NCBI RefSeq assembly: GCF_003386095.1
Contig: NZ_QREG01000017.1
Coordinates: forward strand, 1-64,000
Source: Marinoscillum furvescens DSM 4134
Lineage (GTDB): Bacteria > Bacteroidota > Bacteroidia > Cytophagales > Cyclobacteriaceae
Length of the DNA stretch: 64,000 nucleotides
Reading direction: 5' to 3'
The translations under genes were made by a program, and so were the position numbers. Position 1 is the first letter of the stretch; the number at the start of each line of letters is the position of its first letter. A model generated the notes under the pieces. That model was given only the letters and a program-made list of their open reading frames with translations. It did no database searches and was not told where the DNA came from. Shown in pieces: positions 1-64,000 of the stretch.

Positions 1-468
1 TGCAAACATATCTTCCTGGTTTCTTTGCATTGCTTTTTATGCAAAACTCAACACCTTATACCGCCTAGGCAATACGCTCAACACCGAAGGGATACTGAAC
101 GAACGGATGTGGTTATTACAGTTAACTCTGTTAAAGTTCCAGTAATGCTCAGCTATATCGGTAATTTGGAAAAGCCAATCGCGCCAATTTTTAAAATTGG
201 CCCTTCTCTTGATTTTGTATTTGGAGAGCCAAAAATTGACCCCTCTTCCAAACTGAATAACCCTGAAGGCTTTAGGAATAACGTTGCACAAGGATCTGTT
301 GATAATCCGTTCAACTTTGGACTTAATGCCTCGACAGGTGTAATTTGCGATATCTTATCAACTAAGTTGAACCTGGAACTTAGATATAATCGCTTCATCA
401 GCGACCCATTCCCGAACACCAAATTCCAAACATTCGCGATCTCTATTGGCATTCAACTGCCTGAGTAA
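1..468 (+). CDS. Outer-membrane beta-barrel protein, C-terminal part (partial)
   Basis: The frame is open from base 1 to the stop at 466-468, so the gene probably starts to the left of the window. The first Leu/TTG codon at 25 is not convincing as a start. From about residue 30 of the TTG-initiated reading the protein shows alternating amphipathic strands (KVPVMLSYI, APIFKIGPSLDFVFG, GLNASTGVICDIL, LNLELRYNRFISD, FQTFAISIGIQLPE). These fit the last strands of a PorT/OmpA-like Bacteroidota barrel (PF13568 type), including the habit of ending in a strand plus a few residues. The N-terminal 30 residues do not look like a barrel and could be a frameshift or window-edge artefact. Function beyond an outer-membrane barrel cannot be inferred. 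Confidence 0.55.
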   Translation, partial: CKHIFLVSLHCFLCKTQHLIPPRQYAQHRRDTERTDVVITVNSVKVPVMLSYIGNLEKPIAPIFKIGPSLDFVFGEPKIDPSSKLNNPEGFRNNVAQGSVDNPFNFGLNASTGVICDILSTKLNLELRYNRFISDPFPNTKFQTFAISIGIQLPE

Positions 469-472
469 TAAC

Positions 473-540
473 TCTATCTAACAATCTCGTGCACGAATGC
501 GCCAAACTGCCTCAGTGTGAACTCCATAGTGACGTTAGGG
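473..540 (+). repeat. Weak attC-like site between genes
   Basis: The gap opens with ATCTAAC (RYYYAAC consensus) and closes with GACGTTAGG (GTTRRRY-like), the outline of an integron attC site. The interior does not form a convincing long stem. Its left half resembles the segment at 1142-1180, with the 12-base CGCCAAACTGCC shared exactly. It is listed as a weak candidate because it lies next to better sites at 3710-6083. Confidence 0.3.
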
Positions 541-569
541 ACACGCTTGCTGGCTACGCCATTTTTAAC

Positions 570-1145
570 ATGAAGAGCTTCGGAATCATTTCATTTGTAC
601 TTCTAACACTATCAATCTTCTCCGCTTGTTCCCGAGCGGTCGTTTCTAGGATTATTTACACCAAACCAATAGAATCGAACGTACGCACTATTGATTCAAT
701 AACTACAGAACTGAACAATTGGCAACGTAGATTTGAGTCCTCAAATGGGTATTATGTCCGAACTCAAAGCTACATTCCGCCCCTTAAGGACTATTTTTTT
801 CTAATCCTTAATGGTGATAAGGTAAGTTTTATTGCCTTTGATCAAGATATCAAATCAAGATCATATTCTGTAATGGAAGCAACCTATGAACTTGATCTTT
901 GGGTCACAATTGATAGTTTGGTCAGTGGGTTTTGGACTAAACCTGAAGAAATCCCTATGATCATTGGTGTAAGTGATGGAGGGGAAACTGAAATGGTTGG
1001 AAGGAAGAATGGCAACTATCACAGGGTGTTCTCAACGAACGCCTCAGTTCAAGATCCGCAGTTTGATAGTTTGGCACACATCATTTCTGAACAACTTTAC
1101 TGGAATACCTGGATAGAACATCATATTAGTCAAAACGACAGGTAA
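570..1145 (+). CDS. Hypothetical lipoprotein
   Basis: Unrecognised protein of 191 residues. The start at 570 is preferred over the upstream in-frame ATG at 489 because it gives a clean lipoprotein signal (MKSFGIISFVLLTLSIFSAC, Cys at residue 20), and because the extra upstream residues read through the attC-like spacer. The mature part is a mixed alpha/beta domain of about 170 residues without recognisable motifs. It is Trp/Tyr rich and carries a long hydrophilic N-terminal segment. It is flanked on both sides by related short repeats (479-515 and 1142-1180), which suggests it is a cargo gene of the cassette-like region. It is probably anchored in the outer or inner membrane facing the periplasm. 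No function is proposed. Confidence 0.6.
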   Translation: MKSFGIISFVLLTLSIFSACSRAVVSRIIYTKPIESNVRTIDSITTELNNWQRRFESSNGYYVRTQSYIPPLKDYFFLILNGDKVSFIAFDQDIKSRSYSVMEATYELDLWVTIDSLVSGFWTKPEEIPMIIGVSDGGETEMVGRKNGNYHRVFSTNASVQDPQFDSLAHIISEQLYWNTWIEHHISQNDR

Positions 1146-1200
1146 CAATCCCTTATGCGATACGCCAAACTGCCACTAAGCATTCCTCAGTAGGTTCTTC
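1142..1200 (+). repeat. Short repeat related to the 473-540 spacer
   Basis: It begins GTAACAATC and shares CGCCAAACTGCC and neighbouring bases with the spacer before the lipoprotein gene. The two copies therefore flank 570-1145 in direct orientation. A matching GTTRRRY right end was not found, so it is a degenerate or truncated attC-like remnant at best. The following 1200-1330 holds only a short perfect hairpin (GAGCCATT/AATGGCTC at 1292-1309) and no gene. Confidence 0.3.
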
Positions 1201-1330
1201 ACCTCACCTCATCGGTCATGTAACTGCTCTGCTTTCTACCATGTACACTACCTTAAATGCCACTACCTGAATTAACTGATCTCCATAAAATGAGCCATTC
1301 AAATGGCTCTTGACCGAACTGCCTACCCAT

Positions 1331-1373
1331 AAAAAAAGCCACCTCGTACCGCATAGGGGAGAGGTGGCTTTTC
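1331..1373 (-). terminator. Rho-independent terminator of the 1395-1841 gene
   Basis: Twelve-base stem (AAAAGCCACCTC / GAGGTGGCTTTT) with a 15-base loop. On the minus strand a T run follows the stem, just after the minus-strand stop at 1395. Confidence 0.7.
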
Positions 1374-1394
1374 TAAGCATTGAGTATTTGGTTT

Positions 1395-1841
1395 TTAGGA
1401 GTCGGTTGCCAGTTCTTCTTCAAGGTCCTCTACCTCGGGAGCACGCTGAGGTAGCTTGTAAAACCGCGCTGCGGCTGGAGCATCTCCAAACACCAGGTCT
1501 GCGGCCCTGCTGAGCTTGCGGGCGCGCTCATACAGTGCATTGAGCGCGAGCACTCTCGCCTGGGTGGCTTGCATGCGGCCACCTTTGCTCTGCTCCTGTA
1601 TGGCGTCAGCTTCTGCCAGGTGTTCCGCATTGATCACTATACTGTCCAAAAAGCCCTCACTGGCACCTACAGCTATCAATGCAGACTTGTTGGCCTGCAC
1701 TTGAGCGGCGAGTGTATTCATAAACTGGATCAACTCAGGTTGGCTTTTAGCTACTTTCCAGTAGTTGTGCAGCTGAAAGGACCTTTTACGTGCCGGGTCA
1801 TCGCCGATTGCCTCCGCCCTTGTTGGAGTTGTCTCCAACAA
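1395..1841 (-). pseudogene. Hypothetical protein, probably 5'-truncated
   Basis: Minus-strand frame of 148 codons ending just before a good terminator, so it is or was a transcribed gene. The product is helical and Ala/Gln/Leu rich (NYWKVAKSQPELIQF, ALNALYERARKL) and I do not recognise the family. No ATG exists at its 5' end. The first usable codon is a TTG at 1841 inside the hairpin that opens the neighbouring repeat element (1819-1842), and the open frame continues leftward on the minus strand into that element without a better start. This suggests that the true 5' end was removed when the repeat arrived. Base composition is visibly richer in G+C than in the surrounding cassette genes. It could still be expressed from the TTG. 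Confidence 0.5.
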
Positions 1842-2463
1842 GCGAGATGTGGTTAGGGGGGTAGTAAGCTTTGTTTCAGGCCATCAAAGGTGAAGAGAGC
1901 CATGGTCTACACCCTGATTACCACCAAAAATGCACAGGGTCCCAGATCTACTAGACCCTGCATTAACTGGAGCCTTCCGTGTGTTGTTTGTAGGCTTCCG
2001 TCCGTGGTTTGGCGTCTTCCGTCCGTCGGTTGGAGGCTTCCGCTTGAGGTTTGGAGACTTTCGCCCGTGGGTTGTCCGCTTTCGCGTGTGGTTTGGCGTT
2101 TTCCGTCCGAGGATTCGACTCCACCGCCTGTGGTTTGGACGCTTCCATCCGTGGTTTGGACGCTTCCGCCTGTGGGTTGGCGTCTTCCATCCGAGGGTTG
2201 GGACCTTCCGCGTGTGGTTTGGAGCCTTCCGGGACCCGTCCTAAAATTACTTAACAGGTTTTTACTTAATGCTAATAATAGTTTACACTAATAAGTGATC
2301 ATCCTAATTGCACTTTACCTGGATTACGGTAATCCCAGATGAAGTATACAGGTCAGGATTAAGTCCTGCTTTGGATAGATAGTTTAGGTGCTTGTAATTG
2401 CTTAAAAACCATTATCTTGGAAGGGTATGAGGGGATAGTGCGTAGGTGCATTATATTTTGGAT
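1819..2463. repeat. Repeat element copy A with 21-bp tandem repeats
   Basis: About 640 bp that reappear at 3153-3709. It opens with a perfect hairpin (arms CTTGTTGGAG and CTCCAACAAG, 4-base loop). About 110 bases of conserved leader follow, then thirteen diverged 21-bp units of the type GGAGGCTTCCGCCCGTGGTTT (1969-2241), then about 220 conserved bases. These include a second conserved hairpin built on GGATTAC/GTAATCC. Similarity with copy B stops at TTTGGAT (about 2463). Frames are open on both strands across the repeats because the unit is 7 codons long, giving GGFRPWF-type peptides on plus and KPRAEAS-type peptides on minus. No canonical start or leader supports translation of copy A. Confidence 0.8.
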
Positions 2464-2483
2464 ATCATAAGCAATTAGCTTCT

Positions 2484-3119
2484 ATGCAATCAAGTGAATT
2501 TAAAGCTACCATATTTAATCCTGGATCGGGAATTCCCTTTTGTTTGAATTCCAAAACACTGATTTATGGCAGTTTAGCAACACTTTCCATTATCGTGCTT
2601 TTTGACAGTCATCTTCATCTTACTTCGTCCGACATGCAAATAATAGCAGTCTTATTATTCATGCTGATGATTGTAGGTAGTTATTGGGGATTACACGAAA
2701 AACAGAAAAAGCATGGTAAGCTAAACGGAATACTATCGATCAACCTCAACAGCATTATCGTTGATGGTGACGAAATTCCCTGGGATGAGCTAACTAACTT
2801 TCAATTCGGAACTGGCCCAGTTCTAAATGAACCTCTTTGGGTTGGGTTAGACGCTCGATACCGATTTTTTGGTGGCCCAGCATACTCTGCAGGTGTTGAT
2901 CATTTTGTTTCGTTTGACCACAAAGACAGGAGGCGTAAAATCTTTTTCAGATTAGATTCCCCATCTCAGAAGGTAAAGTTTGAAAGTCTGATGAGACAGA
3001 AATTCCTGGACAGTCATATACAACTTCAGCCAACCTATGATGGCTTGAGACTTACTTACGAAGAGATTCAGCAACTGAAAAAGCAGAAATCAGATTTAGC
3101 AAAAAATGAAAGCTCATAA
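2484..3119 (+). CDS. Hypothetical two-helix membrane protein
   Basis: Unrecognised protein of 211 residues lying exactly between the two copies of the 600-bp repeat element. Residues about 27-43 (LIYGSLATLSIIVLFD) and 52-70 (IIAVLLFMLMIVGSYWGL) form two membrane helices. The remaining 140 residues are cytosolic or periplasmic and beta rich. They have a PH-domain-like arrangement (LSINLNSIIVDGDEIPWDELTNFQF) followed by a charged helical tail (EEIQQLKKQKSDLAKNESS). The layout resembles small bacterial PH-like membrane proteins, but no conserved motif proves this. The ATG at 2484 is the only sensible start. It is a cargo gene of the cassette-like region; its stop overlaps the TAAC motif at 3117 that may start the next recombination site. 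Confidence 0.65.
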   Translation: MQSSEFKATIFNPGSGIPFCLNSKTLIYGSLATLSIIVLFDSHLHLTSSDMQIIAVLLFMLMIVGSYWGLHEKQKKHGKLNGILSINLNSIIVDGDEIPWDELTNFQFGTGPVLNEPLWVGLDARYRFFGGPAYSAGVDHFVSFDHKDRRRKIFFRLDSPSQKVKFESLMRQKFLDSHIQLQPTYDGLRLTYEEIQQLKKQKSDLAKNESS

Positions 3120-3716
3120 CAACCAAGGCTTCGTGTGGTCTAAAGGGCGATGGCCCTTATTGGAGTTGTCTCCAACAAGCGAGATGCGGTTAAGGGGTAG
3201 TAAGCTTTGTTTCAGACCATCAAAGGTGAAGAGAGCTACGGTCTACACCCTGATTACCACCAAAAATCCACAGATCTACTCGACCCTGCATTAGCTGGAG
3301 CCTTCCGCCTGATGGTTGGAGGCTTCCGCCCGCGGTTTGGAGGCTTCCGCCCGTGGTTTGGAGTCTTCCGCGCGTGGGTTGGTGTCTTCCGCCTGCGGTT
3401 TGGAGTCTTCCGCCCGAGGTTTGGAGTCCTCCGCCTGAGGTTTGACTTCTTCCGTCCTAGGGTTCAGACCTTCCGTCGGACCCATCCTAAAATTACTTGA
3501 CAGGCTTTTACTTAATGCTAATATTAGTTTACATCAATAAGTGATAATCCTAATTGCACTTTACCTGGATTACGGTAATCCCAGATGAAGTATACAGACC
3601 GGGGTTTAGGCCTACTTCGGATTGACGGTTTAGGTGCTTGCGATTGCTTAAAAACCATTATATTGAAAGGGTATTTTGAATGTGGTGCGTTAGTGCGCTA
3701 TGTTTGGATGTTAGGT
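3117..3716. repeat. Repeat element copy B with terminal inverted motifs
   Basis: Second copy of the element at 1819-2463, with nine 21-bp units at 3297-3485 against thirteen in copy A. Before the shared hairpin lies an extra palindrome (AAGGGC/GCCCTT, about 3143-3158). The outer ends form an inverted pair, TAACAACCAA at 3117-3126 and TTGGATGTTA near 3704-3713, matching at nine of ten positions. The right end falls on the cassette junction GTTAGGTGTA at 3710. On the minus strand, 3291-3485 encodes a possible 64-residue charged heptad peptide beginning MGPTEGLNPRTEE. Its ATG is an ACG in copy A, so coding is doubtful. Confidence 0.75.
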
Positions 3717-3719
3717 GTA
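3710..3719 (+). other. Cassette junction (attC R' box)
   Basis: GTTAGGTGTA here is the exact reverse complement of TACACCTAAC at 4822-4831. In integron cassettes the first bases of a cassette pair with the R'' box of its own attC, which is the pattern seen. The predicted crossover lies between G3710 and T3711. Confidence 0.6.
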
Positions 3720-3831
3720 AAAAGTAAATAGCTACGACATCTTTTGATATAGTGAACCTTCATTTTTACATCAGACGGTGAAGCTTGAAAACCAATATTA
3801 ACAGAGTAAGCACATTTAAAAATTCAAAAGT

Positions 3832-4026
3832 ATGCCAGTTTACAAGTTAAAGGCCAAAAACAAGTATGGAGACATGCCAAAGGGCTATGAATTCCAAGTA
3901 CCATCGAGCACTACTCCTAAACCAAATGCTAGTGAGGTCGAAAAGATCATTAAGAACCTAGGCTTTGATGCCAAAGCTCAATCGTACGAAAGTGCAGGAA
4001 ACTTTGACGTAACTAAGATGGGATAG
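3832..4026 (+). CDS. Small conserved hypothetical protein
   Basis: Sixty-four residues starting MPVYKLKAKNKYGDMPKG. The basic N-terminal strand, a central PSSTTPKPNASEVEKII helix start and a C-terminal SYESAGNFDVTKMG resemble small uncharacterised Bacteroidota proteins I have seen, but the function is unknown. It has no signal peptide or membrane helix, so it is probably cytosolic. It lies first in the cassette that starts at 3711, 46 bp ahead of the interrupted gene at 4073, and the two could be co-transcribed as a pair. Confidence 0.6.
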   Translation: MPVYKLKAKNKYGDMPKGYEFQVPSSTTPKPNASEVEKIIKNLGFDAKAQSYESAGNFDVTKMG

Positions 4027-4072
4027 TTAAAAAAATCGAGGTTACACAAATGCGTAATCTCGAATTATTACT

Positions 4073-4819
4073 ATGTATAAAGAGACTTTCAGAAATCTAG
4101 TAGAATGGGCAACAAAAAACAGTGAAAAGTTCTACGCAGGCAATTTAAATGCAACAGAGAATCCTTACTATATCGGATTTGGAAACCCAAACTCAGACGT
4201 CCTAATAGTTGGTCAAGAAAAGGCTATTGAGAAGTCTAATCAAGAGCAGATTCTTAGTGAATCCATTGATAATCCTAAACAGTGGTATCAAATCATAACT
4301 GAAGGGATTTTTGAATTAGATTACCGTTTTTACCAAAACGGTCATTTCAAAAACCCATTGCACCCATACTCAGTAAAACCCAAAAGAGGAAACACTTGGA
4401 ATCAATATCAGCAGTTATTAGAAGTGATATACCCTACTCTTATTGAAAATGAAATAAACAACTCTTTTTTATTGCACTCATTCATAACAGAAGTCAATCA
4501 CGAAGTATCTCCAAGAAGTTTGGGGTATCAGAACAACCCAATAAGAAAATAAGTAATTACAGACATTTTCTACAAATCTTTTCCATGTACAATCCTGGCC
4601 ATAGGGAATTACTTAACCATTGAAGAAATAGAAAGCTTGTATGAGGTCAGTTTTGATGGAGATTATTCTCAACCGAACAAAAAACTTCAAATTTTCTCTA
4701 ACCAACAGAAAAATAGAGTTGTGATTGTTACTAGACAGATGAGCAACTTCTTTTTCAACAAAGAAACTAAGTATAAGTATTTCTGTGAAATTGCTAATGA
4801 GGCGAAAAAAACACTATAA
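4073..4819 (+). pseudogene. Hypothetical protein interrupted by an in-frame TAA
   Basis: The frame from ATG 4073 stops at TAA 4550-4552, after residue 159. It then continues in the same phase without another stop to 4819, giving 248 codons in total. The downstream part (VITDIFYKSF...ILAIGNYLTIEEIESLYEV...VIVTRQMSN) reads like the natural continuation of the same protein rather than a new gene, and it lacks a good start (only a TTG at 4637). The N-terminal GFGNPNSDVLIVGQEKAIE and the later ILAIGN and VTRQ segments weakly resemble the uracil-DNA-glycosylase fold, but catalytic residues cannot be assigned. It is either a nonsense-mutated gene or a sequence error where a Lys, Glu or Gln codon stood. 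Confidence 0.6.
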
Positions 4820-4821
4820 AA

Positions 4822-4982
4822 TACACCTAACAAACGCTTTGAATGAATGGGGTTTCATCGGTCAAGATTGTTTCTTGAGAATTGAAAATTCCGCCACAAG
4901 TTTTAAATTTAAATCAAGGCGTGGCTATGTGGGAGAGGAGAGAATAGTGCATATTAATCCCCACTCATCCTAGACGTTGGAG
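4822..4982 (+). repeat. attC-like recombination site 1
   Basis: About 160 bp bounded by ACCTAAC (4825-4831) and GTTGGAG (4976-4982). Next to the boxes, GAATGAATGGGG on the left is near-complementary to CCCCACTCATCC on the right, and an inner CGCC/GGCG pair forms a further stem, so the whole can fold as an imperfect hairpin with unpaired spacers. It aligns with the site at 5928-6083 over about 130 bp at roughly three quarters identity. Neighbouring genes are unrelated, as expected for attC sites rather than for duplicated genes. Confidence 0.65.
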
Positions 4983-5019
4983 TTGGAGTGCGTTACCTGA
5001 ACTAGCTGGCCATATAATC

Positions 5020-5922
5020 ATGATAAAAAACCTACCAACACCCACTAAGAAGTTTGTAGAATCAGTGGATTGGTCAAGTATTCCAAAATACTGGCCATTC
5101 ATTGTTTTATGGCCGACTTTATTAGGGTATATTGGATTCTACACTTTTGCATCTCAGGCTGGCATCTCCTTCGAAAAAGTTGAATTACCCACAATAATTG
5201 GTTTGGGTTTATACAATGTAATAGCTTTTATCCTTCTGTATAACCCAAGGTCAAACAAGCGAAAGCCGGGTTTCGGAATAGTATTATTAACCCTTGGCTA
5301 TTTGAATTTTTTAAGGTTAAACCCCTTGTTAATCGTCTTGTTACTTGTTATTGACTATCAATTGAAATATTTGGGATTTCTATATGAAGTTGATGGTAAA
5401 AAGAAGGCAAAAGTTAGCTTCTCCAAAAAACGAAGAATGGTCGAAAGGCGAGGACTAGTTAACTTGAACCTGGAACTTGGTTACGTTTTTATTGCCATAT
5501 TAATTTGGCTCTTTTTCAATGTTAATTTTCTTACTATCTTTTTTGTGGTATATGCGATAATGCACGTGATCCACAGCATTAAACAGGGTATTGAAAAATG
5601 GGTATTGAAGGCCTTGGTTATCTCATTATTCATCCCAATGTTTACTTCAGTATATTATCTTAACGATATTAATTACACTGTTTTCGGATTGTCTAGGGAA
5701 CGAGCCAAAATTGAGCTGAAGGAAAAAGAACCAATGACAGGAACAATTGTGTACAAATCACCTCAGTTTATATATCTCCAGCAGGATTCAGCAAACATTC
5801 AAATTCCAGTGAACGAAGTGAAACTCATTACCAAACTAGCAACAGAACAGAAGACTGAAAATGGGATTCAGGAGGTTAAACAGGTTTACAATAGTATCAA
5901 AGATTGGGTTGAAGAACTCTAG
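5020..5922 (+). CDS. Hypothetical multi-pass membrane protein
   Basis: Three hundred residues, not recognised. Hydrophobic segments lie at about 28-47 (PFIVLWPTLLGYIGFYTFAS), 58-78, 85-112 (VLLTLGYLNFLRLNPLLIVL), 151-180 (LGYVFIAILIWLFFNVNF and following) and 192-212 (VLKALVISLFIPMFTSVYYL). This gives five to six membrane helices with a basic cytosolic loop near 124-143 (KKKAKVSFSKKRRMVERRG). The C-terminal 90 residues are soluble and beta rich (TGTIVYKSPQFIYLQQDSANIQIPVNEVKLI), like a small extracytoplasmic or cytosolic domain. It is the only gene between the cassette start at about 4977 and the second attC-like site, whose left box begins two bases after its stop. Such tight packing is usual for cassettes. 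Confidence 0.7.
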   Translation: MIKNLPTPTKKFVESVDWSSIPKYWPFIVLWPTLLGYIGFYTFASQAGISFEKVELPTIIGLGLYNVIAFILLYNPRSNKRKPGFGIVLLTLGYLNFLRLNPLLIVLLLVIDYQLKYLGFLYEVDGKKKAKVSFSKKRRMVERRGLVNLNLELGYVFIAILIWLFFNVNFLTIFFVVYAIMHVIHSIKQGIEKWVLKALVISLFIPMFTSVYYLNDINYTVFGLSRERAKIELKEKEPMTGTIVYKSPQFIYLQQDSANIQIPVNEVKLITKLATEQKTENGIQEVKQVYNSIKDWVEEL

Positions 5923-5923
5923 A

Positions 5924-6083
5924 CGCACTCCGACAAATGCTATGTATGAATGGGGTTTCATCAGTCAAGATATTTTGGTGGAGATTGGAAAGTCCGCCAC
6001 AAGTTTTGGTTTTAAATCAAGGCGGGGCCATGTGCGAAACAAGAGGTTGGTGTTTTCTAATCCCCACCCTTCAGAGCTAGATC
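5924..6083 (+). repeat. attC-like recombination site 2
   Basis: Paralogue of site 1. CGCACTCCGAC at 5924-5934 is the reverse complement, with one mismatch in eleven, of GTTGGAGTGCG at 4982-4992 near the start of the same cassette. The inner CCGCC/GGCGG stem and the outer TGAATGGGG/CCCCAC stem are kept. The right box is poor (GCTAGATC at 6076-6083 instead of GTTRRRY), so the last junction may be decayed. Frames crossing this site and site 1 yield similar peptides, but these are by-products of the DNA repeat. Confidence 0.6.
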
Positions 6084-6139
6084 AAAATTACAATAGCAAC
6101 AAGTCAAATAATAATCTAAATTCGTATAAACACCACCCT

Positions 6140-6448
6140 ATGAACCTAAGACTCTCTAAATCAAGAACTGTGACATTTATAACTCTCAGTATGCTTGTTG
6201 TTCTTGGATTGGACTTGATCCTTTTTCTCGCTGAGCGAAGCAACTCCCAATCTGCAATAACGACCTACTTTGATGCTGTTTTATACTCGCTTACCACGAT
6301 TACGAACTTCGGATATAGTGAAATATTTCCGACAACTTCAATAGGAAGGTCAGTTGGATTCTTCTTTCAAGTATTGAATATTGGCTTCTATTTACTAATT
6401 ATCAGTGCTGGAATCGCCTTTGTCAGACGAAGATTGAAAACTTCATGA
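6140..6448 (+). CDS. Small two-helix ion-channel-like protein
   Basis: One hundred and two residues from ATG 6140. Longer in-frame readings begin inside the previous gene and cross the attC-like site. Helix 1 is TVTFITLSMLVVLGLDLILFLAE, helix 2 is VGFFFQVLNIGFYLLIISAGIAFV, and between them lies a pore-loop pattern, YFDAVLYSLTTITNFGYSEIFP. This is the arrangement of the Ion_trans_2 family (TM, pore helix, filter, TM). The usual potassium filter TVGYGD is replaced by TNFGYSE, so selectivity for potassium is doubtful. There is no C-terminal ligand domain; the chain ends in RRRLKTS. It would act in the cytoplasmic membrane as a tetramer if the analogy holds. Confidence 0.6.
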   Translation: MNLRLSKSRTVTFITLSMLVVLGLDLILFLAERSNSQSAITTYFDAVLYSLTTITNFGYSEIFPTTSIGRSVGFFFQVLNIGFYLLIISAGIAFVRRRLKTS

Positions 6449-6614
6449 ATTGGCGGAACGTGATGGACAGTTTAAGCAACCAACAAAAACTGATCGGCAT
6501 ATGTCTGAGTGCTAACTAAAAGCGCATCATGACTGGCCCACGACTCTGCCCATTCATCGTTCGTCCCACCTTCCTTCTTTCGGACTTCATTTTTGATAAG
6601 CCTTCCACCAACCA
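6449..6614. other. Intergenic gap closing the cassette-like region
   Basis: No ORF was recognised. GTGCTAAC followed by AAAAGCGC near 6509-6530 has the look of a left attC box, but no partner at the right side was found. It marks the change from cassette-type genes to ordinary chromosomal genes. Confidence 0.3.
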
Positions 6615-7154
6615 TCAGCCTTCAAGACCCGGCTTCATGAGCTCAAACAGCAGCAGTGCTTTGTGGTCATAGGGTAGGGTGGTGGTGCCCACTTGCTCAA
6701 AGCCCAGTTTCTGAAGTACACGCTGGGAACTGAGGTTAGCAGGATCGGTGATGGCACTGAGTCTGGTGAGCCCAAAGTTTTCAAAGGCAGCCCGCACCAG
6801 TCTCTGGGCAGCTTCCATCGCATAGCCTTTGCCATGATACTGAGGTAAGAGGGAGTAGCCCAGGTCTATGCCATCGATACCGGCACGGTCGTATAGTCCA
6901 CAGATTCCCATGGCTTCCTGAGTAGCTGTATGTAGGATGACAAAACTCGAATAGCCCAGTCGCTCACGCAGGGGCAGTATGTTGTCGGCTATATACGTGC
7001 GGGCCTGTGCTTCATCGACAATCCCTCGATCCCCTACATATTGGACGAAAAGCGGCGAGTTCATCACTGCATAGACCAGCGCTGCATCTTGCAACATGAT
7101 TGGCCGTAGGGTTAGTCGGTCGGTGTGAAACCGGGTGTCAGTGGTGTGAAGCAT
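6615..7154 (-). CDS. GNAT family N-acetyltransferase (RimJ/RimL-like)
   Basis: Acetyl-CoA-dependent N-acetyltransferase of about 179 residues. The family opening TDRLTLRPIMLQDAALVYAVM is followed by the acetyl-CoA-binding region LGYSLLPQYHGKGYAMEAAQRLVRAAFE (pyrophosphate loop QYHGKGYA) and the family-typical ITDPANLSSQRVLQKLGFEQVG near the C-terminus. These mark the Acetyltransf_3 group, which modifies protein N-termini, small amines or antibiotics; the substrate here is unknown. I start at the second ATG (7154), giving MLHTTDTRFHTDRL. A start at 7193 would add 13 residues and begin at the edge of the terminator at 7194-7231. It stands alone on the minus strand next to the cassette region. 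Confidence 0.8.
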   Translation of the reverse strand: MLHTTDTRFHTDRLTLRPIMLQDAALVYAVMNSPLFVQYVGDRGIVDEAQARTYIADNILPLRERLGYSSFVILHTATQEAMGICGLYDRAGIDGIDLGYSLLPQYHGKGYAMEAAQRLVRAAFENFGLTRLSAITDPANLSSQRVLQKLGFEQVGTTTLPYDHKALLLFELMKPGLEG

Positions 7155-7193
7155 GAGGTGGATTTGGTGGCTTAAAGATACACGAGCAGCCAT

Positions 7194-7231
7194 AAAAAAA
7201 CCGCAGTGCCATCGGGGTGCTGCGGTTTTTT
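7194..7231 (-). terminator. Hairpin terminator
   Basis: AACCGCAG/CTGCGGTT stem flanked by A and T runs on both sides, so it can work in both directions. In context it ends the small minus-strand gene at 7254-7376. Confidence 0.7.
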
Positions 7232-7253
7232 ACAAAAGGTATTGTTACTAAAA

Positions 7254-7376
7254 CTATAGGAAAAGTTCTCCTTGAGCTCTTTGTCTGTTGGGGTTTTTGT
7301 ACTTATTGATGCCAAAGAGTACAAAGACACCCGAAATAATCATGAGGGCAGCGGTGGAAAGAATGCGTTTAATCAT
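7254..7376 (-). CDS. Forty-residue single-helix membrane peptide
   Basis: Short minus-strand gene starting MIKRILSTAALMIISG and ending NRQRAQGELFL, followed 23 bases later by a terminator. It has a basic N-terminus, one hydrophobic helix of about 18 residues and a basic KYKNPNRQR tail, so it should sit in the inner membrane with short ends. Candidate homologues are the tiny uncharacterised membrane proteins common in Cytophagales. It is supported by the complete start, stop and terminator unit and by coding-like composition, not by recognised family membership. Confidence 0.55.
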   Translation of the reverse strand: MIKRILSTAALMIISGVFVLFGINKYKNPNRQRAQGELFL

Positions 7377-7529
7377 GGCGGTGGTTTTTGTTAAAATGAT
7401 GGTATAAAATTACCAACCACAGCCCGCTTGTTCAATACCACATTTTGGGGATTTATGACCTACCGATTTTACGCTAAAGTGTAAGATTTCAAGAATCGAT
7501 AGTTCGATTTTGGGATGATCGAACCTTGC

Positions 7530-8060
7530 TCAGTAGTATATCGAAAGACTGAAAGCTAAGTCATTGAACAAACCAAGCTCGAATTGAGTAGTTTTTTCCT
7601 CAATATCATCATAGCGAAAGCTGGAATAACTGATACCCCCAAGAGTAGCTTCTATGGCCCACTTTTCATTGAGAAAGTAGCTTATTCCCGGTCTTACCCC
7701 GATGAAATACTGGTTGCCAATGTCTGTTAATCTGGCAGCACCAGTATACCCTTCTACAAAACTGTAAAGTTTGTTATCGATCGGTTTGTAACGTCTCACA
7801 GCTAGTGCACCAAAAACAAAAAGTTCATCAGATTGAGTAAAGGAGGCACTAAAGCCCAGCGCTGTTTTTTCTCCAAGAAAATGTCCATAACTAAGGCCTG
7901 CTCCATAGACCTCTTCATTGTCTTCATTAGATTGACTATCACTATTAATACTTGAATAGGATATTTGACCGGAGAAGTAGTTTAAGCCTTCGGAGATTTG
8001 AGCCTGAGCGGTGAAGCCAATGAGCAGTGTTAATAAAGTAATAAAGATCAGGTTTTTCAT
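7530..8060 (-). CDS. Outer-membrane beta-barrel protein, paralogue 1
   Basis: One hundred and seventy-six residues with a signal peptide (MKNLIFITLLTLLIGFTAQAQ). The mature chain has alternating strands (YGAGLSYGHFLGEKTALGFSASF, YFIGVRPGISYFLNEKWAIEATLGG) and ends in a strand with terminal aromatics (SLSIYY). It fits an eight-stranded OMP_b-brl domain (PF13505 type). Closely related to the next gene at 8231-8758: signal peptides and the NEKWAIEA strand are nearly identical, showing a tandem duplication. The upstream promoter-like element is also shared. Role unknown; such small barrels may stabilise the outer membrane or act as adhesins. Confidence 0.8.
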   Translation of the reverse strand: MKNLIFITLLTLLIGFTAQAQISEGLNYFSGQISYSSINSDSQSNEDNEEVYGAGLSYGHFLGEKTALGFSASFTQSDELFVFGALAVRRYKPIDNKLYSFVEGYTGAARLTDIGNQYFIGVRPGISYFLNEKWAIEATLGGISYSSFRYDDIEEKTTQFELGLFNDLAFSLSIYY

Positions 8061-8088
8061 GTGTATATAAATAGAAGTGAAAAAATCA

Positions 8089-8098
8089 CGAAAATATA
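8089..8098 (-). promoter_or_regulatory. Promoter-like -7 element shared by the barrel paralogues
   Basis: On the minus strand the sequence ACTTG/GCTTG-TGTATATTTYCG occurs 30-40 bases before both barrel genes (here and at 8788-8797), close to the Bacteroidota TAnnTTTG box. Conservation between the duplicates supports a functional element. Confidence 0.4.
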
Positions 8099-8230
8099 CA
8101 CAAGCAACGCATTCATAGAGCGTGCCTCATCAAACTTTTAGTTTTCTTAACCAACGAAACTCAGGTTCCCAAGATGATCCCAACCTTATCATTATGATCC
8201 CAACCAGTTTTTTGATATCGGACGGTAATT

Positions 8231-8758
8231 TCAAAAATAGTAGGCCAAGCTAAAATCCAGCTCGTTTAGCAGGCCGATACTGAAGTTGTTGGAATTGGGG
8301 CCATCGTTATTAAACTGACGTCCCACATTGATGCCACCGAGATTCGCCTCGATAGCCCATTTTTCATTGAGAAAGTAGCTGATTCCAGGCCTGGCTCCTA
8401 GAAAAATCTGATTCCCTATGTCCTCAATTCTTGATGCTCCTGCGTAGAATTCAATAAATCCGTAAAATTTATCCCCGAATGACTTGTATTGCCTTTCGGC
8501 TATGGCTAAATAAAAAGTGTTTAGTGTATTCCAGGAATATGAAGCCTGTATTCCTAGAGCTGAGTTCTCCGATAGGAAGCGACCATAACCGATCCCTATT
8601 CCCAGGGACTCCCGATTAGAGTCTTGAGATTGGTCCCCACTGTTGAAATTTGAATAAGAGAAGTAACCAGTTAAAAAGTTCGTTTTTGGTGGAATTTGGG
8701 CCTGAGCGGTGAATCCTAGGAACAAAGTGAGTAAGGTTGTAAAGAATAGGTTTTTCAT
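8231..8758 (-). CDS. Outer-membrane beta-barrel protein, paralogue 2
   Basis: One hundred and seventy-five residues, signal peptide MKNLFFTTLLTLFLGFTAQAQ. It has the same strand order as its neighbour, with LGIGIGYGRFLSENSALGIQASYSW and the near-identical PGISYFLNEKWAIEA strand, and ends in LDFSLAYYF with the C-terminal aromatic expected for insertion by the Bam machinery. Divergence is concentrated in the loops (first loop and the RQFNNDGPNSNN loop), suggesting selection on surface-exposed parts. The 170 bp between the paralogues holds only the promoter-like element and short direct repeats of GATCCCAACC. The two may be expressed from separate promoters. Confidence 0.8.
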   Translation of the reverse strand: MKNLFFTTLLTLFLGFTAQAQIPPKTNFLTGYFSYSNFNSGDQSQDSNRESLGIGIGYGRFLSENSALGIQASYSWNTLNTFYLAIAERQYKSFGDKFYGFIEFYAGASRIEDIGNQIFLGARPGISYFLNEKWAIEANLGGINVGRQFNNDGPNSNNFSIGLLNELDFSLAYYF

Positions 8759-8787
8759 GTGTGCGTAAATGAAGTGTTAAAAGTCAG

Positions 8788-8797
8788 CGGAAATATA
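8788..8797 (-). promoter_or_regulatory. Promoter-like -7 element of paralogue 2
   Basis: TATATTTCCG on the minus strand, preceded by ACTTGTG, 30 bases from the start codon of 8231-8758. It is the counterpart of 8089-8098. Confidence 0.4.
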
Positions 8798-8842
8798 CAC
8801 AAGTAACGGCATATATTAATTACACACAACTTGATCTTTTAG

Positions 8843-9289
8843 CTACAGCCTTACCTCATCTTCATAATACACAGGGACTTTGGTGCGGTAGCCGTGTACG
8901 GACGCAGTGATGGTGCCTTCGTAGGTTACATTCACCTTTTTGCCACCCAGTATGCTGATGATGCCATTGAGCAGGCCGATCTCCCCGATGTTGAAAGTAG
9001 CCTCCAGTGGCACTACAAACTCGGACGTTTTCTCAATTTTCATGTTGAGGTCCTGATCGATGCTTCCAATGGTTTTGCCCTCCAGCATGATGTCCACGTC
9101 TATGTTTTTGAGCTTGAGCCGGACGTCATTGGGGTTGTAAAAGTGGGCTTCGGCGGTGAGTTCGGCTTTTGTGCCTTTTACTTTGTGCACATTGATGTGG
9201 CGGATACCCCGAAAGTCAGGCTCCTGATCAGGGCGTGAGCAAGATGCGGCGAGTAGGCCTATGATGGCTATGAGCAAGATAGTACGCAT
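8843..9289 (-). CDS. LEA14-like (LEA type 2) lipoprotein
   Basis: One hundred and forty-eight residues from the ATG at 9289, which gives a lipoprotein signal MRTILLIAIIGLLAASC. The mature part carries the LEA_2/WHy pattern: AEAHFYNPNDVRLKLKNIDVDIMLEGKTIGSIDQDL with the conserved NPN, followed by alternating strands up to VPVYYEDEVRL. Proteins of this fold are small immunoglobulin-like beta sandwiches found in plants (desiccation) and many bacteria. The bacterial role is unknown and envelope stress protection is only a guess. The longer frame to 9325 lacks a signal and is not preferred. Next upstream on the same strand, 51 bp away, is the AraC-type membrane regulator. Confidence 0.75.
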   Translation of the reverse strand: MRTILLIAIIGLLAASCSRPDQEPDFRGIRHINVHKVKGTKAELTAEAHFYNPNDVRLKLKNIDVDIMLEGKTIGSIDQDLNMKIEKTSEFVVPLEATFNIGEIGLLNGIISILGGKKVNVTYEGTITASVHGYRTKVPVYYEDEVRL

Positions 9290-9340
9290 GGATTGAGTAA
9301 TTAGTGTTGCAGCTGGTACAGCCAATTATCGTACCAATAG

Positions 9341-10843
9341 CTAAGCTACAGGTGAGTCTGTTTGTGATTTGAAGTACACACGTGGTGTGCAGTTTTTTAG
9401 TTTTTTAAAAGCCCTGTTGAAGGTGGGTTTGCTGTTGAACCCTACGCTGTAGGCTACCTCCAGGTAGGAGGGATTGTCCTGGGCATTTACTCTGCGGATA
9501 AATTCCTCAACCCGGTAAGAGTTGATCAGCTCCGAAAAGCTCTGCTGGTACTGCTCATTGATCACACGAGACAAGGTATGAGGGGCAGTAGGTATGAGGT
9601 GTGCGAGTTTTTCCAGTGTGAGGTCGGGTTGTAGGTATACCTTTTCCTGTTCCAGCTGCTTGTAGAGTCCACTCATCACGATGCTGATTTCGTCTTGTTT
9701 GATGGCGCCATCTTTGTATTTCTGCTTTTGGCGCAAAAGCTCCGGGTGCTTGATGGCGAAGTAGGCCAGTGCAAAGATGATCAGCGAAAAGAGGAGCCAC
9801 AGGACATCTATGAGGTTTTCTGAAAGGTAAAGCCAGTCTTTTTCCATCAGTTTTCCGCCAAGGAAAATCAAGACTACCGCAAGCCAAAGCGCCAGGTACA
9901 CGGCTTTGATTTTAAGCACTCCAGACAAAAACCAGGTGTATTTTTTCTGCTTGTCAGAAAGGGGCTCCTGCTGGTACCTGGTGATCAGGCGGTGAGAAAG
10001 CACCCAGTAGCCGGCATTGAAAAATAAGGCTATGATGCCTGTGATGGCAAAATAGGGGAAAAGCTCTTTGTCTATGACTCGGTAGATAAAAGCCTGACGC
10101 TCCATAGGGAGGTAGGGCAGGTACATGCTGAGCTGAATGGCAGCAGGTACAAAGTGGAGCCAGGCCTTTCGTGTAGGATAGTGGATCACCAAAAGCTTGT
10201 GGATGTACAGGTAAAAGAGGGGGCCATACGTAAAGAGGATGAGCTCGGGCACAAAGAGCAGCTTCGGCTGCCAGTTAAACACCTCCGGGTCAAAGGTAGA
10301 TGCTCGTCCGAGTAAAGAGATAGTGATGAGCGTGAGTAGTGCGGTGAGGAAGGTGTTGGCTACTTTGTTTTTGTTGCGAATGGTATTGATGGCGATGATG
10401 AGTAAGACGCCCTGTATGGCTGATATGATCAGAAAATACATGTAGAGCGTGTAAGAAGGGTAGGCGGTGTCTTCCCATGACAATATGGAGATGCCTACGC
10501 GCTCAGACGGTAGGGTGGCTATGTGTGTTCGGTTGGGGCGAGCACGTCCATTCTCGCGTGCCTCTACAGACTTCCAGTTGCCACGTGTGATTTTGTACTG
10601 AAAGGTAGGCTCATTGTGACGGATAGTGAGCACCAGCTGCCCATCACTTCTTTTGGTGAATTTGCGGTGGCCCAGATCGGGGTACCATCCATCCATGTCG
10701 GTGGCCATAAAGAGTGCCGCATCGTGTGGAGTGCTGGCAGGAAGCTCCTCTATGACAAACGTAGTGGTGTAGGCATACTGCGCATGGGCGAGCACAGCTA
10801 CCAGTAATGACAGACCGATCCCTATGAATAGTTTTCTGATCAC
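9341..10843 (-). CDS. Membrane AraC-type regulator with N-terminal starch-binding-like domain
   Basis: Five hundred residues. A signal peptide (1-22) is followed by an approximately 100-residue periplasmic domain with ALFMATDMDGWYPD, FQYKITRGNWKSVEARENGRARPNR. The last segment has the tryptophan, glutamate, asparagine and arginine pattern of CBM20/CBM48-like glycan-binding domains. Seven membrane helices then occupy about 125-370, and an AraC helix-turn-helix ends the chain (about 390-495: LTLEKLAHLIPTAPHTLSRVINEQYQQSFSELIN, YLEVAYSVGFNSKPTFNRAFKKLKNCTPRVYFK). Together they suggest a one-component sensor that binds an alpha-glucan outside and DNA inside. It is divergent from the alpha-amylase at 11031, the probable target. 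The combination is inferred from sequence; ligand binding is untested. Confidence 0.75.
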   Translation of the reverse strand: MIRKLFIGIGLSLLVAVLAHAQYAYTTTFVIEELPASTPHDAALFMATDMDGWYPDLGHRKFTKRSDGQLVLTIRHNEPTFQYKITRGNWKSVEARENGRARPNRTHIATLPSERVGISILSWEDTAYPSYTLYMYFLIISAIQGVLLIIAINTIRNKNKVANTFLTALLTLITISLLGRASTFDPEVFNWQPKLLFVPELILFTYGPLFYLYIHKLLVIHYPTRKAWLHFVPAAIQLSMYLPYLPMERQAFIYRVIDKELFPYFAITGIIALFFNAGYWVLSHRLITRYQQEPLSDKQKKYTWFLSGVLKIKAVYLALWLAVVLIFLGGKLMEKDWLYLSENLIDVLWLLFSLIIFALAYFAIKHPELLRQKQKYKDGAIKQDEISIVMSGLYKQLEQEKVYLQPDLTLEKLAHLIPTAPHTLSRVINEQYQQSFSELINSYRVEEFIRRVNAQDNPSYLEVAYSVGFNSKPTFNRAFKKLKNCTPRVYFKSQTDSPVA

Positions 10844-11030
10844 CGCTTTTCTAAAAATTATGAAAATGAAAATATCTGTTCGGCAGGAAAGTTACTTCCT
10901 ATCGCATTGATAATGATTTTCCATCTCATTAAAAAAGTTTCAATTTATAAAATGAGGCGAATTTGGTGAATTGTAGGGGTTAATTGGCGTTGAGAATCAA
11001 TTGTTAACCTAGTTCAAAACCTTTACTAAA
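10844..11030. promoter_or_regulatory. Divergent control region of regulator and amylase
   Basis: An AT-rich spacer of 187 bp between two divergent genes. It contains partly palindromic stretches such as CAATTGTTAAC near 10997-11008 and AAAGTTTCAATTTATAAAATG near 10935, but no operator can be assigned. By position it must contain both promoters. Confidence 0.4.
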
Positions 11031-12482
11031 ATGATGAACCTACTCACTACATACGCTCAGCGATGGACAGCTATCATGGCCATGCTGGGTGTAGTTTTTT
11101 TCTTTTCATGTAACGATGAAGACCTTTCGAAACCCGATACCAGCCGTGATGACATCCAGGTGGTAGATGTTACCACACACGATGGACGGCCCTTTCAGCT
11201 ACCCGAAAGCCAGCATACCAAAGGCCGCTACACTGCCGGTCCGGGTGGAGGCGTAATGATGCAGGCTTTCTACTGGGATGTGCCCGCAGGCGGTACCTGG
11301 TGGAACACCGTAAAAGGTAAAGTAACCTCCTGGGGAAACGCTGGAATAGATGCCATTTGGTTACCACCCGCCAGTAAGGCACAAAACGGACCCTACTCCA
11401 TGGGCTACGACCCGACAGATTACTATGATTTTGGAAACTATAACCAAAACGGAACCGTGGAGACGCGCTTTGGCTCGAAGACCGAGCTGCAATCACTGAT
11501 CAACAAAGCGCATACCGAAAACCTACAAGTGTATGCAGATATTGTGCTCAACCACAACAGCGGCGGGCAGTCTGAGTACAACCAGTACACAAATAGTTAT
11601 ACCTGGACGGATTTTACAGGTGTGGCTTCTGGTAAGTTTACCCGATCGCAACATGACTTTCACCCAAACTGGGTGGACAACAACGATGAAGGTGTGTTTG
11701 GCGGTTTTCCTGATTTGTGTCATGAAGTGCCCTACGTGCAGGACTGGCTCTGGGGCCGATCTGATGCCGTGGCGAAGTACTACAAAAACACGATGGGCTT
11801 TGATGGCTGGAGGTTTGACTATGTGAAGGGCTTTGCGCCATGGGTAGTCAATACCTGGAATGGCGCCGTAGGCGGCTTCTCCGTAGGCGAGCTGTGGGAC
11901 TCAGATGTCAACTACCTCAACTGGTGGGCTAATGAAGCGAATAGTTCAGTGTTTGATTTTGCAGCATACTATAGAATGAACGATGCATTCGACGGTAATA
12001 ATCTGAATAGGCTCAATGACGACATGATGTGGAAGCGCAACCCTTACAAGGCGGTGACTTTCGTAACCAACCACGATACCGATGAGATATGGAACAAAAT
12101 GCTGGCCTATGCATATATCCTGACGCACGAAGGTTACCCGTGTATTTTCTACCAGGATTATGAGTCATGGTTGGATAAAAACAAGCTCAATAACCTGATC
12201 TGGATACATAATCAGAAAGCGACCGGAACTACCAGTATTCTTTACACAGATTCGGATGAGTACATCGCGCGTAGAAATGGATACGGTGGCAACCCCGGAC
12301 TCGTCGTATATATCAACAATTCCAACAGCTGGAAAGAGCGCTGGGTACCTACCAACTGGAGCAATACCCAAATCAAAGACTTTACCGGACACTCCGGGTG
12401 GTACCCGACTACCCAGGGTGACAAGTGGGTAAAGATCCAGTGTCCACCAAATAGCTACAGTGTTTGGTCGCCAAATATTTAA
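11031..12482 (+). CDS. Surface lipoprotein alpha-amylase, GH13 (GH13_7-like)
   Basis: Four hundred and eighty-three residues that hydrolyse internal alpha-1,4 bonds of starch. The lipoprotein signal ends at Cys27 followed by NDED, the acidic pattern linked to surface export of Bacteroidota lipoproteins. The GH13 barrel runs from about residue 72 (GGGVMMQAFYWDVPAGGTWW) with region I DIVLNH (170-175), region II GWRFDYVKG with nucleophile Asp263, region III SVGELWD with acid/base Glu287 and region IV TNHDTD with Asp349. A short C-terminal beta domain ends YSVWSPNI. The match to remembered Pyrococcus/Thermococcus amylases is strong throughout, which points to subfamily GH13_7. It is regulated presumably by the divergent sensor. 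No SusCD genes are seen nearby. Confidence 0.92.
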   Translation: MMNLLTTYAQRWTAIMAMLGVVFFFSCNDEDLSKPDTSRDDIQVVDVTTHDGRPFQLPESQHTKGRYTAGPGGGVMMQAFYWDVPAGGTWWNTVKGKVTSWGNAGIDAIWLPPASKAQNGPYSMGYDPTDYYDFGNYNQNGTVETRFGSKTELQSLINKAHTENLQVYADIVLNHNSGGQSEYNQYTNSYTWTDFTGVASGKFTRSQHDFHPNWVDNNDEGVFGGFPDLCHEVPYVQDWLWGRSDAVAKYYKNTMGFDGWRFDYVKGFAPWVVNTWNGAVGGFSVGELWDSDVNYLNWWANEANSSVFDFAAYYRMNDAFDGNNLNRLNDDMMWKRNPYKAVTFVTNHDTDEIWNKMLAYAYILTHEGYPCIFYQDYESWLDKNKLNNLIWIHNQKATGTTSILYTDSDEYIARRNGYGGNPGLVVYINNSNSWKERWVPTNWSNTQIKDFTGHSGWYPTTQGDKWVKIQCPPNSYSVWSPNI

Positions 12483-12519
12483 GGATAAGTATTCTACTAT
12501 TACTTCTATACTTTACGAA

Positions 12520-12576
12520 GCCTGATGGTCAGGCGAACAAAAACCTCCAGAGCAGCCGGCTTTGGAGGTTTTTTTA
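12520..12576 (+). terminator. Tandem hairpins ending the amylase gene
   Basis: First hairpin GCCTGA/TCAGGC (12520-12534), then AAAACCTCCA/TGGAGGTTTT with a T run (12539-12575). The second is a standard intrinsic terminator. Confidence 0.8.
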
Positions 12577-12594
12577 ATGGAAGGGAGGTAGAAA

Positions 12595-12728
12595 AAGAAG
12601 GCACGTCTGTGAGTACGGGGATTCCCTTAGAATTTTCTACGCTGCGCTCCGTAAATTCAGGGAATGACGTTGAATGAGACGTCATTCCCCGAATTTCTGA
12701 AAGAAATTCTAGGGGAATCTCATGACGG
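12595..12728. repeat. Palindromic repeat copy 1
   Basis: It is composed of two back-to-back hairpins. ATTCCCT..GAATTT pairs with AAATTC.AGGGAAT, and ATTCCCC.GAATTTCT pairs with AGAAATTC..GGGGAAT. The middle arms GGGAATGACGT and ACGTCATTCCC can pair alternatively. Full copies lie here and at 13081-13203, with a half copy at 13211-13288, all in the same orientation around the GIY-YIG gene. Confidence 0.8.
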
Positions 12729-12751
12729 TAATGACGGTCTATTTGATTGTG

Positions 12752-13048
12752 TCATTGCATTTCCTCAATACTATCATATAAATCATCCCATTCGGGGTTC
12801 ATTTGGTTAATCAAATTTTCCTTCATTAACCTCGTATACTTTTTTAACCGCTTTTCCCTATGAATGGCTGATGTAATGGTTTCTAAAAACTCCCAATAAA
12901 CTAGTTTCTTACAATTGTATCGCTTGGTAAAACCAGGGTTGACTCCATCACGGTGTTGATTAATTCTTGCATACAGGTTACTGGTCACACCTGTATATAG
13001 GACTGTGTTATTCTTATTTGTTATGATGTATACGTAACCACCTTTCAT
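12752..13048 (-). CDS. GIY-YIG domain nuclease (YhbQ/URI-like)
   Basis: Ninety-eight residues consisting of a single GIY-YIG domain. GGYVYIITNKNNTVLYTGVTSNLYARINQH carries the two strand motifs (YVYI and YTGVT), the conserved Arg in LYARINQH, KLVYWEF, and the catalytic Glu region AIHREKRLKKYTR, ending in NPEWDDLYD. Standalone domains of this kind are abundant in Bacteroidota with no settled role; DNA nicking or repair is assumed from the fold. The start at 13048 is chosen because the longer reading to 13219 is a translation of the palindromic repeat. Repeats flank the gene on both sides, suggesting a mobile or repeat-associated unit. Confidence 0.85.
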   Translation of the reverse strand: MKGGYVYIITNKNNTVLYTGVTSNLYARINQHRDGVNPGFTKRYNCKKLVYWEFLETITSAIHREKRLKKYTRLMKENLINQMNPEWDDLYDSIEEMQ

Positions 13049-13080
13049 TGCTTGTTTAAGATAAGGGAATCCTAAGAAAA

Positions 13081-13288
13081 GAAGGCACGTCTGTGATTCG
13101 GAGATTCCCTTAGAATTTTCTCCGCTGCGCTCCGCCAATTCAGGGAATGACGGTAAACGAAACGTCATTCCCCGAATTTCTGGAAGAAATTCTAGGGGAA
13201 TCCCAAGAAAGTAAGGCACATCCTTAATATGGAAGATTCCCTTAGAATTCTCTCCGTTTCACTCTGAGAATTCAGGGAATGACGTTAA
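13081..13288. repeat. Palindromic repeat copies 2 (full) and 3 (half)
   Basis: Copy 2 (13081-13203) matches copy 1 over its full length, beginning GAAGGCACGTCTGTGA. Copy 3 (13211-13288) contains only the first hairpin, ending CAGGGAATGACGTTAAAT. The shared leader AAGGCAC before each first hairpin shows that the unit is longer than the palindromes. Confidence 0.8.
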
Positions 13289-13308
13289 ATATTGCACTTT
13301 TCGCGCAT

Positions 13309-13343
13309 AAAAAAACTCCGCAGCTATCAACTGCGGAGTTTTT
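13309..13343 (-). terminator. Terminator of leuS
   Basis: ACTCCGCAG/CTGCGGAGT stem with A/T runs on both sides, 20 bases after the leuS stop on the minus strand. Confidence 0.8.
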
Positions 13344-13361
13344 CCTGTTTTTTACGCGGTG

Positions 13362-16133
13362 TTACACCACTACGTTCACAATCTTCTTAGGCACCACGAT
13401 CACCTTTTTAGGTGTTTTGCCTTCGGTCCACTTCTGCACATTTTCGTTGGCGAGCGCCGTAGCTTCTATTTCCTCTTTGCTGAGGTCGGCGGCCATTTGC
13501 ACTTTTGCGCGCATCTTGCCATTAACCATGATCGGGTACTCAAAGCTGTCTTCTTTGAGGTGAGACTCATCAAAAGCAGGAAACTCAGCATCGAAAATGG
13601 TAGACTCATGACCAAGTAGACTCCAAAGCTCTTCTGCCTGGTGAGGAGCAAATGATGCCAACGCAATGGTCATCGGCTCCAGTATCGCTCGCTTGTTGCA
13701 TTTGAGGCTTTGTAGCTCGTTTACGGCTATCATAAAGTTACTAACCGAGGTGTTGAGCGAAAGGCGCTCTACGTCTTCTTCGATTTTCTTGAGGAGACCG
13801 TGAAGTACCTTCAGTTCGTCTTTTGTTGGAGCTGCATCCGATACGCTAAAGTTGTCGGACTTGTCGTGAAACAGCCCCCAGAACTTGCGGAGAAACTTGT
13901 ATACCCCTTCGATTCCGTTAGTATTCCAGGGCTTGCTTTGCTCGATAGGGCCGAGGAACATCTCATACATCCGAAGGGTGTCTGCACCATAGCGGCTTAC
14001 CAGGTCGTCAGGGTTTACCACATTGTACTTCGACTTGGACATCTTCTCCACTTCCCAGCCGCAGATGTATTTGCCGTCTTCCAGCACAAATTCGGCATCA
14101 GTCGCGTCGGGGCGGAATTTTTTGAACGCTTCGATATCCAATACATCGTCTTTTACGATGTTGACATCCACGTGTACCGCATAGCAGTCAAAATCTTTTC
14201 TCAGGCCATGAGAAACGTACTTATTTTCATTTTTCACACGGTACACAAAGTTTGATCTGCCCTGGATCATGCCCTGGTTTACGAGCTTTTTGGCATACTC
14301 ATCCACTTCGATGTAGCCCATGTCGTAAAGAAACTTCGTCCAGAAGCGAGAGTAGAGGAGGTGGCCGGTGGCGTGCTCGCTTCCACCCATGTAGAAATCT
14401 ACCTGCTTCCAGTATTTGAGGGCTTCTTCCGATGCAAAAGCCTCTTCGTTGGTAGGGTCCATGTACCGGAAAAAGTACCAACTAGAGCCTGCCCAGCCAG
14501 GCATGGTGGTGAGCTCGTAAGGATGACCGTCTGCAGAAGACCAGTTTTCGGCGCGTCCGAGAGGAGGTTCACCATCTTCAGTAGGGAGGTATTTGTCTAC
14601 TTCGGGGAGGTTGAGCGGGAGCTGGTCATCGTCCAGCAGGTAAGGCACTCCGTCTTTGAAGTATACCGGAATAGGCTCTCCCCAGTAGCGCTGGCGACCA
14701 AATATGGCATCACGAATGCGGTAGTTTACCTTAGGCGTACCAATGCCTTTTTCCACGATGTAGGCATTTGCTTTTTCGATGGCTTCCAATGGAGAAAGTC
14801 CGTCTAGCATGCCAGAGTTGATCATCTTTCCTTCTTTGGTGGGATCTGCCTCAGTGCCAGTCACCTTTTGCTGATCGATGATTTTTACGATAGGCAGGTC
14901 AAAATGCTTCGCAAAGTCAAAGTCGCGCTGGTCTCCGCTAGGTACAGCCATCACTGCTCCAGTACCGTATCCTGCCAGTACATAGTCTGCAATCCATACT
15001 GGTACCTTTTCTCCAGAAAATGGATTGATCACGTAGCTACCTGTAAACTCACCAGAGATGGTTTTCACATCACTCATGCGCTCACGCTCTGACTTGTTTT
15101 TGGCCATAGCCACATAGGCCTCTATTTTTTCTTTTTGCTCAGGAGTAGTCAGCTCCTCTACGATATCGGCCTCTGGCGCCAGCACCATAAACGTAACACC
15201 GTAGATGGTGTCAATACGCGTGGTAAACACCGTGATTTTCTTGTCGCTGTTTTCTATCTGGAAGTCCACCTCCGCACCATGAGATTTACCGATCCAGTTG
15301 CGCTGCATGTCTTTGATAGGCTCAGGCCAGTCTACAGTGTCTAGCCCGTCTATGAGACGGTCTGCATAGGCCGTGATGCGCATGCTCCACTGCGGCATGG
15401 TTTTTTTCACCACAGGGTGTCCACCTCTTTCAGAAAAGCCGTCTTTTACTTCGTCGTTGGAGAGTACTGTGCCTAGTTCAGGACACCAGTTTACGGTGGT
15501 CTCCGCTATGTAGGTGAGACGGTATTTGAGTAGCATTTTTTGCTGTTGCTGCTCGTCCCAGCTTTTCCAGTCTACTGCGGTAAAGGCTGGGGTATCTTCG
15601 TCGCACACGGCATTTACTTTCGAATTGCCGTTGGCCTCAAATTCCGCAATAAGTGTCTCGATGCGTTCGGCTTTGTCAGCGGTTTTATTGTACCAGCTAT
15701 TGAAAAGCTGCTTGAAGATCCACTGCGTCCATTTATAATAGGATGGGTCAGAGGTGCGAACTTCACGCGACCAGTCATAGCTAAAGCCCAAGCTAGTGAG
15801 CTGCTCCTTGTAGCGTGTGATGTTGGTCTCTGTAGTGATGGCCGGGTGTTGTCCGGTTTGGATAGCGTATTGCTCTGCAGGAAGGCCAAAAGCATCAAAA
15901 CCCATCGGGTGAAGTACGTTGTAGCCTTTTAGCCGTTTGAATCGGGAAATGATATCCGTGGCAATGTAGCCCAGCGGGTGTCCTACATGCAGCCCCGCGC
16001 CTGATGGGTAGGGAAACATGTCCAAAGCATAAAATTTAGGTTTTGAGGGATCGGTTTTTACTTTGTAGACGCCCTGGTCGTCCCAGTTTTTTTGCCACTT
16101 TTTTTCTATCTCTAAGTGCTTGTATTCAGCCAT
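13362..16133 (-). CDS. leuS: Leucine--tRNA ligase
   Basis: Charges tRNA-Leu with leucine in the cytoplasm. It has 923 residues from the start at 16133 ([19 protein letters not shown]); an upstream in-frame ATG at 16232 would add 33 residues that are not family-like. The HIGH signature is [14 protein letters not shown] (about residue 45), the CP1 editing region includes [19 protein letters not shown] and the [19 protein letters not shown] loop, and the catalytic core has [15 protein letters not shown]. The KMSKS loop is [16 protein letters not shown]. The insertion near 670-735 ([14 protein letters not shown] and following) is longer than in the E. coli enzyme, as commonly seen in Bacteroidota. 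Standalone transcription unit with its own terminator. Confidence 0.97.
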
Positions 16134-16160
16134 GGATATCACATTTTTTTGTAAGGTGGC

Positions 16161-16168
16161 CAAAGTTA
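16161..16168 (-). promoter_or_regulatory. Promoter -7 box of leuS
   Basis: TAACTTTG on the minus strand, a full match to the Bacteroidota TAnnTTTG element, 28 bases upstream of the leuS start codon. The -33 box is weak. Confidence 0.5.
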
Positions 16169-16266
16169 AATTATGCCTTTGAAATGGGGGGTGTAATTCG
16201 GGGCTTTTACGGCAGGTTTCGCACAAAGTCATTACTTTCGTGGCTCATTTTTAAACGCAAATCAGT

Positions 16267-16971
16267 TTGATAGCAGTTGTTCGTGCATTAGGAGTGGTGA
16301 TCTGGAGTATATTGATGATAAGCTCCTCACTGGTGGTTCTGCTTTTTACCTGGAACACCCGCTGGCCTGTGGCCATGGCTCGCTGTATGTGGGCACCTGG
16401 GGTGCTATGGGTTTGTGGTATCCGGCTGGAGGTTTCTAGTGCCGCTCAGCTTACGGACGACTCCTATGTGTTTGTGGCCAACCATCAGAGTTATGTGGAT
16501 ATTCCGCTGTTGTTTCGAGCCATTCCTCACAACCTGCATTTTGTTGCAAAAAAAGAGCTAAAGAAAGTCCCATTTCTGGGGTGGTATATGATGGCTACAG
16601 GGATGATCTTCATCGATCGATCCAATAGAAACAAGGCCATCGAAAGTTTAAGACGGGCTGCCAGGCTGATTAGTAAAGGAAAAAGTGTGCTGATGTTTCC
16701 TGAGGGAACAAGGAGTAAAAACGGCCAGGTATCTCCGTTCAAAAAGGGTCCGTTTATGTTGGCAAAAGATGCAGGAGTGAAGGTGGTGCCAGTAGGTATA
16801 GACATGCCGGATCACACTTATCATGTAGGGCGCTTTGGGGTTACTCACGTGAAAGTGGCGATAGGAGCACCAGTGACGTATGAGCAAGATGAGCACGTGT
16901 CTAAGCTCATAGATGCAGTGCATGCTCAGGTAGAGCAGCTTTCTGCTCGTGGCGTCCGTGTTAGTGGCTAA
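16267..16971 (+). CDS. 1-acyl-sn-glycerol-3-phosphate acyltransferase (PlsC family)
   Basis: Transfers an acyl chain to lysophosphatidic acid to form phosphatidic acid in membrane lipid synthesis. It has 234 residues. An N-terminal membrane segment (VVIWSILMISSSLVVLLFTW) precedes the catalytic NHQSYVD (HX4D) motif, then FVAKKELKKVPFLGWYM, FIDRSNRNKAIESL, and the FPEGTRSKNG phosphate-binding motif. Only a TTG at 16267 fits as start, because an in-frame TAA lies at 16252 and no ATG precedes the first helix. It is divergent from leuS with a 133-bp shared promoter region (TACTTTCG near 16231 may be its -7 box). Its 3' end meets bcp convergently with an 11-bp overlap. Confidence 0.88.
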   Translation: MIAVVRALGVVIWSILMISSSLVVLLFTWNTRWPVAMARCMWAPGVLWVCGIRLEVSSAAQLTDDSYVFVANHQSYVDIPLLFRAIPHNLHFVAKKELKKVPFLGWYMMATGMIFIDRSNRNKAIESLRRAARLISKGKSVLMFPEGTRSKNGQVSPFKKGPFMLAKDAGVKVVPVGIDMPDHTYHVGRFGVTHVKVAIGAPVTYEQDEHVSKLIDAVHAQVEQLSARGVRVSG

Positions 16972-17428
16972 CCAAATCGAGGGCCTTCATGGCCTCTTCT
17001 ATGTGGCGGGATGCTCTGGTAGCTGAATTAAAGGTAGAGACCAGCCGGCCTTCCTTATTGAATACGAAAGTAACCCTTCCCGGAAGTAGCCCCAGTAGGT
17101 TTCTAGGCACCCCAAATGCCTTTTCAGCCAGATGATTGGTGTCGCTTAGTAAAGTGAAATTGAGTTTGTATTTGCTTTTAAAGGCCTTGTGAGACCCTAC
17201 CGAATCAGCACTGATTCCGATGATTTTAGCACCAGCATCTGTGAATTCTTCGTATTTATCGCGAAAGCCACACGCCTCGGTAGTGCACCCCGGCGTATCG
17301 TCTTTCGGGTAGAAATAGACTACTAATGCCTGCTTCCCCACATAACTTCTCAAGTCGATCAAATGACCGTCCTGGTCCTTTAGCGAAACATCTGGAATCA
17401 TTTCGCCTTCTCTTAGCATTTTGCCCAT
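16961..17428 (-). CDS. bcp: Thioredoxin-dependent thiol peroxidase (BCP/PrxQ)
   Basis: Reduces hydrogen peroxide and organic hydroperoxides in the cytoplasm using thioredoxin. It has 155 residues. The peroxidatic cysteine lies in FYPKDDTPGCTTEACGFRD, and the second cysteine five residues later (TEAC) is the resolving position of many BCPs. Downstream are VIGISADSVGSHKAF-type segments, the LLSDTNHLAEKAFGV motif and TFVFNKEGRLV. An alternative start three codons in (MLREGEMIPDV) is equally good. Minus strand, 17 bp downstream of the MMPL exporter gene, so the two may share a transcript. Confidence 0.92.
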   Translation of the reverse strand: MGKMLREGEMIPDVSLKDQDGHLIDLRSYVGKQALVVYFYPKDDTPGCTTEACGFRDKYEEFTDAGAKIIGISADSVGSHKAFKSKYKLNFTLLSDTNHLAEKAFGVPRNLLGLLPGRVTFVFNKEGRLVSTFNSATRASRHIEEAMKALDLVSH

Positions 17429-17445
17429 ACTTCTATCAACTGTTA

Positions 17446-19692
17446 CTACCGCTGGTTGTTTTTACAGAAATAATGTAATAAAAGTGGCAGCAAAGTTAAG
17501 TCTGTTAGCAATGCCACCAATAAAGATATCGATAAAAATAGCCCAAGAAAGTGTGTGGCTCCAAAGGAGGATGTTATGAACAGGGAAAATCCTGTTACCA
17601 CCACCAGTGTGGTAAGGATCAATGCTGTTCCGGCGGTTTTGTAGGTATAGACCAAACGCCAAACGGGGTGCTTCACCGGAGCTCTCTGATATACGGCTAC
17701 AAAATGGATGGTGTCGTCTACAGCTATTCCAAATGCTATAGCAAAGATGATAGACGTGGTGAGCTGCAAAGTGATACCTGTGATTCCCATGTATCCTGCA
17801 ACTATGATGAGGGGTAGAGCATTTGGGAGCAAGCTCAATAAGGCGATTTTTACAGACCTAAAGTACATCCCAAGGATCAATCCGATAATACCGATACCAA
17901 TGGCAAGCCCTTGCAGCAGGTGTGTAGCCAGCAGTTGGTGACTTTTGTCTATGAGGTGCGTAGTGCCAGTAAGCTGATAGCGAAGCACGGAGGTATCAAC
18001 CTGCCTTTGGAGATATTGTAGAAGTTCGTTGTTTCGCTGGATGGTCTCACGCGAACCATACTCTGGGATAAATCCTGCAAATCGGCCATAGCTACCATCT
18101 GCAGTGATCAGAGCGGGAGATTGCTTTTTATTGAGCAAACGTCGTGCGTTTTGTACGGCCTGGCGATGGTCGGTTTTAGTCTCAGGGAGACGAAAGTGGT
18201 GCGGCAATCCCCCGAGGTTAATTTGATGGCCATATTTGAGTAGCGATACGGGTGACCACAGCTGCTCCATGCCGTAGATTTCGTGCAGGTACGTGGCTAT
18301 TTTGGCAAGTTCTGCCGCTACAGATTGTTCCCAGAGCGTTTGCGTACTGTCTGCAGGCCATATGGCCAGTTCCCACGGTTTGGACCCACCAAAAGTCTGG
18401 TCTACATAGTCAAAATCAATTCTCGTAGGGGATTCCGCAGGTAAGTCGCCAAGCAGGTAAGCATCGGTTTTGAGCTCACTGATCCCCCAGGCGGCAACTG
18501 CTATGCATACAAAAGCTCCTACGGAAATTGCTCGCTGATGTCGGAGTGTCAAGAGTGCGAGGAATGTCATTTTTGGAGAATGCGTCTGTTGTTTTTTCTG
18601 ATCACCAGAAATAATCAATGGCCCAAACAGGAAGGTGACCACAAAGGCCAGTAGTACGCCAATGCCTGCAAATAGGCCGAGCTCCTGAACGGGCACTGTA
18701 TTGATCGTAAACAAGCTGAAAAAACCCGTAGCAGTGGTGATGGACGTCAAAAAGGTGGGGATAAAGACTTTTTGCGCTCCCTGCTGAAGCTTACCAATAT
18801 GCCCCTGAGCAGGTGCTTTGCGGTAGCTATGCAGCAAATGAATGGCATCTGAGGAAGACACAAACAGTATGATAGGTGGTATGAGCGAACCAAGAATGGT
18901 CAGGCTAAACCCAAGGCCAGCCATTAGGCCTAAAAGCCACAATAACGTGGTGAGACTGATCAGGTACGGTAGCAGCGCTGATTTTAAGGACCTAAAGATC
19001 CACAGCAGCAAACAAAAGCTAATGGCTAAGGCCGCTATAAGGAAGAGGGAGAAGTCCTTTTGGATGTAGGTGATGAACTCGTTTTGAGCTGTGAGTTTTC
19101 CTATCAGTCGGTAGCGGAGGTCGGTAGTTTGGAGCAAAGCATTCACTTGCTCCAGGTATTGTGCTGCCGCTTCGGGGGTGGTGAAGTGGTTGTGCTGCAC
19201 CTGCAAGAGCATAGACTGACCATTCTCTCCGAAGAACATCCTATAGAGCGGATGGCTAAAAATGCGTGCACTGTCTGCAGGTAGTTTTTCTGGATCATTG
19301 ATATGGATCAGTGGAAATGCCGTCAGGCCCATTGGTCCTTTGATCAGGTGCTGCATAGTGGTGGGCGAGAGTACACTTTTGGTTCCCTTCAGCTTTGCTA
19401 TGGTTTTGGTGAGTGAGTCTGCAGCCATTAAGGTCTCAGGGGTGAAAAGCGGAGAGCTTTCCAGGACCAGAAGTAGGTAGTCATTGTCGTACCCAAATCG
19501 ATCCAGGTGTTTTTCATAGAACGCAATTTCCGGGTCATTTCTGGGGAAAAACTTTTCAAACTCAAAATCGGCCTTTAAGCGGGGTAGCTGCCACGCCGCC
19601 AGTATCGATATACTCAGCCATAGTATTACCAGTGACCACCGGAATCTACCACTCCTGAAGTTTTCAAAGTACTTATTGAGATAAGCTTTCAG
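17446..19692 (-). CDS. RND superfamily MMPL-type exporter (start codon unclear)
   Basis: Inner-membrane transporter of the MMPL/HpnN-like branch, about 748 residues. It has two repeats, each with a large extracytoplasmic loop and a cluster of membrane helices (first cluster FLIAALAISFCLLLWIF and following, second GLAIGIGIIGLILGMYF to LLTDLTLLPLLL). Family motifs include SLIPPIILFVSSSDAIHLLHSY and FGIAVDDTIHFVAVY. A frame starting at the ATG 19428 would lack the first membrane helix, yet the conserved N-terminus (LKAYLNKYFENF, RFRWSLVILWLSISILAAWQLP, FEFEKFFPRNDPEIAFYE) is intact upstream in the same frame. That region has no ATG, GTG or TTG after the in-frame TAA. CTG at 19692 is the most plausible start. 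Substrate unknown; lipids or hopanoids are usual for the branch. Confidence 0.75.
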   Translation of the reverse strand: MKAYLNKYFENFRSGRFRWSLVILWLSISILAAWQLPRLKADFEFEKFFPRNDPEIAFYEKHLDRFGYDNDYLLLVLESSPLFTPETLMAADSLTKTIAKLKGTKSVLSPTTMQHLIKGPMGLTAFPLIHINDPEKLPADSARIFSHPLYRMFFGENGQSMLLQVQHNHFTTPEAAAQYLEQVNALLQTTDLRYRLIGKLTAQNEFITYIQKDFSLFLIAALAISFCLLLWIFRSLKSALLPYLISLTTLLWLLGLMAGLGFSLTILGSLIPPIILFVSSSDAIHLLHSYRKAPAQGHIGKLQQGAQKVFIPTFLTSITTATGFFSLFTINTVPVQELGLFAGIGVLLAFVVTFLFGPLIISGDQKKQQTHSPKMTFLALLTLRHQRAISVGAFVCIAVAAWGISELKTDAYLLGDLPAESPTRIDFDYVDQTFGGSKPWELAIWPADSTQTLWEQSVAAELAKIATYLHEIYGMEQLWSPVSLLKYGHQINLGGLPHHFRLPETKTDHRQAVQNARRLLNKKQSPALITADGSYGRFAGFIPEYGSRETIQRNNELLQYLQRQVDTSVLRYQLTGTTHLIDKSHQLLATHLLQGLAIGIGIIGLILGMYFRSVKIALLSLLPNALPLIIVAGYMGITGITLQLTTSIIFAIAFGIAVDDTIHFVAVYQRAPVKHPVWRLVYTYKTAGTALILTTLVVVTGFSLFITSSFGATHFLGLFLSISLLVALLTDLTLLPLLLHYFCKNNQR

Positions 19693-19838
19693 TGTTTGAT
19701 TTTTTAAGTTTTAATTTAGCGAATGTAAAAAACCTAAGAAGGATCCGCGCGTAAGCAAAGGATGAATTTAGTGATCTTCTCAGGAATTTTAGCAAGTGCT
19801 TCTTCTGCAGCGCTTCAAACTCATAAATATCTCATAAA

Positions 19839-20633
19839 ATGAAGCAATACCTTGATTTGATGCAACATATTCTGGACCATGGTGTGGATAAAGGCGACCG
19901 TACAGGCACGGGTACCCGGAGCATCTTTGGTCATCAAATGAGGTTTAACCTGCAGGAAGGTTTTCCACTGGTGACTACCAAAAAGGTGCACCTTCGCTCC
20001 ATTATTCATGAGTTGCTATGGTTTATCAAGGGGGATTCAAACATCAAATACCTGAATGAAAATAAGGTGTCTATTTGGGATGAATGGGCAGACGAAAATG
20101 GTGATCTCGGGCCTGTCTATGGTGTGCAGTGGCGCAGTTGGATGAAGTCAGACGGTAGTACGGTAGATCAGCTCACTCAGCTGATAGATACCATCAAGAA
20201 CAACCCGAACTCGAGGCGTATGATCATCAGTGCGTGGAATGTGGGCGAAATTGAAAAGATGGCTTTGCCACCCTGTCATACGCTGTTTCAGTTTTACGTA
20301 GCAGATGGAAAGCTCAGCTGTCAGCTGTATCAGCGCAGTGCAGATGTGTTTTTGGGAGTGCCTTTCAATATTGCGTCATATGCCTTGTTTACGATGATGA
20401 TCGCCCAGGTTTGTGATTTGGAACCGGGAGATTTCGTGCATACCTTTGGTGACACGCATATTTATTCCAACCACTTTGAGCAGGCAAAGCTGCAGCTCAC
20501 CCGCGAGCCGAGACCTTTGCCCGTTATGAAACTCAACCCCGAAGTAAAGAGTATTTTTGATTTTAAATACGAGGACTTTACGCTAGAAGGCTACGATCCG
20601 CATCCGCATATCAAAGCGGCTGTGGCTGTGTAG
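19839..20633 (+). CDS. thyA: Thymidylate synthase
   Basis: Converts dUMP and methylene-tetrahydrofolate to dTMP and dihydrofolate. It has 264 residues, the length of the E. coli enzyme. Visible hallmarks are the dUMP phosphate-binding [11 protein letters not shown] (21-31), [16 protein letters not shown], the catalytic [12 protein letters not shown] with Cys146, the [18 protein letters not shown] folate/nucleotide region and the HIYSNH motif. The C-terminus IKAAVAV is the closing segment over the active site. Single start at 19839. It is followed 58 bp later by sdaAB. No dihydrofolate reductase gene is adjacent. Confidence 0.97.
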
Positions 20634-20691
20634 TGTTTGCTTTTTAGCAAACGGTTAGCGTAATTCGAAAGATCATAAACAACACCCCAAA

Positions 20692-21369
20692 ATGTCGGAA
20701 AGAAGTAGCGTCTTTGATATGATCGGTCCGGTAATGATCGGTCCGAGCAGTTCTCATACTGCTGGCGTGGTACGCATAGGCCGAGTGGCTAGAAAAATCC
20801 TCGGATCGGCTCCAAAAGAGGCGGTCATTACCTTTTACAATTCCTTTGCCAGAACCTTTGAGGGACACGGTAGCAATCGTGCAATATTGGGTGGACTCAT
20901 GGATTTTCATACGGATGATGAGCGCATCAAAGAAGCCCTGGATCTGGCCAAAGAGCAGGAAATAAACTATAAGTTTCGCTCAGTAGGCAATGCCAATACA
21001 CTACACCCCAATACTGTAAGGCTATTTCTGAAAAGTGACGATGGTCAAACCGAAGTGGTGGGAGAGAGCAGAGGAGGAGGCGTCATTCGCATACGAGAGG
21101 TCAATGGCTTTGATTGCAATTTCACTGCCAGCTCACATACGCTCATCGTTCATGCAGATGATCAGAAAGGGAGCATTGCGTTTATTTCGGATGTGCTGTC
21201 ACATGACGATTGCAATATCGCTACGATGACGGTGTCTCGAAAAGGTAAAAACGATCTGGCATGCCTTGTTTTTGAGATGGACTCTGGCTTAAAGCCGTTA
21301 ACTTTAGAATATATTCGTAACCTAAACTGGGTTCGGTCAGTCATTTACATACCAGATATCGATCAATGA
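20692..21369 (+). CDS. sdaAB: L-serine dehydratase, beta subunit
   Basis: Small subunit of the iron-sulfur L-serine dehydratase, which deaminates serine to pyruvate. It has 225 residues. SSVFDMIGPVMIGPSSSHTAG is the family signature of the beta domain, followed by VTFYNSFA and FEGHGSNRAILGGLMDF-type segments. The C-terminal part from about 150 (HTLIVHADDQKGSIAFISDVLSHDDCNIATMTVSRKG) is an ACT domain, expected to hold regulatory or structural serine-binding sites. The alpha subunit with the cysteine ligands is not next to it, so the enzyme must be completed by a gene elsewhere. Lies between thyA and the efflux pair. Confidence 0.93.
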   Translation: MSERSSVFDMIGPVMIGPSSSHTAGVVRIGRVARKILGSAPKEAVITFYNSFARTFEGHGSNRAILGGLMDFHTDDERIKEALDLAKEQEINYKFRSVGNANTLHPNTVRLFLKSDDGQTEVVGESRGGGVIRIREVNGFDCNFTASSHTLIVHADDQKGSIAFISDVLSHDDCNIATMTVSRKGKNDLACLVFEMDSGLKPLTLEYIRNLNWVRSVIYIPDIDQ

Positions 21370-21393
21370 CCGCACTAAATATTTGATTCATTT

Positions 21394-22845
21394 ATGAAAT
21401 TAACCGTCCTAATCACTTGTACATTGCTAGGAGCATTCACCAGCTTCGGGCAGTCAGACTCAGTGCGTATACTCGACCTGCAGGAGTGTATCACTATAGC
21501 CATTGACAATAACCTTTCGGTAAAACGCAGCCAACTCCAGCAGGAGGGAGCGGCAGTAGACTTGCGCCAGGCCCGTGCAGGGCGATTGCCCAACCTAAAT
21601 GTAGGTGGCGGCTATGGCTATAACTGGGGGCGATCCATTGACCCCACAACCAACCAGTTCATTTCGCAGCAGATCAACTTCACAGGGCTGAATGGTAGCT
21701 CCAATGTAACGCTGTTCAATTGGTTTAGAATCACCAATTCGATCAAGCAAAGCCAGCTGAGCTACGAGTCTGCAGAATACGACGTAGAGCGAGCCAAAAA
21801 CGACATTTCGTTAAACATTATCATCTTTTACCTCAATGTTATATTTAATCGGGAGCTACTGGAAAATGCAGAATACCAGCTGCAGTCTAGTCAGGAGCAG
21901 CTAGACCGTACCAAAAAACTAGTAGCAGGCGGAGCACTGCCACGTACCAGTGAGTTGGAGCTCATCTCACAGGTAGCTACCAATGAAGTGAATCTGGTCA
22001 ATGCCGAAAACAACTTAAACCTGGCTTTACTAAGCCTAAAGCAAGCCATGCTTATTCCTGCAAGTCAGGAGGTAGAGCTGGTAGTGCCGGAACTTGAATT
22101 AGAATCTGGGGAAGAACTGGGCATATCATCTGATGAGGTATTTGAGGCCGCGCTAAAAGCCATGCCTGAAATCCAGAGCGCACAGCTACAGGTGCAGGCT
22201 GCAGCCATGGGAGTAAAAGTGGCAGAAGCAGGCTATGCACCGAGTTTGTCACTCAATGGTAGTTTTAGTACCAACTACTCCGACGCGGCGGATAGAGCTC
22301 GACCAATTTTTGAGGGTACAGTGACCACTACTACACCAATTGGCTATGTGCAGGATGCCCCTTCTCAAACGGTAGTCGCAGATATAGAGCAGCCCAATAT
22401 CGTGGGCGAAGACCCGGATTTTACCATGGGTGAGCAGTTTCGCGAAAATTTAAGCAATCAACTCTCCATTAACCTATCTGTACCTATTTTCAATAGATTA
22501 AGTGCTTCGTCCAATGTGCAGCGGGCAAAAATCTCTTTGCAGCAAGCTGAAATAGCGGTAACCGAACAAAAAAATATTTTACGTCAAACGATAGAAACCG
22601 CCTACAATGATGCCTATGCTGCATCCAAAACCTATCAGGCGTCCAATCGTCAGGTAGAAGCACTGGAAGAAACCTTTCGATCGGTAGAAAACCAATACAA
22701 CCTGGGAGCTGCCAATTTTACGGACTATCAGGTAGCGTCCAACAACCTTTTTCAGGCCAAATCTGATCTGGTCAGAGCGAAGTTTGACTTCATTTTTAAA
22801 AAGAAAATTCTTGATTTCTATCAGGGCAAATCCTTACAGTTTTAA
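21394..22845 (+). CDS. TolC-family outer-membrane efflux protein
   Basis: Outer-membrane channel of a tripartite exporter. It has 483 residues with signal peptide MKLTVLITCTLLGAFTSFG. The two OEP repeats are visible: the first with LDLQECITIAIDNNLSVKRSQLQQEGAAVDLRQARAGRLP and an amphipathic barrel segment (GGGYGYNWGRSID), the second with EAALKAMPEIQSAQLQVQAAAMGVKVAEAGYAPSLSL and SVPIFNRLSASSNVQRAKI. The periplasmic coiled coils are Ala/Gln/Glu rich. The insert TTTTPIGYVQDAPSQTVVADIEQPN near 310-335 is an acidic loop. The gene is followed 14 bp later by the adaptor, indicating an operon. Confidence 0.93.
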   Translation: MKLTVLITCTLLGAFTSFGQSDSVRILDLQECITIAIDNNLSVKRSQLQQEGAAVDLRQARAGRLPNLNVGGGYGYNWGRSIDPTTNQFISQQINFTGLNGSSNVTLFNWFRITNSIKQSQLSYESAEYDVERAKNDISLNIIIFYLNVIFNRELLENAEYQLQSSQEQLDRTKKLVAGGALPRTSELELISQVATNEVNLVNAENNLNLALLSLKQAMLIPASQEVELVVPELELESGEELGISSDEVFEAALKAMPEIQSAQLQVQAAAMGVKVAEAGYAPSLSLNGSFSTNYSDAADRARPIFEGTVTTTTPIGYVQDAPSQTVVADIEQPNIVGEDPDFTMGEQFRENLSNQLSINLSVPIFNRLSASSNVQRAKISLQQAEIAVTEQKNILRQTIETAYNDAYAASKTYQASNRQVEALEETFRSVENQYNLGAANFTDYQVASNNLFQAKSDLVRAKFDFIFKKKILDFYQGKSLQF

Positions 22846-22859
22846 TCATCCAAATCACC

Positions 22860-24206
22860 ATGGCTAAAAAGAAAAACAGTTCAAACAAGATCCTCTACAT
22901 ACTTGGAGCGGTCGTAATCGTACTCATTTTAGTAGCAGTAGTAGGAAAATCTCAAGGCTGGGTAGGTCAGAAAAAGGCCATACAGGTAGAGATTGCCAAA
23001 GCGGAGCGGGCTACTATTATAGAAAAGGTGAGTGCGTCCGGGTCGGTGCAGCCGGTAGTAGAGGTGAAGATCAGTCCTGAGGTGCCAGGCGAGATTATCA
23101 GGCTTGCGGTAGAAGAAGGCGACAGTGTTTCCAAAGGTGATTTTTTGGTGAAGGTAAGGCCCGACAATTTCATTTCTGCGTTGGAACGAGCTCGTGCTAA
23201 TCTCAATCAGCAAAAAGCCAACCTGGAAGACGCAAAAGCAAGGACAGCAAGAGCGGAGGCTACTTACAAGCGTAATGAGCTGGAGTTTAACAGGCAGAAA
23301 AAACTCTACCAGGAAAAGGTAATATCGGAGGCTGACTTTCAGCTGGCAGAGGCAAACTACAACGTGGCCAAGCAAGACCTGGCATCTGCTAAGCAAAATG
23401 TGGAGGCGGCAAAGTTTGTAGTACAAAGTGCTCAGGCATCGGTAAATGAAGCTGCTGAGAATCTAAGGCTCACTGAAATAGAATCTCCGATGAACGGAAT
23501 CGTTTCGAAACTGGATGTGGAAGAAGGCGAAACCGTAGTGGGTACCTCGCAGATGCAAGGTACAGAAATGCTCCGCATAGCAGATCTAACCAACATGGAA
23601 GTGCGTGTGGATGTAAACGAAAACGACATTATTCGCATAAATAATGGCGATACGGCAATCATCGATGTGGACTCTTACTCCTACATGGACAAGACCTTTA
23701 AAGGAGTAGTGACTCAGATAGCCAATACGGCCAATGACAAGACATCTGCTGATGCCGTTACGGAGTTTGAAGTACGCATCAAGATTTTGAATAGCTCCTA
23801 TCAGGATTTGGTACAGGAGAAGGGAATGAAGTATCCGTTTCGGCCCGGGATGACGGCTAGTGTGGACATTCTAACTGAAACTAAGCGTGATATCCTTACA
23901 GTACCATTGGCAGCAGTGACTACTCGAAAAGCAGAGAGTGGAGAAGGCGAGGGTGATGAGGCAAGTGGCGAAGAGCAACTTCTCGATCAGGAGCTAGACG
24001 AAGTGGTATTTAAGGTAGTAGATGGAGCGGCCAAAAAGACTATTGTTAAGACAGGGATCAGTGATTTTGAGCGTATAGAAATACTGGAAGGTATAGCTGA
24101 AGGCGAAGAAGTGATTTCAGGTCCGTTTTTGGCTGTGTCCAAGCGCCTTAATGATGGAGATAATGTGGAAGAAGAGGAGCAAAAAGAGGAAAAGGAAGAA
24201 GACTGA
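22860..24206 (+). CDS. HlyD/MacA-type periplasmic adaptor protein
   Basis: Membrane fusion protein linking an inner-membrane pump to TolC. It has 448 residues. One N-terminal membrane anchor (ILYILGAVVIVLILVAVVG), a lipoyl-like half (VSASGSVQPVVEVKISPEVPGEIIRLAVEEGDSVSKGDFLVKV), and a long coiled-coil hairpin (about 105-200, LNQQKANLEDAKARTARAEATYKRN and following) lead into the closing lipoyl part ESPMNGIVSKLDVEEGETVVG. A beta-barrel domain and a membrane-proximal domain (AGAAKKTIVKTGISDFERIEILEGIAEGEEVISG-like) follow. The tail is Glu/Lys rich. The expected ABC or RND pump gene is absent; the next gene is convergent, so the pump must be encoded elsewhere. Confidence 0.92.
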   Translation: MAKKKNSSNKILYILGAVVIVLILVAVVGKSQGWVGQKKAIQVEIAKAERATIIEKVSASGSVQPVVEVKISPEVPGEIIRLAVEEGDSVSKGDFLVKVRPDNFISALERARANLNQQKANLEDAKARTARAEATYKRNELEFNRQKKLYQEKVISEADFQLAEANYNVAKQDLASAKQNVEAAKFVVQSAQASVNEAAENLRLTEIESPMNGIVSKLDVEEGETVVGTSQMQGTEMLRIADLTNMEVRVDVNENDIIRINNGDTAIIDVDSYSYMDKTFKGVVTQIANTANDKTSADAVTEFEVRIKILNSSYQDLVQEKGMKYPFRPGMTASVDILTETKRDILTVPLAAVTTRKAESGEGEGDEASGEEQLLDQELDEVVFKVVDGAAKKTIVKTGISDFERIEILEGIAEGEEVISGPFLAVSKRLNDGDNVEEEEQKEEKEED

Positions 24207-24220
24207 CCATATGTAACCGG

Positions 24221-25474
24221 CTAAAGGATGCTGTCCGGAGGGGCAGGATCCTTTGCCAGGGTGATGATCATGGTAGTGCCTTTGCCAGGCTCGCTCTCGG
24301 CCCGAATGCTCCCTCCATGTCCTTTGGCTATGCGTAGGCAACTTGCCAGGCCAATGCCAGCACCGTCATACTGGTTATTGGTTTTTACACGTGTAAATTC
24401 TGTGAATATGGCCTTAAGGTGCTTTTCAGGGATGCCAATGCCATTATCGGACACCAACAGGATGTGGTGCTCAGCCATGTTTTTATGGCGTATGTTTATG
24501 ACGGGAGTATTGCCAGTCGGTTGGTATTTGATTGCATTGCTGATGAGGTTTTGAAACATAACGCGTAGCTCTATTTCCACCCCTTTAATCACTGGCAAAT
24601 CCTCATAGTTGATTTCCGCATTACTCGTTGTTATGCTGTCATGGAGATCGGATTTGATTTCCTGCATGAGCGTGTTGAGGTTTACATTCGAAAACTCATC
24701 ACTGCGTCCAGAGAGCGCATATTGTAGCAGTTTATCAATGAGTAGCGCCATTCGATTGAGTGTGCTACGCATGTGTTTCATGGTTTCTTCCCGCTCAGCA
24801 CCCGATACGAGGTTGTTTTCTACCAGGTTGAGTAAGCTCATTACCGAGTTGATGGGAGATTTTAGGTCATGAGAAGCAGCATGCGAAAACGTCACCAGCG
24901 CCTGGTTGGTTTCTTTTAGTTGCAAATTGAGTTGCTCTTTCTGCTGCTGTACCTGCCACCTGTTTACAGAGATACCCAGCCAGCTAGCAAGAATGGTAGC
25001 TAGTTCCACATCAGTATGTTCGTACATGTCAGGCTTTCGATGTGCAAAAGCTAACACCCCGGGAAAGGTATTTTTATACTTGAGCGGGCAGTACAGGTAT
25101 GAATTAAATAGTTTGTTTTCTAGTAAAGGATCGGTGACTTCCTCTTTAGTAAACTGATCGTCATTGTAAACAAAAGGGGCTTTACATGTGAGACAATGCA
25201 ATGCCGGCCCATTGAGCTCAGTGAGCTCTTTTGGGGCTAGCAGTTTGTCGGTACCCTGAACAATCGTACGATGATCAAATAACGGATACATTTCGTATTT
25301 ATCCTCATCAGGCACTTTTACGATCATGACGAATCGATCAAAGTCAAGTAGATACTTGATGCTAGATGGAATGATTTTTCTTAATTCTTCAAGAGAGTTT
25401 ACCTCTAGAATTTTTGTTGAGATTTGTGTCAACAGCACATATTGCGAAGCATGGTTCTTAACAAGGTCGAACAT
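24221..25474 (-). CDS. GAF-domain sensor histidine kinase
   Basis: Soluble kinase of 417 residues without membrane helices. Residues about 10-170 form a GAF-like sensor (LTQISTKILEVNSLEELRKIIPSSIKYLLDFDRFVMIVK, YLYCPLKYKNTFPGVLAFAHRK) that contains a CLTC cysteine pair at about 94-97. HisKA with the phospho-acceptor in SHAASHDLKSPINSVMS follows, then an ATPase with N box NLISNAIKYQPTG, G1 DNGIGIPEKHL, and G2 GAGIGLASCLRIAKGHGG. The first base of its ATG overlaps the stop of the AhpD-like gene upstream (TAATG), so the two are translated together. Sensing of redox state or an associated peroxide is plausible but inferred. No response regulator is adjacent. Confidence 0.88.
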   Translation of the reverse strand: MFDLVKNHASQYVLLTQISTKILEVNSLEELRKIIPSSIKYLLDFDRFVMIVKVPDEDKYEMYPLFDHRTIVQGTDKLLAPKELTELNGPALHCLTCKAPFVYNDDQFTKEEVTDPLLENKLFNSYLYCPLKYKNTFPGVLAFAHRKPDMYEHTDVELATILASWLGISVNRWQVQQQKEQLNLQLKETNQALVTFSHAASHDLKSPINSVMSLLNLVENNLVSGAEREETMKHMRSTLNRMALLIDKLLQYALSGRSDEFSNVNLNTLMQEIKSDLHDSITTSNAEINYEDLPVIKGVEIELRVMFQNLISNAIKYQPTGNTPVINIRHKNMAEHHILLVSDNGIGIPEKHLKAIFTEFTRVKTNNQYDGAGIGLASCLRIAKGHGGSIRAESEPGKGTTMIITLAKDPAPPDSIL

Positions 25475-26046
25475 TAGGTGGTGAGAATGTCGTGAAAATC
25501 CTTATCCACAGGAACCTGAAGCGTATCGGCGGTGATATTTGCAAAGGAAGCAAATGAAGCCATCGCAACTATTTCCTGTAATTCTTCATAACCTACACCG
25601 TGATAACGCAGTAGGTCGTAATCATCTTGAGTGACAGTCACAGGCGTGACGCCCATTTTTGTACCTACTTTGATGATGTCTCGTGTTCTCTCAGGTCTGA
25701 GTTCTTCGATGTTTGCCATCAAATGGTCTCGAGTGGCCTGGTCTACTCCCAGGATCTTGCAAAATGCCAGGTGGGCAGATTCGCAATACTGACAGTGGTT
25801 TGCTTTAGAAATGGCCGTAAACATCATTTCTTTTATGGTTCTGGGAAGGTATTCCTCTTTTATCAGAATACGCTCAACGTTTTCCCAGGTATTCTCTAGC
25901 AGGTCTGGCCTGATGGCCTGGGCCTTAAAGAAATTGGGTACAAAAGCAATTTGAAAGCCCTGCTTGATACGCTGATATATTTCAGCCACCCTGCCACTGG
26001 CTTCCTCCTCGGAAATCAATATAGGAGTTTTTGATGAATCGGTCAT
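25474..26046 (-). CDS. AhpD-like/carboxymuconolactone decarboxylase family protein
   Basis: One hundred and ninety residues, all helical. The conserved AhpD signature is FTAISKANHCQYCESAHLAFCKILG, with the CxxC pair and downstream His expected of a thiol-based peroxidase active site. The segment LPRTIKEMMFTAISKAN precedes it. It belongs to the peroxidase-related group that includes the Pro-rich N-terminus EEEASGRVAEIYQRIKQGF. It probably protects against peroxides or organic hydroperoxides in the cytoplasm. It is the first gene of a two-gene unit with the GAF kinase, overlapping its start by one base. The 78 bp upstream is AT-rich but no box is obvious. Confidence 0.82.
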   Translation of the reverse strand: MTDSSKTPILISEEEASGRVAEIYQRIKQGFQIAFVPNFFKAQAIRPDLLENTWENVERILIKEEYLPRTIKEMMFTAISKANHCQYCESAHLAFCKILGVDQATRDHLMANIEELRPERTRDIIKVGTKMGVTPVTVTQDDYDLLRYHGVGYEELQEIVAMASFASFANITADTLQVPVDKDFHDILTT

Positions 26047-26177
26047 TGTAGTACATTTTGTGTTGGGAATTAATCAAATTTAACGATTTAACAGGTACCA
26101 TAATCCTACAAGGTCGGATTATAATGACACTAACTCATCTAAAAGATCTAATAATCAAATACGCTTTAGGGGTGATT

Positions 26178-26429
26178 TTACCCAGTGTCGTTAAAATAAG
26201 ATGGTGGAATCATGAAATGATGATGCGGTCCTGCATCAAAGGCATGCAGTTTTAGCCCGTTTAGAGTAAAGCTGTCACTCTGGACCGCATTGGCCGGGAA
26301 GGGGCTCCCTTCCGGCCAGTAGGTTAGCTCCTCAATGCTAGAATTCGGAAAGATATCCAAATAATGATGGATCGCTTGCTCCGCATGATTTTCGAACCAT
26401 AAAAATGGTATGATGCCTTGAGGTGTCAT
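26178..26429 (-). pseudogene. Truncated VOC (PhnB-like) protein
   Basis: Eighty-three residues that start like PhnB/3-demethylubiquinone-like VOC proteins (IIPFLWFENHAEQAIHHYLDIFPNSSIEEL) and reach the end of the first beta-alpha-beta unit (DSFTLNGLKLHAFDAGPHHHF). The chain then ends in unrelated IPPSYFNDTG. Full-length relatives have about 150 residues and a second half that closes the metal site, which is absent here and in neighbouring frames. The gene is therefore a 3'-deleted remnant. It lies 12 bp downstream of an intact VOC gene on the same strand. Confidence 0.7.
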
Positions 26430-26441
26430 ATGCTTAGTGAT

Positions 26442-26888
26442 TTAGTTAGCAGGTTTTTCAGGACAATTGATCATCCATTGAATGCCAAACTTGTCTATGC
26501 AGCTCCCAAAGTAGTCACCCCAAAACATATCGGCGAGCTCCATGGTAACTGTGCCTCCATCGGCAAGTTTAGCGAATAGTTGGTCCGTTTCTGTTCGAGT
26601 GTCTATCTGTAAGTTGATGTGAGTGTTGTTTCCTACTGTCAGTTGATGCCCCATGCCATCCAGGATGTCGGAGCCCATCAGAGAGTGCCCTCCGAGAATA
26701 GGAAGCTCTACGTGCATCACGAGGTTTTTGTCTGCTTCGGGTAAAGGAGGCATTCCTTCTTGAGGAGGGATGTCACCCATTCGCTGGATTCCGGGTGCTG
26801 TGAAATCGCCACCAAATACGGATTTGTAAAATTCAAAAGCTGCTTCTGTTTGTCTGTCGAAATTAAGGTATGTGCTTACGCTTGCCAT
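26442..26888 (-). CDS. VOC family protein (PhnB-like)
   Basis: One hundred and forty-eight residues forming the paired beta-alpha-beta-beta-beta VOC fold: VSTYLNFDRQTEAAFEFYKSVFGG at the N-terminus and TVTMELADMFWGDYFGSCIDKFGIQWMIN at the C-terminus. Family members bind metal and small substrates; many are annotated as glyoxalase or 3-demethylubiquinone methyltransferase-like without proof. The conserved WG.YFG.c.DkfGi.W pattern is the PhnB signature. Precedes the truncated relative on the minus strand. Cytoplasmic. The true substrate is unknown. Confidence 0.88.
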   Translation of the reverse strand: MASVSTYLNFDRQTEAAFEFYKSVFGGDFTAPGIQRMGDIPPQEGMPPLPEADKNLVMHVELPILGGHSLMGSDILDGMGHQLTVGNNTHINLQIDTRTETDQLFAKLADGGTVTMELADMFWGDYFGSCIDKFGIQWMINCPEKPAN

Positions 26889-27123
26889 GATGATATTTTA
26901 AGATTAAGTGTGGATACAAAAATGGTGTTTTCAACGGTCATTTAGCTGGTGCTGATAGGCCGTGTTGCGGGGTTAATTACGTCAAAAAGATCTAAGGATT
27001 CAAGGTGATGAGGGAGAAAGGGTGTCATTTATCTGATTGCTTTTGGTATTTTTAGGCTGAATTAAATTGCCGAATCAAGAAAGTGACGGCAAACCGAAAA
27101 ACCTAACATTTTTTAGAAGTACA

Positions 27124-28098
27124 ATGAAAAAAGTCTACATCCTCGTGCCTCAATCAGCCGTGGCGGAGGCAGTTGCCAACCCACGGTATATTTTTACTAC
27201 AGCCAATCAATTTTTGAGAAGTCAGGGGCAGCCAGACGGGTTTGATGTGCAATTGGTGGGGATGGAAGAAATGGTACGGGTGCATGATGGCTACTGCAAT
27301 ATCAGCGTAGATGTGACCATTGCTAATTCACAAAAGGCAGATCTGGTAATCATTCCTGCATTATTTGGGGATGTGGAAGCGGCGATTGAGCAGAATAAAC
27401 CATTGATCGATTGGATCAGCTACCAACATGAACAAGGAGCGGAGATCGCATCGCTCTGTTTGGGAGCTTTTTTACTGGCTGAAACAGGTTTGCTAGATGG
27501 CGGTCCGTGCTCTACCCATTGGGCCTATTACGATCTTTTTAGATCCAGGTACCCCGAAGTAATTCTTCAAGATGGCAAAATCATTACCGACAATGACGGA
27601 ATATATACCAGTGGTGGCGCCAATTCTTATTGGAATCTATTGCTCTATTTATTAGAAAAATATACCAGCAGGGAAGTAGCCATTCTTGCTTCCAAGTACT
27701 TTGCTATAGACATTGACCGGGACAGTCAGGCTGCTTTCACCATGTTTGAAGGACAAAAAGCACATGCCGACGAACAGATAAAATCGGTACAGTCTTTCAT
27801 AGAAGCGCATTATGCAAATAGGTTTTCTGTAGACGAGCTGGCGGATACAGCCGCTATGAGTAGGCGTACCTTTGAGAGAAGGTTTAAACAGGCCACCAAC
27901 AATACGGTGGTAGAGTACATTCAGCGGGTAAAGATGGAAGCCGCCAAACGCTCTTTGGAAAGTGGGCAAAAATCGGTGGCTGAGGTGATGTATGGAGTGG
28001 GGTATGGTGATGATAAAGCTTTTCGCAATGTGTTTAAAAAAGTGGTAGGTATGACTCCCGGAGCCTATCGAGCAAGGTATCGAAAAGTAGTGGCTTAA
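27124..28098 (+). CDS. GlxA-type AraC regulator with DJ-1/PfpI-like domain
   Basis: Three hundred and twenty-four residues from ATG 27124 (MKKVYILVPQSAVAEAV). The reading from 27067 would prepend residues of upstream non-coding type. The N-terminal half is a class I glutamine-amidotransferase-like (DJ-1/PfpI) domain, with EIASLCLGAFLLAETGLLDG holding the nucleophile-elbow Cys followed by THWAYYDLFRSRYPEV. The C-terminal half is AraC: FSVDELADTAAMSRRTFERRFKQATNNTVVEYIQ and KSVAEVMYGVGYGDDKAFRNVFKKVVGMTPGAYRARY. This arrangement senses a small metabolite and acts on nearby or distant genes. No obvious target next to it. Confidence 0.88.
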   Translation: MKKVYILVPQSAVAEAVANPRYIFTTANQFLRSQGQPDGFDVQLVGMEEMVRVHDGYCNISVDVTIANSQKADLVIIPALFGDVEAAIEQNKPLIDWISYQHEQGAEIASLCLGAFLLAETGLLDGGPCSTHWAYYDLFRSRYPEVILQDGKIITDNDGIYTSGGANSYWNLLLYLLEKYTSREVAILASKYFAIDIDRDSQAAFTMFEGQKAHADEQIKSVQSFIEAHYANRFSVDELADTAAMSRRTFERRFKQATNNTVVEYIQRVKMEAAKRSLESGQKSVAEVMYGVGYGDDKAFRNVFKKVVGMTPGAYRARYRKVVA

Positions 28099-28174
28099 GA
28101 CTTGCCTTATCAGCTGGCTTGTTAGGTTTTGTTTGTAATGATTATCTTCGAGTTGGACTAACCCTACTAACCGC

Positions 28175-30190
28175 TTGAAGTCTTATTTTTTTGCTTTTCT
28201 CATACTGGGAGCTGCTTCCTTTGTGCCGTTGATTTCCTTCGCTCAATCTGCTAGTACGGTTCGAGTAGATTCTTTAAATGCCTTGCTCTCATCGGAGGGG
28301 TGTAGTGATAAACAAAAGGCTGCTTCGCTAATAGCGTCACTTCAGGATGAGTTTGAAACGTTGGAATATCAGGAGGGTTTTTTGACCTTTTTGAGAAACC
28401 GCGCCTATTCATACTACTGTTTTCAGCAGATGGACAGTGCTGCCTATTGGTTCGTGCAAGGTGCCAAACACGCCAGGAGTCAAGAGCTTTGGGACTGGCA
28501 AGGAGAGATGCTCAAAAACGCGGGAAATATCTTTTTGCTAAAAGCCGATTATGATTCCAGTATGTTCTTTTTTGAAAGGGCTTTGCAAGTGTCTAATGAA
28601 ACGGGTGATTCTACCTTTCTTCCCGCAACATACATCGGTAAAGGAATTGTTTTTCAACATCTGGGCGAATTGGAGCAGGCAATGGATGCTTACCTGCAGG
28701 CGGAGCGCATATCCCGGAATCAAAAGAACCTTAACGCCCAGGTTAACGCCTACCTCAACCGGCTGACCATTCTTTCGGATCATTACCCTGATCGCATAGA
28801 TTTGGCTGAGCTGTATGCTACACTGGAGCTTTGTAGAAAACATGAGTTAAGAGCCAATCAAACTACCCTGTTGCAATTTACGGCAGGTGCTGCAGCAGAT
28901 AGTGGTAAATGGGATGTGGCTATGGCTCAGTATGAAGAAGGCTTACAAATAGCCAATGAAATTGGGCGGATCGATCTGGAGGTGTATCACCTGGAAGGAT
29001 TGGCGGAGCTAGCTCGGAAAAGGGGAGAACATCAAGCTGCTCTCAAGTACATTGAAAAGGGCCTTTTGAATGCCGAAAAGGCTGAATTGGTACCAAACCA
29101 AATCCAGCTATACCTTCAACAAGCCAACATTAGCCTGGAGATAGGTGATTATAGTCAGGCGGTGAATTCAGCACAAAAATGTATTGCTCTAGGTGAAAGT
29201 ACAGGACAAAAGGAGGTGTATTATAAGGCTTATAAATACCTGAGTAATGGTCAGAAAAGCATGGGAAATCTGAGCTTATCCCTCGATGCTTTAGAAAAGT
29301 ACATTGCATTAAGTGAGGAAGTGCTCAATGAACAAAAGTCCAATCAACTGAGTGAACTACAAACACAGTTTGAATCAGAAATAAAGGATAATGAGATTGC
29401 CAGCCTAACTCAAGAAGCAAGCATTGCTTCTCTTAAACTAGATCAGCAGAGGTTCATGATTTTTGGGCTTATTGTCCTGGTGATTGCCGGGGTGGGCATT
29501 GGGACCATGTTTGTGAGACAGCAACGCCTCCAAAAGAAACAGCAAATGGCTCAAATAGAGCAACGCCTTTTGCGTAGCCAGATGAATCCTCATTTTATTT
29601 TTAATTCCATGACGGCCATTCAACACTACATGCTGCAAAATGGAGCGGAAAAAGCCGGCCATTACATGGGTACATTTTCAAAACTAATGCGACAGATATT
29701 GGAGCACTCCAGAGTAGAATTTATTAGCCTGGGAGAAGAGGTGGATACGCTAAGAAATTACCTGGAATTACAGCTCATGCGATTCGGTAACCGGTTTGCT
29801 TATGCGATAAATATCGATGAAACGCTTGACGAAAATTATCATCACCTACCACCTATGTTTGCCCAGCCATTCATTGAAAATTCACTAGAACATGGCTTGT
29901 TTAAAGGCTTGAGCGAAAAAAATCATATCGAAATCAGCATGACCGCTCAGGGAAAGGATGAAATTGCCGTAGTGATAGAAGATACAGGTGTCGGGTTGGC
30001 AGAAGAGACGACCTCACAGGGGCATCGCAGCCTCGCCACACAAATCACACAGGAAAGATTGGCGGCATTTAAGGCATCTAGTCAACTGGCATCACGGATG
30101 AAAATAGAGAATAAAGTGAATGAAGCAGGAGAGGTGCTGGGTGTTCGGGTGGCATTGGTCTTGCCTGTCAAAGTGCTAATTTCGAGCTGA
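28175..30190 (+). CDS. LytS-type sensor histidine kinase with TPR domain
   Basis: Six hundred and seventy-one residues, start TTG at 28175, with signal peptide MKSYFFAFLILGAASFVPL. About 400 periplasmic residues form TPR-like helical repeats (FERALQVSNETGDS, QYEEGLQIANEIGRI, KYIEKGLLNAEKAELV). One membrane helix (FMIFGLIVLVIAGVGIGTMFV, about 428-448) is followed by a coiled coil and the His_kinase domain. The phosphorylated histidine is His473 in RSQMNPHFIFNSMTAIQHY, and the ATP site includes QPFIENSLEHGLFKGL and EDTGVGLAE. The regulator gene starts one base after the stop (TGATATG), so they form an operon. It controls surface genes by neighbourhood inference. Confidence 0.9.
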   Translation: MKSYFFAFLILGAASFVPLISFAQSASTVRVDSLNALLSSEGCSDKQKAASLIASLQDEFETLEYQEGFLTFLRNRAYSYYCFQQMDSAAYWFVQGAKHARSQELWDWQGEMLKNAGNIFLLKADYDSSMFFFERALQVSNETGDSTFLPATYIGKGIVFQHLGELEQAMDAYLQAERISRNQKNLNAQVNAYLNRLTILSDHYPDRIDLAELYATLELCRKHELRANQTTLLQFTAGAAADSGKWDVAMAQYEEGLQIANEIGRIDLEVYHLEGLAELARKRGEHQAALKYIEKGLLNAEKAELVPNQIQLYLQQANISLEIGDYSQAVNSAQKCIALGESTGQKEVYYKAYKYLSNGQKSMGNLSLSLDALEKYIALSEEVLNEQKSNQLSELQTQFESEIKDNEIASLTQEASIASLKLDQQRFMIFGLIVLVIAGVGIGTMFVRQQRLQKKQQMAQIEQRLLRSQMNPHFIFNSMTAIQHYMLQNGAEKAGHYMGTFSKLMRQILEHSRVEFISLGEEVDTLRNYLELQLMRFGNRFAYAINIDETLDENYHHLPPMFAQPFIENSLEHGLFKGLSEKNHIEISMTAQGKDEIAVVIEDTGVGLAEETTSQGHRSLATQITQERLAAFKASSQLASRMKIENKVNEAGEVLGVRVALVLPVKVLISS

Positions 30191-30191
30191 T

Positions 30192-30935
30192 ATGAAGGTG
30201 CTTTTATTAGATGATGAGGCTGGAGCCAGAGCCACCATAAAGTCCTATTTGCAAAACACTCAAGTGCCCCCAGAGGAGATACGAGAAGCAGATTCTGTAT
30301 CGTCCGCCCTGGAACTTTTGAATGATTGGCAGCCGGATTTGGCCTTATTAGACATTAATCTGCCAGATGGGCTGGGTTTTGATGTGTTGGCACGTCTGGG
30401 GCTAGACCGCATCCGGTTTAAGGTGATATTTATATCTGCCTATGACACCTACGCCATCAAAGCCTTTAAATACAATGCCATAGACTACATCCTCAAGCCT
30501 GTGGACCCTCTGGAGTTTGAACAATCTGTGGCTCGGGCGCTCAAGGCATTGCAAACCACAGAACAGTTTAGAAACCTTCAGGGGGATTTCACTGGAGCAC
30601 CAAAGGCACTAAATAAGCTTGTGCTGAAAGACCATCAAAGTGTTCGACTTGTGGCGATAGATGAAATTGTGCGGTGTCAGTCAGAAAATAACTACACACT
30701 GTTTTTCCTGACCAGTGGGGAAGAGTTACTAATCACACGTACGCTTAAAGAGTATGAAGAGCTGCTGAAAGGCAGACTTTTTTTTAGACCACACAAAAGT
30801 CACTTGATCAATCTCAAGCACCTCCTTCGATTTGATAAAGCGGATGGTGGAAGTATTCATCTATCGGATGGCAGCACTGTGCCCCTTTCCAGGTTTAAAA
30901 AGGAGGTTTTTTTACAGCTGCTAGACCAGCTGTAG
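30192..30935 (+). CDS. LytTR response regulator
   Basis: Two hundred and forty-seven residues. Receiver domain about 1-120 with the phosphorylation site Asp54 (LALLDINLPDG), switch residues FISAYDTYAIKAFKYNAIDYILKPV, and the acidic pocket LLLDDEAGA. A LytTR DNA-binding domain occupies about 140-245 (VRLVAIDEIVRCQSENNYTLFFL, RTLKEYEELLKGRLFFRPHKSHLINLKHLLRF). LytTR domains bind paired direct repeats, and such a pair (AGTTCCCTAG twice, spaced 21 bp) lies only 14 bp downstream of the gene, before the giant T9SS protein. Partner of the LytS kinase upstream. Confidence 0.93.
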   Translation: MKVLLLDDEAGARATIKSYLQNTQVPPEEIREADSVSSALELLNDWQPDLALLDINLPDGLGFDVLARLGLDRIRFKVIFISAYDTYAIKAFKYNAIDYILKPVDPLEFEQSVARALKALQTTEQFRNLQGDFTGAPKALNKLVLKDHQSVRLVAIDEIVRCQSENNYTLFFLTSGEELLITRTLKEYEELLKGRLFFRPHKSHLINLKHLLRFDKADGGSIHLSDGSTVPLSRFKKEVFLQLLDQL

Positions 30936-30948
30936 CCCGTAGCTATGT

Positions 30949-30979
30949 AGTTCCCTAGGCCATAGTTGCAGTTCCCTAG
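30949..30979 (+). promoter_or_regulatory. Candidate LytTR operator
   Basis: Two identical 10-base direct repeats, AGTTCCCTAG at 30949-30958 and 30970-30979, with 21 bp between starts, i.e. two helical turns. This is the architecture known for LytTR/AgrA-type regulators. It lies 66 bp before the start of 31045 and right after the LytTR gene. Confidence 0.55.
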
Positions 30980-31044
30980 AACACCCCTGTAAGGGCCCTC
31001 ATTAGTGGATAGTTTCGAGATCAATCACAAATCTTGAAACAACT

Positions 31045-34000
31045 ATGAAACACGCCTTTACAATTTTTTGGCTCCTGACCGCCATGACGGTATGGGGGCA
31101 GAAGTTTACACCGGATTGGACTCTAGGACTGGGAGCGGGAGTAGTAACTACCGATATGGTCTTAGACAAAGCAGGCAACACTTACCTCACTGGATACTTT
31201 ACTGGTGCCAGTGCGGATTTTTCACTTGGAGCAGGTGTCGCCAATATCAAATCGAATGCAGGAGGCCAGGATGCTTTTCTGGCTCGTTACGACGCAGCTG
31301 GAGGGCTGGATTGGGTGCATGCTTTTGGATCTTCATCAAATGAGCGCTTTAACGCCCTGGTACTTACGCATTCTGGAAACCTTTTGCTTACTGGGTTTTT
31401 GGGTAGCAGCACGTCAGGTTTTGATTTAGATCCGGGATCTGGTACCGTCACTGTCACTGCTCAAAACGATGCACTGGTTGCTCGATTTGATACGGCTGGA
31501 ACCTACCTCAACCACTTTACTATAGGAGGCGAAACCGCGGAACCTCAGGAATTTTTTGACATTGCTGTCAACAATGGAGACTCCATTTATGTGGGAGGGT
31601 ACTCCAAATATCCAGGGGCAGATATGGATCCAGGTGCTGGCGTATCTCAGCTATATGTCAATACTGTTCACAAAGAAGGTGTTTTGGGTGTTTACGCACC
31701 TGATTTTTCATTTTTATATGGTAGAAGAACGTCTTCTAACAAGGGGTCTGAATTTACAAAAATCGGGATTGATGGACATGGTGATGCTTACATGGTACTC
31801 CGGTGGAATTTTGAAACACAGAACTACGATGGCTCAGTCACTTTCGAGTATAGCCCAACCTATCAGGCTGCTGTAGGAGGGCATACTAAAGTGGGTAGCG
31901 AGCGCTTTATTTCAGGGACAGGATATCGACGTGGTGTAGGAATCAATATCATCAAATTGACCAGGCAGGGTACAATCGGATGGAATAAATCCCTAATGGG
32001 AGGCACAACAGCGACTAACGAATTGCATGACTTAATTGGGTTGGGCGATTATATCTATGTGGCTGGAGTGATTCCGAACGGGTACTTTATCAACGATACG
32101 AAGAAAGATTTTGGCACAAATGGAGGCCATGGGTATGTGTTTCGATTCAACGCCTCTAATGGAAACGGTGGAGTACTCAAATACTTTAAAACGACAACTA
32201 CCGCTACTGACTATGTGCACAGTATAGATACCATGTCTGGAAACCTGATGATCGCAGGTCACTGGAATGGCAATAGTACGATGGATTTGGACCCTGGGAC
32301 TGCTAGCTACACTTTAGGCCACACGGCTTCTGCTAGCTTCTGGGCAGAATTGACTCCTGCGCTCGATTTTCAGTCTGGTGGATTTCTGGCTTCCAGTACA
32401 GGAGATGCAGGGTTTGAAAATGTACTATTCAAAAGCAGGGGTAATGGCAGCTTTACACTTGTGGGTAACCATACCGATGAAGCGTCCTTCATTGATGGAA
32501 GCTATGGCCCCAACGTTGGAACCTCTGGAACCACTCTGTCGAAGGTAGACTTAATTCCTAATCAGCCGCCTACTATTGCAACCGTAATATCCGATACCTT
32601 GATTGGTGCAAGTGAGTTCAGAATGGCTAATATCGAAACGCTTTTTACTGACCCTGAGGGTGGAGAACTGACAATGTCTGTAAATGAGGCGTATACGGAA
32701 GACTATTATCTTCGATTGGAACCAGAAGGATTGCTGGCGATCTCCTTTTACAACAATACTAAAGTCACAGTAAACCTCACCGCTACAGATCCTCAAGGAG
32801 CAAGTACGAGCCAATCGTTTACGGTAAGGTATACAGATCCTGCGCGCTTAGCTCACACTTATCCGGTAGATGGTCAGCAGCTGGTCCCTACGGATGCATC
32901 AATCGGGTTTAGCTACAATACGGAGTTGGATGTCACCTCGCTCGATGGTGTTTTGTCAGTGTGGAGCTCTTTGCGAGGCGAAATTCCAGGTGAATGGAGC
33001 TACACAAAAGATACAGCAGTCTTTGTACCTGATACAACATTTTTAGCTGGAGAGCAGGTATCGGTCGCCATTCAAATAGGAGTGAAAGCCGAAAGTGATA
33101 CCGTGTTGGTTGCTCCTCAGGTATTCCAGTTTGAATGTGCAGTGGGCCAGGGGGTGAACGAATTGGCGTTTGCCACAAAGGAACTTGCTTATGAAGCTTT
33201 GGATGTGACTAGCGCAAAATTTACCGACTTGGATGGTGATGGTGATCTGGATATCGTGGCTACTTCCTCTCTGGGGACTGACCTGGTATATCTCCTCCGT
33301 GGTGATGGTCATAGCTTTGGCCAACCGGTAAAAATCAATGACACCTACCAGCTCAGTGATGTGTGGTTGGCAGATGTCAATGGAGATGGAGTTTCAGATT
33401 TGATAGCAAACTCCAAAGGCTCGGGGGTATATGCATTTTATCATGATGGTAAACTCAATTTCACGGCACATCAATTAATTGATGAAAGCGCAAATGCTTT
33501 AGCAAGTTATGTGGCGGATGTAAACCTTGATGGGCTCATTGATGTGGTGCGCACACATATGTCTGATAAAAAAGTATATCTCTTTACTCAAAATGCTGAC
33601 AGTTCGTTTACCAAAACCAATTTAGCAATTCCATTTGCCTATACTGAATTAAGCGATGTAACTGTAGCTGATTTTACAGGAGACGGCCTGCCAGACGTCT
33701 CTGTTAGTACCAAAAATGAGGTGTACATCCTCAGCCAAAAAAGTGATGGCTCGTTTGGGTATAGGGCTCGAGCCCTCAGCAACTACACGGCTTCTCAGTT
33801 ATATCCTGTGGATATTGATCAGGATGGAGATATGGACATTGCCTATGCACGAACTCAAGCCTACGGGATTGGCATCTTACTCAATGGAGGCAATGGAATC
33901 AGTTTTACCAATAAAGCCATAGGTGATGGGGATAATTTTGATACCAAAACCATCGCTGCAGGCGACGTGGACGGGGATGGAACTATCGACCTGGTGACAT

Positions 34001-36471
34001 TTGCTGAATATACCAAGCGAGTGATCGCGCACCTCAATGATGGTGAAATGAACTTTACCAAAAAGCATTTGCTCACTACTGCATCATCGGTCAATTCGGT
34101 TTCCCTGGGGGACAGTGATGGAGATGCTGATTTGGATATTCTGATAGGTACAGCTTTAGATGGAGTACAGCTAATTGAAAATCGGGTAATAGAATTGCTG
34201 CCGCCTGTGCTGGAGGTAAGCCTCAATACGATTGTACTCGATGAAGATAGTCAGCTGGATGTTACCGAGAAGCTGGATACGCTTTTTTCTGATCCTTTAG
34301 GTGAAGGGCTGAGCTATACAGCAATAACATCCAATGATTCGGTAAGCGTCACCATCAGTGGAACTGAGCTGACGCTAGAGACATCCATGAACTTCCATGG
34401 ATCAGCAATACTTTACCTTTCTGCAACCAACCGAATTGGGACCACAACAGACACGTTGGATATACAGGTAACAGCGGTTAATGATGCTCCGAATCTGGTA
34501 TCGGCTTTGGATGACCTTTCGGCTACTGAGGATGCTGTAAACGAGCAGGTCGATTTGTCTGAAACTTTTGCCGATGTGGATGGTGATGCATTGGAGTTGT
34601 CTTTTGAGGTGCTGGCAGGAAGTGAAAACTGTACCATTGCGCTTTCGGATGATGTTTTGACTTTTGGGACCATTGCTGATGCTTATGGCGAAGTAGAGGT
34701 AGTAATAATTGCGAAAGATTCTCAAGAGTTGATGGCTACTGACACCATTTTGCTAACTATTCACTCAGTAAACGACGCTCCTGTATTTGAGATTAGTACA
34801 GATAGTATAGTGGTAGGAAAAAATTTCTCTTCTACCGAACGCGTAATTGTCACTGGTCTGAGTCCTGCGAACGAAGCAGATCAAGCGATCAGCTACGCAT
34901 TGCAACCGGCTAGCGTAGCCTGGGCAAACCTGGCAATCGATGCGAATACAGGAGAAGTCACCATATTGGCAGAGCAAGACCAATTTGGAAGCCAACTATT
35001 CACCATTACAGCCAATGATGGTCAGCTGGAGCATGGTACCTATTCCATGGAGTTCTATTTGGAAGTGCAAGACAATCAAACTCCCCTTGTAGTGTCCCAA
35101 CCTCAGGATGTGACATTTTTGGAAGATGCCGCTAATCGTACAATGATTTCAGATGTGTCTGTATTCTTTTCAGATCCGGAGGGGGACGCACTTACATTTG
35201 AGGCTACATCCAGCAATGACACCATTGCTTTAGTTTTTACAGGGAATGAATTGAGCTATGAAGCACCCAGGGACTATTACGGGCAAGCTCAGATCACCCT
35301 GATTGCTAATGACGGGAATTCAGCAATTAGCGTAACTTTTGATTTATCGATCACCTCGGTAAATGATGCTCCCGAGGTGACTAATCCTGTCGCAGATCTG
35401 TTGGCCACTGAAGATGTTGGGTTTAGCTACAACCTTCCTTTGGATCAGTTCACAGATGTTGACAATGCCGATTTGAACCTCGCAGTGACCGGATTGCCTG
35501 CCTGGCTCACTTTTGACGGATTTACGCGGACACTTTTTGGTAATCCAACAAATGACGATGTGGGGGCAGTGACAGTTACCATTACCGCTGATGACGGTGA
35601 GTGGTCGGTAGCAGATGAGTTTCAAATCACTGTGGTGAACGTAAATGACGCACCCGAGCTCTTAAAGTCCATTCCCAATATTTCCATACTGGAAGATACC
35701 CCAGGTTTTGAAGTGGTAGATTTGGATTCTATGTTTCGTGATATTGATGGAGATGTTTTGAGCTATCAGCTAATCAATAATCACACAGCAGTCAATGTTT
35801 CCATCGATCAAAACAATGTGATTACGCTAAATGCTCTTTCAAATAAAAACGGGAATGGCACCATCGATTTGTCTGTGACTGACGGGCAGGAGACCCTTGG
35901 CTTCACAGTTGCTGTAGAAGTAATCTCGGTTAATGATGCCCCTGAGTTTACACTTAGTAAATCTTTGATCCAGCTGGAGGCAGATTTCACCGAAAGCGTG
36001 CTGATCGATCTGTTGCCTGCTGCTGTACCCGAAGACGAGCAAGGTGAGGTGGTGACCTATAGCATTTCGTCCAATGATGATAACGTGGTGAATGCCTCGG
36101 TCAGTGGAAATGCAATCGAGCTAACGGCTATACCTGGCGCTAGTGGTAGTCAGTTGATCACCATTACTGCCGATGATGGCAACGGCGAAAACAACCTGTA
36201 TCAAGAGGATTTGGAGGTGGAAATTGCTGAAGTGTTGAGTTTAGGAAAAGCAACTATCAAACTTTATCCAAACCCGGCGCAGGACTATTTGTGGGTAACA
36301 GGCTTCTCAGGAGCGAATTATGAAATAAGCGATTTGTCAGGTAAGGTGATCCTTCAGGGCGGGTTCTCGTCACAGATTGATGTCACCGGACTTTCACCCG
36401 GTACCTATATACTAAGGCTGATAGGAGGTGACTCTAGCGGTTCTTTGGTTTCAAGATTTAGTAAGAACTAA
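31045..36471 (+). CDS. Giant T9SS-secreted surface protein with FG-GAP and cadherin-like repeats
   Basis: One thousand eight hundred and eight residues. Signal peptide (MKHAFTIFWLLTAMTVWGQ). About 19-500: SBBP-type propeller repeats (AGNTYLTGYFTG, GNLLLTGFLGSS). About 600-700: a Big_5-like domain (YPVDGQQLVPTDASIGFSYN). About 705-1050: seven FG-GAP/VCBS repeats with calcium-binding loops (DLDGDGDLDIV, DVNGDGVSDL, DQDGDMDIA, DVDGDGTIDL). About 1052-1730: tandem cadherin-like domains separated by VNDAP. The last 75 residues (LGKATIKLYPNPAQDYLW to VSRFSKN) form a type A T9SS sorting domain. It would be exported across the outer membrane and anchored or released, binding calcium. Adhesion or gliding is likely; no catalytic domain was recognised. 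Preceded by the LytTR operator candidate. Confidence 0.9.
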   Translation: MKHAFTIFWLLTAMTVWGQKFTPDWTLGLGAGVVTTDMVLDKAGNTYLTGYFTGASADFSLGAGVANIKSNAGGQDAFLARYDAAGGLDWVHAFGSSSNERFNALVLTHSGNLLLTGFLGSSTSGFDLDPGSGTVTVTAQNDALVARFDTAGTYLNHFTIGGETAEPQEFFDIAVNNGDSIYVGGYSKYPGADMDPGAGVSQLYVNTVHKEGVLGVYAPDFSFLYGRRTSSNKGSEFTKIGIDGHGDAYMVLRWNFETQNYDGSVTFEYSPTYQAAVGGHTKVGSERFISGTGYRRGVGINIIKLTRQGTIGWNKSLMGGTTATNELHDLIGLGDYIYVAGVIPNGYFINDTKKDFGTNGGHGYVFRFNASNGNGGVLKYFKTTTTATDYVHSIDTMSGNLMIAGHWNGNSTMDLDPGTASYTLGHTASASFWAELTPALDFQSGGFLASSTGDAGFENVLFKSRGNGSFTLVGNHTDEASFIDGSYGPNVGTSGTTLSKVDLIPNQPPTIATVISDTLIGASEFRMANIETLFTDPEGGELTMSVNEAYTEDYYLRLEPEGLLAISFYNNTKVTVNLTATDPQGASTSQSFTVRYTDPARLAHTYPVDGQQLVPTDASIGFSYNTELDVTSLDGVLSVWSSLRGEIPGEWSYTKDTAVFVPDTTFLAGEQVSVAIQIGVKAESDTVLVAPQVFQFECAVGQGVNELAFATKELAYEALDVTSAKFTDLDGDGDLDIVATSSLGTDLVYLLRGDGHSFGQPVKINDTYQLSDVWLADVNGDGVSDLIANSKGSGVYAFYHDGKLNFTAHQLIDESANALASYVADVNLDGLIDVVRTHMSDKKVYLFTQNADSSFTKTNLAIPFAYTELSDVTVADFTGDGLPDVSVSTKNEVYILSQKSDGSFGYRARALSNYTASQLYPVDIDQDGDMDIAYARTQAYGIGILLNGGNGISFTNKAIGDGDNFDTKTIAAGDVDGDGTIDLVTFAEYTKRVIAHLNDGEMNFTKKHLLTTASSVNSVSLGDSDGDADLDILIGTALDGVQLIENRVIELLPPVLEVSLNTIVLDEDSQLDVTEKLDTLFSDPLGEGLSYTAITSNDSVSVTISGTELTLETSMNFHGSAILYLSATNRIGTTTDTLDIQVTAVNDAPNLVSALDDLSATEDAVNEQVDLSETFADVDGDALELSFEVLAGSENCTIALSDDVLTFGTIADAYGEVEVVIIAKDSQELMATDTILLTIHSVNDAPVFEISTDSIVVGKNFSSTERVIVTGLSPANEADQAISYALQPASVAWANLAIDANTGEVTILAEQDQFGSQLFTITANDGQLEHGTYSMEFYLEVQDNQTPLVVSQPQDVTFLEDAANRTMISDVSVFFSDPEGDALTFEATSSNDTIALVFTGNELSYEAPRDYYGQAQITLIANDGNSAISVTFDLSITSVNDAPEVTNPVADLLATEDVGFSYNLPLDQFTDVDNADLNLAVTGLPAWLTFDGFTRTLFGNPTNDDVGAVTVTITADDGEWSVADEFQITVVNVNDAPELLKSIPNISILEDTPGFEVVDLDSMFRDIDGDVLSYQLINNHTAVNVSIDQNNVITLNALSNKNGNGTIDLSVTDGQETLGFTVAVEVISVNDAPEFTLSKSLIQLEADFTESVLIDLLPAAVPEDEQGEVVTYSISSNDDNVVNASVSGNAIELTAIPGASGSQLITITADDGNGENNLYQEDLEVEIAEVLSLGKATIKLYPNPAQDYLWVTGFSGANYEISDLSGKVILQGGFSSQIDVTGLSPGTYILRLIGGDSSGSLVSRFSKN

Positions 36472-36493
36472 AGTACAATCATCGACCTATCTT

Positions 36494-36526
36494 ATAAAAG
36501 GTCGCCCCTGGGGCGACCTTTTTTAT
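36494..36526. terminator. Bidirectional terminator
   Basis: AAAAGGTCGCCCC/GGGGCGACCTTTT stem with a minimal loop and T runs on both strands. It lies between the convergent giant gene and NarL-type regulator and serves both. Confidence 0.85.
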
Positions 36527-37173
36527 AGACCTTTTATCACCCCTTTTTGCTCATGAGCCCAGATCGAGAGGGTATGCGTTTGCCCATTGAGGTCCAGCTT
36601 GCGGATGATGTTGCTGCGGTGCTTTTCGATGGTGCGAATGGAGACATGCAGCAATTCGGCGATTGCTTCTGTGCTGTGAGATTCAGCAATCATCTTCAGG
36701 ATTTTCTTTTCAGATGGTGTCAGTAGGTCGAGCATTTTCTGAATTTCTGAAGACTGTTCCATAGTGGACTGAGCAATGGCCGGACTGTAATAAGTTTCCC
36801 CGTTTAACAGTGCTTCGATACACGTACTGATTTCCGTGGTGGTATCTTCCTTGAGGAGGTATCCTGAAAGGTTGAGGCGCTGGGCTTTATGAATAAAAGC
36901 AACTTCCTTATGGTAAGAAAGTATGATGATTTTAGTGGTCAGCCCACGTTCGAGGCAGATTTCTGCGATATCCAGACCAGTGAGGTAGGGCATTTCTATA
37001 TCCAAAATGGCGATTTCAGGTTGCTTGTCCAAAATTAGTTGGAGTGCTTCGGTGCCGTTGTTGGCTGTTCCAGCCAGCTCGTATCCACGCCGTGTTAGTG
37101 TGTCATTAAGACCCTGCAATAGTAAAGGGTGGTCGTCAGCCGTGACGATTCGTATGTCTGAAGGGTTATGCAT
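36523..37173 (-). CDS. NarL/LuxR-family response regulator
   Basis: Two hundred and sixteen residues. Receiver with Asp58 in IAILDIEMPYLTG and the K switch in LSGYLLKEDTT, followed by a LuxR helix-turn-helix (LTPSEKKILKMIAESHSTEAIAELLHVSIRTIEKHRSNIIRKL). It is the cognate regulator of the NarL-type kinase whose 3' end overlaps this start by 8 bp, so the two form a translationally coupled unit. It is flanked by two giant T9SS genes, suggesting regulation of surface proteins, though no operator was found. Confidence 0.93.
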   Translation of the reverse strand: MHNPSDIRIVTADDHPLLLQGLNDTLTRRGYELAGTANNGTEALQLILDKQPEIAILDIEMPYLTGLDIAEICLERGLTTKIIILSYHKEVAFIHKAQRLNLSGYLLKEDTTTEISTCIEALLNGETYYSPAIAQSTMEQSSEIQKMLDLLTPSEKKILKMIAESHSTEAIAELLHVSIRTIEKHRSNIIRKLDLNGQTHTLSIWAHEQKGVIKGL

Positions 37174-39169
37174 GCGCTAAAGGAATTTTCAGTGACAGAG
37201 AGGTGCCTTTTCCAATCATTGAGTTGACTTGTAGCTGACCTCCGAGTATGGCCGCTCGTTCGTAGAGTGTACGCATACCCAAACTGTGTTTGGTGATGTC
37301 CGGATCAAACCCAACTCCATAATCTTCGATCATCACATGGATGAAATGGTCTTCAACTTTCATTTCCAAATCTGCAGCGGTGGTTTTACTGTGTTTTATC
37401 AGGTTGTTGAGCGCTTCTTGTAAAAATCTATAAAGATGCACTTCCATGTCGGGAGGTAAAAGCCCATCTATGGGAGCCAATTCGTAGCTAAAGAGTATAT
37501 CAGTGCTCTCGTCCAGATCGGTAAGCATTTTTTCGATACTTGCGCTTATTCCGAGTTTTGTCAGGAGGGCAGGATGCAGTGCCCGTGAAATTGAACGCAC
37601 CTCATCCAGCGTTTGGCCGGCAAGCTGAGCCAAAGATTCATCACCCTGTGTATTCGCATTGTTTTTGAGTAAGATCAGGCTTTGTCCCACTCCGTCATGC
37701 AGATCTCTGGCAATACGTTTACGTTCAGTCTCGTGAGCGTCTAGGAGTTTTTGAGAAAAAGTCTGCTGGAGTTTGGTTTTGGCCAGTGCATATTGCCTGG
37801 AACGAAACAGGTAGATCATGCCTATGAGCATGATGCTGGCCATTATAGTTCCCCAGAGTAATTTGGTATTGAAGGCGTTGGAAGTAGCCAATAGTTGAAT
37901 TTTGTTGTTTTGGTCAGAAATGATCCGTTTCTTCCGTTCACTTTCATACAGTGTCTCCATGTAGAGCACGGCATTAGATCTGTTGATTCGGGTAAGCGAA
38001 TCATGGAGGTGATTGTAGGTCTGATAGTGATTGAGCGCCTGCTCAAAATTACCTTGAGCAGCCTGAATACGCGATATCAGCCGGTGCATGTCCATGATGG
38101 TTTCGGCATCCTTATCTTGCAGAGCATTTGTCAATAGCGATTGAGCTTTGGTCAGAGCCGCATCGAATTGCTGTAGACAGTACAGCGCCTCTGCATCTGC
38201 ACGATCATAGATCATCTGATATCTGGGTACATTGAGTGCCTGAGATCTGAAAAAATCCATTTTCTGATAAGCTTCAAGTGCTGCATTGGTCATATCCTGG
38301 CGTGAATAGGCTTCTGTAAGCTTGTAGAGCAAATAGAAAGTGATGATTTTGCCTGTGTAGTCAGTGGTATCAGCTAAGGTTAGCCCATCCAATATGACCT
38401 GAATTTCCAAAGAATCTTCCTGAAGTTTTCGTGCTTCACTGGCATAGTTCAGATAGGTAATGGCAAGCAGCATTTTATTTGCATTGTTATCTGCTGTAGC
38501 TATGATTTCCTTTCGAAATTCCACAGCCTGGTCCAGCATACCATTCATACTGTAGAGGTTGGCTCTATTGTTCAATGTTTGCAGTTTGTAATCTCTATCA
38601 TACTGATAAGCGGGCAGCGACTGGGCTTTGTCCAGGTATGTCACTGCTGTGAGATAGTCTCCCTGATCCAAATAGATGCCAGAGAGGGTGAGGTAATTTA
38701 GTCCCAGGTTTGCGCGAGAGGTGTCATTAATAGTTTCAAATGCATCTACAGATGCTTCAAAAGCATATTTAGCGCTATCCAGTTTACGCATGGCATGATA
38801 AATATTTCCCTGAGTTTGCCAAAGCTGTGCCAGGTTGCTGGTGGAAATTTGCCCTGAATCAGCTAATGCTGCATTGATGATAAGTAGCGCAGAGTCTGGC
38901 TTAGAAATGTTGTATAAATAGTACTCGGCCAAAGTTGAAAGTGAGGAACTGACAAAATCAAAGTCTTTGTTTGCACGTGCATCTACCACGATTTTGTTGA
39001 TGCTATGTATATCCGCGGCTAGCAGACTGTCGAAGATGTCAGTATAAAGCGACTTTCTCGTTTCCCAGTCACTCTCAGAATTGATCGCTCCTAGCTGCTC
39101 AGATAGCTGCTGAGTGGCATGACAGCAAATGCCAAGATGAAGACCAAATAGGAAGAGCAGGCGACGCAT
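37166..39169 (-). CDS. NarL-type sensor histidine kinase with TPR domain
   Basis: Six hundred and sixty-seven residues from the ATG at 39169, which opens a signal peptide (MRRLLFLFGLHLGICCHATQ). The start at 39220 would add an unlikely leader. About 380 periplasmic residues contain TPR-like repeats (LDSAKYAFEASVDAFETIND, DQAVEFRKEIIATADNN, FEQALNHYQTYNHLHDSL). A membrane helix (LLWGTIMASIMLIGMIYLF) precedes the HisKA_3 domain with the site histidine in ERKRIARDLHDGVGQSLILL. The HATPase carries EALNNLIKHSKTTAADLEM, EDYGVGFDPD and GMRTLYERAAILGGQL. Tetratricopeptide kinases of this plan are common in Bacteroidota. Signal unknown; the unit is divergent from the 2.2-kaa protein gene. Confidence 0.92.
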   Translation of the reverse strand: MRRLLFLFGLHLGICCHATQQLSEQLGAINSESDWETRKSLYTDIFDSLLAADIHSINKIVVDARANKDFDFVSSSLSTLAEYYLYNISKPDSALLIINAALADSGQISTSNLAQLWQTQGNIYHAMRKLDSAKYAFEASVDAFETINDTSRANLGLNYLTLSGIYLDQGDYLTAVTYLDKAQSLPAYQYDRDYKLQTLNNRANLYSMNGMLDQAVEFRKEIIATADNNANKMLLAITYLNYASEARKLQEDSLEIQVILDGLTLADTTDYTGKIITFYLLYKLTEAYSRQDMTNAALEAYQKMDFFRSQALNVPRYQMIYDRADAEALYCLQQFDAALTKAQSLLTNALQDKDAETIMDMHRLISRIQAAQGNFEQALNHYQTYNHLHDSLTRINRSNAVLYMETLYESERKKRIISDQNNKIQLLATSNAFNTKLLWGTIMASIMLIGMIYLFRSRQYALAKTKLQQTFSQKLLDAHETERKRIARDLHDGVGQSLILLKNNANTQGDESLAQLAGQTLDEVRSISRALHPALLTKLGISASIEKMLTDLDESTDILFSYELAPIDGLLPPDMEVHLYRFLQEALNNLIKHSKTTAADLEMKVEDHFIHVMIEDYGVGFDPDITKHSLGMRTLYERAAILGGQLQVNSMIGKGTSLSLKIPLAHA

Positions 39170-39317
39170 AACACTGGTTGGTTTACCGGTGAAAATAACA
39201 ACAATAGCTGAAAATCTCACTTTTTCCGAAGTATCACTAAGTGATCTACGAGGTAATACGTATTTCTTACTTGCTGTAATCAGTCGAATTTTACAGTCTA
39301 ATCAAGCCATTGCACCG

Positions 39318-42300
39318 ATGAAAAATCATTTTACCTTTTTAAAGGCCTCTCCACGGCCTGTCAATTGCTTTACGCATACCTTGCTGTTATTCACTTTTAG
39401 TTTGTTGAGCTTCTTTGCCTCAGCGCAAGATCTCGTCATGGACCCATCAGCTATTCATTTAGATGCTGATGTAAATGGCACCGATTCAGAGTTTGTTGAT
39501 TTTGTCAATAACTCCACGAGCGACATTACTGTCACCAATGTGTACGTGGAGGATGATACGGCTTCAGAATTCTCACTTGCCTCCAATTTCAATGCTCCCT
39601 ATACCTTAGGTGCGTCAGGAGGTTTTGAAGGCGATCGAGCCTTTTACCAAATTTATTTCTCACCCAAATCGGAGGGTAGCAGATTTGTGAAGATCGTTTT
39701 TGAAACGGACAGCCCTGAAAGTCCACATAAATTCGACGTGACTGCTACCAGCGAAGTGCCCATCGTGCCGGATATTTCGGTTGCATTTACTAAGCAACCT
39801 GAAACATCCACGGTTTTTGACAATCATCGGGTAAACGAAGGTGTACCAGATACCCTATCCGCAACGATAAAAAACGCTGGAAATACAGATTTGATAATTG
39901 ATGCGTTGGAGATTGCCGAGGGCGATAATGATCAGTTTGTTTTGCTAGATACCTTGTATTTTCCATTTACCATTGGCGTTCAGGATTCAGTAGTGCTTGG
40001 CGTTCAAATGAATGCTACGGCTCCTATATCCATACCTTCTCCTGGAATTTCTTCCATTTCGTCATTTCTAAAAATCACGCATAATGACACTATGAAAACC
40101 AGTCCGCTGGAGTATCAGCTAAAATTCATAGAAACGGCACCCAATCCCGAAACCAGCGGTGAGTGGGATTTTGGGAGTGTTCTGGTAGGAGAAGATACTA
40201 CCGCGATATTTACCATCACCAACGCCACCAATAGCCAGATGGATGGTGATTGGGTAGTCAACGGGTTGGACTTTGGACAGTACAGTACAGCCTTTTCGTC
40301 TACCACGTCATTTCCCTTTACGTTGGGCGTGGGCGAAAGCCAGGAAGTTTCCGTGACTTATAGTGCGCAGCAGGGACTTCAAAGTGGTCAAATACAGGTA
40401 GAGGGAAATGTGTCGCTGAGCGTAGATTTTCAGGCTTCTGGTGTAACCAGAGAGCTTGTCCTTGCCATAGATACGCTGGATTTTGGGGATGTTTATACCG
40501 CCCAAAGTACGGGGCAGGAAGTGGCTGAGTTTACCCTTGAATTTACGGGTGGTGCAGATGTCACCATTACTGATCTAAGTATTTCTGGAGCTGATGCGAG
40601 CTATTTCGATTACTTTTTTAGTCTACCAGCTACCGTTTCTGCCGATTCGAATTGGCCAATTAGCTTTTTCCCTAAAAATGGCACCAAAGGTGAAAAATAT
40701 GCCAAGGTGACAATCACTTCCAATGCTGACAATAGCCCTCACGAGTTCATTGTCGCTGGCAATGCGGTATATCCTCCGGAACTCGAGGCTCATACCAATC
40801 AAATTGCGATTCAAGCATTGGAGCGAATGACGCAACTTGATACTACGTTAATCATTTCTAATTCAGGCTCTGAGACGCTTACCATCAATTCCTTATCACT
40901 CGAAGTTGCCGAAGAGTATGCAACTCAGTTCCAACTGGTAGACGGCCCAGCGACTCCATTCACCCTGGCTGGCGATGATTCATTAGCCATTAACCTACGG
41001 TTTGCACCCACAGGAGATACAGATATCTATTCAGATGTGGTCATAGTAAGTAATAGTACCTCGGCCACAACTACCAAAATACCTCTTTCCGCAGAAGTGG
41101 TCTATCCAGTAGGGGTCTTGATAGATGCTGATGGAGTCTTGATTGATGAGTTAAGCTTTGGTGATCTCTCCACGGTAGAATCTCTGGCAGACACACTGTA
41201 TCTGGTAAATAAAGGAACTTCAAATTGGAAGTTGGGCGACTGGTCGGTGGCCGGGTCTTCATTTTTTCAAGTGGCCGATCCAGCACTGGTGGAACCATTG
41301 GATACGGCACAATTAATCATCTCCTATGACCCGGCTACCACTGGTGTGCACTCAGCAGAGATCACATCCAGTAGTAATAATTTCCCCAGTGAAATCACAC
41401 TAAACTTAACTGGAACAGGTATCCAGCCGTTACTCTCATTTTCACAAAGTATCTACGTGGGCGAATCACTCATAGGAGATACCCTCATCTATCAGCAAGA
41501 GTTAGAAAATACCAGTGAATACACGGCTACTTTAAGGGGTGCTACGCTCAGCGGAGTAGATGCCGGGTATTTTCAAATACTGAATCTGGAAGAAGCGGTT
41601 TCCATTTCGGAAGGAACGAGTTACACCCTGGAGATTCAATTTACACCATCAGAAGCCAGGGTCTACGAAGCTCAGGTTCAGTTGGTAACAAATGCGGTGA
41701 ATGGCCCATTGGAGGCAACGCTGACAGGTACCGGTACAAATGCACCTAAATTTTTTACACCGTCAGATACCGTGATAGTTGCGGAAATGATGGCGGGAGA
41801 GGAAACCACCCTTGCGGTGCCTGTTGCTAACTGGGGGACGGCAGACCTTGAGCTTAAGTCGGCTGTACTGGCTGCTGGCAGTTCAGGAGCATTTAGTCAG
41901 GGTGCTGATAATGATGGTTTTGGCTTGCCAAAAACATTGCCTGGAGACGGAAGGGATACCATCTATGTTCGTTTTGCTCCAGCATATTCAGGTACTCATA
42001 TGGGCGTGCTTCAAATAGAAACCAACGATCAAAGTGCCAGCACTAACCAACCAACTTATGTTGCCACTATTTATTTGCTCGCCAATGTCTTAGGCCCAAA
42101 GGCGGAGTATGATGTAGCATCAGTAACGATTGATTCGGCCTTTGTAGGTAAGTATGCTGAAAAGGAGTTTACCATCACCAACACAGGGCAGGGGGATTTG
42201 ACGCTCGATTTTCTTTATCCTCACCCGGATTCTGTTTTCCAATTGTACTATGAGGGATATGAAACACCAACTGCACCGGATGCTTACACTTTTGTGACCA

Positions 42301-45300
42301 TTCCTGAGGGGCAAAGCCAGCAAGCCATTGTGCGATTTAGCCCGATAGAAATAGGCTTTGTGGAGTCAAATGTAGAGGTGGTCATTCGTGATGCTCGTAA
42401 TGAACGTATCTATGAAGCTATTCCGGTGAGTGGCAATGGGTATGAACCTCCCGTAGTGGAAATTGGTGGGCTTACCTTTGAGGGAGATCGGTTCATCAGA
42501 GAGGGCAATATCAAGACCCTGATGGGCAATGTGCATGTTGGTGATCTGGAGCTTGGAGAAGAGGTGGCTATAGACCTGGTAAATCAAACCATCTCGGGTG
42601 ATGGTGATGTGCAAGTGACCGGAGTGCCCGCTAATGGAGCCCTGGCAGGGGGTACTGTAAAGCTCCGCACAGGAGGGTTCTTTTACCATGTAAATGGGAA
42701 TGACAATTCACTAAGCCTTTCAGCCAATAAAAAGAAGGGTAAGGATTTCTTTGAGGTGATCGGACTTACCATGGAGATCAATGATCTGAAAATCAATGAA
42801 AAAGGGGTCTGTGCAGGTGGAGGCTTGTCGTTGCCTGAAATAGTATTTGGGCCGGATGCTGGTTTTAAGTTGGACAATGTTTTGATTTCGAAAAGTGACG
42901 GCATTGACATTGCTGGCACCTTCAATTTCGAGTCTCCAGTAACTATTTATGAGGCCTTTTCACTCGAATCTGTAGAAGTGTCCTTTGATTCGTTCAAAGA
43001 ATGCTTTACGGGCAAAGGCACCCTGGCAACCCAGGGAGTAGCATTCGAAATGAGTATTGATGCCGAAGTGATCCTGAAAAAAGGAGGGCTGGATGGCGTA
43101 GCACTTGAAGTAGAGACCATGCCAGGAGTACCTCTTGGTCAGTCGGGCTTCGCACTTGCAGGTGGCAATGGAGCCATCAAAGGTCTTCGTGTGCCTCCAG
43201 TATCCATGGCGCTTGGGGTAGACCTTATCCCGGTTGCTCCAGGCTTGCACAAATTGGTTCGGTTCAACAATGTAGGCTTTGAGTACACCTTTGGAAACTC
43301 TCTAGAAGCAGGAGGAACCATGCAGCTCTATGGTATGGATGTAGCCAATGCAAAAATAGCCGGTAAGAAAACGGTAATTAGTGCTGAGGCTTTCGTGGAA
43401 TTACTCGGGGTTTTTAAAGGAAATGCGCGCATAAGCATGGAGCCTTTCGGCGAAAAATTAAACCTATCGGGCAATGCGTCTTTAGCCTATACGATCCCTG
43501 CTATGCAAGAAGGGTTTCCAGATTTTGTGCGTGGTGCGGTGAATTCTGTACTACCTATCACAGTGGCCGAGGTGAGCACTTCTTTTGATGAAAAACGAAT
43601 AACAGGTGCTGCAGTTTATCCGCCAATTCCTTTCCGATTATCTGCTACAATCACTTTGGATGACGATAAACCAAAATTGACTTTCGGCGCAGAATTTACC
43701 CTGCTCAATAATGAAAGTGGGAAAAGTAACGGTCGTTTAAGAGTGGGTGAGCTTCCATATCTGGTCGCCATGGAGCACGATGCGGAGCTGATGAGCCAAA
43801 ATCATTTGGAGGGCCAAAGTATAACAATCAATAGTCGGGTAGATCCACGGGGTAGGTCGCTTCAGCTTTCCGAAACAGTCTTTCCTTTTTCACTGACCAG
43901 TGAACATGAAGCCGTCATTATTCGGGTAGAAGGGGAAACGGAAGTTCCGAGTTTTAGCCTCCGATTGCCAACCGGTCAGGAGGTCACAGCAAGCAACGCA
44001 GAAGCGATGGGGTACGCGTATACGACTTACGAACCTGCCAATCAAGCACATATACTGATGAGTAAAACTCTGGTAGGAGACTATGAAATTGTTATTGAAG
44101 GCACGGGAAACTATCAGCTGGACATTGCTGGAGCCAGTTTTGGTCCTGGAATAGAACTTATGGATCCTGAGCACCAGGAGGAAGCAGATGAAGTGATCAT
44201 CAACTGGACGGATTCGGATCTGGATAGCGATGCTGAAATCTCACTCTTTTATGACACAGATGAGCAGGGTGCTGATGGACAGTTGATCGTGGCAGACTTG
44301 TCTGAAGATGACCCAACTGACAGCTACACCTGGGACGTGTCAGCTCTGGAAAGCGGCAATTATTATGTCTATGCCGTGATAGATGATGGAGTCAATGTGC
44401 CGGTTACGGTTTATGCTCAGCAGCCTGTAAGTATCGAGCGAGTTTCAGCAGTCGAATCGCCGGAGCTATTAACGGCCACCGGTGAGTCAGAGGGTGTTAG
44501 ACTCGAATGGAGTAAAGTAGCTGAAGCAGCCTACTATCGCCTGTACCTGGCAGAGGAAGGAGAGGTCACCAAATCGTCCAGGTCTCATCATGTAGGCAAT
44601 GATACGGTGGTAGTAATGCCAGAGCTTACGGGTGGTCGCAACTACCAGTTTGCAATCAGTGCGGTGGCGAATGGAGTAGAGTCAGAGTTGAGCAATGTGC
44701 TAAACCTCCAGTATTTGACTGCAAATAACACACCGCAAGTAGCTGTGTCAGGCATGAGAGAAGTGAAGGTAGGAGTAGCCAGCGAGCTGCAGGTTGTGGC
44801 ATCAGATGCCGATGGAGATGAGCTGGAGCTAACCCTTGTAACTGGTCCTGATGGTATGGCACTGGCCAATTCGGTATTGAGCTGGACGCCTGAGCAATCA
44901 CAGGTAGGGATGCATCGTGTGAAGCTACGGGTAAGCGATGGTCAGGTGGCTGATAGTTTGGAATTTGATATGACAGTGATCGATGAGCAAAGCTCTCGAG
45001 CAGCGATTTCTTTTGATCAAAATAGATATTACGGAACAGGAGCTCAGGTAAATGTGAATCTTCAAGATCAGGGATTAAATCAAGAGGTAACAGCTCGTGA
45101 GTCAGCTACTGTGAGTGTATTTTCTACAGAAGATCAAGAGGGCTTTACGCTCACTTTGATGGAAACCGGAGTGAATACAGGTACCTTTTCAGGTGCATAC
45201 CAATTGGGCGAAAGTACTCAGGACGGAGTGCTGGCAGTGGGTACGGCTGATACTTTGTTTATCACATACACGGATGCTTATCCGCAGGAAGAAGTACAAG

Positions 45301-45908
45301 CTATTGCTTTCTTTCAGCAATCTACTGAGACCAATGCGCTACCTACTGCCATTGAGTTGTCTAACAAGGTAGTTAGCGGGAATGTAAAAGCAGGAGATAT
45401 TGTAGGAGTGCTTTCCACTACCGATTCGGATGACGATACGCATACGTATCGGCTGGTAGCCGGTACCGGAGACGAGCACAATGCTTACTTTAAACTTGAT
45501 GGTCAGGCACTACAATGGTCGGGTGATTTGAGTTCGCTAACGTCCGCTGATTCCTTGCTGAGCATTCGGGTACGTACCCAAGATCCTAAAAACGGAATCT
45601 ATGAACAGAAATTTGAGTTGACCGTGGAGTCGATTCTAAATGCCACAGAGCCAGACAAATTACCTGAAATCAAAGCGTATCCAAACCCAACTCATGGTCG
45701 ACTGATCGTAAAAATGGATAGCCGTGATGAAGCGGTTGCGATAAGCCTAATGAACGCCAATGGAAAAACGGTGATAGACTCACGATTGGAAACCAAACGC
45801 TTTAAACACAAAGCCACTATAGATCTTGAAAACTTACCAGCGGGTATTTACTTCTTGCATGTCAAGCATCAAAATCAAGTGGTGATTAAGCGGATTGTCA
45901 AACAGTAA
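39318..45908 (+). CDS. Giant T9SS-secreted protein with choice-of-anchor D repeats
   Basis: About 2,196 residues from ATG 39318, which opens a signal peptide (FTHTLLLFTFSLLSFFASAQ); the reading from 39189 crosses the divergent promoter. About 25-1040: tandem choice-of-anchor D/HYDIN-like beta sandwiches, recognisable by repeated VTNVYVEDDTASEFSL, LGASGG-type and IYFSPKSEG motifs. About 1045-1470: a beta-rich module not recognised (see findings). About 1710-1800: a fibronectin type III domain (VRLEWSKVAEAAYYRLYLAEEG). Then Ig/cadherin-like domains (ASDADGDELELTLV, STTDSDDDTHTYRLV) and a T9SS sorting domain (EIKAYPNPTHGRLIVKM to VVIKRIVKQ). It is exported by T9SS and attached to the surface or secreted. 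Role unknown; the lack of enzyme motifs suggests adhesion or matrix formation. Confidence 0.88.
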   Translation: MKNHFTFLKASPRPVNCFTHTLLLFTFSLLSFFASAQDLVMDPSAIHLDADVNGTDSEFVDFVNNSTSDITVTNVYVEDDTASEFSLASNFNAPYTLGASGGFEGDRAFYQIYFSPKSEGSRFVKIVFETDSPESPHKFDVTATSEVPIVPDISVAFTKQPETSTVFDNHRVNEGVPDTLSATIKNAGNTDLIIDALEIAEGDNDQFVLLDTLYFPFTIGVQDSVVLGVQMNATAPISIPSPGISSISSFLKITHNDTMKTSPLEYQLKFIETAPNPETSGEWDFGSVLVGEDTTAIFTITNATNSQMDGDWVVNGLDFGQYSTAFSSTTSFPFTLGVGESQEVSVTYSAQQGLQSGQIQVEGNVSLSVDFQASGVTRELVLAIDTLDFGDVYTAQSTGQEVAEFTLEFTGGADVTITDLSISGADASYFDYFFSLPATVSADSNWPISFFPKNGTKGEKYAKVTITSNADNSPHEFIVAGNAVYPPELEAHTNQIAIQALERMTQLDTTLIISNSGSETLTINSLSLEVAEEYATQFQLVDGPATPFTLAGDDSLAINLRFAPTGDTDIYSDVVIVSNSTSATTTKIPLSAEVVYPVGVLIDADGVLIDELSFGDLSTVESLADTLYLVNKGTSNWKLGDWSVAGSSFFQVADPALVEPLDTAQLIISYDPATTGVHSAEITSSSNNFPSEITLNLTGTGIQPLLSFSQSIYVGESLIGDTLIYQQELENTSEYTATLRGATLSGVDAGYFQILNLEEAVSISEGTSYTLEIQFTPSEARVYEAQVQLVTNAVNGPLEATLTGTGTNAPKFFTPSDTVIVAEMMAGEETTLAVPVANWGTADLELKSAVLAAGSSGAFSQGADNDGFGLPKTLPGDGRDTIYVRFAPAYSGTHMGVLQIETNDQSASTNQPTYVATIYLLANVLGPKAEYDVASVTIDSAFVGKYAEKEFTITNTGQGDLTLDFLYPHPDSVFQLYYEGYETPTAPDAYTFVTIPEGQSQQAIVRFSPIEIGFVESNVEVVIRDARNERIYEAIPVSGNGYEPPVVEIGGLTFEGDRFIREGNIKTLMGNVHVGDLELGEEVAIDLVNQTISGDGDVQVTGVPANGALAGGTVKLRTGGFFYHVNGNDNSLSLSANKKKGKDFFEVIGLTMEINDLKINEKGVCAGGGLSLPEIVFGPDAGFKLDNVLISKSDGIDIAGTFNFESPVTIYEAFSLESVEVSFDSFKECFTGKGTLATQGVAFEMSIDAEVILKKGGLDGVALEVETMPGVPLGQSGFALAGGNGAIKGLRVPPVSMALGVDLIPVAPGLHKLVRFNNVGFEYTFGNSLEAGGTMQLYGMDVANAKIAGKKTVISAEAFVELLGVFKGNARISMEPFGEKLNLSGNASLAYTIPAMQEGFPDFVRGAVNSVLPITVAEVSTSFDEKRITGAAVYPPIPFRLSATITLDDDKPKLTFGAEFTLLNNESGKSNGRLRVGELPYLVAMEHDAELMSQNHLEGQSITINSRVDPRGRSLQLSETVFPFSLTSEHEAVIIRVEGETEVPSFSLRLPTGQEVTASNAEAMGYAYTTYEPANQAHILMSKTLVGDYEIVIEGTGNYQLDIAGASFGPGIELMDPEHQEEADEVIINWTDSDLDSDAEISLFYDTDEQGADGQLIVADLSEDDPTDSYTWDVSALESGNYYVYAVIDDGVNVPVTVYAQQPVSIERVSAVESPELLTATGESEGVRLEWSKVAEAAYYRLYLAEEGEVTKSSRSHHVGNDTVVVMPELTGGRNYQFAISAVANGVESELSNVLNLQYLTANNTPQVAVSGMREVKVGVASELQVVASDADGDELELTLVTGPDGMALANSVLSWTPEQSQVGMHRVKLRVSDGQVADSLEFDMTVIDEQSSRAAISFDQNRYYGTGAQVNVNLQDQGLNQEVTARESATVSVFSTEDQEGFTLTLMETGVNTGTFSGAYQLGESTQDGVLAVGTADTLFITYTDAYPQEEVQAIAFFQQSTETNALPTAIELSNKVVSGNVKAGDIVGVLSTTDSDDDTHTYRLVAGTGDEHNAYFKLDGQALQWSGDLSSLTSADSLLSIRVRTQDPKNGIYEQKFELTVESILNATEPDKLPEIKAYPNPTHGRLIVKMDSRDEAVAISLMNANGKTVIDSRLETKRFKHKATIDLENLPAGIYFLHVKHQNQVVIKRIVKQ

Positions 45909-45938
45909 GTTGAAGCGGTGCAATAACTCTTACTGTAT

Positions 45939-45970
45939 ACCGCCTGTCGTTCGGCAGGCGGTTGACTTTT
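45939..45970. terminator. Hairpin between convergent genes
   Basis: CCGCCTG/CAGGCGG stem with an 8-base loop, followed on the plus strand by GTTGACTTTT. A likely terminator of the giant gene; the T run is weak. Confidence 0.6.
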
Positions 45971-46586
45971 ATTCGTAATTGGGTATGTTAAGCCCTAAAA
46001 TGATGTCGCGCTTGCCGTAATAGACTCCATTCTCTTCAGATAGTGGTATGACACCCAAGCCGCCACGTGGGTTTTTTGCCATCAATCTCGATTTTGGAAG
46101 CAGCGGATCATCCTCAAATTCAATTTCAGCTATGTAATAATAGCGGCCATTAGGCTCTAAGATGGTCAAATGAATGTGCTGAGGGACGTTTCGCCCTGGA
46201 TAAGATGCAGGTCTGATCGTGCTAAATTGATACCGGCCATCAGCATCTGATCGCACCCAGGTTCTGAGGTTTCCATGTCTTCTGGCCCATCCCGTGTCAT
46301 CGGGATTGCTGGGGTAGATTCCATCGGCATTGGTGTGATAGATGTAAATAATTACGCCAGCGACAGGTGTTTAATCCGCGTTCATTACCTGTCCACTGAT
46401 GATACGGTTAATGTCCTGACTGCCGATAGGTAAAGTATCTGTGCTGCTAAGTTCCTTTTCGGAAAATTCCAGGACGGCCTCACATCCCTCGCAGGGTCCA
46501 CCTACAAGGTAGGGTGTTGCTTGTTTTTGGCCCTGGGTACAAGCGCTTAACCCTAATATCCAACAGATGAGTACATACTTTTTCAT
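45969..46586 (-). pseudogene. Intradiol dioxygenase-like lipoprotein, interrupted by an in-frame TAA
   Basis: The lipoprotein signal MKKYVLICWILGLSAC opens at 46586. The first part has GGPCEGCEAVLEF and ends RIISGQVMNAD before TAA at 46371-46373. In the same frame the gene continues TPVAGVIIYIYHTNADGIYP, DDTGWARRHGNLRTWVRSDADGRYQF, PQHIHLTILE and RDIILGLNIPNYE to 45969. This is the order of intradiol ring-cleavage dioxygenases (GxVxD..G.PV.GA, then YHTNADGIYP and HIH), whose iron ligands are two Tyr and two His. One stop in about 206 codons with no other damage suggests a point mutation or sequence error (GAA, CAA or AAA to TAA). If real, it yields a 71-residue stub. Confidence 0.7.
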
Positions 46587-46693
46587 ATTACGTTAAACCC
46601 ATTCCGTGTGGGTGGTTGAAAATTTTACATCAGTGGTTGGGCAAAAGGAGCTATTAAAAAGGCTAAATCCAGTGTCTTTTCTATTTTTACGGC

Positions 46694-47062
46694 ATGAGCC
46701 AAAAACTGATCCATTACCTGGTTGCCGGAGTGTTTGCCCTTTTTGCTGCATTACAACTCAATGATCCCGACCCACTGCTGTGGGTGTTGTTGTATGGAGT
46801 GGTAGCTGTGGTAGCTGTATTGAAGGTGTTTTTGGTACAAATCAGCCTGAAGCCACTTATTACCACATTCATTGTCATATTTTTAGTCTATGCAGCTACT
46901 TACGTACCCAGCTTTTTAGATTTTCTAGACAGCTCCAATAAAGGAGATCTCGTAGGTAAAATGAAAGCGTCTACTCCGTGGATAGAAGGCACCCGCGAAC
47001 TTCTCGGCCTGCTTATAGCCGTAGGAGGGTTGATCTATTTGAGGCAGTCTAAAGTGGCTTAG
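46694..47062 (+). CDS. TMEM220-like membrane protein
   Basis: One hundred and twenty-two residues with three to four membrane helices (LVAGVFALFAALQL, LLYGVVAVVAVLKVFL, ITTFIVIFLVYAATYV, GLLIAVGGLIYL). The signature LQLNDPDPLLWVLLYG after the first helix is diagnostic of the transmembrane 220 family (PF15071), found in Bacteroidota and eukaryotes with unknown function. Only one sensible ATG (46694). Convergent with the NYN gene, stops two bases apart. Located in the cytoplasmic membrane. Confidence 0.82.
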   Translation: MSQKLIHYLVAGVFALFAALQLNDPDPLLWVLLYGVVAVVAVLKVFLVQISLKPLITTFIVIFLVYAATYVPSFLDFLDSSNKGDLVGKMKASTPWIEGTRELLGLLIAVGGLIYLRQSKVA

Positions 47063-47064
47063 GA

Positions 47065-47805
47065 TTAGTCTTTGTTTCTCACGTAAATGAGTTTGTGTCG
47101 GCTTCCTTTTTGCTCACGCTGCTCCACTTCAAATTTATTGATGGCCTGAATCATCGGAGTAAGTTTTTGAAAGCCAAAATTTCGAGAGTCGAAGTTTGGT
47201 TGTTTTTTCTGTAAAAGGCTACCCACATCCCCTAGAAATGCCCAGCCATCTTCATCCGCACAATCAGATATCGTGGTGCCAATCAGTCGAATGATTTTAG
47301 CGGTGATTTTTTCATCATCGTTTTTCTTCGTTCCTGAGGATTTGTCAGTAGCGGTATCCTTTTCTGAGTTTTTCTTAAGGATTTCGATGTAAATGAAGCG
47401 ATCACAGGCCACGATAAAGGGCTCGGGAGTTTTCTTTTCGCCTATGCCCATTACCAGCATGCCGGCCTCACGCAAGCGAGTGGCCAGACGTGTGAAATCA
47501 CTGTCGCTAGATACCAGGCAAAACCCACTCACCTTACCGGAGTAGAGGATGTCCATCGCATCGATGATCATGGCCGAATCCGTAGCATTTTTTCCTGTAG
47601 TATAAGCATACTGCTGGATAGGGGTGAGCGCATTTTCCAACAGCATTGACTTCCACTTGGAAAGATTGGGCTTGGTCCAATCGCCATAGATTCTTTTGAT
47701 GGTCGGGTTGCCATACTTGGCTATCTCCTCCATCATTTCTTTTACGTGAGCGGAGGGAATGTTGTCACCGTCTATTAAGACGGCAAGATTTATGTCTTTA
47801 TTCAT
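47065..47805 (-). CDS. NYN-domain protein with C-terminal OST-HTH (LabA/DUF88-like)
   Basis: Two hundred and forty-six residues. The NYN/PIN-like nuclease core is at 1-140: LAVLIDGDNIPSAHV (first Asp), KNATDSAMIIDAMDIL and SGFCLVSSDSDFTRLATRLREAG supply the acidic residues for metal-dependent RNA cleavage. The linker EKDTATDKSSGTKKNDDEK precedes an OST-HTH/LOTUS-like domain (ITAKIIRLIGTTISDCADEDGWAFLGDVGSLLQKKQPNFDSRNFG...LIYVRN). The pairing suggests RNA recognition plus cleavage, as in the LabA family. Cytoplasmic. Precedes a small membrane gene 5 bp away on the same strand, suggesting an operon. Confidence 0.88.
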   Translation of the reverse strand: MNKDINLAVLIDGDNIPSAHVKEMMEEIAKYGNPTIKRIYGDWTKPNLSKWKSMLLENALTPIQQYAYTTGKNATDSAMIIDAMDILYSGKVSGFCLVSSDSDFTRLATRLREAGMLVMGIGEKKTPEPFIVACDRFIYIEILKKNSEKDTATDKSSGTKKNDDEKITAKIIRLIGTTISDCADEDGWAFLGDVGSLLQKKQPNFDSRNFGFQKLTPMIQAINKFEVEQREQKGSRHKLIYVRNKD

Positions 47806-47810
47806 GGCAT

Positions 47811-48059
47811 TTAAACTTGCTGGGGTGACGAAAGTTTTTGTATCAGCTTAAAACCAGAAAATACCACCCAAAAGAGGTTGACTACTACGAAAGGATAGGC
47901 TCCATTGACATAAGCATTGTAAAGTAGCAATGCAGAGCCAATGAGGTTGAGGAGTAAATAAGGATAAGATCCTGGAGTGATTTTCTGGAAAATGTTGAGG
48001 ACAAAGCCTACAAGGAGTGAGCCGGCACCTAGCCAGCCAATGAGTTCTATGATGTTCAT
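47811..48059 (-). CDS. CBU_0592-type small membrane protein
   Basis: Eighty-two residues, three hydrophobic helices (IELIGWLGAGSLLVGFVLNIF, YLLLNLIGSALLLYNAYV, PFVVVNLFWVVFSGFKLI). The GW.GA...L.g..L.. and YLLLNLIGSALL pattern is that of the CBU_0592 family, whose function is unknown. Upstream of and close to the NYN gene (5 bp), so probably in one transcript. Membrane-located, with positively charged ends. Confidence 0.75.
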   Translation of the reverse strand: MNIIELIGWLGAGSLLVGFVLNIFQKITPGSYPYLLLNLIGSALLLYNAYVNGAYPFVVVNLFWVVFSGFKLIQKLSSPQQV

Positions 48060-48076
48060 TTATAGGGTGTAGCAAT

Positions 48077-48100
48077 AAAAAAGACAGCTTACGCTGCCTT
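48077..48100 (-). terminator. Small terminator
   Basis: GGCAGC/GCTGTC stem with GTAA loop followed on the minus strand by a run of T. It ends transcription coming from 48215-48856. Confidence 0.6.
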
Positions 48101-48122
48101 GGGTTTTACATTTGTTACCGAG

Positions 48123-48167
48123 TTATTTTGGAGGAGTTACATTACCTCCTGTTACGTCAGCTTTCAT
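48123..48167 (-). CDS. Possible 14-residue peptide
   Basis: A complete start and stop enclose MKADVTGGNVTPPK on the minus strand, upstream of a terminator. DNA here also forms GGAGG/CCTCC hairpin-like pairs. There is no homology evidence; it could equally be a leader or untranslated tail of the gene at 48215. Confidence 0.2.
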   Translation of the reverse strand: MKADVTGGNVTPPK

Positions 48168-48214
48168 AATTTTAAGGGGATTTTTTTGTAATTTAATTAA
48201 TATTTAGTGGATCA

Positions 48215-48856
48215 TCAAATTCGTTTGAATGTGGCACCACTGGCAAATTCCTTTTTGTCGATAACACTCGTTTTATACGTATAGTTTTCTGTTTTGATTT
48301 TTCTTAGTCCAGTAAAACCATTTTTGCATGAAATGGTGAGGCGATAATAAGAACTGTCCTTTTTATCAGACAAAACAGAAAAAATATCTTCACCTTCCTC
48401 GATCGTATATACGATTGCAAAGGTATTGCCATTTTTCCGAGATTCAAGGTTATACATCGATGGTAAATACTCTAGATATGCGATGGTTGTAGGGATATCG
48501 TTTACTTCAACATTTCGTTTGCCGTTGTTTGCTTTTATCGGGGTTACTTTAGTGAAAATAGCCCTTACTTCGTAGGCTGCAAATAAGCTGGAATTGTAAA
48601 TTTTCAGGCGATATTTCCCATCATCATACCGTAATATTTTGGGAGATATTTCGATTATCGGTGTTAGAATGATGTAAAAGATAAAAATGATTACTGAAGT
48701 TGTAATTCCTCCAATTACTTCAGAAATAAGCCCATCTATAGAATAATCCTCATAGAAGGTAACAATTAAGTGAATGATGTATTGGCGTGAAAAGTAAAAA
48801 GCAAATAGTACAAAGACTATGATTAAACCCCTCTTCAGGTAGTTAGGTATTCTCAT
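48215..48856 (-). CDS. Hypothetical membrane protein
   Basis: Two hundred and thirteen residues, unrecognised. Helices at about 7-25 (KRGLIIVFVLFAFYFSRQYII) and 42-68 (LISEVIGGITTSVIIFIFYIILTPIIEI), then a soluble beta-rich domain of about 140 residues (YRLKIYNSSLFAAYEVRAIFTKVTPI, RLTISCKNGFTGLRKIKTENYTYKTSV). The hydrophobic N-terminus plus a soluble domain suggests an inner-membrane protein with a periplasmic or cytosolic domain. Single ATG at 48856. Located between a small membrane-protein gene and Ppx/GppA; no operon evidence. AT richness is higher than in neighbours, which may indicate acquisition. Confidence 0.6.
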   Translation of the reverse strand: MRIPNYLKRGLIIVFVLFAFYFSRQYIIHLIVTFYEDYSIDGLISEVIGGITTSVIIFIFYIILTPIIEISPKILRYDDGKYRLKIYNSSLFAAYEVRAIFTKVTPIKANNGKRNVEVNDIPTTIAYLEYLPSMYNLESRKNGNTFAIVYTIEEGEDIFSVLSDKKDSSYYRLTISCKNGFTGLRKIKTENYTYKTSVIDKKEFASGATFKRI

Positions 48857-48897
48857 TGGTGTCAGAGGTTTCTTCTTAGAAAGGGAAAATAATCAAC

Positions 48898-49803
48898 CTA
48901 ACTGTTTTTTACAAAGATTTTTCCTCTGCTCGGGTAGTACTTGTCGAACAGGTAGTAGTTGATACCGTCTTTTAGTCCTACATCTGGTACTACTATAGAC
49001 GAAGCGTTTGCAGCTAGCATAGCATGTACATAGATTTCGGATGCGGGAATGATCACATCTGCTCGATCCGGGTTGAGCTGTAGTCGGTTGAGGCGCTCTT
49101 CTAGCGTGAGGTTTCTGAGGTAATCCTGTACCCGCATTACGCTATTGAGTGACATTTTACGCTTGGCAGCCCGAGGCGATAATTCATAGATTTTATTGAT
49201 GTTGCCCCCCGTGCCTATGGCGGTTACTTTCTCTTTGTGGCCTTTGAGCTGCTCTTTCACCCACGCTTCTATTTCCTTCCAGACTTTAGGTGAGTCATGA
49301 TGCTCCAGCCGTCGTACTGACCCGATCTTGAATGACTTGGAAATCACTTTTTTTTGTTTGTAGTAAAAGTTGAGTTCCGTACTACCACCTCCCACATCTA
49401 TATGCAGATAAGTCTTATCATCCAGGTCCAGGCTGATGACTGAGTTGATCATTTCGGCCTCTTTGGCACCCGAAATGATGTTGATTTTGACTCCTGTCTC
49501 TTCGAGCGTTCGGGCAGTGAGCTCTTTGCCATTTTTGGATTCTCTCATGGCAGAGGTAGCACACCCAAAGTAGTGATCCACCTCATAGAGGTCTATTAGA
49601 TTCTTGTAGGCACCCATCAGCTTCAGGAATTTTTCCTGATTAGCTTCGGTGATATACTTATGCGTGAATACATCGTGTCCCAAACGAAGCGGAAAACGCA
49701 CGTATTGAAGTTTTTTGAAGGTTATCAGCTGCTCGTATTCGATGACTTTCGTAATCTGAAGGCGGATGGCATTGGAGCCAATATCTATAGCTGCTAGTCT
49801 CAT
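48898..49803 (-). CDS. Ppx/GppA-family exopolyphosphatase
   Basis: Three hundred and one residues of the ASKHA fold; hydrolyses polyphosphate and/or guanosine pentaphosphate. The phosphate-1 motif is RLAAIDIGSNAIRLQI, the phosphate-2 region TYLHIDVGGGSTELNFYY and the catalytic Glu lies in the FGCATSAMRESKNGKEL to SGAKEAEMI segment. TAIGTGGNINKIYEL is the third glycine-rich motif. It is a short form without the C-terminal HD domain, as is common in Bacteroidota (about 300 residues). It probably buffers phosphate and stringent-response signals in the cytoplasm. Divergent from the riboswitch-controlled metH unit. Confidence 0.92.
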   Translation of the reverse strand: MRLAAIDIGSNAIRLQITKVIEYEQLITFKKLQYVRFPLRLGHDVFTHKYITEANQEKFLKLMGAYKNLIDLYEVDHYFGCATSAMRESKNGKELTARTLEETGVKINIISGAKEAEMINSVISLDLDDKTYLHIDVGGGSTELNFYYKQKKVISKSFKIGSVRRLEHHDSPKVWKEIEAWVKEQLKGHKEKVTAIGTGGNINKIYELSPRAAKRKMSLNSVMRVQDYLRNLTLEERLNRLQLNPDRADVIIPASEIYVHAMLAANASSIVVPDVGLKDGINYYLFDKYYPSRGKIFVKNS

Positions 49804-49914
49804 TCAGAACCTCTGGTTTGGGTGATAGGAAGTTTTTTGCTCGGCCCGTAAAAATACTTTTTTCAATTTGTCATCAACTCAATTGATCAGATTTTTATTC
49901 TATGGATTGGCGTG

Positions 49915-49922
49915 TATATTTG
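49915..49922 (+). promoter_or_regulatory. Promoter -7 box of the methionine operon
   Basis: TATATTTG matches the Bacteroidota TAnnTTTG box exactly and ends 6-7 bases before the first stem of the SAM-I riboswitch, which fixes the likely transcription start near 49928. A T-rich stretch about 20 bases upstream (TTTTT) would serve as -33 element. Confidence 0.6.
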
Positions 49923-49928
49923 CAGCCA

Positions 49929-50048
49929 CATTTATCGAGAAAGGCTGAGGGACTGGGCCCTATGAAGCCTTGGCAACCTTTCCTGACATACCCCGTCAGG
50001 ATTTCGGTGCCACTTCCCATCCCGAATTTGAGTTCGGGAGAGATAAGT
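49929..50048 (+). ncRNA. SAM-I (S-box) riboswitch
   Basis: All core elements are in order: P1 left TTATCGAGA, P2 region AAGGCTGAGGGACTGGGCCC, TATGAAGCC with the TTGGCAACC binding core, P3 CCTGAC/GTCAGG, GGTGCCACTTCCCATCC, P4 around CCCGAA/TTCGGG, and P1 right AGAGATAAG. Binding of S-adenosylmethionine should shut down the downstream metH unit. No Shine-Dalgarno or terminator stem was assigned, so the mode of control is open. Confidence 0.93.
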
Positions 50049-50098
50049 GATCCACTCTTTGGTACCTTTCTCCATATAAATGTCTAAACGAGCAGAAG

Positions 50099-51103
50099 AT
50101 GAACAAGCTGATAGACATTGCGCAACAACGCATTTTAGTATTGGATGGAGCCATGGGTACCATGATCCAACGCTACAAACTGGAAGAAGAAGATTTTAGA
50201 AATGATGACCTTAAGGATCATTCAGAATCCCTCAAGGGGAACAATGATTTGTTGTCCATAACCCGGCCGGATGTGATTCGAGAAATACATGCCGCTTATT
50301 TCGCGGCAGGTGCGGATATTGCTGAGACCAACACGTTTAGCAGTACTACCATTGCCCAGGCGGACTATAAGCTGGAGCACCTTGCGTATGAACTCAACTA
50401 CCAAAGTGCGAAAATAGCGCGTGAAGTAGCCGACGAGTTTACTGCTAAAGAACCCCAGAAGCCACGCTTCGTAGCTGGGTCCATTGGGCCCACCAATAGA
50501 ACTGCGTCTCTTTCTCCAGATGTAAACGATCCCGGGTATCGGGCAGTGACTTTTGACGAACTGAAGGTAGCTTATCGCGAGCAGGTTAGGGGACTATTAG
50601 ATGGAGGATCCGATGTGCTGCTGGTGGAAACTGTTTTTGATACGCTCAATGCCAAAGCAGCATTGATGGCCATAGATGAAGAATGCCAGGAACGGGGTGT
50701 AACAGTACCCATCATGGTGTCTGGTACCATTACCGATGCATCAGGGCGCACGCTTTCCGGGCAAACTGCCGAAGCATTTCTGATATCTATATCTCACATG
50801 CCGCTACTGAGTGTAGGCCTCAACTGCGCACTGGGTGCTAGCCAGCTTCGACCTTACCTGCAGACACTTTCAGATCACAGTGACTTTCTGGTGAGTGCCC
50901 ACCCAAACGCGGGCCTTCCCAATGAGTTTGGTGAATACGATCAAACTGCCACAGAAATGGCCGCAGAGGTAGAGGAGTACCTGAAAGCTAACCTGGTGAA
51001 CATACTCGGTGGGTGCTGTGGTACCACTCCAGATCACATCAGCGCTATAGCGGCAGTGGCCTCCAAATACCAGCCCCGTCAGCTAAACGTATTGCAAAAC
51101 TAA
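50099..51103 (+). CDS. metH: Methionine synthase, homocysteine-binding module (split MetH part 1)
   Basis: Homocysteine S-methyltransferase domain of cobalamin-dependent methionine synthase, 334 residues. It carries the [11 protein letters not shown] opening, [22 protein letters not shown] and [11 protein letters not shown] with Cys243, and the [10 protein letters not shown] pair Cys306/Cys307. The three Cys bind the zinc that activates homocysteine. It ends where the single-chain MetH would continue to the folate domain. The second part lies 39 bp downstream in the same transcript. The split is a known arrangement in this phylum, so this is not a broken gene. First gene after the SAM-I riboswitch. 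Confidence 0.94.
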
Positions 51104-51142
51104 ATCAGTGCTGATACCAAATTTTTTATTTGTACACATCGC

Positions 51143-53815
51143 ATGAGCATACAAACCAACGATACTATAAAACCACTTAAGCTATCAGGGTTAGAGCCTT
51201 TGGTGATTACCCCTGAAGCCAATTTTGTCAATGTAGGTGAGCGTACCAACGTGACGGGTTCGGCGCGATTTAAACGCCTGATCCTCGAAGAACAATACGA
51301 TACCGCTCTGGAAGTAGCACTGGATCAGGTACGAGGTGGCGCGCAGATTTTGGATGTAAACATGGACGAGGGCATGCTGGACGGCAAAGCTGCCATGGTG
51401 AAATTTCTAAATCTCATAGCCTCTGAGCCGGAAATTGCGCGAATTCCTATCATGATCGACTCTTCTAAGTGGGAAATCATTGAGGCAGGACTGCAATGCG
51501 TCCAAGGTAAAGGTGTAGTCAACTCGATCTCGCTAAAGGAAGGAGAGGAGCCATTTATCTATCAGGCCAACAAAATCCGGCAATATGGAGCTGCAGTAGT
51601 AGTCATGGCATTTGATGAAGACGGACAGGCAGATACATACGAGCGAAGAATTGAAATCTGCAAGCGCTCCTATGACCTGCTGGTAGATAAGGTGGGCTTT
51701 GCGCGTGAAGATATCATTTTCGACCCGAATATCTTTCCTGTAGCTACGGGAATTGATGAGCACAACAACTACGCCGTTGACTTTTTTGAAGCCACCAAGT
51801 GGATCAAAGCCAACCTTCCGGGAGCTAAGGTTTCTGGTGGTGTGAGTAATGTTTCTTTCTCTTTCCGAGGCAATAATGTGGTGCGCGAAGCGATGCACTC
51901 AGCCTTTCTATACCACGGCATCAAGGCTGGTATGGACATGGGAATCGTCAATGCGGGGATGATCGAAGTGTATGATGAAATTCCTAAAGACCTGCTAGAG
52001 CACGTGGAAGATGTGCTGCTCAACCGCCGGGATGATGCCACTGAGCGTTTGCTCGCATTCGCTGAAAAAGTCAAAGGAAAAGGGAAGGTTAAAGTAGAAG
52101 ATACGGCCTGGCGAGAAGGCACTGTAGAGGAGCGTCTCAAGCATGCGTTGGTTAAGGGTATCATTGATTATATCGAAGAAGATACCGAGGAGGCACGCCA
52201 AAATTACGACAAGCCCCTGCATGTGATCGAAGGTCCGCTGATGGACGGTATGAATGTGGTAGGAGACTTGTTTGGAGCAGGTAAGATGTTTTTGCCGCAA
52301 GTAGTAAAAAGTGCCAGGGTGATGAAAAAATCCGTGGCGTATCTGATCCCGTTTCTGGAGGAAGAGAAAAAACGCTCTGGAAATACGGCAAGCAGCAAAG
52401 GCAAAATTTTGCTGGCTACTGTGAAAGGTGACGTGCATGATATTGGCAAAAACATAGTAGGTGTAGTACTGGCGTGCAACAACTATGATATAGTGGATCT
52501 GGGTGTTATGGTGCCTGCAGAGAAAATATTGGATGAAGCCGAAAAGCAGGGTGCAGACATCATCGGACTAAGCGGGCTCATTACCCCGTCACTTGACGAG
52601 ATGGTCAACGTGGCTGCTGAGATGGAGCGTAGAGGCATGGATAAGCCCTTGCTCATAGGTGGTGCCACTACCAGCCGCGTGCATACAGCAGTGAAGATTG
52701 CCCCTAAGTTTACTGGTACAGTCATTCATGTGTTGGATGCCTCCAAAAGTGTAGGCGTAGCATCAGACCTGCTGGGGAGTAAAAAGGATGCCCTGGTGGA
52801 GTCTGTGAGAGAAGAATATGAAGCTGTGCGTGAAGCACATGCCAATAAGCAATCGGAAAAAGAGCACGTGAGCCTTGCTGTGGCTAAAGCCAATAAAGCC
52901 GCCATCAACTGGGATGACTATGAGGTGCCTGTGCCAAAACAACAGGGTATTACGGTATTTGAAGACGTGTCGCTTGCCGAGCTTAGAAACTACATTGATT
53001 GGACGCCATTTTTTAGCACCTGGATGCTCAAAGGAAAGTACCCGAGGATTTTTGAAAATCCCACTGTGGGGAAAGAAGCCAGGAAACTCTATGATGAAGC
53101 CAATGCGATGATTGATCAGGTGATTGCTGATGGATCACTCACGGCACGGGCAGTAGTAGGGCTTTTCCCTGCCAATGCGGAGGGAGAAGATGTTCAGCTC
53201 GAGAATGGAACCAAATTCCACTTTTTGCGACAGCAAGGTAAGAAAGGGAAAGGCGTGCCCAACCTCAGCCTTTCCGATTTTGTGGCTCCTAAAGCCACAG
53301 GCAAGCAAGATTACATGGGTGGTTTTGCTGTATCTATTTTTGGGGCCAAAGAGATCGCCGAAAAATTTGAGAAGGACCATGATGACTACTCGTCTATCAT
53401 GATCAAAGCCGTGGCAGACCGATTTGCCGAGGCCCTTGCAGAAATGATGCACGAAAAGGTGCGGAAGGAATTGTGGGGCTATGCTACCAGTGAGTCGTTT
53501 GACAATGAGTCACTCATCAAAGAAAAGTATCAGGGCATAAGGCCAGCCCCTGGCTATCCGGCATGTCCGGATCACACCGAAAAGCCCACACTTTTTGATT
53601 TGCTAGAGGCAGAAAAACACATTGGAATCAAGCTTACAGAAAGCAACGCCATGTACCCGGCATCTTCTGTGAGTGGGTTTTATTTCGCACATCCAGAATC
53701 CAAATATTTTGGACTGGGGAAAATTTACAAAGATCAGGTGGCGGACTATGCGCAGCGCAAAGGCATGACTGTGGAGGAAGTGGAGCAGTGGATGGCACCA
53801 AACCTGGGGTATTAA
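51143..53815 (+). CDS. metH: Methionine synthase, folate/B12/SAM modules (split MetH part 2)
   Basis: Eight hundred and ninety residues. The pterin-binding domain is about 25-290 ([36 protein letters not shown]), followed by the cobalamin module: the cap helix bundle about 310-410 and the Rossmann domain with the DxHxxG motif DVHDIG (Asp430, His432, Gly435; His432 ligates cobalt), [13 protein letters not shown] and GGATTS. The SAM-binding reactivation domain occupies about 600-885, with [15 protein letters not shown] near its active site. It transfers the methyl from methyl-tetrahydrofolate to homocysteine bound by part 1. Followed by metF after 27 bp, which makes the methyl donor. Confidence 0.96.
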
Positions 53816-53842
53816 CATAACGATCGATTTCAAACAAGAACC

Positions 53843-54799
53843 ATGAAAGTAACCGAACATATAGCTAATGCCGATGGGAAGACGCTCTTCTCATTAGAAA
53901 TTATTCCTCCTAAAAAAGGGGACAGTATCGAGTCCCTATTCGGACACATCGATCCGCTGATGGAGTTTAAGCCTCCATTTATAGATGTCACCTACCACCG
54001 CGAAGAATTTGTCTATAAAAACCGTGGCAATGGCCTGCTGGAGAAGAAAACCATCCGAAAACGACCAGGGACTGTAGGGATTTGTGCGGCTATAAAAAAC
54101 CGATACGAAGTAGATCCAGTACCTCACATCATCTGTGGTGGATTTACCAAAGAGGAAACTGAAAACGCACTGATCGACCTCAATTTTCTGGGAATAGACA
54201 ATGTACTTGTCCTCAGAGGGGATAGCATTGCAGAAGAAAAGACGTTCAAACCCGAGCCAGATGGCAATGCCTATGCCATAGATCTGGTCAATCAGGTGGT
54301 AAGCATGAACAATGCCCGCTATCTGGACGAAGAACTCCAAAATGCCGTGCCTACGAGCTTTTGTATAGGTGTAGCCGGATACCCGGAAAAACACTTCGAG
54401 GCTCCCAATATGAAGTCTGATTTGAAGTACCTCAAAGAAAAGATCGATCGCGGTGCGGAGTATATCGTAACGCAGATGTTTTTCGACAATCAGAAGTATT
54501 TTGATTTTGTGGAGCAGTGCAGGGCAGCATGTATTACTGTTCCTATTATTCCTGGACTAAAGCCAATCACCACAAAAGGTCACATGACGGTGCTTCCTAG
54601 CATTTTTCATATTGACATTCCAGATGACTTGTATGTAGAAATTGAAAAATGTAAAACCAATAAAGAGGTAAAAGAAGTAGGCATTGCCTGGGGGATCCAA
54701 CAGTCCAAAGAACTAATGGATGCAGGAGTGCCTGTGCTCCACTATTACTCCATGGGTAAGTCTGATTCGGTGTACCGCATCGCGAAAGAGCTTTTCTGA
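53843..54799 (+). CDS. metF: Methylenetetrahydrofolate reductase
   Basis: Reduces methylene-tetrahydrofolate to methyl-tetrahydrofolate with a flavin. It has 318 residues forming the FAD-binding barrel: SLEIIPPKKGDSIESLFGHIDPL, FIDVTYHREEF, HIICGGFTKEETENALIDL, DNVLVLRGDS, TSFCIGVAGYPEKHFEAP and RGAEYIVTQMFFDNQKYFDFVEQC. These are the family motifs in order, with the Glu/Asp residues contacting flavin. The downstream mvaB begins 28 bp later. Regulated together with metH by the SAM-I riboswitch if co-transcribed. Confidence 0.96.
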   Translation: MKVTEHIANADGKTLFSLEIIPPKKGDSIESLFGHIDPLMEFKPPFIDVTYHREEFVYKNRGNGLLEKKTIRKRPGTVGICAAIKNRYEVDPVPHIICGGFTKEETENALIDLNFLGIDNVLVLRGDSIAEEKTFKPEPDGNAYAIDLVNQVVSMNNARYLDEELQNAVPTSFCIGVAGYPEKHFEAPNMKSDLKYLKEKIDRGAEYIVTQMFFDNQKYFDFVEQCRAACITVPIIPGLKPITTKGHMTVLPSIFHIDIPDDLYVEIEKCKTNKEVKEVGIAWGIQQSKELMDAGVPVLHYYSMGKSDSVYRIAKELF

Positions 54800-54827
54800 T
54801 ACCTTTGTGGGCAAACAACACATACCC

Positions 54828-55685
54828 ATGAAGATCATCGAATGCCCCAGAGATGCTATGCAGGGAATAAAGCAACAGATTCCTACTGCATTAAAGGTAA
54901 AGTATATCAACTCGCTACTAAAGGTAGGGTTTGATACCATAGACTTTGGAAGCTTTGTGTCGCCAAAAGCCATCCCACAGATGGCCGATACAGCGGAGGT
55001 ACTCGCTCAGCTAGACCTATCAGCTACTACTAGCAAGCTGCTGGCTATTGTAGCTAATGTGCGAGGGGCGGAGACGGCTTGTGATTTTGAAGAGATACAG
55101 TACCTGGGGTTTCCTTTGTCACTATCGGAGACCTTTCAGCAGCGCAATACTAATCGGTCCATCGATACGGCATTTGATAACCTGGCCGAAATCCAGGAAA
55201 TCTGTCAGATGGATGATAAAACGTTGGTGGTGTATCTGTCAATGGGTTTTGGTAACCCCTATGGTGATCCCTATGAGGTGAATTATGTAGGGGAGTTTGT
55301 GGAGCGGCTCGATGGTCTGGAGATAGGAGTGATTTCTTTGGCAGATACCATTGGAGTGGCTGAGCCCAAAATTATCTCGGAGTTGTTTACTGCGCTTATT
55401 CCAAAATTTCCACATGTGGAGTTTGGTGCACACCTGCACAGCACACCTGCGGCTGCAGCAGAAAAAGTGCAAGCGGCTTATGCATCTGGATGCAGGCGCA
55501 TAGATGGTGCTTTGAAAGGGTTTGGCGGATGCCCCATGGCCAAAGATGAGTTGACAGGAAATATGGCTACTGAGCAAATTATAGCTTCTTTGGAAGAAGA
55601 GAATGTGCAGTTGGGACTTGATATGGAAGCGTTGAATAGATCGTTTGCAATAGCAAATGAGGTTTTTACAATTGGAAACGTTTAG
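54828..55685 (+). CDS. mvaB: Hydroxymethylglutaryl-CoA lyase
   Basis: Cleaves HMG-CoA to acetoacetate and acetyl-CoA in leucine breakdown. It has 285 residues from ATG 54828. MKIIECPRDAMQGIKQQIPT is the usual N-terminus with the R-D-Q substrate-binding pattern; a reading from 54720 would overlap metF. A TIM barrel with VKYINSLLKVGFDTIDFGSFVSP, HLHSTPAAAAEKVQAAYASGC and the active-site loop GFGGCPMAKDELTGNMATE (catalytic Cys in GGCP) is clear. Metal ligands HxH are in AHLHS. Placement after metF is unusual; whether it shares the methionine transcript is not visible. Confidence 0.92.
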   Translation: MKIIECPRDAMQGIKQQIPTALKVKYINSLLKVGFDTIDFGSFVSPKAIPQMADTAEVLAQLDLSATTSKLLAIVANVRGAETACDFEEIQYLGFPLSLSETFQQRNTNRSIDTAFDNLAEIQEICQMDDKTLVVYLSMGFGNPYGDPYEVNYVGEFVERLDGLEIGVISLADTIGVAEPKIISELFTALIPKFPHVEFGAHLHSTPAAAAEKVQAAYASGCRRIDGALKGFGGCPMAKDELTGNMATEQIIASLEEENVQLGLDMEALNRSFAIANEVFTIGNV

Positions 55686-55707
55686 CTTGGCGTGATTTTT
55701 TGATTCT

Positions 55708-57507
55708 ATGAGTACAGACGCAATTATTGTTTTGATGGTCATTGGGGCTGCAGTGGTGTTGTTTGCTACTGAGTGGCTATCCATAGACCTGGTGGCTATC
55801 CTCATTATGGTCACGCTCACAGTCACTGGGGTGATCAGCACAGAGGAGGGCTTGTCTGGCTTTAGCAACCCGGCCACTATTACCGTGGCTTTCATGTTTG
55901 TGCTCAGTTATGCATTGCTCAAGACAGGCTCATTACAGCGGATAGGCCCTTACCTCGGTCCGATCTTCAAAAAGAATTTTAACCTGGGCATACTCATTAT
56001 GATGATGTTCATAGGGGTGGTGTCCGCATTTATCAATAATACGCCCATTGTGGCTATGTTTATTCCCGTGATGGTATCTGTAGCCAACCTGTCTGGCTAT
56101 AGCCCTAGCAAGCTGCTAATCCCACTGAGCTACGCTTCCATTTTCGGGGGAATGTGCACCATGATCGGTACCTCCACCAACATGTTGGTGAGTGGCATAG
56201 CCGTGAAGAACGGTCTAGATGATTTTCCAATGTTTTTGAGTGCTCCGGTGGGCATTGTCTTTATCGTGGTTGGAGCCATATACATTTACTTTTTTGGTAA
56301 AAAGCTCTTGCCTGATCGTATCTCTGAAGAAAACCTCTCCAAAAAGTTTGGCATGCGTGATTACCTAACGGAGATTGAGGTACTGGACGAATCGGAGTTT
56401 GTAGGCCAGCGGATCATGGATTCTATACTAGCTACAGAGCTGGAAATTGATGTCATCGAGGTGCGTAGAAATGGCGGTACACTGTTTACGTTGCCCCCGG
56501 GAGATTTTGTGATCAAGCCAAAGGATGTACTGAAGGTGCGCTGTGATGTGGAGAAAATCAAAGCACTGAAAGATCGGCTGAAGGTGAATTTCAATACGGA
56601 TGCCGTACGCATCAATGAAAATGAGATTCAAAAGGGAGACACCTCGATATTGGAGCTGATCATCACTTCTGGATCGGAGTTTGAAGGTAAAAACCTTCGT
56701 GAAATGGATTTTAGGAGGCGCTATCGGGCTATTCCTTTGGCCATCTTGCATCGGGAGGAAGTGGTGCACGAAAACTTACACAGCGTCCGCTTAAATGCCG
56801 GTGACGTGATTCTTACGGAAATCAAAACGCACCGTTTGCCCAACCTTAAGCGTCAGGAAATGACGCAAAAGAGTCCCTTTATCGTTTTGTCCGAAGAAGG
56901 GGTGATTGATTTTAACCGGAAGAAGTTTCTTACCGTTTTTGCCGTGATAGCCGGAGTGGTGGGGCTGGCTACAGCGGGCGTTATTCCAATTGTAATGTCC
57001 ACATTGCTTGGAGCCATGGTACTGGTGCTATCCAAAACCATCAACATGCGTGAGGTGTATGAGTCCATCGAGTGGAAAATCATCTTTTTGCTTGCTGGAG
57101 CATTGAGCCTGGGAGTGGCCATGGTCAATAGTGGTCTGGCTTCTATTATATCCGATTTTCTAGTCAATGAGCTCGGGAACTACGGTCCGGTGGTGATACT
57201 TTCAGGTATGTATTTGACCACTTCATTGCTCACGGAAATCATGAGTAACAATGCGTCGGCAGCTTTGATCGCACCTATAGCCATTACCACAGCAGACAAG
57301 CTGGATGTGAGCCCATATCCTTTTTTGATTGCAGTGATGATCGCTGCTTCTGCTAGCTTCATGACGCCTATTGGGTATCACACCAATACTATGGTTTATA
57401 CGGCAGGGCAGTATCGTTTTCGGGATTTTTTCAGAATTGGTGTTTGGCTCAACCTGGGCTTTTGGCTGATAGCCACATTTATCATTCCGTTGTTTTATCC
57501 GTTTTAG
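55708..57507 (+). CDS. SLC13/DASS family permease with TrkA-C domains
   Basis: Five hundred and ninety-nine residues. Around twelve membrane helices in two halves (AIIVLMVIGAAVVLFATEWL, NLGILIMMMFIGVVSAFINNTPIVAMFIPVM, IIFLLAGALSLGVAMVNSGL, SFMTPIGYHTNTMVY), including the SNNASAALIAPIA and SNT-type GMCTMIGTSTNMLV motifs that bind the sodium and the anion. Between them, about 205-375, are two TrkA-C/RCK_C-like domains (RIMDSILATELEIDVIEVRRNGGTLFTLPPGDFVIKPKDVLKVRC and TSILELIITSGSEFEGKNLREMDFRRRYRAIPLAILHR). Such proteins import sulfate or dicarboxylates. The stop overlaps the dprA end on the other strand by 4 bp. Confidence 0.9.
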   Translation: MSTDAIIVLMVIGAAVVLFATEWLSIDLVAILIMVTLTVTGVISTEEGLSGFSNPATITVAFMFVLSYALLKTGSLQRIGPYLGPIFKKNFNLGILIMMMFIGVVSAFINNTPIVAMFIPVMVSVANLSGYSPSKLLIPLSYASIFGGMCTMIGTSTNMLVSGIAVKNGLDDFPMFLSAPVGIVFIVVGAIYIYFFGKKLLPDRISEENLSKKFGMRDYLTEIEVLDESEFVGQRIMDSILATELEIDVIEVRRNGGTLFTLPPGDFVIKPKDVLKVRCDVEKIKALKDRLKVNFNTDAVRINENEIQKGDTSILELIITSGSEFEGKNLREMDFRRRYRAIPLAILHREEVVHENLHSVRLNAGDVILTEIKTHRLPNLKRQEMTQKSPFIVLSEEGVIDFNRKKFLTVFAVIAGVVGLATAGVIPIVMSTLLGAMVLVLSKTINMREVYESIEWKIIFLLAGALSLGVAMVNSGLASIISDFLVNELGNYGPVVILSGMYLTTSLLTEIMSNNASAALIAPIAITTADKLDVSPYPFLIAVMIAASASFMTPIGYHTNTMVYTAGQYRFRDFFRIGVWLNLGFWLIATFIIPLFYPF

Positions 57508-58595
57508 GCTACACGGTAGCGCTTGCCAGGCAGGGATTTGACTAACCCCTGAAACTCCAATCCAAGCAGGTTGCTGGCGAGCTGATTGAGGCTGATTTGT
57601 GTCCTCCACGCCAATTCGTCTACGGGGATGCCCTCGGGATGGTTTTGGAGTATTTCCATGATGCGGCGGTCTCCTTCTGGTAATGCTGACAAATCCGGCG
57701 CTTGCGGAGCGTTACCGTTTACCTGATCCCAGTTGAGGTGGTATTTGAGGTCTTTGATGCCGGTATAAATCAGTGCTTTTTGATTTCTGATGAGGTAGTT
57801 GCACCCTTCGGAGTACGTGTGCTCGAGTGTACCGGGCACGGCAAAGACAGTTTTGTTATAAGAGTCGGCTATGTTTGCCGTAATAAGGGCTCCACCTTTT
57901 TTGGCTGCTTCTACTACGACTACCGCATCGCACATGCCTGCAATGATTCGGTTTCGTGCTGGGAAGAAATGTGCCTCCGCTTTAATGCCCGGAGGATTTT
58001 CACTGATTAGTCCACCGGTTTCGAGCATTTCATCTGCATACTTTTTATGTGCTGAGGGGTAGAGTTTGTCTAGCCCACCGGCCAGTACGCCTATGGTAGG
58101 TACATGCTCTCGAAGAGCAGCACGATGCGCGGTAATATCTATACCATAGGCCAGACCGCTTACGATCACTACGTCCAGATCCTTGCACTCAGCTACAATT
58201 CGTTCGGTTACCGTGCGTCCATATTCCGTAGCATTTCTTGTGCCCACTATGGCCAGCACACGACTCCAGGCGTTGATGTTTCCTTTAGCATACAAGATAT
58301 TGGGAGCATCAACGGCCTGTTTGAGTTTGGTAGGGTAGGTGCTGTCTGTAAAATGGTGGATACTGATGCCAGCTTTCTCACACCTGTTTAGAATGTCCTC
58401 AGCTTCTTTGAGTGGTTGCTCTGACTGAAGTAAGCTCAGCGTTTTGGGTCCAATCCCTGGTACTTTTGCTAATTTTTGTTTGGGTGCCTTAAAGATTTCC
58501 GAGGCAGAACCGCAGTAAGCAATAAGGTTTTTAGCTGTAACATCACCTATTCCTGGCAGAAGCTCCAGGGCTACCTGATACAGCTGCTCGCTCAT
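57504..58595 (-). CDS. dprA: DNA-processing protein DprA/Smf
   Basis: Binds incoming single-stranded DNA during natural transformation and loads RecA. It has 363 residues. The N-terminal SAM-like part (LLPGIGDVTAKNLIAYCGSASEIF, KLAKVPGIGPKTLSLL) is followed by the Rossmann domain with VGTRNATEYGRTVTERIVAECKDLDVVIVSGLAYGIDITAHRAAL, GVLAGGLDKLYPSAHKKYADEM, ISENPPG and RNRIIAGMCDAVVVVEAAKKGGALITANIA. A winged-helix (DML1-like) domain forms the C-terminus (EGDRRIMEILQNHPEGIPVDELAWRTQISLNQLASNLLGLEFQGLV). Minus strand; next to the MerR gene, 3 bp apart. Confidence 0.95.
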   Translation of the reverse strand: MSEQLYQVALELLPGIGDVTAKNLIAYCGSASEIFKAPKQKLAKVPGIGPKTLSLLQSEQPLKEAEDILNRCEKAGISIHHFTDSTYPTKLKQAVDAPNILYAKGNINAWSRVLAIVGTRNATEYGRTVTERIVAECKDLDVVIVSGLAYGIDITAHRAALREHVPTIGVLAGGLDKLYPSAHKKYADEMLETGGLISENPPGIKAEAHFFPARNRIIAGMCDAVVVVEAAKKGGALITANIADSYNKTVFAVPGTLEHTYSEGCNYLIRNQKALIYTGIKDLKYHLNWDQVNGNAPQAPDLSALPEGDRRIMEILQNHPEGIPVDELAWRTQISLNQLASNLLGLEFQGLVKSLPGKRYRVA

Positions 58596-58598
58596 CGG

Positions 58599-58937
58599 TC
58601 AGTCCAGTTGTTGTTTTAGGGTAACTAAAAAGTTGCGAACGTTTTTCAAAGAATGAATCAGCTCAATTTTATTAGAGGCTGCTTCCACATCGTTTTTGAT
58701 GAAATCTCTTGCTCCCTGCAATGTGAAGCCCCGTTCTTTCACCAGATAGTAAATGAGCTTTACGTTTTTGATGTCCTCTTTGGTAAACTGCCGATTGCCT
58801 TTACGGTTTTTCTTAGGTTTAATGATATCGAATTCACCCTCCCAGAATCGGATGAGCGAAGTAGCCACTCCCAGTTGTTCGGCTACTTCACCTATGGTGA
58901 AGTACTTTTTTTCGATTTCTTTTTCCTTATAAGGCAC
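58599..58937 (-). CDS. MerR-family transcriptional regulator
   Basis: One hundred and twelve residues. The MerR winged helix is YFTIGEVAEQLGVATSLIRFWEGEFDIIKPKKNRKGNRQFTKEDIKNVKLIYYLVKERGFTLQGARDFI, in the pattern typical of the MlrA/short MerR group. A C-terminal coiled coil (NKIELIHSLKNVRNFLVTLKQQL) would allow dimerisation. No effector-binding domain or Cys ligands are seen, so it is not a metal sensor. Between dprA and the CapA-like gene on the minus strand with 3 and 11 bp gaps, suggesting a shared transcript. Confidence 0.93.
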   Translation of the reverse strand: MPYKEKEIEKKYFTIGEVAEQLGVATSLIRFWEGEFDIIKPKKNRKGNRQFTKEDIKNVKLIYYLVKERGFTLQGARDFIKNDVEAASNKIELIHSLKNVRNFLVTLKQQLD

Positions 58938-58948
58938 GGTGAAAATTT

Positions 58949-60160
58949 TCAGTTTTGAATATAGATAATTCTACCCGTATCGTCAACGGTTATCGGATTT
59001 TCAGGGAAATCTTCATCCGTTAATTGACGAATGGACCGCATAGCACGGAGCGCTGCATCTTTCTGAGGTCCATAACTATAGGACTGACGAAAAGAATGAA
59101 TTTGCCCCGATAAAAACTTTCCTTCAGCATTGGTCTTTACTTCCAGTACTGGAGCTTCTGCGTTGGGTCCTCTAAGATTAAACCTACCGTAGGTCAAAAA
59201 ATTGCCAAGTGAATAAGCAATCATTCGGTTTTTGTATACTTCTATGCCTCGCACCACATGTGGGCCGTGGCCAAAAATGATGTCAGCTCCTGCGTCGATC
59301 ATTTGGTGGCTAAATGCATAAATATTCCCCCTGTTTTCTCCATAGTAATATTCAGTCTCACGAGTTACGTGCATGTTTTTTGATCCCTCAGCTCCTCCAT
59401 GGATGGAGACCACTACAATGTCAGTGAGACTATCCAGGTGATTAACGATGCTTTTCGCCCTTTGTTCGTCATAAAATGTTAAAGTCCCTCTGTTAGGTGC
59501 AAAGGCGACCAGGCCAATTTTGAGGTGTCCAATTTTCGTAATAGTATAGGGTCGCTCAGTAGATCCGGCTGCTGCTATCCCGAGAGAATCCAACGTGCGG
59601 AGGGTGCTGGCTCTTCCCGGGGCACCGAAATCATTTGCGTGATTGTTGGCAAGGCTAATTAAGTCAAAACCAGCATCTACCAGGTTGGAGGTAAGCCTTA
59701 CCGGCATTTTGAATAAGTAACAAGCCTTCGGGTTGCTGCAGTTTTTCTGGTCGCCCTTGCCATCCAGTACTGTTCCTTCCAGGTTGCCAAAGGTGATGTC
59801 AGCAGACCTAAGCAGCTCACGACTGTCATCCCACAGGTATTCGCCGTTTGCCTTGGGTAGGTAGCTGGTATTAGGGAATTTAGTGCCCATCATGATGTCT
59901 CCTACCGCAGCAAAAGTGACCGTGTCAGGCAGAAGCCGGTAAACTGCTATATCTACTTCTTGAAACAGGCTGTCCAGCGTGTCTCCATTTTGAGTAATGA
60001 GTAATGGAGTTGTTATCTTTTCCAGGGTGTCCAACCGAGTAGTATCAGGGAGGTTGACCACTTTAGTGTCAGAGGATGCTGTGGGGGTACTTACCTTACA
60101 CTGGCTGAGCAGTAAGGCCAATAATACGGCGAAGCAACTATGTGAGAACTTTTTGAGCAT
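58949..60160 (-). CDS. CapA family lipoprotein (metallophosphatase fold)
   Basis: Four hundred and three residues with a lipoprotein signal (KKFSHSCFAVLLALLLSQC). The PGA_cap/CapA domain from about 80: VTFAAVGDIMMGTKFPNTSYLP, TFGNLEGTVLDGKG, FDLISLANNHANDFG, DIVVVSIHGGAEGS and FGHGPHVVRGIEVYKNRMIAYSLGNFL, the five metal-ligand segments of the family. Relatives take part in poly-gamma-glutamate capsule synthesis or act as exported phosphoesterases. No other capsule gene is nearby, so the substrate is uncertain. Outer- or inner-membrane anchored, facing the periplasm. Confidence 0.9.
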   Translation of the reverse strand: MLKKFSHSCFAVLLALLLSQCKVSTPTASSDTKVVNLPDTTRLDTLEKITTPLLITQNGDTLDSLFQEVDIAVYRLLPDTVTFAAVGDIMMGTKFPNTSYLPKANGEYLWDDSRELLRSADITFGNLEGTVLDGKGDQKNCSNPKACYLFKMPVRLTSNLVDAGFDLISLANNHANDFGAPGRASTLRTLDSLGIAAAGSTERPYTITKIGHLKIGLVAFAPNRGTLTFYDEQRAKSIVNHLDSLTDIVVVSIHGGAEGSKNMHVTRETEYYYGENRGNIYAFSHQMIDAGADIIFGHGPHVVRGIEVYKNRMIAYSLGNFLTYGRFNLRGPNAEAPVLEVKTNAEGKFLSGQIHSFRQSYSYGPQKDAALRAMRSIRQLTDEDFPENPITVDDTGRIIYIQN

Positions 60161-60250
60161 GGGAAATGTCTTGATCGCAAAAATAGTCTTTCAAGACATG
60201 CAGCCTTCTACGAGTTTTCCACATTTTTTAGACAAAAAATAGCGGAGCAT

Positions 60251-60281
60251 AAAAAAAACGACCCACAATAGAGTCGCTTTC
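60251..60281 (-). terminator. Terminator of the M23 peptidase gene
   Basis: GCGACTC/GGGTCGT stem (one G-T pair) followed on the minus strand by eight T, 29 bases after the stop of 60310-61293. Confidence 0.7.
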
Positions 60282-60309
60282 TTATATAATAGTGATCAAA
60301 CAATTCTGC

Positions 60310-61293
60310 TTAGTATGAGCCCAGAGCCTGGTTTTCGATGGCAGCTAAGCGAAGGACTTCTTCGTACTCGTCCGGATCTATGTCTTTGTAGAAATAATGG
60401 ACCGGATCCACAGGTTTGCCGTCTATCTTCACCTCATAGTGTAGGTGAGGAGCGGTGGATTTACCTGTATTGCCTGAGTAAGCTATGAGCTCGCCTCGTT
60501 TCACTTTCTGGCCTCTTTTTACCACAAACTCACTTAGGTGAGCATATTTGGTGGTGTAGCCAAAACCATGGTCTATTTCTATTTGCTTTCCGTATCCGGT
60601 ATAGCTAGATCGAGTGAATTTTACTGTACCATCACCAGTGGCATAGATTGGTGTGCCTTGAGGTAATGAGAAGTCTACACCATTGTGAGGTTTTCTTACC
60701 TTTAGGATGGGGTCTATTCGGTAGCCAAATCCACTAGAGAGGCGTTTGAGGTTTTCGTTGCTCACAGGCTGTATGGCAGGTAAAGATGCGAGTAGCAATT
60801 CTTTGTCTTTGGCCAGCGCCATGATCTCGTCATAAGATTTGGTCTGGATATACATTTGCTTTTTGAGCTGGTCTATACGCTGATAGTTTTCCATGACGAG
60901 CTGCTCACGTTCCAAACCTTGATCTAGAAGGTTTTTATAGCGGTTAGCTCCACCAAATCCAGCGGTTCTTATCTCTTCCGGAATAGGCTCCACACCCATA
61001 ATAACCCGGTAGATATTGTCATCGCGCTCTTGTAGGGATGCCAGCATTTCATTGGCATCATTTACCTCTTTGCTTAGCAGGTCATAATAGAGCCTGAGTT
61101 CTTCATTTTCCTTTCGGAGTAGGGCTTCTTCTGGCGACTCAAAGTACTTGATATATACAAATACAATCCCCACAGAAAGTAGCAGGGCAAGTGTCAAAAA
61201 GCCTAAAGCATTCCATATGATATCCCACGTAGATACTTTGATTCGTTCGTATCTACATGACTCAGTATCATAATAGTACTTAATTCTAGCCAT
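60310..61293 (-). CDS. M23 family metallopeptidase (murein hydrolase type)
   Basis: Three hundred and twenty-seven residues. One N-terminal membrane helix (WDIIWNALGFLTLALLLSVGIVFVYI), a coiled coil (about 55-175, EALLRKENEELRLYYDLLSKEVNDANEML and following), and a LytM domain: GFGYRIDPILKVRKPHNGVDFSLPQGTPIYATGDG with the first zinc ligand His and Asp, YGKQIEIDHGFGYTTKYAHLSEF, and the HLHYEVKIDGKPVDPVHYF ligand motif. Zn-dependent cleavage of peptidoglycan peptides or an activator role of the EnvC type is expected. Divergent from alaS. Confidence 0.93.
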   Translation of the reverse strand: MARIKYYYDTESCRYERIKVSTWDIIWNALGFLTLALLLSVGIVFVYIKYFESPEEALLRKENEELRLYYDLLSKEVNDANEMLASLQERDDNIYRVIMGVEPIPEEIRTAGFGGANRYKNLLDQGLEREQLVMENYQRIDQLKKQMYIQTKSYDEIMALAKDKELLLASLPAIQPVSNENLKRLSSGFGYRIDPILKVRKPHNGVDFSLPQGTPIYATGDGTVKFTRSSYTGYGKQIEIDHGFGYTTKYAHLSEFVVKRGQKVKRGELIAYSGNTGKSTAPHLHYEVKIDGKPVDPVHYFYKDIDPDEYEEVLRLAAIENQALGSY

Positions 61294-61420
61294 AGGTCGA
61301 TGTTAGGTTATTTTATTTTAGCTTTGCTCGGCTGGTCAGCAAGACTATCCGGCAAATTACGCGTTTTATGAGAATAAAACCAAATAATTGATTATAACTA
61401 CTTAACGTTCAGTTACTTAC

Positions 61421-64000
61421 ATGGAATCTAAAGCTATTCGCGCTAAGTTTCTCGAGTTTTTTAATTCTAAATCACACAAGATAGTTCCCTCAGCTCCCAT
61501 TGTGGTGCAAAATGATCCCACTTTGATGTTTACCAATGCTGGGATGAACCAGTTTAAAGATTACTTTTTGGGAAACAAAACTCCTGAGGCAAACAGGGTA
61601 GCGGATACGCAAAAATGCCTGAGAGTATCTGGTAAGCACAACGACCTGGAGGAAGTAGGGCTAGACACCTACCATCACACCATGTTTGAGATGCTGGGCA
61701 ACTGGTCTTTTGGAGATTACTTCAAAAAAGAAGCTATCGAATGGGCCTGGGAATTTCTAACAGAAGTTTGTGGCTTGCCTGCTGATCGCATGTACGCCAC
61801 TGTATTTGAGGGAGATCCATCTGATGGCCTAAAGGCAGATGAAGAGGCACGCGGATATTGGAAATCCATTATCCCTGAGGAGCGAATACTAAACGGTAAC
61901 AAAAAAGATAATTTCTGGGAGATGGGAGATACGGGACCATGTGGCCCTTGCTCAGAAATTCATATAGACCTGCGGTCTGATGAAGAGGTGCAGAAAGTAA
62001 ATGGTCGTGAACTGGTAAACCAGGATCATCCGCTAGTAGTGGAGATTTGGAACCTCGTTTTCATGCAGTTTAACCGCCAGGCTGACGGTAGTTTGAAAAA
62101 CTTGCCTCAGCAGCATGTAGACACCGGTATGGGCTTTGAGCGGCTGGCTATGGCCGTGCAAGGCAAACAATCCAATTATGATACCGACGTTTTTCAGCCG
62201 TTGATCCAAATGGTAGCCAAGCGTGCAGGTGTTACGTATGGAAAAGATGAAAAAATTGATATCGCAATCCGCGTGATAGCTGATCATATCAGGGCGATTT
62301 CTTTTACCATCGCTGATGGGCAGCTGCCCGGAAACGCCAAGGCGGGCTATGTAATTCGCAGGATCCTTAGACGAGCGGTTCGGTATGGCTATACCTTCCT
62401 CAACTTCAAAGAGCCATTTCTTACAGATTTGGTGAGCTTGCTTGCAGATCAGTTTAAAGAAGTGTTTCCAGAATTGGATGCGCAGCGAGCATTTGTGGCA
62501 AAGGTGGTTCGTGAAGAAGAAGTTTCCTTCTTACGCACCCTCGATAAAGGCCTGAAACGTTTCGAAGGGATAAAAGCTGAAATGGATGGCAAAGTCATCG
62601 ACGGTCAGAAAGCATTTGAGCTGTATGATACCTATGGCTTTCCTTTAGATCTTACTTCGCTGATCGCTCGTGAAAACGGGCTTTCGGTAGATGAATCGGC
62701 ATTCCAGCAGGAAATGGAAAAGCAAAAGGCACGCTCGAAAAGTGCTGCACAGCAATCTACAGGTGACTGGATCGTAGTGCACGAAGCAGATACTTCTGAG
62801 TTTTTAGGCTATGAGCAGCTACAGGCTACATCTAAGATCACCCGATACAGAGAGGTAAAGCAAAAGAATAAATCCTTTTTTCAGATCGTCCTGGATCAGA
62901 CACCCTTTTATGCAGAAAGTGGAGGCCAGGTAGGAGACACAGGTGTGCTGGAAACTGCGGACGAAAAAGTTGTCATTTTTGATACTAAAAAAGAAAATGA
63001 CCTTATCGTGCATTATGCGAAAGCTTTGCCTAAAAACCTGGAAGCTACTTTTGAGGCAAAAGTAAATGCAACAAGGCGTAAACTTACTGAGAACAATCAC
63101 TCAGCAACACACTTGTTACATGCAGCTTTGCGTGAAGTGCTGGGAGATCATGTGCAGCAAAAAGGCTCTTTGGTAAATGATGAAGTGCTTCGCTTTGATT
63201 TTTCGCATTTTGCCAAAGTCACAGATGAGGAGATTGCTCAGGTAGAGGCTATAGTCAATCGCAAGATTCGTGAAAACATAGCACTGGGAGAAAAGCGAAA
63301 CGTCCCCATTGCTGAAGCACAGGAGATGGGAGCCATGGCCTTATTTGGTGAAAAGTACGGTGAGTTTGTTCGGGTAATTACCTTTGACCCTGAGTACTCT
63401 GTAGAGCTTTGTGGTGGTACACACGTGCCGGCTACAGGGCAGATAGGTTTGCTGAAAATAGTCAGTGAGAGTTCGGTAGCTGCTGGCGTGAGACGGGTAG
63501 AGGCCATCACTGCAGACAAGGCTGAGGCTTATGTACAAGGTCAGTTAAACCTACTCGCTGAGCTTAAAGAGCTCTTGAAAAACCCTAATGATCCTAAAAA
63601 GGCTGTAGCTTCACTGCTCGACGAGCGCAATCAGCTGCAAAAACAACTCGAAGAACTGAACCTGCAACAAGGAAGTGCCCTGAAAAAGGAGCTTCTGGAT
63701 GCTGCACAGGAAATAAATGGTGTCCGGTTAATCACCCAGGAAGTAAAGTTGCCAGACGCCAATGTGCTAAAACAACTGTCATTTGAACTCAAAAATGAAG
63801 TTTCCAATGTACTGGTAGTGCTTGCTGCCAACCTGAACGAAAAACCAATGCTTAGCGTCATAATGGACGAGAGCCTGGTGAAAGCTCATGGACTCAATGC
63901 CGGAGAAATGGTGCGGGCTATGGCTAAAGAAATTCAGGGTGGAGGAGGCGGACAGCCATTTTATGCCACGGCTGGTGGTAAAAATGTGGCTGGTTTAGCT
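61421..64000 (+). CDS. alaS: Alanine--tRNA ligase (truncated by the window end)
   Basis: Frame open from ATG 61421 to the last base, 860 codons, running off the window. Usual length is about 875, so only a short end is missing. Class II core: [82 protein letters not shown] and [11 protein letters not shown]. The editing domain has [18 protein letters not shown] and the [18 protein letters not shown] zinc motif. The C-terminal part includes the DHH-associated [16 protein letters not shown]. Attaches alanine to tRNA-Ala and removes mischarged serine. Divergent from the M23 gene. Confidence 0.96.

What the first reader, a model, noticed from the sequence alone, without database searches (positions are those of the whole stretch)
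3710..4976. Perfect inverse match between cassette start and its own terminal site
GTTAGGTGTA at 3710 is the exact reverse complement of TACACCTAAC at 4822. Pairing of a cassette's first bases with the R'' box of its attC is the hallmark of integron cassettes. A 10-base exact match at 1.1 kb distance, with both motifs fitting the GTTRRRY/RYYYAAC consensus, is unlikely by chance. The enclosed genes are unrelated to the flanking ones. No integrase gene is seen, so this could be an integrase-free attC cluster or part of a chromosomal integron.
Basis: partly seen in the sequence, partly recalled or inferred. Interest (0 to 1): 0.8.

Follow-up and report, generated by a model that had tools for sequence, protein, structure and literature searches.

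The report
Integron cassettes run by different recombinase
The marked match is the end-to-end signature of a mobile gene cassette, and it belongs to a widespread integron-like gene-capture system of Bacteroidota bacteria that appears to use a recombinase other than the known integron integrase.

Summary
In detail: GTTAGGTGTA (3710-3719) is the exact reverse complement of TACACCTAAC (4822-4831). Alone it is weak (0.89 such pairs expected per 64 kb), but it marks a real cassette. 4822-4983 is an attC-type hairpin with relatives in 115 of 196 family genomes, in same-strand arrays, with strong stem covariation. In arrays, 76 of 131 neighbouring site pairs match over 9 or more bases between cassette start and its own R'' (shuffles: mean 1.7, maximum 8).

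The integrase is the surprise. Canonical IntI passes its cut-off in 2 of 196 family genomes. Arrays instead follow a different tyrosine recombinase without the IntI-specific insertion. In 46 such loci, 136 sites lie downstream on its strand, 0 upstream; in 80 named loci, 91 and 0. Its clade is sister to IntI. Identical cassettes recur at non-adjacent places in one chromosome. The window holds an integrase-less, decaying outpost: an attI-like copy and two cassettes; the genome's own recombinase gene lies on another contig, with no attC found after it. Recombination itself is untested.

The parts
1816..2231 (+). dispersed repeat module copy A: short hairpin CTTGTTGGAG..CTCCAACAAG, then 21-nt tandem repeats
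   Evidence: matches at other places in the genome
2380..2463 (+). decayed attI-like copy A (recombinase 3'-end remnant plus attI-like tail)
   Evidence: aligns with the attI after the recombinase gene on contig C6 and with six other module tails
2464..3120 (+). possible decayed cassette 0 (ORF 2484-3119); start ATCATAAGCAAT resembles the GTTATGAGCAAT expected from its end GCTCATAAC (3112-3120), 9 of 12
   Evidence: by inspection; no statistical test
3640..3709 (+). attI-like copy B, directly before the cassette start
3710..3719 (+). cassette 1 start GTTAGGTGTA
3710..4975 (+). cassette 1 (ORF 3832-4026 and a gene 4073-4819 interrupted by an in-frame TAA at 4550-4552; no Pfam match at E up to 0.1 for the three pieces)
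4822..4983 (-). attC 1: R'' TACACCTAAC, long hairpin, R' GTTGGAG at 4976; bottom strand modelled
   Evidence: 146.9 bits; it is one of the model's own training sites
4976..6076 (+). cassette 2 (ORF 5020-5922); GTTGGA doubled at its start; R'' at 5924-5934 has GAC instead of AAC; no R' seen
5925..6088 (-). attC 2, degenerate
   Evidence: 123.6 bits; also a training site; 78% identical to attC 1

Best explanation
The region is a small, decaying, integrase-less cassette cluster of an integron-type system found across the class of Bacteroidota that contains this genome. Shown by sequence: (1) cassettes begin GTTRN5-6 and end with the reverse complement of that start as the R'' box of a hairpin site (attC, mostly 130-250 nt); (2) complete loci in relatives read recombinase gene, palindromic attI-like site with its junction mostly 25-50 nt after the stop codon, cassettes, all in one direction; (3) the recombinase is a tyrosine recombinase without the IntI insertion and, in the main group, with an extra N-terminal domain; (4) cassettes recur as exact units at different places. 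Inferred: the recombinase cuts at the G|TT junction, excises cassettes as circles through folded single-stranded attC and inserts them at attI; in this genome the copy on contig C6 acts, or acted, in trans on dispersed attI copies, of which the window holds two. The N-terminal domain may recognise the folded or branched DNA.
For: Conserved element with non-conserved cargo: a 1139-base query matched 58 of 196 family genomes by blastn, 55 of them within its attC part (own genome included). Covariation: 12 of 25 pairs with changes on both sides; 53 such cells against 18.0 shuffled and 9-32 in slid versions. Start/R'' match: 76 of 131 pairs with 9 or more leading bases, shuffle maximum 8 in 2000; with 8 or more, 61 of 67 for gaps under 1 kb, 12 of 24 for 1-1.5 kb, 5 of 40 above. 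Position: 46 recombinase loci, 136 sites downstream on its strand, 0 upstream; 80 named loci, 91 downstream, 0 upstream in 724 kb. Without the model: 46 of 57 named loci with 900 nt or more downstream have such a pair starting within 130 nt of the stop, 44 of the 46 at 35-50 nt; control stretch 0 of 57. Negative control: 0 sites in 485 kb. Mobility: one 570-bp cassette five times at 100% in one chromosome, a 925-bp one twice at 100%, a 737-bp one twice at 99.9%. Recombinase: no IntI insertion in 26 of 26 relatives shown; 184-244 bits against the IntI model for the six relatives scanned, cut-off 265; sister of IntI. Own genome: attI after the C6 recombinase aligns with the module tails; the 9-base start/R'' match recurs at 2 of 6 other loci tested.
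Against: No recombination was observed. In the window's own genome no attC was found in the 27 kb after the C6 recombinase (L085 and L086) and its first-cassette partner was not found within 8 kb. 13 of 46 recombinase loci had no site, nine of them with under 1 kb of sequence left but four with 7.5-13.6 kb. Where a first-cassette start was found (31 loci), it lay 25-50 nt after the stop in 12, 69-156 nt in 6 and over 700 nt in 13. Of 20 regions chosen for attC hits, 19 of them outside the family, only 4 held a recombinase of this kind in the piece fetched. Minimum-energy folding gives no bottom-strand preference (23 of 49), and I saw one extrahelical base where canonical attC have two or three (PMC2727003, passages). 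Support for A+B as one clade is 87 (SH-aLRT), a quick search without bootstrap and rooted on XerC/XerD.
Confidence: 0.87

Rival explanations
1. Remnant of canonical integrons: the attC clusters were made by ordinary IntI enzymes now lost or present elsewhere, and the neighbouring recombinase is unrelated.
For: Sites look like attC; two family genomes have IntI and 105 of 395 phylum genomes do; six phylum genomes appear in both the IntI list and the attC list (G200, G285, G291, G293, G343, G532).
Against: IntI over its cut-off in only 2 of 196 family genomes, while the sites are in 115 of 196; arrays start at a nearly fixed distance from the sister recombinase; in two of the six double genomes the attC piece fetched holds the sister recombinase (G285, G293); only 1 R2 hit in 101 kb around 22 IntI loci, most with just 1.5 kb of flank.
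Confidence: 0.07
2. The 145-nt element is a dispersed non-coding repeat or structured RNA (REP/MITE-like or terminator) that merely follows genes.
For: High DNA identity between genera, up to 88% over the element, and a conserved centre.
Against: It cannot explain the unit-specific start/end match, same-strand arrays, the attI-like starting point or exact cassette duplications; in the window only the SAM riboswitch reached an Rfam gathering threshold.
Confidence: 0.03
3. The 10-base match is chance and the window is only a repeat-rich region.
For: 0.89 such pairs are expected per 64 kb.
Against: The second half coincides with the R'' of an attC and the first with an attI-like end.
Confidence: 0.02

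Closest known systems
Chromosomal integron (IntI / attI / attC)
   Same: Tandem one-gene cassettes, attC hairpins with R'', R' and a central spacer, 9-11 nt start/R'' complementarity (PMC2727003, passages), attI beside the integrase, mostly unknown cargo.
   Different: Recombinase lacks the IntI-specific domain, has an extra N-terminal domain in the main group and falls in a sister clade; recombinase and cassettes run in one direction; the attI-like site is a palindrome just after the stop codon.
Treponema chromosomal integrons
   Same: Integrase transcribed towards attI, in the direction of the cassettes (PMC3607928, passages).
   Different: Those were identified by intI similarity; not compared here by sequence.
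CALIN (attC cluster lacking an integrase)
   Same: The window locus has attC sites and no integrase in cis.
   Different: A likely integrase exists elsewhere in the genome, and attI-like copies are present; CALIN is defined with respect to the integron-integrase (PMC9024848, passages).
XerA / XerC / XerD recombinases
   Different: Below the XerC and XerD cut-offs, outside both clades, sits at cassette arrays.

Membership tests
Integron | tandem array of cassettes separated by attC sites in one orientation | tested here: met
   arrays in relatives; window has two sites
Integron | attC with R''/R' boxes and a conserved hairpin despite sequence change | tested here: met
   (34 of 49 sites, chosen by me)
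Integron | cassette start complementary to its own R'' | tested here: met
Integron | attI site beside the integrase gene where cassettes start | tested here: met
   in relatives and by position only; in the window an attI-like copy without the gene
Integron | IntI-type integrase with the IntI-specific domain | tested here: not met
   no match over the IntI cut-off in the window's genome
Integron | cassettes mobile as exact units | tested here: met
   from duplicates in G028; indirect
Integron | integrase-catalysed recombination of single-stranded attC | not testable with these tools
   needs an experiment
Integron | bottom-strand preference by extrahelical bases | tested here: inconclusive
   one extrahelical base in the R''-L'' arm by inspection; energies give no preference
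Integron | cassette promoter Pc | not tested
   -
XerC/XerD | score above the NCBIfam equivalog cut-off and place in the Xer clades | tested here: not met
XerA-like NF040815 | score above the cut-off of 220 bits | tested here: inconclusive
   233, 229, 230 and 221 for L072, L067, L063 and L061; 211 and 213 for L068 and the own-genome copy
CALIN | two or more attC without an integrase in cis | tested here: met
   window 4822-6088; attI-like copy also present

The most novel reading that the evidence does not exclude
A second kind of integron, common in marine and other Bacteroidia, is driven by the sister clade of IntI without the IntI-specific domain. That domain would then not be essential for cassette recombination as such; an N-terminal domain of the XPB/UvsW branched-DNA-binding type may do the recognising. 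The plasmid gene tet(X3), next to a recombinase relative and an attI-like site, may have been one of its cassettes.
Probability: 0.72. Interest if true: 0.93.

Novelty: new variant of a known kind. Interest (0 to 1): 0.88.

Why it matters
Surveys recognise the integrase by its IntI-specific domain (PMC9668308, passages), so this recombinase would not be called an integron integrase; IntegronFinder 2.0 reports for Bacteroidetes only integrase genes without cassettes in the earlier survey and one complete integron, in Salinibacter ruber, in the new one (PMC9024848, passages). Whether its attC model sees these sites was not tested here. If the reading holds, a large group of marine and host-associated bacteria has its own gene-capture platform with a largely unknown cassette pool; whether the IntI domain is needed for cassette recombination becomes testable by comparing sister enzymes; and the unexplained company of an 'xerD' gene with tet(X) genes (PMC7473080, passages) gets a candidate explanation.

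Full report
1. The observation. GTTAGGTGTA (3710-3719) and TACACCTAAC (4822-4831) are exact reverse complements. 300 Markov shuffles expect 0.89 such pairs per 64 kb and 0.073 in the first 6.6 kb, so the match alone would not carry the claim. The window is G000 contig C17, bases 1-64000.

2. The downstream half is an attC. A 1139-base query holding attC 1 and the next gene matched 58 of 196 family genomes by blastn (33 of 84 genera; only two candidates per genome were scored); in 55 of the 58, own genome included, the match lies in the attC part, with up to 88% identity over the element, and in the other 3 only in the gene. In relatives the element forms same-strand arrays. The bottom strand reads TAAC-spacer-GCTATGATGAGTGGGG ... 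CCCCATTCATTCATAGC-spacer-GTTA with one extrahelical base. On 34 sites, 12 of 25 pairs have changes on both sides, 53 cells against 18.0 in shuffles, and 88.7% of cells pair against 34-44% in slid versions; the structure came from one of these sites, which favours the last number. A covariance model (R2) then listed 110 sites in 41 sources at E up to 1, its 34 training sites among them, and found 115 of 196 family genomes at E up to 0.01 and 41 of 395 phylum genomes at E up to 0.001. Control: 0 sites at E up to 0.05 in 485 kb made of 20 arbitrary regions of array-bearing genomes and 22 XerC/XerD loci.

3. The start/end match is general. For 131 consecutive site pairs (from 197 of 201 listed sites), the bases after the upstream GTT and the reverse complement of the downstream R'' agree over 9 or more leading bases in 76; shuffled partners give 1.7 on average and at most 8. 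With 8 or more bases, 61 of 67 pairs less than 1 kb apart agree, 12 of 24 at 1-1.5 kb and 5 of 40 beyond, as expected if sites between them were missed. Canonical cassettes show the same 9-11 nt pairing (PMC2727003, passages).

4. The recombinase. IntI (TIGR02249) passes its cut-off in 2 of 196 family genomes, not in the window's own; in the phylum in 105 of 395, and of the 106 genomes listed with a match at 1e-70 one is in the window's class. Near the arrays another tyrosine recombinase recurs. Relatives of it at E up to 1e-60 are in 124 of 196 family genomes and in at least 564 stretches of the named genome collection, of which 80 were kept, among them Aquimarina, Marivirga, Maribacter, Gillisia, Tenacibaculum, Winogradskyella and Fulvivirga. 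Six relatives score 184-244 bits against the IntI model (cut-off 265), stay under the XerC and XerD cut-offs, and score 211-233 against NF040815 (cut-off 220). The IntI-specific insertion is absent from all 26 relatives shown in the alignment and present in the seven IntI shown. In a tree of 93 rows (three of 96 left out: one short IntI, two long B rows) IntI is one clade (100), the new groups A and B together are its sister (87), and XerC/XerD, the chosen root, lie outside (100); A and B are not each one clade; quick method, no bootstrap. The catalytic residues are among the invariant columns of 26 named members (their assignment is from knowledge of the family).

5. Association. In 46 recombinase loci, 136 attC lie downstream on its strand and none upstream (sites at E up to 1 for the loci, up to 0.05 for the forty; one opposite-strand hit at E 0.98 over a stronger site was left out); 33 loci have at least one, 13 none, and nine of those 13 have under 1 kb left after the gene. 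A start for the first cassette was found in 31 loci: 25-50 nt after the stop codon in 12, 69-156 nt in 6, over 700 nt in 13, the last probably because earlier sites were missed. In 80 named loci, 91 sites lie downstream, none upstream in 724 kb; 41 loci have a site, among them 33 of the 43 with 3 kb or more downstream. Without the model: 46 of 57 named loci with at least 900 nt downstream have a start/end pair whose start lies within 130 nt of the stop codon, 44 of them at 35-50 nt; a stretch of equal length inside the gene gives 0 of 57. Directly before that junction there is usually a palindrome, for example ATATAGTTACCTTTTGTAACTATATACAATT before GTT in L345; I take it as attI.

6. Mobility. 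In G028 one 570-bp cassette occurs five times at 100% identity over its whole length in the 20-kb piece, not all adjacent, a 925-bp cassette twice (100%) and a 737-bp one twice (99.9%); G148 and G116 share one at 96% over 688 bases. Cargo is diverse: of 76 cassettes cut out, two over 2.4 kb were set aside and 73 of the other 74 have an ORF of 60 codons or more; in 67 of the 73 the longest runs in the cassette direction. 65 of 68 distinct cassette proteins were scanned: 26 Pfam families matched, all of the 25 shown but one by a single protein, and 4 PADLOC models.

7. The window. The tail of the dispersed module before 3710 aligns with the end of the genome's own recombinase gene and attI on contig C6 and with six module tails elsewhere, each followed by a different gene. 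At two of six other loci tested the expected R'' (9 bases) is found downstream (L029, L033); at L012 only 8 bases match, at L013, L023 and C6 none, with 1.3-1.5 kb available for the first three and 8 kb searched for C6. So 3640-3709 is an attI-like copy, 3710-4975 is cassette 1, 4976-about 6076 a decaying cassette 2, and 2464-3120 perhaps an older one. The cassette gene 4073-4819 has an in-frame stop. No attC was found in the 27 kb after the C6 recombinase. The simplest reading is a set of dispersed attI copies filled in trans and now decaying; this step is inferred.

9. Known or new. Co-directional integrases are known from Treponema (PMC3607928, passages). The IntI-specific domain is used as the defining trait (PMC9668308, passages), although it is called not fully conserved in the integron-like subgroup of one classification (PMC8138268, passages). 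I saw no description of this system in the searches listed under Tried and rejected.

Noticed in passing
L355 (plasmid pHH1107, FJ012881.1), 4046-6067: tpnF, a 221-aa relative of the array recombinase (51.5% identity over 61% of the query), stands just before tet(X3) on the same strand, and the gap ends in a palindrome followed by GTT like the attI sites here; the matching cassette end was not found in the rest of the 8.7-kb piece. 24 of the 34 plasmid records with a relative are Acinetobacter.
   Followed up: partly
window 1947-2231 and 3284-3475: 21-nt tandem repeats (GGCTTCCGCCYGTGGTTTGGA-like) inside a module repeated at other places in the genome.
   Followed up: partly
window 2232-2374 and 3478-3620: About 143-nt element with seven further copies at 89-93% identity and two longer matches at 84-87%; three of the copies lie within about 360 nt of a contig end: probably an insertion-sequence end or MITE.
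   Followed up: no
window 1-96: 95-100 nt repeat found within 1 kb of the ends of five other contigs; the window starts at a contig end.
   Followed up: no
window 479-511 and 1143-1174: Two stretches share TAACAATC..CGCCAAACTGCC; they resemble a 5' attC half but no convincing hairpin was found.
   Followed up: partly
L010:648-680 and window 3117-3148: TAACATCCAAGGCTTCGTGTGG-like end of an upstream gene; in L010 its first ten bases are complementary to the TTGGATGTTA end of some attI-like copies, so a very long attC with the module inside is possible.
   Followed up: no
G000:C15:175964-176593: Second recombinase copy cut by the contig end, 0.7 kb after a 143-nt repeat.
   Followed up: no
G085: Nine recombinase matches in one genome.
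   Followed up: no
window 49929-50049: SAM riboswitch (Rfam RF00162, 78.3 bits).
   Followed up: no
L264 (G241, another family of the phylum): Array of ten attC of this kind in 20 kb, one at 169.7 bits, with no recombinase of the tested kinds in the piece.
   Followed up: no
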